9,694 nt of DNA from Bordetella parapertussis (GTDB lineage Bacteria > Pseudomonadota > Gammaproteobacteria > Burkholderiales > SG8-41), in the NCBI GenBank assembly GCA_945863085.1, contig CAMBCD010000080.1:1-9694 (forward strand), read 5' to 3'. Shown in pieces: positions 1 through 9,694 of this stretch. Made by a program: the position numbers and the translations under genes. The notes under the pieces were generated by a model. That model had not been told where the DNA came from. It ran no database searches and saw nothing but the letters and a program-made list of their open reading frames with translations. Positions within the stretch are counted from its first letter, which is position 1. Every line of letters starts with the position of its first letter.

Positions 1-1
1 G

Positions 2-418
2 ATTTTCGATTTCGGCACGGCGCGCAATGCCCGTGCCGAATACAGCTACATGCAGTCGGTGCATCGTGCGGCCGATCTCGCCGTGCGCGCCCGCTCCGAA
101 GTACGCGAGGCGTACGGCACCTGGCGCACGGCCTATGATCTTGCCCGGCACTACCGCGACGAAGTGGTGCCGCTCCGATCGCGCATCAGCGAGGAAACCC
201 TGCTGCGTTACAACGGCATGCTGATGAGCGTGTTTGAACTGCTCGCCGAATCGCGTCAGCAGGTCGGCGCGGTGATCAGCGCCATCGAAACACAACGCGA
301 TTTCTGGATTGCCGACACCACGCTGCAATTCGCGATCAACGGAAAATCACCCGGCGCCATCGGCGCACCCGGCAATTCCTTGCGCACCGCAGCGCCGGCA
401 TCCGGCGGAGGCCACTGA
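2..418 (+). CDS. TolC-family outer-membrane efflux protein, C-terminal fragment
   Basis: This reading frame is open from the window edge and ends in TGA at 416-418, so only about the last 138 residues are seen. The visible part is a long charged, alanine-rich amphipathic helical segment (AEYSYMQSVHRAADLAVRAR and onwards), then the pattern RRY/LRYNGMLMSVFELL, typical of the last periplasmic helices of TolC-like proteins, and then QRDFWIADTTLQFAING near the end. TolC-family proteins form the outer-membrane channel of RND-type or similar efflux pumps. Just upstream of a copper oxidase, cupredoxin and CusF-like gene, the likely role is export of copper or silver ions from the periplasm. The stop lies 3 nt before the next start codon, so the genes are almost certainly cotranscribed. 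The family call is fairly safe; the substrate is inferred from neighbours only. Confidence 0.85.
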   Translation: MFDFGTARNARAEYSYMQSVHRAADLAVRARSEVREAYGTWRTAYDLARHYRDEVVPLRSRISEETLLRYNGMLMSVFELLAESRQQVGAVISAIETQRDFWIADTTLQFAINGKSPGAIGAPGNSLRTAAPASGGGH

Positions 419-421
419 ATC

Positions 422-1810
422 ATGGACAACAACATGAACAACAGACGAAATTTCCTCCGTGCTTCCGGCGCGGCGCTGCTTGGTGCTGCCGCGGTCAGCC
501 GCGCCGCACAGGGCGCCGTGCCCGAAGCGCCGATGCAGACCACGCCCGACATGCAGCCGCCACTCTCTCCACCCAACGGCCGCCCCTACAACCCGGTCGC
601 CACTTTGAACGGCTGGACACTGCCCTGGCGCATGAACAATGGCTGGAAGGAATTCCACCTTGTTGCCGAACCAGTGCGTCGTCAGATCGCGCCCGGCATG
701 ACCGCCCACCTCTGGGGTTACAACGGTCAATCACCGGGGCCGACCATAGAATGTGTCGAAGGCGACAAGCTAAGAATCTTCGTCACCAACAAGCTGCCCG
801 AACACACGACCATCCACTGGCACGGCATCCTGCTGCCCAATGGCATGGACGGTGTCGGCGGACTGACGCAGCCGCAGATCCCGGTCGGTAAAACCTTCGT
901 TTATGAATTCGAGATGAAAAAGTCCGGCACTTTCATGTATCACCCGCATGCCGACGAAATGGTGCAGATGGCGATGGGCATGATGGGCCTCTTCATCGTG
1001 CATCCGAAAAATCCAAACTTCATGAAGGTCGATCGCGACTTCGTGTTTCTGCTGAACGCCTTCGACATCAGCCCCGGCGCGGCGACCCCGCGCGTGAACA
1101 CCATGCTCGACTTCAACCTGTGGTGCTGGAATTCACGCGTGTTCCCGGCGATTGATCCCTTTGTGGTGCGCAAAAATGACCGCGTACGCATCCGTTTCGG
1201 CAACCTGACGATGACCAACCACCCGGTGCACATGCACGGTTACGATTTCGAAGTGACCTGCACCGACGGCGGCTGGGTGCCGAAGTCCGCACGCTGGCCG
1301 GAAGTATCCGTGGACGTTGCCGTCGGCCAGATGCGTGCTTTCGAATTCACCGCCAGCGAAGCCGGTGACTGGGCGATCCATTGCCACAAGTCGCATCACA
1401 CCATGAACGCGATGGGCCACGGTGTGCCGACGATGATCGGCGTCGACCATCGCGGTGTTGCCGAAAAAATCCTGCGCCTGGTGCCCGACTACATGGTCAT
1501 GGGTGAACGCGGCATGGCCGACATGGGCGAGATGGAAATGCCGCTGCCCGACAACACGCTGCCGATGATGACCGGCCGCGGCCCCTTCGGCCCGCTGGAA
1601 ATGGGCGGCATGTTCAGCGTGGTCAAGGTGCGCGACGGGCTCGCGCGCAACGATTACAAGGATCCGGGCTGGTTCAAACACCCGCCGGGTACGGTGGCGC
1701 GCGAATGGACCGGCGCCGCGCCGGAAACCCCGCGAGCCGCGTCATCGCCAGCCGTTGCCGGTGAACGCGAAGTCCGCGCGCGCAAGCCCACGACCCAGCA
1801 CAATCATTAA
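422..1810 (+). CDS. Tat-exported two-domain multicopper oxidase (copper oxidase)
   Basis: A 462-residue protein. A GGAGG at 407-411 with a 10-nt spacer supports this start over the in-frame ATG at codon 5. Residues 7-14 (NRRNFLRA) followed by an Ala-rich stretch form a twin-arginine signal, so a folded copper enzyme is sent to the periplasm. All four copper motifs are present: HWHG (H132, H134), HPH (H174, H176), HPVHMHG (H267, H270, H272) and HCHKSHH with a distal Met (H320, C321, H322, H326, M331). By family rules H267, C321, H326 and M331 build the type 1 site and the other eight His the trinuclear site. Only about 190 residues separate the first and last motif, as in small two-domain laccases and far less than in three-domain CueO/CopA enzymes. 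Residues 358-397 hold ten Met, a likely Cu(I)-binding segment. The probable role is periplasmic oxidation of Cu(I) to less toxic Cu(II); the exact substrate is inferred. Confidence 0.93.
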   Translation: MDNNMNNRRNFLRASGAALLGAAAVSRAAQGAVPEAPMQTTPDMQPPLSPPNGRPYNPVATLNGWTLPWRMNNGWKEFHLVAEPVRRQIAPGMTAHLWGYNGQSPGPTIECVEGDKLRIFVTNKLPEHTTIHWHGILLPNGMDGVGGLTQPQIPVGKTFVYEFEMKKSGTFMYHPHADEMVQMAMGMMGLFIVHPKNPNFMKVDRDFVFLLNAFDISPGAATPRVNTMLDFNLWCWNSRVFPAIDPFVVRKNDRVRIRFGNLTMTNHPVHMHGYDFEVTCTDGGWVPKSARWPEVSVDVAVGQMRAFEFTASEAGDWAIHCHKSHHTMNAMGHGVPTMIGVDHRGVAEKILRLVPDYMVMGERGMADMGEMEMPLPDNTLPMMTGRGPFGPLEMGGMFSVVKVRDGLARNDYKDPGWFKHPPGTVAREWTGAAPETPRAASSPAVAGEREVRARKPTTQHNH

Positions 1811-1849
1811 CCCATTGATTTTATTTATATTTTTACTGGAGATCCTGCA

Positions 1850-2353
1850 ATGATGCGATTACCGCCATTAATACTGCTGGCATTCACAGCGACACTGGCC
1901 ACCGGCCCCGTGGCCGCCCATAGCGACAGCCATGCCAAAAAATCCGCGGCTCCGTCCACAGCGGGCATGGAAGAAAAATCCTTCGGCAAGGCCGGCGACC
2001 CGAAAAAAACCGTGCGCACCATCCATGTCGACATGAGCGACCGGATGCGTTTCACGCCGGCTGCGCTGACCGTGAAACAGGGTGAGACGGTGAAATTCAT
2101 CGTCAAAAATTCCGGCAAGACCATGCACGAATTCGTACTGGGCACCATGGCCGAATTAAAAACTCACGCAGAGTTGATGAAAAAACATCCGGGCATGGAG
2201 CACGACGAGCCGTACATGGCCCACGTCGCGCCCGGCAAGACGGAAACCATCGCCTGGCAGTTCACCAAGTCCGGCGAATTCCATTTCGGCTGCCTGCTGC
2301 CGGGCCATTGCGAAGCCGGCATGGTCGGCAACATCAACGTCACCGCGAGGTAG
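1850..2353 (+). CDS. Periplasmic cupredoxin (plastocyanin/azurin-like copper protein)
   Basis: A 167-residue protein with GGAG at 1838-1841, 8 nt before the ATG. It sits 39 nt after the oxidase stop in a notably AT-rich spacer. Residues 1-23 are a Sec-type signal peptide ending ...GPVAAHS. The mature N-terminus is His/Lys-rich and flexible. A single cupredoxin domain covers about 55-167: the pattern FTPAALTVKQGETVKFIVKN, then MHEF, then GCLLPGHCEAGM. By family knowledge H93, C148, H153 and M158 are the four type 1 copper ligands. C154, immediately after the second His, is an extra Cys that is not a standard ligand. An insertion at 100-125 (HAELMKKHPGMEHDEPYM) is rich in His and Met and may add copper binding. 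The likely role is a soluble electron or copper carrier that serves the oxidase upstream. Domain and ligands are clear; the partner is inferred. Confidence 0.92.
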   Translation: MMRLPPLILLAFTATLATGPVAAHSDSHAKKSAAPSTAGMEEKSFGKAGDPKKTVRTIHVDMSDRMRFTPAALTVKQGETVKFIVKNSGKTMHEFVLGTMAELKTHAELMKKHPGMEHDEPYMAHVAPGKTETIAWQFTKSGEFHFGCLLPGHCEAGMVGNINVTAR

Positions 2354-2357
2354 CACC

Positions 2358-2798
2358 ATGATCAAACGAAGACTCTTTATCGCTGCACTGCTTGTCACCG
2401 CGGTTTCAGCAGCGGCACAGGCCGCAGAACCGCCGCTGGTCACCGTTTACCTCAACCCGACCTGAGGCTGCTGCGGCGCGTGGATGGAACATCTGCGCGC
2501 CAACGGCTTCCGTGTGAAGCCGGTTGCAGTCGAAGACACCAGTATCGAACGCAAACGCCGCGGCATACCCGATGCACTGGGCGGTTGCCATACTGCCACG
2601 GTGAACGGTTATGCCATTGAAGGCCATGTGCCGGCGCGTGACATCAAACGCCTGCTGGCGGAGAAACCGGTTGCGGCAGGTCTTGCGGTGCCGGGCATGC
2701 CGCAGGGCTCGCCCGGCATGGAAAGCCCGAGCCCGCAACGTTATGAGGTGCTGCTGGTGGACAAGAGCGGCCGTCATGCCGTTTACACCCGTTACTGA
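2358..2798 (+). CDS. DUF411/CopG-like copper protein, probable selenoprotein (in-frame TGA = Sec36)
   Basis: Read through one in-frame TGA at 2463-2465, this frame gives 146 residues from ATG 2358 to TGA 2796-2798. The start has GAGG at 2347-2350 (spacer 7), overlaps the end of the cupredoxin gene, and gives a signal peptide ending ...SAAAQAA near residue 23. The frame then reads VTVYLNPT-U-GCCGAWMEHL, followed by hallmark DUF411 segments: RRGIPDALGGCHTA, GYAIEGHVPA, LAVPGMPQGSPGME. DUF411 proteins have a thioredoxin-like fold with a CGCC-type motif. A family member, CopG, has been described as binding a Cys-bridged tetranuclear copper cluster through that motif plus the Cys of the xCHTA segment (here C80). 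The TGA falls exactly on the first Cys of CGCC, giving UGCC. A SECIS-like hairpin follows at once. The intact 110 codons beyond the TGA and the copper-operon setting argue for a working gene. A TGC-to-TGA nonsense mutation or a base-call error remains possible. An annotation program would call only a truncated product from ATG 2484, which lacks the signal peptide and the motif. Confidence 0.8.
2463..2510 (+). promoter_or_regulatory. Candidate bacterial SECIS stem-loop for UGA recoding
   Basis: The mRNA just after the in-frame UGA can fold into a long hairpin. The upper stem is 12 bp (2475-2486 with 2490-2501: GGCGCGTGGATG against CATCTGCGCGCC, ten Watson-Crick and two G-U pairs). It is capped by the triloop GAA at 2487-2489. 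A lower stem of 7 bp (2464-2470 with 2504-2510, two G-U pairs) includes the GA of the UGA itself. A 4/2 internal loop separates the stems. The UGA at the base, a G in the first loop position, and 21 nt between UGA and loop fit published bacterial SECIS rules (loop of 3-14 nt, G in the first two loop positions, spacing of about 16-37 nt). In E. coli fdhF such a hairpin recruits SelB with Sec-tRNA. The bulged U of fdhF is not obvious here, so SelB recognition is inferred. Confidence 0.72.
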
Positions 2799-2827
2799 AC
2801 ACCCATCCAGGTAAAAGGAAACACGCC

Positions 2828-3166
2828 ATGAAACGCGCTCTGCTCATCGCAACCATCTTCGCCTGTGCACCGGCATATGCCCAGCAAACCGCAGTCGACC
2901 ACGCCGCCCACCACCCCGCCCCTGTCAAAGCGCAGGCTCAAGGCGCACTGGTCGATGGCGAGGTGCGCAAAGTCGACCAGGAAACCAAAAAAATCACCCT
3001 GCGTCACGGCCCCATTCCCAACCTCGACATGCCGGCCATGAGTATGGTGTTCCAGGTCAAGGACCCCGCAATGCTGGAACAGGTAAAAGCCGGCGACCGG
3101 GTGCTGTTTGAAGCCGAAAAAACAGGCGGCGTCTATGTCGTTACCCATATCCGGAAAAAGGATTAG
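2828..3166 (+). CDS. CusF-like periplasmic copper-binding protein
   Basis: A 112-residue protein with an AGGA at 2816-2819, 8 nt before the ATG. It lies 29 nt after the DUF411 stop and is the last gene of the copper operon. Residues 1-19 are a signal peptide (cleavage near ...APAYA|QQ). A His-rich linker (HAAHH, 25-29) precedes one small beta-barrel domain of the CusF/Cu_bind type at about 40-112: GEVRKVDQETKKITLRH, then PIPNLDMPAMSMVFQV. In E. coli CusF, Cu(I)/Ag(I) is held by one His and two Met and capped by a Trp. Here H60, M71 and M73 match the ligands, and the Trp position is M68, a substitution common in this subfamily. The likely role is a copper metallochaperone that hands Cu(I) to an efflux pump, which fits the TolC gene at the operon start. 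Confidence 0.92.
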   Translation: MKRALLIATIFACAPAYAQQTAVDHAAHHPAPVKAQAQGALVDGEVRKVDQETKKITLRHGPIPNLDMPAMSMVFQVKDPAMLEQVKAGDRVLFEAEKTGGVYVVTHIRKKD

Positions 3167-3270
3167 CCGGCCGGCCGTGATCCCCTGCCGTCATGGCACT
3201 GCACACGGCATGGTTGCCAAAGGCAAAGTTGGCCCGGACACCAAGAAACAATCTGCCACTGATCGCATCG

Positions 3271-3298
3271 GGCGCGATGCTGTTGTATCGCCTTTTTT
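3271..3298 (+). terminator. Possible rho-independent terminator of the copper operon
   Basis: GGC and GAT at 3271-3278 (with a 2-nt bulge) pair with ATCGCC at 3287-3292 around an 8-nt loop, and six T follow at once (3293-3298). An alternative hairpin, GCATCG with CGATGC around GGCG (3265-3280), overlaps it. The position, about 100 nt past the CusF-like gene and before the next reading frame, fits transcription termination. The stem is short, so this is tentative. Confidence 0.45.
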
Positions 3299-3335
3299 GC
3301 CGCAGCGCCCATAAATCCGCCGTAGCGGACCGCCT

Positions 3336-4054
3336 GTGAATAAAAACAAAACAGCGGGACGCTGGTCGCCAACCAGCATCGGGGTCAACCTCGCGATCGT
3401 CGTGTTCAATGCGGCGCTGATCGGCGTGGTGTGGATTGCGTTTTTCGAAATCGTTACTGTCGACCGCAAGGAAACCGTAAATGCCGCGGTCGACAGAAAC
3501 AACAACCTCGCCATCGCGTTCGAACAGTACACCGTACGCACCATCGAAAGCGCCGACGCAGTCCTGCAGTACATGATCCGCGAATATGCGCGCAGCGGCG
3601 GGAAAATCGATGAAAACCGGTCATTGCCCGCCTCACCGAGAAGCTGGTCGTCCCCATTTCGCGACGCATCAACAAACCCGACGGCAGTTTTGGCGGCGTG
3701 GTCGTCATATTGATCGAACACGCACGCTTCACCGATGTATTGAGCAACGCCAAAATGCGCCAGTTCGACATCATCTCGCTGGTCGGACTCGACGGCATCA
3801 CCCGCGCGCGGCTGAGAGGTACGACACCCACCGCAGGCGAAGACATCAGCAAAAGCCCGCTGTTTGCGGAACAGGCGCAGCGCCCCGACGGCGACTATGC
3901 GGCCAGGGGCCAGATCGATGACATCAAAAGAATCTTCAGTTACCGGAGCCTGCCGCAATACCGGTTGATCGCCACTGTCGGCGCCTCGGAGGAGGATGTG
4001 CTGGCCGGTTTTTACCAAAGGCAGCGCCGATATTTCTGGGTAGCCGTGACCTGA
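3336..4054 (+). pseudogene. Broken membrane sensor gene (PDC sensor, diguanylate cyclase/kinase type)
   Basis: A GTG start at 3336 opens a frame with a short cytoplasmic tail, one membrane helix at about residues 15-38 (GVNLAIVVFNAALIGVVWIA) and the start of a periplasmic PDC-type sensor domain (YTVRTIESADAVLQYMIREY). After GGKID, near 3610, the frame becomes nonsense (...RSLPASPRSWSS). The expected continuation is found in another frame from 3614: KPVIARLTEKLVVPISRRI, then NKPDGSFGGVVVILIEHARF, ending QRRYFWVAVT and TGA at 4052-4054. From memory of this family, about 60-70 residues are missing between the halves, so this is an internal deletion with a frameshift and not a single-base error. 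The second membrane helix and the output domain (usually GGDEF) are also absent, lost where the IS remnant begins. The gene is almost certainly dead; the original output domain cannot be known from here. Confidence 0.8.
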
Positions 4055-4067
4055 CCGGCTTATTCGG

Positions 4068-4331
4068 TGCCGGGTTGAATGTTGTAGTGTTCAACTTGGA
4101 AGAAGGAGTCGATAGATGGCGAACAAGAAGTATAGCCCGGAGCAAGCGGTCGCAAAATTGCGGCAAATCGACGTGCTGGTGGGCGAAGGCAAATCAATCC
4201 ACCAGGCCTCACAGTTCGCTGGGCTACCGACCGCCTGCACCTGCGGCGATCAGCCCAAAACTACCAGTCTTGGAGCAGGCGGTTGAGATGCAGTAAAGTG
4301 TTTCAATGAACTTGGCACAAAAAACCGGGCA
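4068..4331 (+). mobile_element. IS3-family insertion sequence remnant with internal deletion
   Basis: An ATG at 4116 with AAGGAG at 4103-4108 starts MANKKYSPEQAVAKLRQIDV, followed by LVGEGKSIHQ, the start of an IS3-type OrfA. By about 4195-4208 the sequence has jumped to the end of OrfB, readable in another frame as RPHSSLGYRPPAPAAI followed by a stop at 4297-4299. Everything between (most of orfA and nearly all of the DDE transposase, roughly 1 kb) is gone. The hybrid orfA frame runs to TGA 4284-4286 (56 codons). Imperfect inverted repeats beginning TGCCGGGTT (4068) and, on the other strand, TGCCCGGTT (4331) match at 11 of 16 positions and end in TG...CA as is usual for IS3 elements. No clear target duplication is seen, so the exact ends are uncertain. 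It cannot move by itself. Confidence 0.75.
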
Positions 4332-4432
4332 GGCCAGGACGGGATGAAGATCTGCTGAAACGGGAAATCGGCAAAAAACTGCGCCAGGAACGGGCGCACC
4401 ATCTGCAAAAACAGGCGAAGCCTGGCGTGTGA
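4332..4432 (+). other. Orphan coding-like tail, unrecognised
   Basis: Just past the IS remnant a frame reads GRDEDLLKREIGKKLRQERA and ends in TGA at 4430-4432. Its Lys/Arg/Glu-rich helical character looks like a real protein C-terminus, but it has no start codon or ribosome site of its own. It may be the far side of a gene cut by the deletion around the IS element. I do not recognise the family, and chance coding potential cannot be excluded. The following 4433-4465 holds nothing I can name. Confidence 0.25.
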
Positions 4433-4465
4433 ATCGGCTGGCGCCCGCCGGCACGATGCGCGCTA

Positions 4466-4495
4466 TTGACACCGGCCGGACGATGTCTGAACAAT
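4466..4495 (+). promoter_or_regulatory. Candidate sigma-70 promoter upstream of the Rieske-protein gene
   Basis: A perfect -35 hexamer TTGACA lies at 4466-4471. An 18-nt spacer leads to AACAAT at 4490-4495, which matches four of six -10 bases. Transcription would start near 4502, about 20 nt before the ATG at 4524. A decayed region lies upstream, so the Rieske gene needs its own promoter, and this fits. Confidence 0.4.
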
Positions 4496-4523
4496 AGGCC
4501 GTCTCCACCTGGATCACGCCGCC

Positions 4524-5234
4524 ATGGAACGCCGCGACTTCATCAGTGTCTGTGCCGCTTCCGCCCTCGGGCTGGGACCCCGTGGATCTTTTGCCGCCAC
4601 GGATGTCCAGCCGCGGCGTTATGCCCGCACACAACTCACCGATGAATCCGGACAACCGCTGCGCGCCTCGCGCCTCACCGCGGGGGAGAACTATGTATTT
4701 CATTATCCCTTCGAAGGGACGCCGTGTTTCCTGATCAACCTCGGCAAAGCAACCACGCAGAATGTCACGCTCAAAACCGGGGATGGCGCAAGTTACCAGT
4801 GGCCGGGAGGCGTCGGCCCGCAGCGCGCCATAGTCGCTTACTCGGCGATCTGCTCGCACCAGCTGACCTATCCGACGCGGCAGATCAGTTTCATCAGTTA
4901 TCGCGATCGCTCAACAGCGTCGAAAATCAGCAAGCCGAGCATGATTCATTGCTGTTCGGAACACAGCGAATACGATCCGGCCGCCGGGGCAAAAGTCATG
5001 GGCGGCCCGGCGCCGCAGCCGCTGTGCGCGATCCTGCTCGAACATGAACGCGCCACCGATGCGCTGTTCGCCACCGGCACGCTGGGCGGGGAAATGTTCA
5101 ATACCTTCTTCAGCAAATATGAAATGAGGCTCGCGCTCGAGCACGGCTCACCGGCACGGGCACGGCAGCGCGTCAGCGTAACAAGCACGGTGACCGCACT
5201 GACCCGGTTCTGCAAGCAACAGGTGCGTTGCTGA
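4524..5234 (+). CDS. Tat-exported Rieske-type [2Fe-2S] protein
   Basis: A 236-residue protein. The start gives ERRDFISVCAASALGLG at residues 2-18, a twin-arginine signal; only a weak GGA at 4511-4513 serves as ribosome site. The Rieske centre is seen as box 1 CSH (C110, H112) and box 2 HCCSEHSEYD (C144, H147), the standard C-x-H and C-x-x-H ligands, 34 residues apart. Then GGPAPQPL follows as in other Rieske folds. Box 1 lacks the second Cys that makes the stabilising disulfide in bc1 and dioxygenase-type proteins, and C143 adds an extra Cys before the ligand. Residues 150-236 form a C-terminal extension beyond the cluster loops. The protein should act in the periplasm as an electron-transfer subunit, but no partner enzyme is adjacent. 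The family call is solid; the pathway is unknown. Confidence 0.82.
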   Translation: MERRDFISVCAASALGLGPRGSFAATDVQPRRYARTQLTDESGQPLRASRLTAGENYVFHYPFEGTPCFLINLGKATTQNVTLKTGDGASYQWPGGVGPQRAIVAYSAICSHQLTYPTRQISFISYRDRSTASKISKPSMIHCCSEHSEYDPAAGAKVMGGPAPQPLCAILLEHERATDALFATGTLGGEMFNTFFSKYEMRLALEHGSPARARQRVSVTSTVTALTRFCKQQVRC

Positions 5235-5261
5235 AAATCATGAAACCAATTACCGAGTTTC

Positions 5262-5284
5262 AAAAAAAACAGGCCCAAGCCTGT
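5262..5284 (-). terminator. Terminator-like hairpin facing left between the Rieske gene and sodC
   Basis: ACAGGC (5269-5274) pairs perfectly with GCCTGT (5279-5284) around CCAA. Eight A precede it on the + strand, so on the minus strand it reads as a stem followed by eight T, a classic intrinsic terminator. Nearby genes are on the + strand, so it would stop antisense transcription coming from sodC. On the + strand it sits in the sodC leader, 20 nt before its ribosome site. Confidence 0.5.
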
Positions 5285-5315
5285 GTCCCGCGCCACCCAC
5301 CCAAAGGAGAGTTTG

Positions 5316-5834
5316 ATGAAGCGCATCATCGCAACAGCAGTAATGGTCGGCATGGCTGCCGGCTGCGCGGGACCGGCAGCACAACTGTCAGCAGTCGCCA
5401 CCGCCAAACTCGAACCGCGCAGCGGCAGCCAGGTCAGCGGCACGGTGACCTTCACCCAGGCCGGCCCCGACATTGTCCGCGTCAGCGGCCAGATCAGCGG
5501 ACACAGCAAGGGGCCCAAGGGTTTTCACATCCATGAAAAAGGCGACTGCAGCGATCCGAAGGCCATGAGCACCGGCGGACACTTCAATCCCGGCAAGCAC
5601 AAACACGGTGGTCCGTATGAACCGCAGCGGCACTCCGGTGACCTCAGCAACCTGAACTTCAACGACAAAGGCGTCGCCACGCTGAACTTTGTCGTCGGCG
5701 GCATTTCCGTCAGCAAGGACAAAGCCGACGGCATCATCGGCCGCGCGGTGATCGTGCACATGGACGTGGATGATTACAAGACCGACCCCACCGGCAACGC
5801 CGGCGGACGCGTCGCCTGCGGCGTGATCCGGTAA
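5316..5834 (+). CDS. sodC: Periplasmic Cu/Zn superoxide dismutase
   Basis: A 172-residue protein. The start is fixed by AAGGAG at 5304-5309, 6 nt before the ATG; an upstream in-frame start at 5283 has no such site. It dismutates superoxide to oxygen and hydrogen peroxide in the periplasm. The signal peptide (1-17) ends MAAGC, a weak lipobox, so C17 may be lipidated. The Sod_Cu domain spans about 38-171. It shows GFHIHEKGDCS (H71, H73, C78), GGHFNP (H89), HGGP (H97), HSGDLSNL (H106, D109), VIVHMD (H148), and PTGNAGGRVACGVI with active-site R165 and C168, which pairs with C78. All copper and zinc ligands are present. Length and motifs are normal for bacterial SodC. It lies 81 nt after the Rieske gene, with a hairpin between, and may have its own promoter. 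A copper-dependent enzyme close to a copper operon is sensible. Confidence 0.95.
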   Translation: MKRIIATAVMVGMAAGCAGPAAQLSAVATAKLEPRSGSQVSGTVTFTQAGPDIVRVSGQISGHSKGPKGFHIHEKGDCSDPKAMSTGGHFNPGKHKHGGPYEPQRHSGDLSNLNFNDKGVATLNFVVGGISVSKDKADGIIGRAVIVHMDVDDYKTDPTGNAGGRVACGVIR

Positions 5835-5875
5835 CGCCCAGCCGTTACGCCCCACAGTAACGATTCCCGGTAACG
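5831..5875 (+). repeat. GTAACG repeat cluster at the end of sodC
   Basis: GTAACG occurs at 5831-5836, 5857-5862 and 5870-5875, and inverted as CGTTAC at 5843-5848. The centres are spaced 12 to 14 nt apart. The first copy overlaps the sodC stop codon and can form a small hairpin with the inverted copy. The function is unknown and the cluster may be coincidental. Confidence 0.3.
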
Positions 5876-5901
5876 AGCAACCCGCAATAACAAGCTCCGA
5901 T

Positions 5902-5929
5902 CCGCTTCCGCGCCGCTGCGCGGAAGCGG
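5902..5929 (+). terminator. Strong 12-bp hairpin downstream of sodC, probable transcript end
   Basis: CCGCTTCCGCGC (5902-5913) pairs perfectly with GCGCGGAAGCGG (5918-5929) around the loop CGCT, about 70 nt past sodC. No T run follows on either strand, so it is not a textbook intrinsic terminator. It could protect the 3' end of the mRNA or be a REP-like unit. It is the main feature of the gene-free stretch 5835-6137 apart from the FNR-type box. Confidence 0.5.
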
Positions 5930-6029
5930 GGTTCCGCCGCTTTCAACGCAACTCCCGGCAATGCCGAGCAGTCCGGCAGCTTGTCGCGTCGCAGCACACG
6001 CCGCAGACCTTCCGATCATGTGGCTTTCC

Positions 6030-6043
6030 TTGACCTGTATCAA
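6030..6043 (+). promoter_or_regulatory. FNR/ANR-type binding site
   Basis: TTGAC-CTGT-ATCAA matches the FNR/ANR/DNR consensus TTGAT-N4-ATCAA at nine of ten defined bases. It is centred about 101 nt before the start of the heme-binding-domain gene. CATCAT at 6064-6069, a four-of-six -10 match, lies at the right distance for a class II FNR promoter with the site at -41.5 and a start near 6078. This implies induction at low oxygen, or by nitric oxide if the regulator is DNR-like. Confidence 0.55.
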
Positions 6044-6137
6044 CCCGCCTGCTCAGGCAGGGCACATCATGGATCGCAACTGCCCTGCCTGCGCCATGCA
6101 TCCTCATGGTCGGCGACACCAGATCAAGGAGGACCGA

Positions 6138-7580
6138 ATGAGAACCAGTCCGGATCCAAAACAATCCCTGTTGCTCGCCCTTGCCTTGCTGCTGTTTCTC
6201 GCGATGCTCGTGGCGTCATGGCTGTTTCACGGCACCGGGGTCGTCCGTGACGACCCGAAAAGAAATATCAGCATTCCCAGCCAGCTCACCGTCCCGTTAC
6301 AGGTGAAAGCCGCCTACAACGGCGAAAAAATGTTTTTCCGCTACCGCTGGCCGGCAAAACAACCCTCCATCCACCATGACGTTCTGAAGTTCGAGGGCGG
6401 GCAGTGGAAGACTTACGGTTCGGCCGTGCCGGGGCCCCAACCGCAGGGCCTGCATGAAGACCGGGTGACGATGCTGGTGGATGACGGCAGTGTTCCCGAG
6501 TTCGAGCACTACGGCGGTTACATCACGGTCGGTGACCGGCTGGCCACACTTACCCATCATGCCTCCGAAAAGGATGTGAAGGCGCATCCTTACCTGGGCA
6601 AGAAAAAAGGTCAGTCCGAAGTCAGCAAATACCTGCCTGAAACCCGGACCGACATCAACAACTGGGCCTCCGTCGTTCCCGAGGAAAAACTTGCCGCCCA
6701 GCGCAAAGCGGGGTATTTCCTGGATTTGTGGCACTGGCGCGCGCATCGCTCCAATCCGATCGACATGTCCGATGACCAGTTCGTTGCCGAGGGCCGCCTC
6801 GGCGACAAGGGCAAATCGATGGCCTCCAGCAACTGGGACTCGGCAAAGAAGCAGCCGAAATTCATGTTCGATCCGGAGAAAACCGGCGGCAAAGCCGCCA
6901 TGGCATGGGAGCCGCTGGTGCAGGGCAAGCTTGGTTTTGAAGATGCCTATTTCCTGCGCGAAGACCAGGCCAAACCCTTCGACCCTGCCTACCCATGGAA
7001 AGAAGGCGATGTGTTGCCCCGCCGTACACTGCGTGCCGGCGAGGGATCGGTCGCCGACATCGCCGTGTCCGGCAAAGGTCGCTGGAAAGATGGTTACTGG
7101 GATGTAACTCTGGCGCGCGCGATGGATACCGGGAATCCGCAGGACGACAAGATTTTTGCCGACCACCGGGTTTACACCACGGCATTTGCCATTCACCGCA
7201 ACGCAACCGGCGGCCGCTGGCACTATGTTTCACTGCCCGTTTCGGTGGGACTGGATCGTCAGGCCCGGATCAAGGCCGCGCGCTTTGCAGGCGACACGCC
7301 ACAATGGGATCAGGGCTGGACCGATGTCCAGCTGTTCTACCCCGGACAGGTGAACTGGCCCCTGATCAACAGCAAGCGGCACGCGGGCGCCGACAAGGTA
7401 AAGCAGGGTGTGCCTGTCCGGTTTCGCCACAGCGAAATCCAACTCGCCCACTATGGTGTCGAAATGGAATTCAACGATGAGATCCGCAGGCAATGGCTCT
7501 ACACCTTTGCCGCAGGCCTGCTGCTGATCATCGGCATGGGATTTTCCCTGAACCTGTTGCTGCCGAAAACGGAGGATTGA
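6138..7580 (+). CDS. Membrane-anchored ethylbenzene-dehydrogenase-type heme-binding protein
   Basis: A 480-residue protein. AAGGAGG at 6126-6132, 5 nt before the ATG, fixes this start; in-frame starts further upstream (from 5961) give a non-signal-like, low-quality extension. One membrane helix lies at about 10-30 and another at about 453-475, with a large domain of about 420 residues between, presumably periplasmic. The domain resembles the EB_dh family, related to the heme b-binding gamma subunits of ethylbenzene dehydrogenase, DMSO reductase-family enzymes and similar c/b-type proteins. Visible marks are the early strand VKAAYNGEKMFFRYRWP (57-72), DLWHWRAHRSNPID (196-209), GRWKDGYWDVTLARAM (314-329) and the late WHYVSLPVSVGLD (361-373). 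Heme ligands cannot be assigned by eye. It is likely a heme-b electron-transfer or redox-sensing protein. It heads a unit with the next gene (2-nt gap). No molybdenum catalytic subunit is adjacent. Its substrate or partner is unknown. Confidence 0.75.
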   Translation: MRTSPDPKQSLLLALALLLFLAMLVASWLFHGTGVVRDDPKRNISIPSQLTVPLQVKAAYNGEKMFFRYRWPAKQPSIHHDVLKFEGGQWKTYGSAVPGPQPQGLHEDRVTMLVDDGSVPEFEHYGGYITVGDRLATLTHHASEKDVKAHPYLGKKKGQSEVSKYLPETRTDINNWASVVPEEKLAAQRKAGYFLDLWHWRAHRSNPIDMSDDQFVAEGRLGDKGKSMASSNWDSAKKQPKFMFDPEKTGGKAAMAWEPLVQGKLGFEDAYFLREDQAKPFDPAYPWKEGDVLPRRTLRAGEGSVADIAVSGKGRWKDGYWDVTLARAMDTGNPQDDKIFADHRVYTTAFAIHRNATGGRWHYVSLPVSVGLDRQARIKAARFAGDTPQWDQGWTDVQLFYPGQVNWPLINSKRHAGADKVKQGVPVRFRHSEIQLAHYGVEMEFNDEIRRQWLYTFAAGLLLIIGMGFSLNLLLPKTED

Positions 7581-7582
7581 TC

Positions 7583-8152
7583 ATGGGCCCGTATCACGTA
7601 ATGCTGGTGCATTTCCCGATTGCGCTGTGGACCACCGCTGCGCTGATCATCCTGCTGCGCACCCTCTCCGATGGCAAGCTGGCACGGGCCGCCGACGGTG
7701 CGTTGACGCTGCTGCTGTTTCTGGGCGCAGTCAGCGGCGTGCTGGCATTTGCCGTCGGCTTGATGGTCTGGCCCACCGAGGCGGCAAGCAGTTCCCCCCT
7801 TGCCCGCAACCATATGCTGCTGGCCGGCTGGAGCCTCGCCTACTGGACAGTACTGTGGATCATCCGCTGGCGCGGCGGCGAGCGGGTCTGGCAGGGCCTG
7901 TGGAAGTGGGGCATGCTGGGACTCGCCGGGCTGGGCATCGGATTGCAGACCATCACCGGAACGCTGGGCGGCTATCTCGTCGGCAACCCCTCGGCAGTAT
8001 CCGACATCCTGCGCCTGCTGGGCTGGGAGGTGTTCACCACGTTCTATTTGCCAAGCTGGCTGGTGGTGACCATCGTCTGCGCCGCAGCAGTTATCGTCAT
8101 GATCGGCATCGTCGGCAGGCGTACGCTCGGCGCGAATACCGTGCTGAAGTAA
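7583..8152 (+). CDS. DUF2231-like five-helix inner-membrane protein
   Basis: A 189-residue protein that starts 2 nt after the preceding stop, with GGAGG at 7571-7575 inside the previous gene, so the two are translationally linked. Predicted membrane helices lie at about 6-25, 40-62, 76-95, 109-132 and 152-177. The N-terminal VHFPIALW motif (H10) and a later His (H77, in RNHMLLAG) resemble DUF2231-type membrane proteins. These conserved His at helix edges could ligate heme, which would suit a partner of the heme-binding protein before it; that is inference. No catalytic function can be read from the sequence. It is most likely a membrane anchor or electron carrier of the same complex. Confidence 0.65.
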   Translation: MGPYHVMLVHFPIALWTTAALIILLRTLSDGKLARAADGALTLLLFLGAVSGVLAFAVGLMVWPTEAASSSPLARNHMLLAGWSLAYWTVLWIIRWRGGERVWQGLWKWGMLGLAGLGIGLQTITGTLGGYLVGNPSAVSDILRLLGWEVFTTFYLPSWLVVTIVCAAAVIVMIGIVGRRTLGANTVLK

Positions 8153-8192
8153 AATCGCCGATGGTGCCGTCCCGGGTGCCAGGAGATAACCG

Positions 8193-8975
8193 ATGCATGC
8201 AGGGCGCAAATGGTTGTGGCTTGCAGGCTGGCTGCCGACAGCGGTTGCCGCCTTCCAGCCGCTGGTCACCGACGACACCGGTACGCAGGGGGCCGGCGGC
8301 AACCAGCTTGAGGCCGCATACAACCGTACCAGCAACAAGCGGGCCGGCGCAAAAGCCGTGACCCATGAAATACCGCTGGTCTACACCCGCGGCATCACCG
8401 ATGCACTGGATATCTACGCCGGCGGCACCCGCCTGAGCATTGCGCCGCCCGCGCCCGGTGCCACCGAGCGCGGCTGGGGCAACCCGGTGCTTGGCGCCAA
8501 GTGGCGGTTCTACGACAACGAATCGGGCAAACTGAGCTTTGCGTTCAGGCCGGAAATCCAGTTTCCGGTATCCGACAACCGTGAAGCGCGGGGACTGGGT
8601 ACCGCCCGCACCTCCTACGGCGCCGGGCTGTTAATGACACAGGAGACCGGCTTCGGCGTGCTGCTGGCGAACCTGACGATGGACCGCAGCAACTACCAGG
8701 ATGACGCCTTCAACACCGCCGGGCGGCGCACGGTCACCCGACTGTCAGTCGCGCCGGTATGGGATGTCGCCGCCGACTGGAAACTTGCGCTCGACTCCGG
8801 CGTCATGACCAACCCGGATCGGGCTGAGAAGCAGCGCATGGCTTATGTCGAGCTCGGTGCAATTTATTCGCCGGGCAAGGATCTAGACTTCGCGCTGGGT
8901 GTGATCCGCAATACCGGTGACGGCGACGTGCGCACGACGCAAGTCACCATGGGCGTGACCTGGAGATTCCGCTAG
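8193..8975 (+). CDS. Outer-membrane beta-barrel protein of the phenol-degradation MetA type
   Basis: A 260-residue protein with AGGAG at 8181-8185, 7 nt before the ATG, 40 nt after the previous gene. A signal peptide ends near residue 19 (...PTAVAA|FQP). The mature protein begins PLVTDDTGTQGAGGNQLEAA and consists of alternating polar/hydrophobic strands (GNPVLGAKWRFYDN, LSFAFRPEIQFPV, ALGVIRN, VTMGVTWRFR), typical of a 10- to 12-stranded barrel. The opening LVTDDTGTQG pattern is characteristic of the MetA-pathway/transporter family (PF13557-like), many members of which sit next to metal or aromatic-compound genes. It probably forms a small outer-membrane channel or barrel serving the two genes upstream; what passes is unknown. 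The strand pattern is clear, the function is not. Confidence 0.7.
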   Translation: MHAGRKWLWLAGWLPTAVAAFQPLVTDDTGTQGAGGNQLEAAYNRTSNKRAGAKAVTHEIPLVYTRGITDALDIYAGGTRLSIAPPAPGATERGWGNPVLGAKWRFYDNESGKLSFAFRPEIQFPVSDNREARGLGTARTSYGAGLLMTQETGFGVLLANLTMDRSNYQDDAFNTAGRRTVTRLSVAPVWDVAADWKLALDSGVMTNPDRAEKQRMAYVELGAIYSPGKDLDFALGVIRNTGDGDVRTTQVTMGVTWRFR

Positions 8976-9007
8976 AGAGGCTGCCGCATCCTGCCCTCGC
9001 AACTTTG

Positions 9008-9062
9008 GCCGGATGTTCGTCGCGTTCGCTGTCATGCTCATTGTGTGCGACCGGCTTTTTTT
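9008..9062 (+). terminator. Possible terminator between convergent genes
   Basis: GCCGG (9008-9012) plus TCGC can pair with GCGACCGGC (9047-9055), which is followed by seven T (9056-9062). The 5' arm has a 7-nt bulge and the loop is large, so the structure is weak. The position, between the outer-membrane protein gene and the convergent minus-strand gene, is where a terminator is expected. Confidence 0.35.
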
Positions 9063-9067
9063 GTTGA

Positions 9068-9694
9068 TCAGCGCAACCATTCCGCCAGCCCCGGCGCAAT
9101 CCGGCACAACAGGCTGTCGGATTGCAAAGCCGCGGGTTGCAGTACATGCAGCATGCCGTAGATTCCGACCGCCGCGATCACCGCACTCGCCGCATAACGT
9201 ACGCCGCGCAGTTGCATCCATACCGGCGCACGGCCCAGCGCCGCACCGATCAACAGCAAATTGGGCAGCGTGCCAAGGCCGAATGCAGCGAGGATCAATG
9301 CGCCCTCCGCGGCGTTTCCCGCCGCGAGCGCGACCAGCAGTACCGCATACACCATGCCGCAGGGCAGCCATCCCCATAATGCACCCAGCCCCAGCGCCTG
9401 CCACGGCGAAGTCACTGGCAGCACATGACGGGAAGCGGGCTGCAAGCGCCGCCACAAGACACTGCCTGCCGCCTCCATGCCGCGCATCACCGGCCGCACA
9501 CCCGCAACATTGAGCGCCACCACGATCAGCGCCGCGCCCATCAGGAACATCAGCAGATGCTGCGCCAGTACACCACCGCGCAAAGCCATGCCCGCCTGGC
9601 CCAGCAGGCCGGCCAGCGCGCCCGCAAGCGCATAACTCGCAATGCGCCCGGTGTTGTAAGCCAGCGGGAACGAGGAACGCTGCGCTGCACCGGT
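9068..9694 (-). CDS. TauE/SafE (DsbD_2-like) integral membrane protein, C-terminal part
   Basis: On the minus strand the frame is open from the right window edge (no start inside) to the stop at 9068-9070, giving 208 residues. It begins TGAAQRSSFPLAYNTGRIAS and contains ALAGALAGLLGQAGMAL, GWLPCGMVYAVLLVALA and FGLGTLPNLLLIG, typical of the sulfite exporter TauE/SafE or DsbD_2 transmembrane family. The LAYNxGR and WLPCGxVY motifs are the best marks. About five membrane helices are visible. Relatives are often found beside cbb3 oxidase assembly and copper P-type ATPase genes, which would fit this copper/redox neighbourhood, but those genes are not in view. It is transcribed towards the + strand genes (convergent). 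An internal Met at 9589 is not the real start, since homology-like sequence continues upstream of it. Confidence 0.85.
   Translation of the reverse strand, partial: TGAAQRSSFPLAYNTGRIASYALAGALAGLLGQAGMALRGGVLAQHLLMFLMGAALIVVALNVAGVRPVMRGMEAAGSVLWRRLQPASRHVLPVTSPWQALGLGALWGWLPCGMVYAVLLVALAAGNAAEGALILAAFGLGTLPNLLLIGAALGRAPVWMQLRGVRYAASAVIAAVGIYGMLHVLQPAALQSDSLLCRIAPGLAEWLR

Follow-up and report, generated by a model that had tools for sequence, protein, structure and literature searches.

The CopG/DUF411 gene analyzed here carries an in-frame UGA codon at the first cysteine position of its CxCC motif. We propose, with a probability of roughly 0.85, that this codon is decoded as selenocysteine (Sec36) in a protein with a periplasmic role in copper handling. 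The predicted product, CopG-Sec, would be a selenocysteine (Sec) variant of CopG and a new selenoprotein family. Sec insertion is strongly supported by the comparison of sequences. The preliminary description of this DNA had read the gene as a selenoprotein, and that reading gained support from the recurrence of TGA among relatives, from the Sec machinery found in those relatives and from a constrained, covarying hairpin downstream of the codon. In the proposed mechanism, SelB and tRNA-Sec would decode the UGA as Sec, with the hairpin just 3' of the codon mediating the decoding. The protein would be exported to the periplasm, where Sec36, within a thioredoxin-like fold, would take the place of a cysteine that ligates copper.

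A CopG-like gene with an in-frame UGA codon

The window, which is the whole stretch of 9,694 nucleotides that was analyzed, contains a CopG gene of 146 codons that begins with ATG at 2358 and ends with TGA at 2796-2798 (Table 1). The preliminary description had placed the only in-frame stop at the first Cys of the CxCC motif, and the sequence confirmed that the sole internal stop is the TGA at codon 36, where the residues read ...VYLNPT-U-GCC-GAWMEHL. It had also noted family-like sequence beyond the UGA, and we found a match to PF04214 (DUF411) downstream of the TGA with an E value of 9.5e-27 and a score of 92.9 bits, where the cut-off is 27. None of the NCBIfam models matched the CopG-Sec protein at E values up to 0.01. 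The further claim that standard pipelines would miss the N-terminal third held in part: gene callers do report the short reading frame of 104 aa, but the loss amounts to 42 of the 146 residues, slightly under one third.

Table 1. Features of the window, with positions counted from its first letter.
Feature	Positions	Strand	Evidence
Multicopper oxidase, upstream neighbour, beside the CopG gene in many relatives	422-1810	+	
Cupredoxin (CopI-like), its end 4 bases 5' of the start of CopG	1850-2353	+	
CopG/DUF411 gene, TGA read through as Sec, 146 residues, predicted exported	2358-2798	+	Sequence, Pfam, PDB alignment, AlphaFold2 model, fold match
Putative signal peptide, twin-arginine-like start (MIKRRLF)	2358-2426	+	By eye and pattern count
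TGA codon 36, predicted Sec, residue 1 of CxCC (UGCC here)	2463-2465	+	Codon comparison across relatives
Predicted bacterial SECIS hairpin, 12 bp; arms 2475-2486 and 2490-2501, loop 2487-2489 (GAA)	2475-2501	+	
104-aa reading frame starting at Met43, 3' of the UGA; database copies of relatives cut likewise	2484-2798	+	
CusF-like copper-binding protein, downstream neighbour	2828-3166	+	

The CxCC motif is present with predicted Sec in place of its first Cys. Across 18 aligned rows, Cys38 and Cys39 were invariant, as were U/C36, C77, H78, M114 and M121. A twin-arginine-like start was found by pattern, not by a dedicated signal-peptide program, in 28 of 47 UGA genes versus 5 of 65 Cys genes, and this excess may be a lineage effect only.

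We then compared CopG-Sec with known structures. The only PDB sequence match was CopG of Pseudomonas aeruginosa (6wis/6wje; 5.1e-30), in which the first Cys of the CGCC lies opposite U36. An AlphaFold2 model with Cys standing in for Sec had a mean pLDDT of 89.9, and its top structural matches were again 6wje and 6wis, with TM scores by target length of 0.91-0.94 and rmsd values of 1.3-1.5. The model places CopG-Sec in the thioredoxin-like CopG fold. The P. aeruginosa protein (PF04214) has the same sequence family, fold, CxCC position and thioredoxin-like domain, but it has Cys where the window gene has UGA. CopG-like genes are likewise linked to copper genes (PMC7558416).

Near the CopG gene, a multicopper oxidase, a cupredoxin and a CusF-like gene were all present at 10 of the 13 UGA loci of L001-L014. 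The order was that of the window at 7 of these 10 loci, and CusF preceded CopG at the other 3. At locus L013 only the cupredoxin was found, and all three copper genes were absent from L011 and from the short L014. Further downstream in the window, a sensor-like gene at 3336-4054 appeared by eye to be frame-shifted across two overlapping frames, and the stretch at 4116-4296, also judged by eye, presumably holds remnants of an IS3-type transposase.

In the published account of CopG-like proteins, a tetranuclear copper cluster is bound by CxCC and two methionines, and the role proposed for CopG is to oxidize Cu(I) and hand the copper on to further cuproproteins (PMC7558416). We infer that Sec36 is both a copper ligand and a redox residue. 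Together with Cys38, Cys39 and the C-terminal methionines it would bind and redox-cycle copper, and CopG-Sec would act together with the products of its copper-gene neighbours (multicopper oxidase, cupredoxin, CusF-like protein). Compared with a thiolate, the selenolate would turn over faster in redox reactions or bind Cu(I) more tightly. The most specific form of the proposal is a natural selenolate-ligated copper cluster, with Sec36 for Cys in the tetranuclear site of a periplasmic protein that was gained or lost multiple times over three phyla, is exported by a twin-arginine-type route in the Burkholderiales lineage and acts beside a multicopper oxidase; we regard its chances as even.

On the other hand, the protein may be a selenoprotein in which the role of Sec36 is that of a redox residue, of the thiol/selenol oxidoreductase or the peroxide type, with no copper ligation. 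The modelled thioredoxin-like fold is consistent with such a role, as is the published view that most uncharacterized selenoproteins likely have redox functions (PMC13188914); the copper cluster of CopG at this very motif (PMC7558416) and the copper genes on both sides argue against it, and we consider it possible but rather doubtful. A further comparison is offered by CutG of Rhodobacter capsulatus, a CopG homologue of the cutFOG operon that is encoded beside a multicopper oxidase gene, as here. CutG differs in being a Cys form whose own CxCC is dispensable for oxidase activity: when its CxCC cysteines were replaced, the multicopper-oxidase activity was not significantly changed (PMC8456105), which weakens the case for a large CxCC role.

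CopG-Sec allows a direct test of selenium as a biological copper ligand, with natural Cys and Sec versions to compare, among them a close Cys gene that carries the hairpin (L004, below). If the proposal is correct, copper handling would join the possible reasons for these bacteria to retain the Sec machinery. CopG-Sec also adds a predicted copper-linked selenoprotein family, in lineages for which every nearest named record is metagenome-assembled.

The preliminary description knew of no DUF411 selenoprotein, and this agrees with our search of the open-licence literature, in which no report of a DUF411/CopG selenoprotein was found among matches judged by title. Among the 119 prokaryotic families and subfamilies of selenoproteins in a table published in 2026, as available from PMC13188914, none is listed under DUF411, PF04214 or CopG, and a term search of the accessible text of PMC13188914, PMC12013277, PMC9312934 and PMC2398784 gave no mention of DUF411 or CopG. 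The nearest entries come from the same survey (PMC13188914). The SO_0444 family Cu/Zn efflux transporter (NF033936; Table 1 of that paper) is also a copper-related predicted selenoprotein, but it is an efflux transporter with UxC, unlike the thioredoxin-like CopG-Sec with UGCC. The CopZ-like (2Fe-2S)-binding selenoproteins (cd10141), likewise predicted, are related to copper chaperones and differ in domain and in motifs (GxUC, CU). Thioredoxin-like selenoproteins (UxC, UGC, UxxC) share the thioredoxin-like domain and a Sec motif with CopG-Sec, but in the table they have no DUF411 domain and no copper role.

The hairpin downstream of the UGA codon

A 12-bp hairpin starts 9 bases 3' of the UGA. 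Measured against protein-preserving shuffles, its stability gave a mean z of -2.34 in 47 Sec genes versus -0.38 in 65 Cys genes, and a hairpin at p ≤ 0.05 was found in 36 of the 47 Sec genes versus 10 of the 65 Cys genes. The 11 Sec genes that did not rise above synonymous shuffles include L074 and a second Burkholderiales lineage (L156-L159, L161-L163).

Within the main Burkholderiales lineage, pairing was further analyzed on 28 distinct sequences. The stem positions paired in 87.8% of cells, versus 83.1% after shuffling, and slid registers paired at 21 to 52%. The covariation score was 0.122 versus 0.050 for the shuffled sequences, and none of 500 shuffles reached 0.122. The number of further pair types was not above the shuffles in these sequences, as 103 of 500 shuffles reached the count. 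We also found a coupling between columns 22 and 30 that is silent on one side, column 30 being the third base of a His/Tyr codon. An A in column 22 went with a T in column 30 in 25 of 30 distinct UGA sequences versus 13 of 37 Cys sequences (p = 8e-5); the main lineage alone gave 20 of 22 (p = 3e-5), and the other UGA genes alone gave 5 of 8 (p = 0.24).

The median contiguous stem was 10 bp in 29 Sec sequences of the main Burkholderiales lineage, and 6 bp in 28 other Sec sequences (the second Burkholderiales lineage, Acidobacteriota and Gemmatimonadota); for 143 Cys sequences it was 2 bp. Conservation of the residues W-[VIM]-x-[HY]-L accounts for part of the upper stem. The three groups could not be told apart by a guanine within the first two positions of the loop, which occurred in 20 of 29, 21 of 28 and 98 of 143 sequences, respectively. 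Together, these comparisons point to a SECIS-like hairpin in the window and in the main Burkholderiales lineage, and more weakly in the second lineage and in L074. A search of the window with Rfam at gathering thresholds produced no match, which says little because the SECIS elements of bacteria vary widely (PMC12013277).

One close relative of the window gene, L004 (1414-1854 of genome G004), is placed within the UGA clade by the tree, reads TGC at the site and has a hairpin z of -3.16. It was the only Cys gene with all 12 pairs when 77 of the 80 scan loci were read, and a 12-bp stem occurred in 1 of the 143 Cys sequences. L004 looks like a recent Sec-to-Cys change, and SECIS-like structures have been described before in Cys genes of Sec origin (PMC1794560). 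The G004 genome has kept tRNA-Sec; SelA, SelB and SelD were not found in this draft assembly. Perhaps the lineage has been caught losing Sec, or else the draft is incomplete.

A strongly constrained hairpin and a UGA as early as codon 36, ahead of the Pfam-matched part, would also be in keeping with regulated read-through, in which only a signal-peptide fragment would be produced without copper or selenium and Sec insertion would be mainly a switch. However, Cys homologues without the UGA are commoner in the class and order samples, and we saw no sign in the analyzed data tying the codon to regulation. We consider such a switch improbable, and it would be compatible with decoding of the UGA as Sec, not exclusive of it.

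Recurrence of the codon and selection around it

Among 215 distinct fetched genes, the codon at the site was TGA in 68 (the window included), TGC in 122 and TGT in 24, and TAA, TAG and TGG were found in none; since the genes were fetched for their likeness to the window, 68 of 215 is not a natural frequency. In the one remaining row, L219, the pattern had shifted the alignment by one residue; this row, too, has CGCC. In a genome scan that kept 80 loci of 174 confirmed relatives, 14 loci had TGA and 66 had TGC or TGT. TGA was present in 13 of the nearest 14 loci, L004 with its TGC being the exception.

In the Burkholderiales family of G001, a DUF411 match was found in 46 of 74 genomes, and codon-checked TGA in 43 of these 46. 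The three exceptions were G004 (TGC), G063 (Cys, with CGCG) and G019, which is broken with no site seen. The order sample gave a match in 117 of 349 genomes, with TGA in 7, each within the family of G001, and the class sample gave a match in 100 of 369 genomes, with TGA in G001 only. In the Acidobacteriota, the phylum of L074 (Vicinamibacterales), 42 of 396 genomes had a match and 15 had TGA at the site. In the Gemmatimonadota, the phylum of L059 (Gemmatimonadales), 199 of 249 genomes had a match, and 6 genomes among the matches listed had TGA, all codon-checked. A plasmid search returned 3451 records, all below 60% identity.

A tree of the Sec and Cys forms, built by a quick method from 155 rows and 126 columns, which are few for that many rows, requires 9 Sec/Cys changes, at least 4 of them forced by starred branches, with gain and loss indistinguishable. 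On this tree a Cys gene, L232, is nested among the Acidobacteriota UGA genes. Genome G059 has two DUF411 copies (L141, L160), one with UGA and one with TGC, about 10 kb apart on one contig. L190 reads UPCC instead of UGCC at the site, and L163, a second UGA copy in G041, has a frame that is seemingly disrupted downstream of the site.

Selection was estimated from 14 close UGA genes (91 pairs). The signal region had a dN/dS ratio of 0.50, the 12 codons immediately 5' of the UGA had one of 0.067 and codons +14 to +100 had one of 0.189, so that purifying selection acts on both sides of the UGA. The value of 0.067 indicates that the stretch 5' of the UGA behaves as translated protein. The dS value fell to 0.097 in codons +1 to +13, versus 1.218 before the UGA and 0.654 further downstream. 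Because synonymous change collapses at +1 to +13, the RNA itself appears to be constrained there.

These data bear on the view that translation simply ends at the UGA, or that this codon is a sequencing error, the gene being a pseudogene or encoding a short protein of 104 aa from Met43. Such a short form does stand in databases, where the proteins of relatives are often cut at the UGA: among the matches listed, 46 of 120 begin at that Met. However, the search for homologues with TGA at the same codon, which the preliminary description had suggested, returned 67 other genes, and none had TAA or TAG there. The same recurrence makes it unlikely that the base is a misread TGC, which the preliminary description had given as a way for its reading to fail. 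The low dN/dS ahead of the codon also stands against a stop. An ATG within 10 codons past the site was present in only 22 of the 68 UGA genes, and any start codon in 34 of 68, and the short form would be without the signal peptide, the first strand and the CxCC site. We consider an ordinary stop or an error very improbable.

Selenocysteine machinery in the relatives

tRNA-Sec was found in all 14 close relatives (G001-G014; 13 UGA, 1 Cys) at 75.9 bits. With strands matched, it is one distinct sequence, and the anticodon was UCA in 5 of 5 checked. SelB was above the cut-off in 12 of the 14 close relatives and SelA was present in 12. Among genomes with the UGA gene, SelB was present in 41 of 43 from the Burkholderiales family, 15 of 15 Acidobacteriota and 6 of 6 Gemmatimonadota, or 62 of 64 in total. 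In G014, a possibly incomplete draft with the UGA gene, SelD and tRNA-Sec, neither SelA nor SelB was detected. SelB was also not detected in G042, which has the UGA gene; its selB may be off the contig, because selA lies only 310 bases from the contig end.

When codon and SelB were tabulated, SelB was present in 54 of 56 UGA genomes versus 26 of 50 Cys genomes (Fisher 5e-8, with kinship not corrected); this table omits L143 and L229, which the pattern missed, loci with unsearched genomes, and the Gemmatimonadota from the phylum search. Among tree pairs differing in the codon, 2.0 of 4 on average agreed with SelB and 0.1 disagreed, and this phylogeny-corrected test had too few pairs for significance. 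In the Gemmatimonadota, SelB does not discriminate, being present in 6 of 6 UGA genomes and in 26 of the first 30 Cys genomes among the 199 matches. Since the UGA is shared across three phyla, nearly always with SelB in the same genome, insertion of selenium, as Sec, into the would-be copper site is likely.

Reassignment of TGA to Trp in these organisms, for which a JGI protein (P0004) with W at the site and a continuation into CusF sequence might speak, is hardly credible when 41 of the 68 UGA genes terminate in TGA, other relatives have a Cys codon at the aligned position and TGG occurs in 0 of 215 genes, and tRNA-Sec, SelA, SelB and SelD are each present in 12 to 14 of the 14 close relatives. 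In the P0004 record, TGA was apparently rendered as Trp twice, once at the site and once at the stop. As general explanations we rejected an internal start, a pseudogene, a sequencing error and Trp reassignment.

SelD was found in 13 of the 14 close relatives, each with an in-frame TGA of its own (G001-G003, G005-G014). In the three loci that were read (L112-L114), this TGA lies within GGGUGCK.
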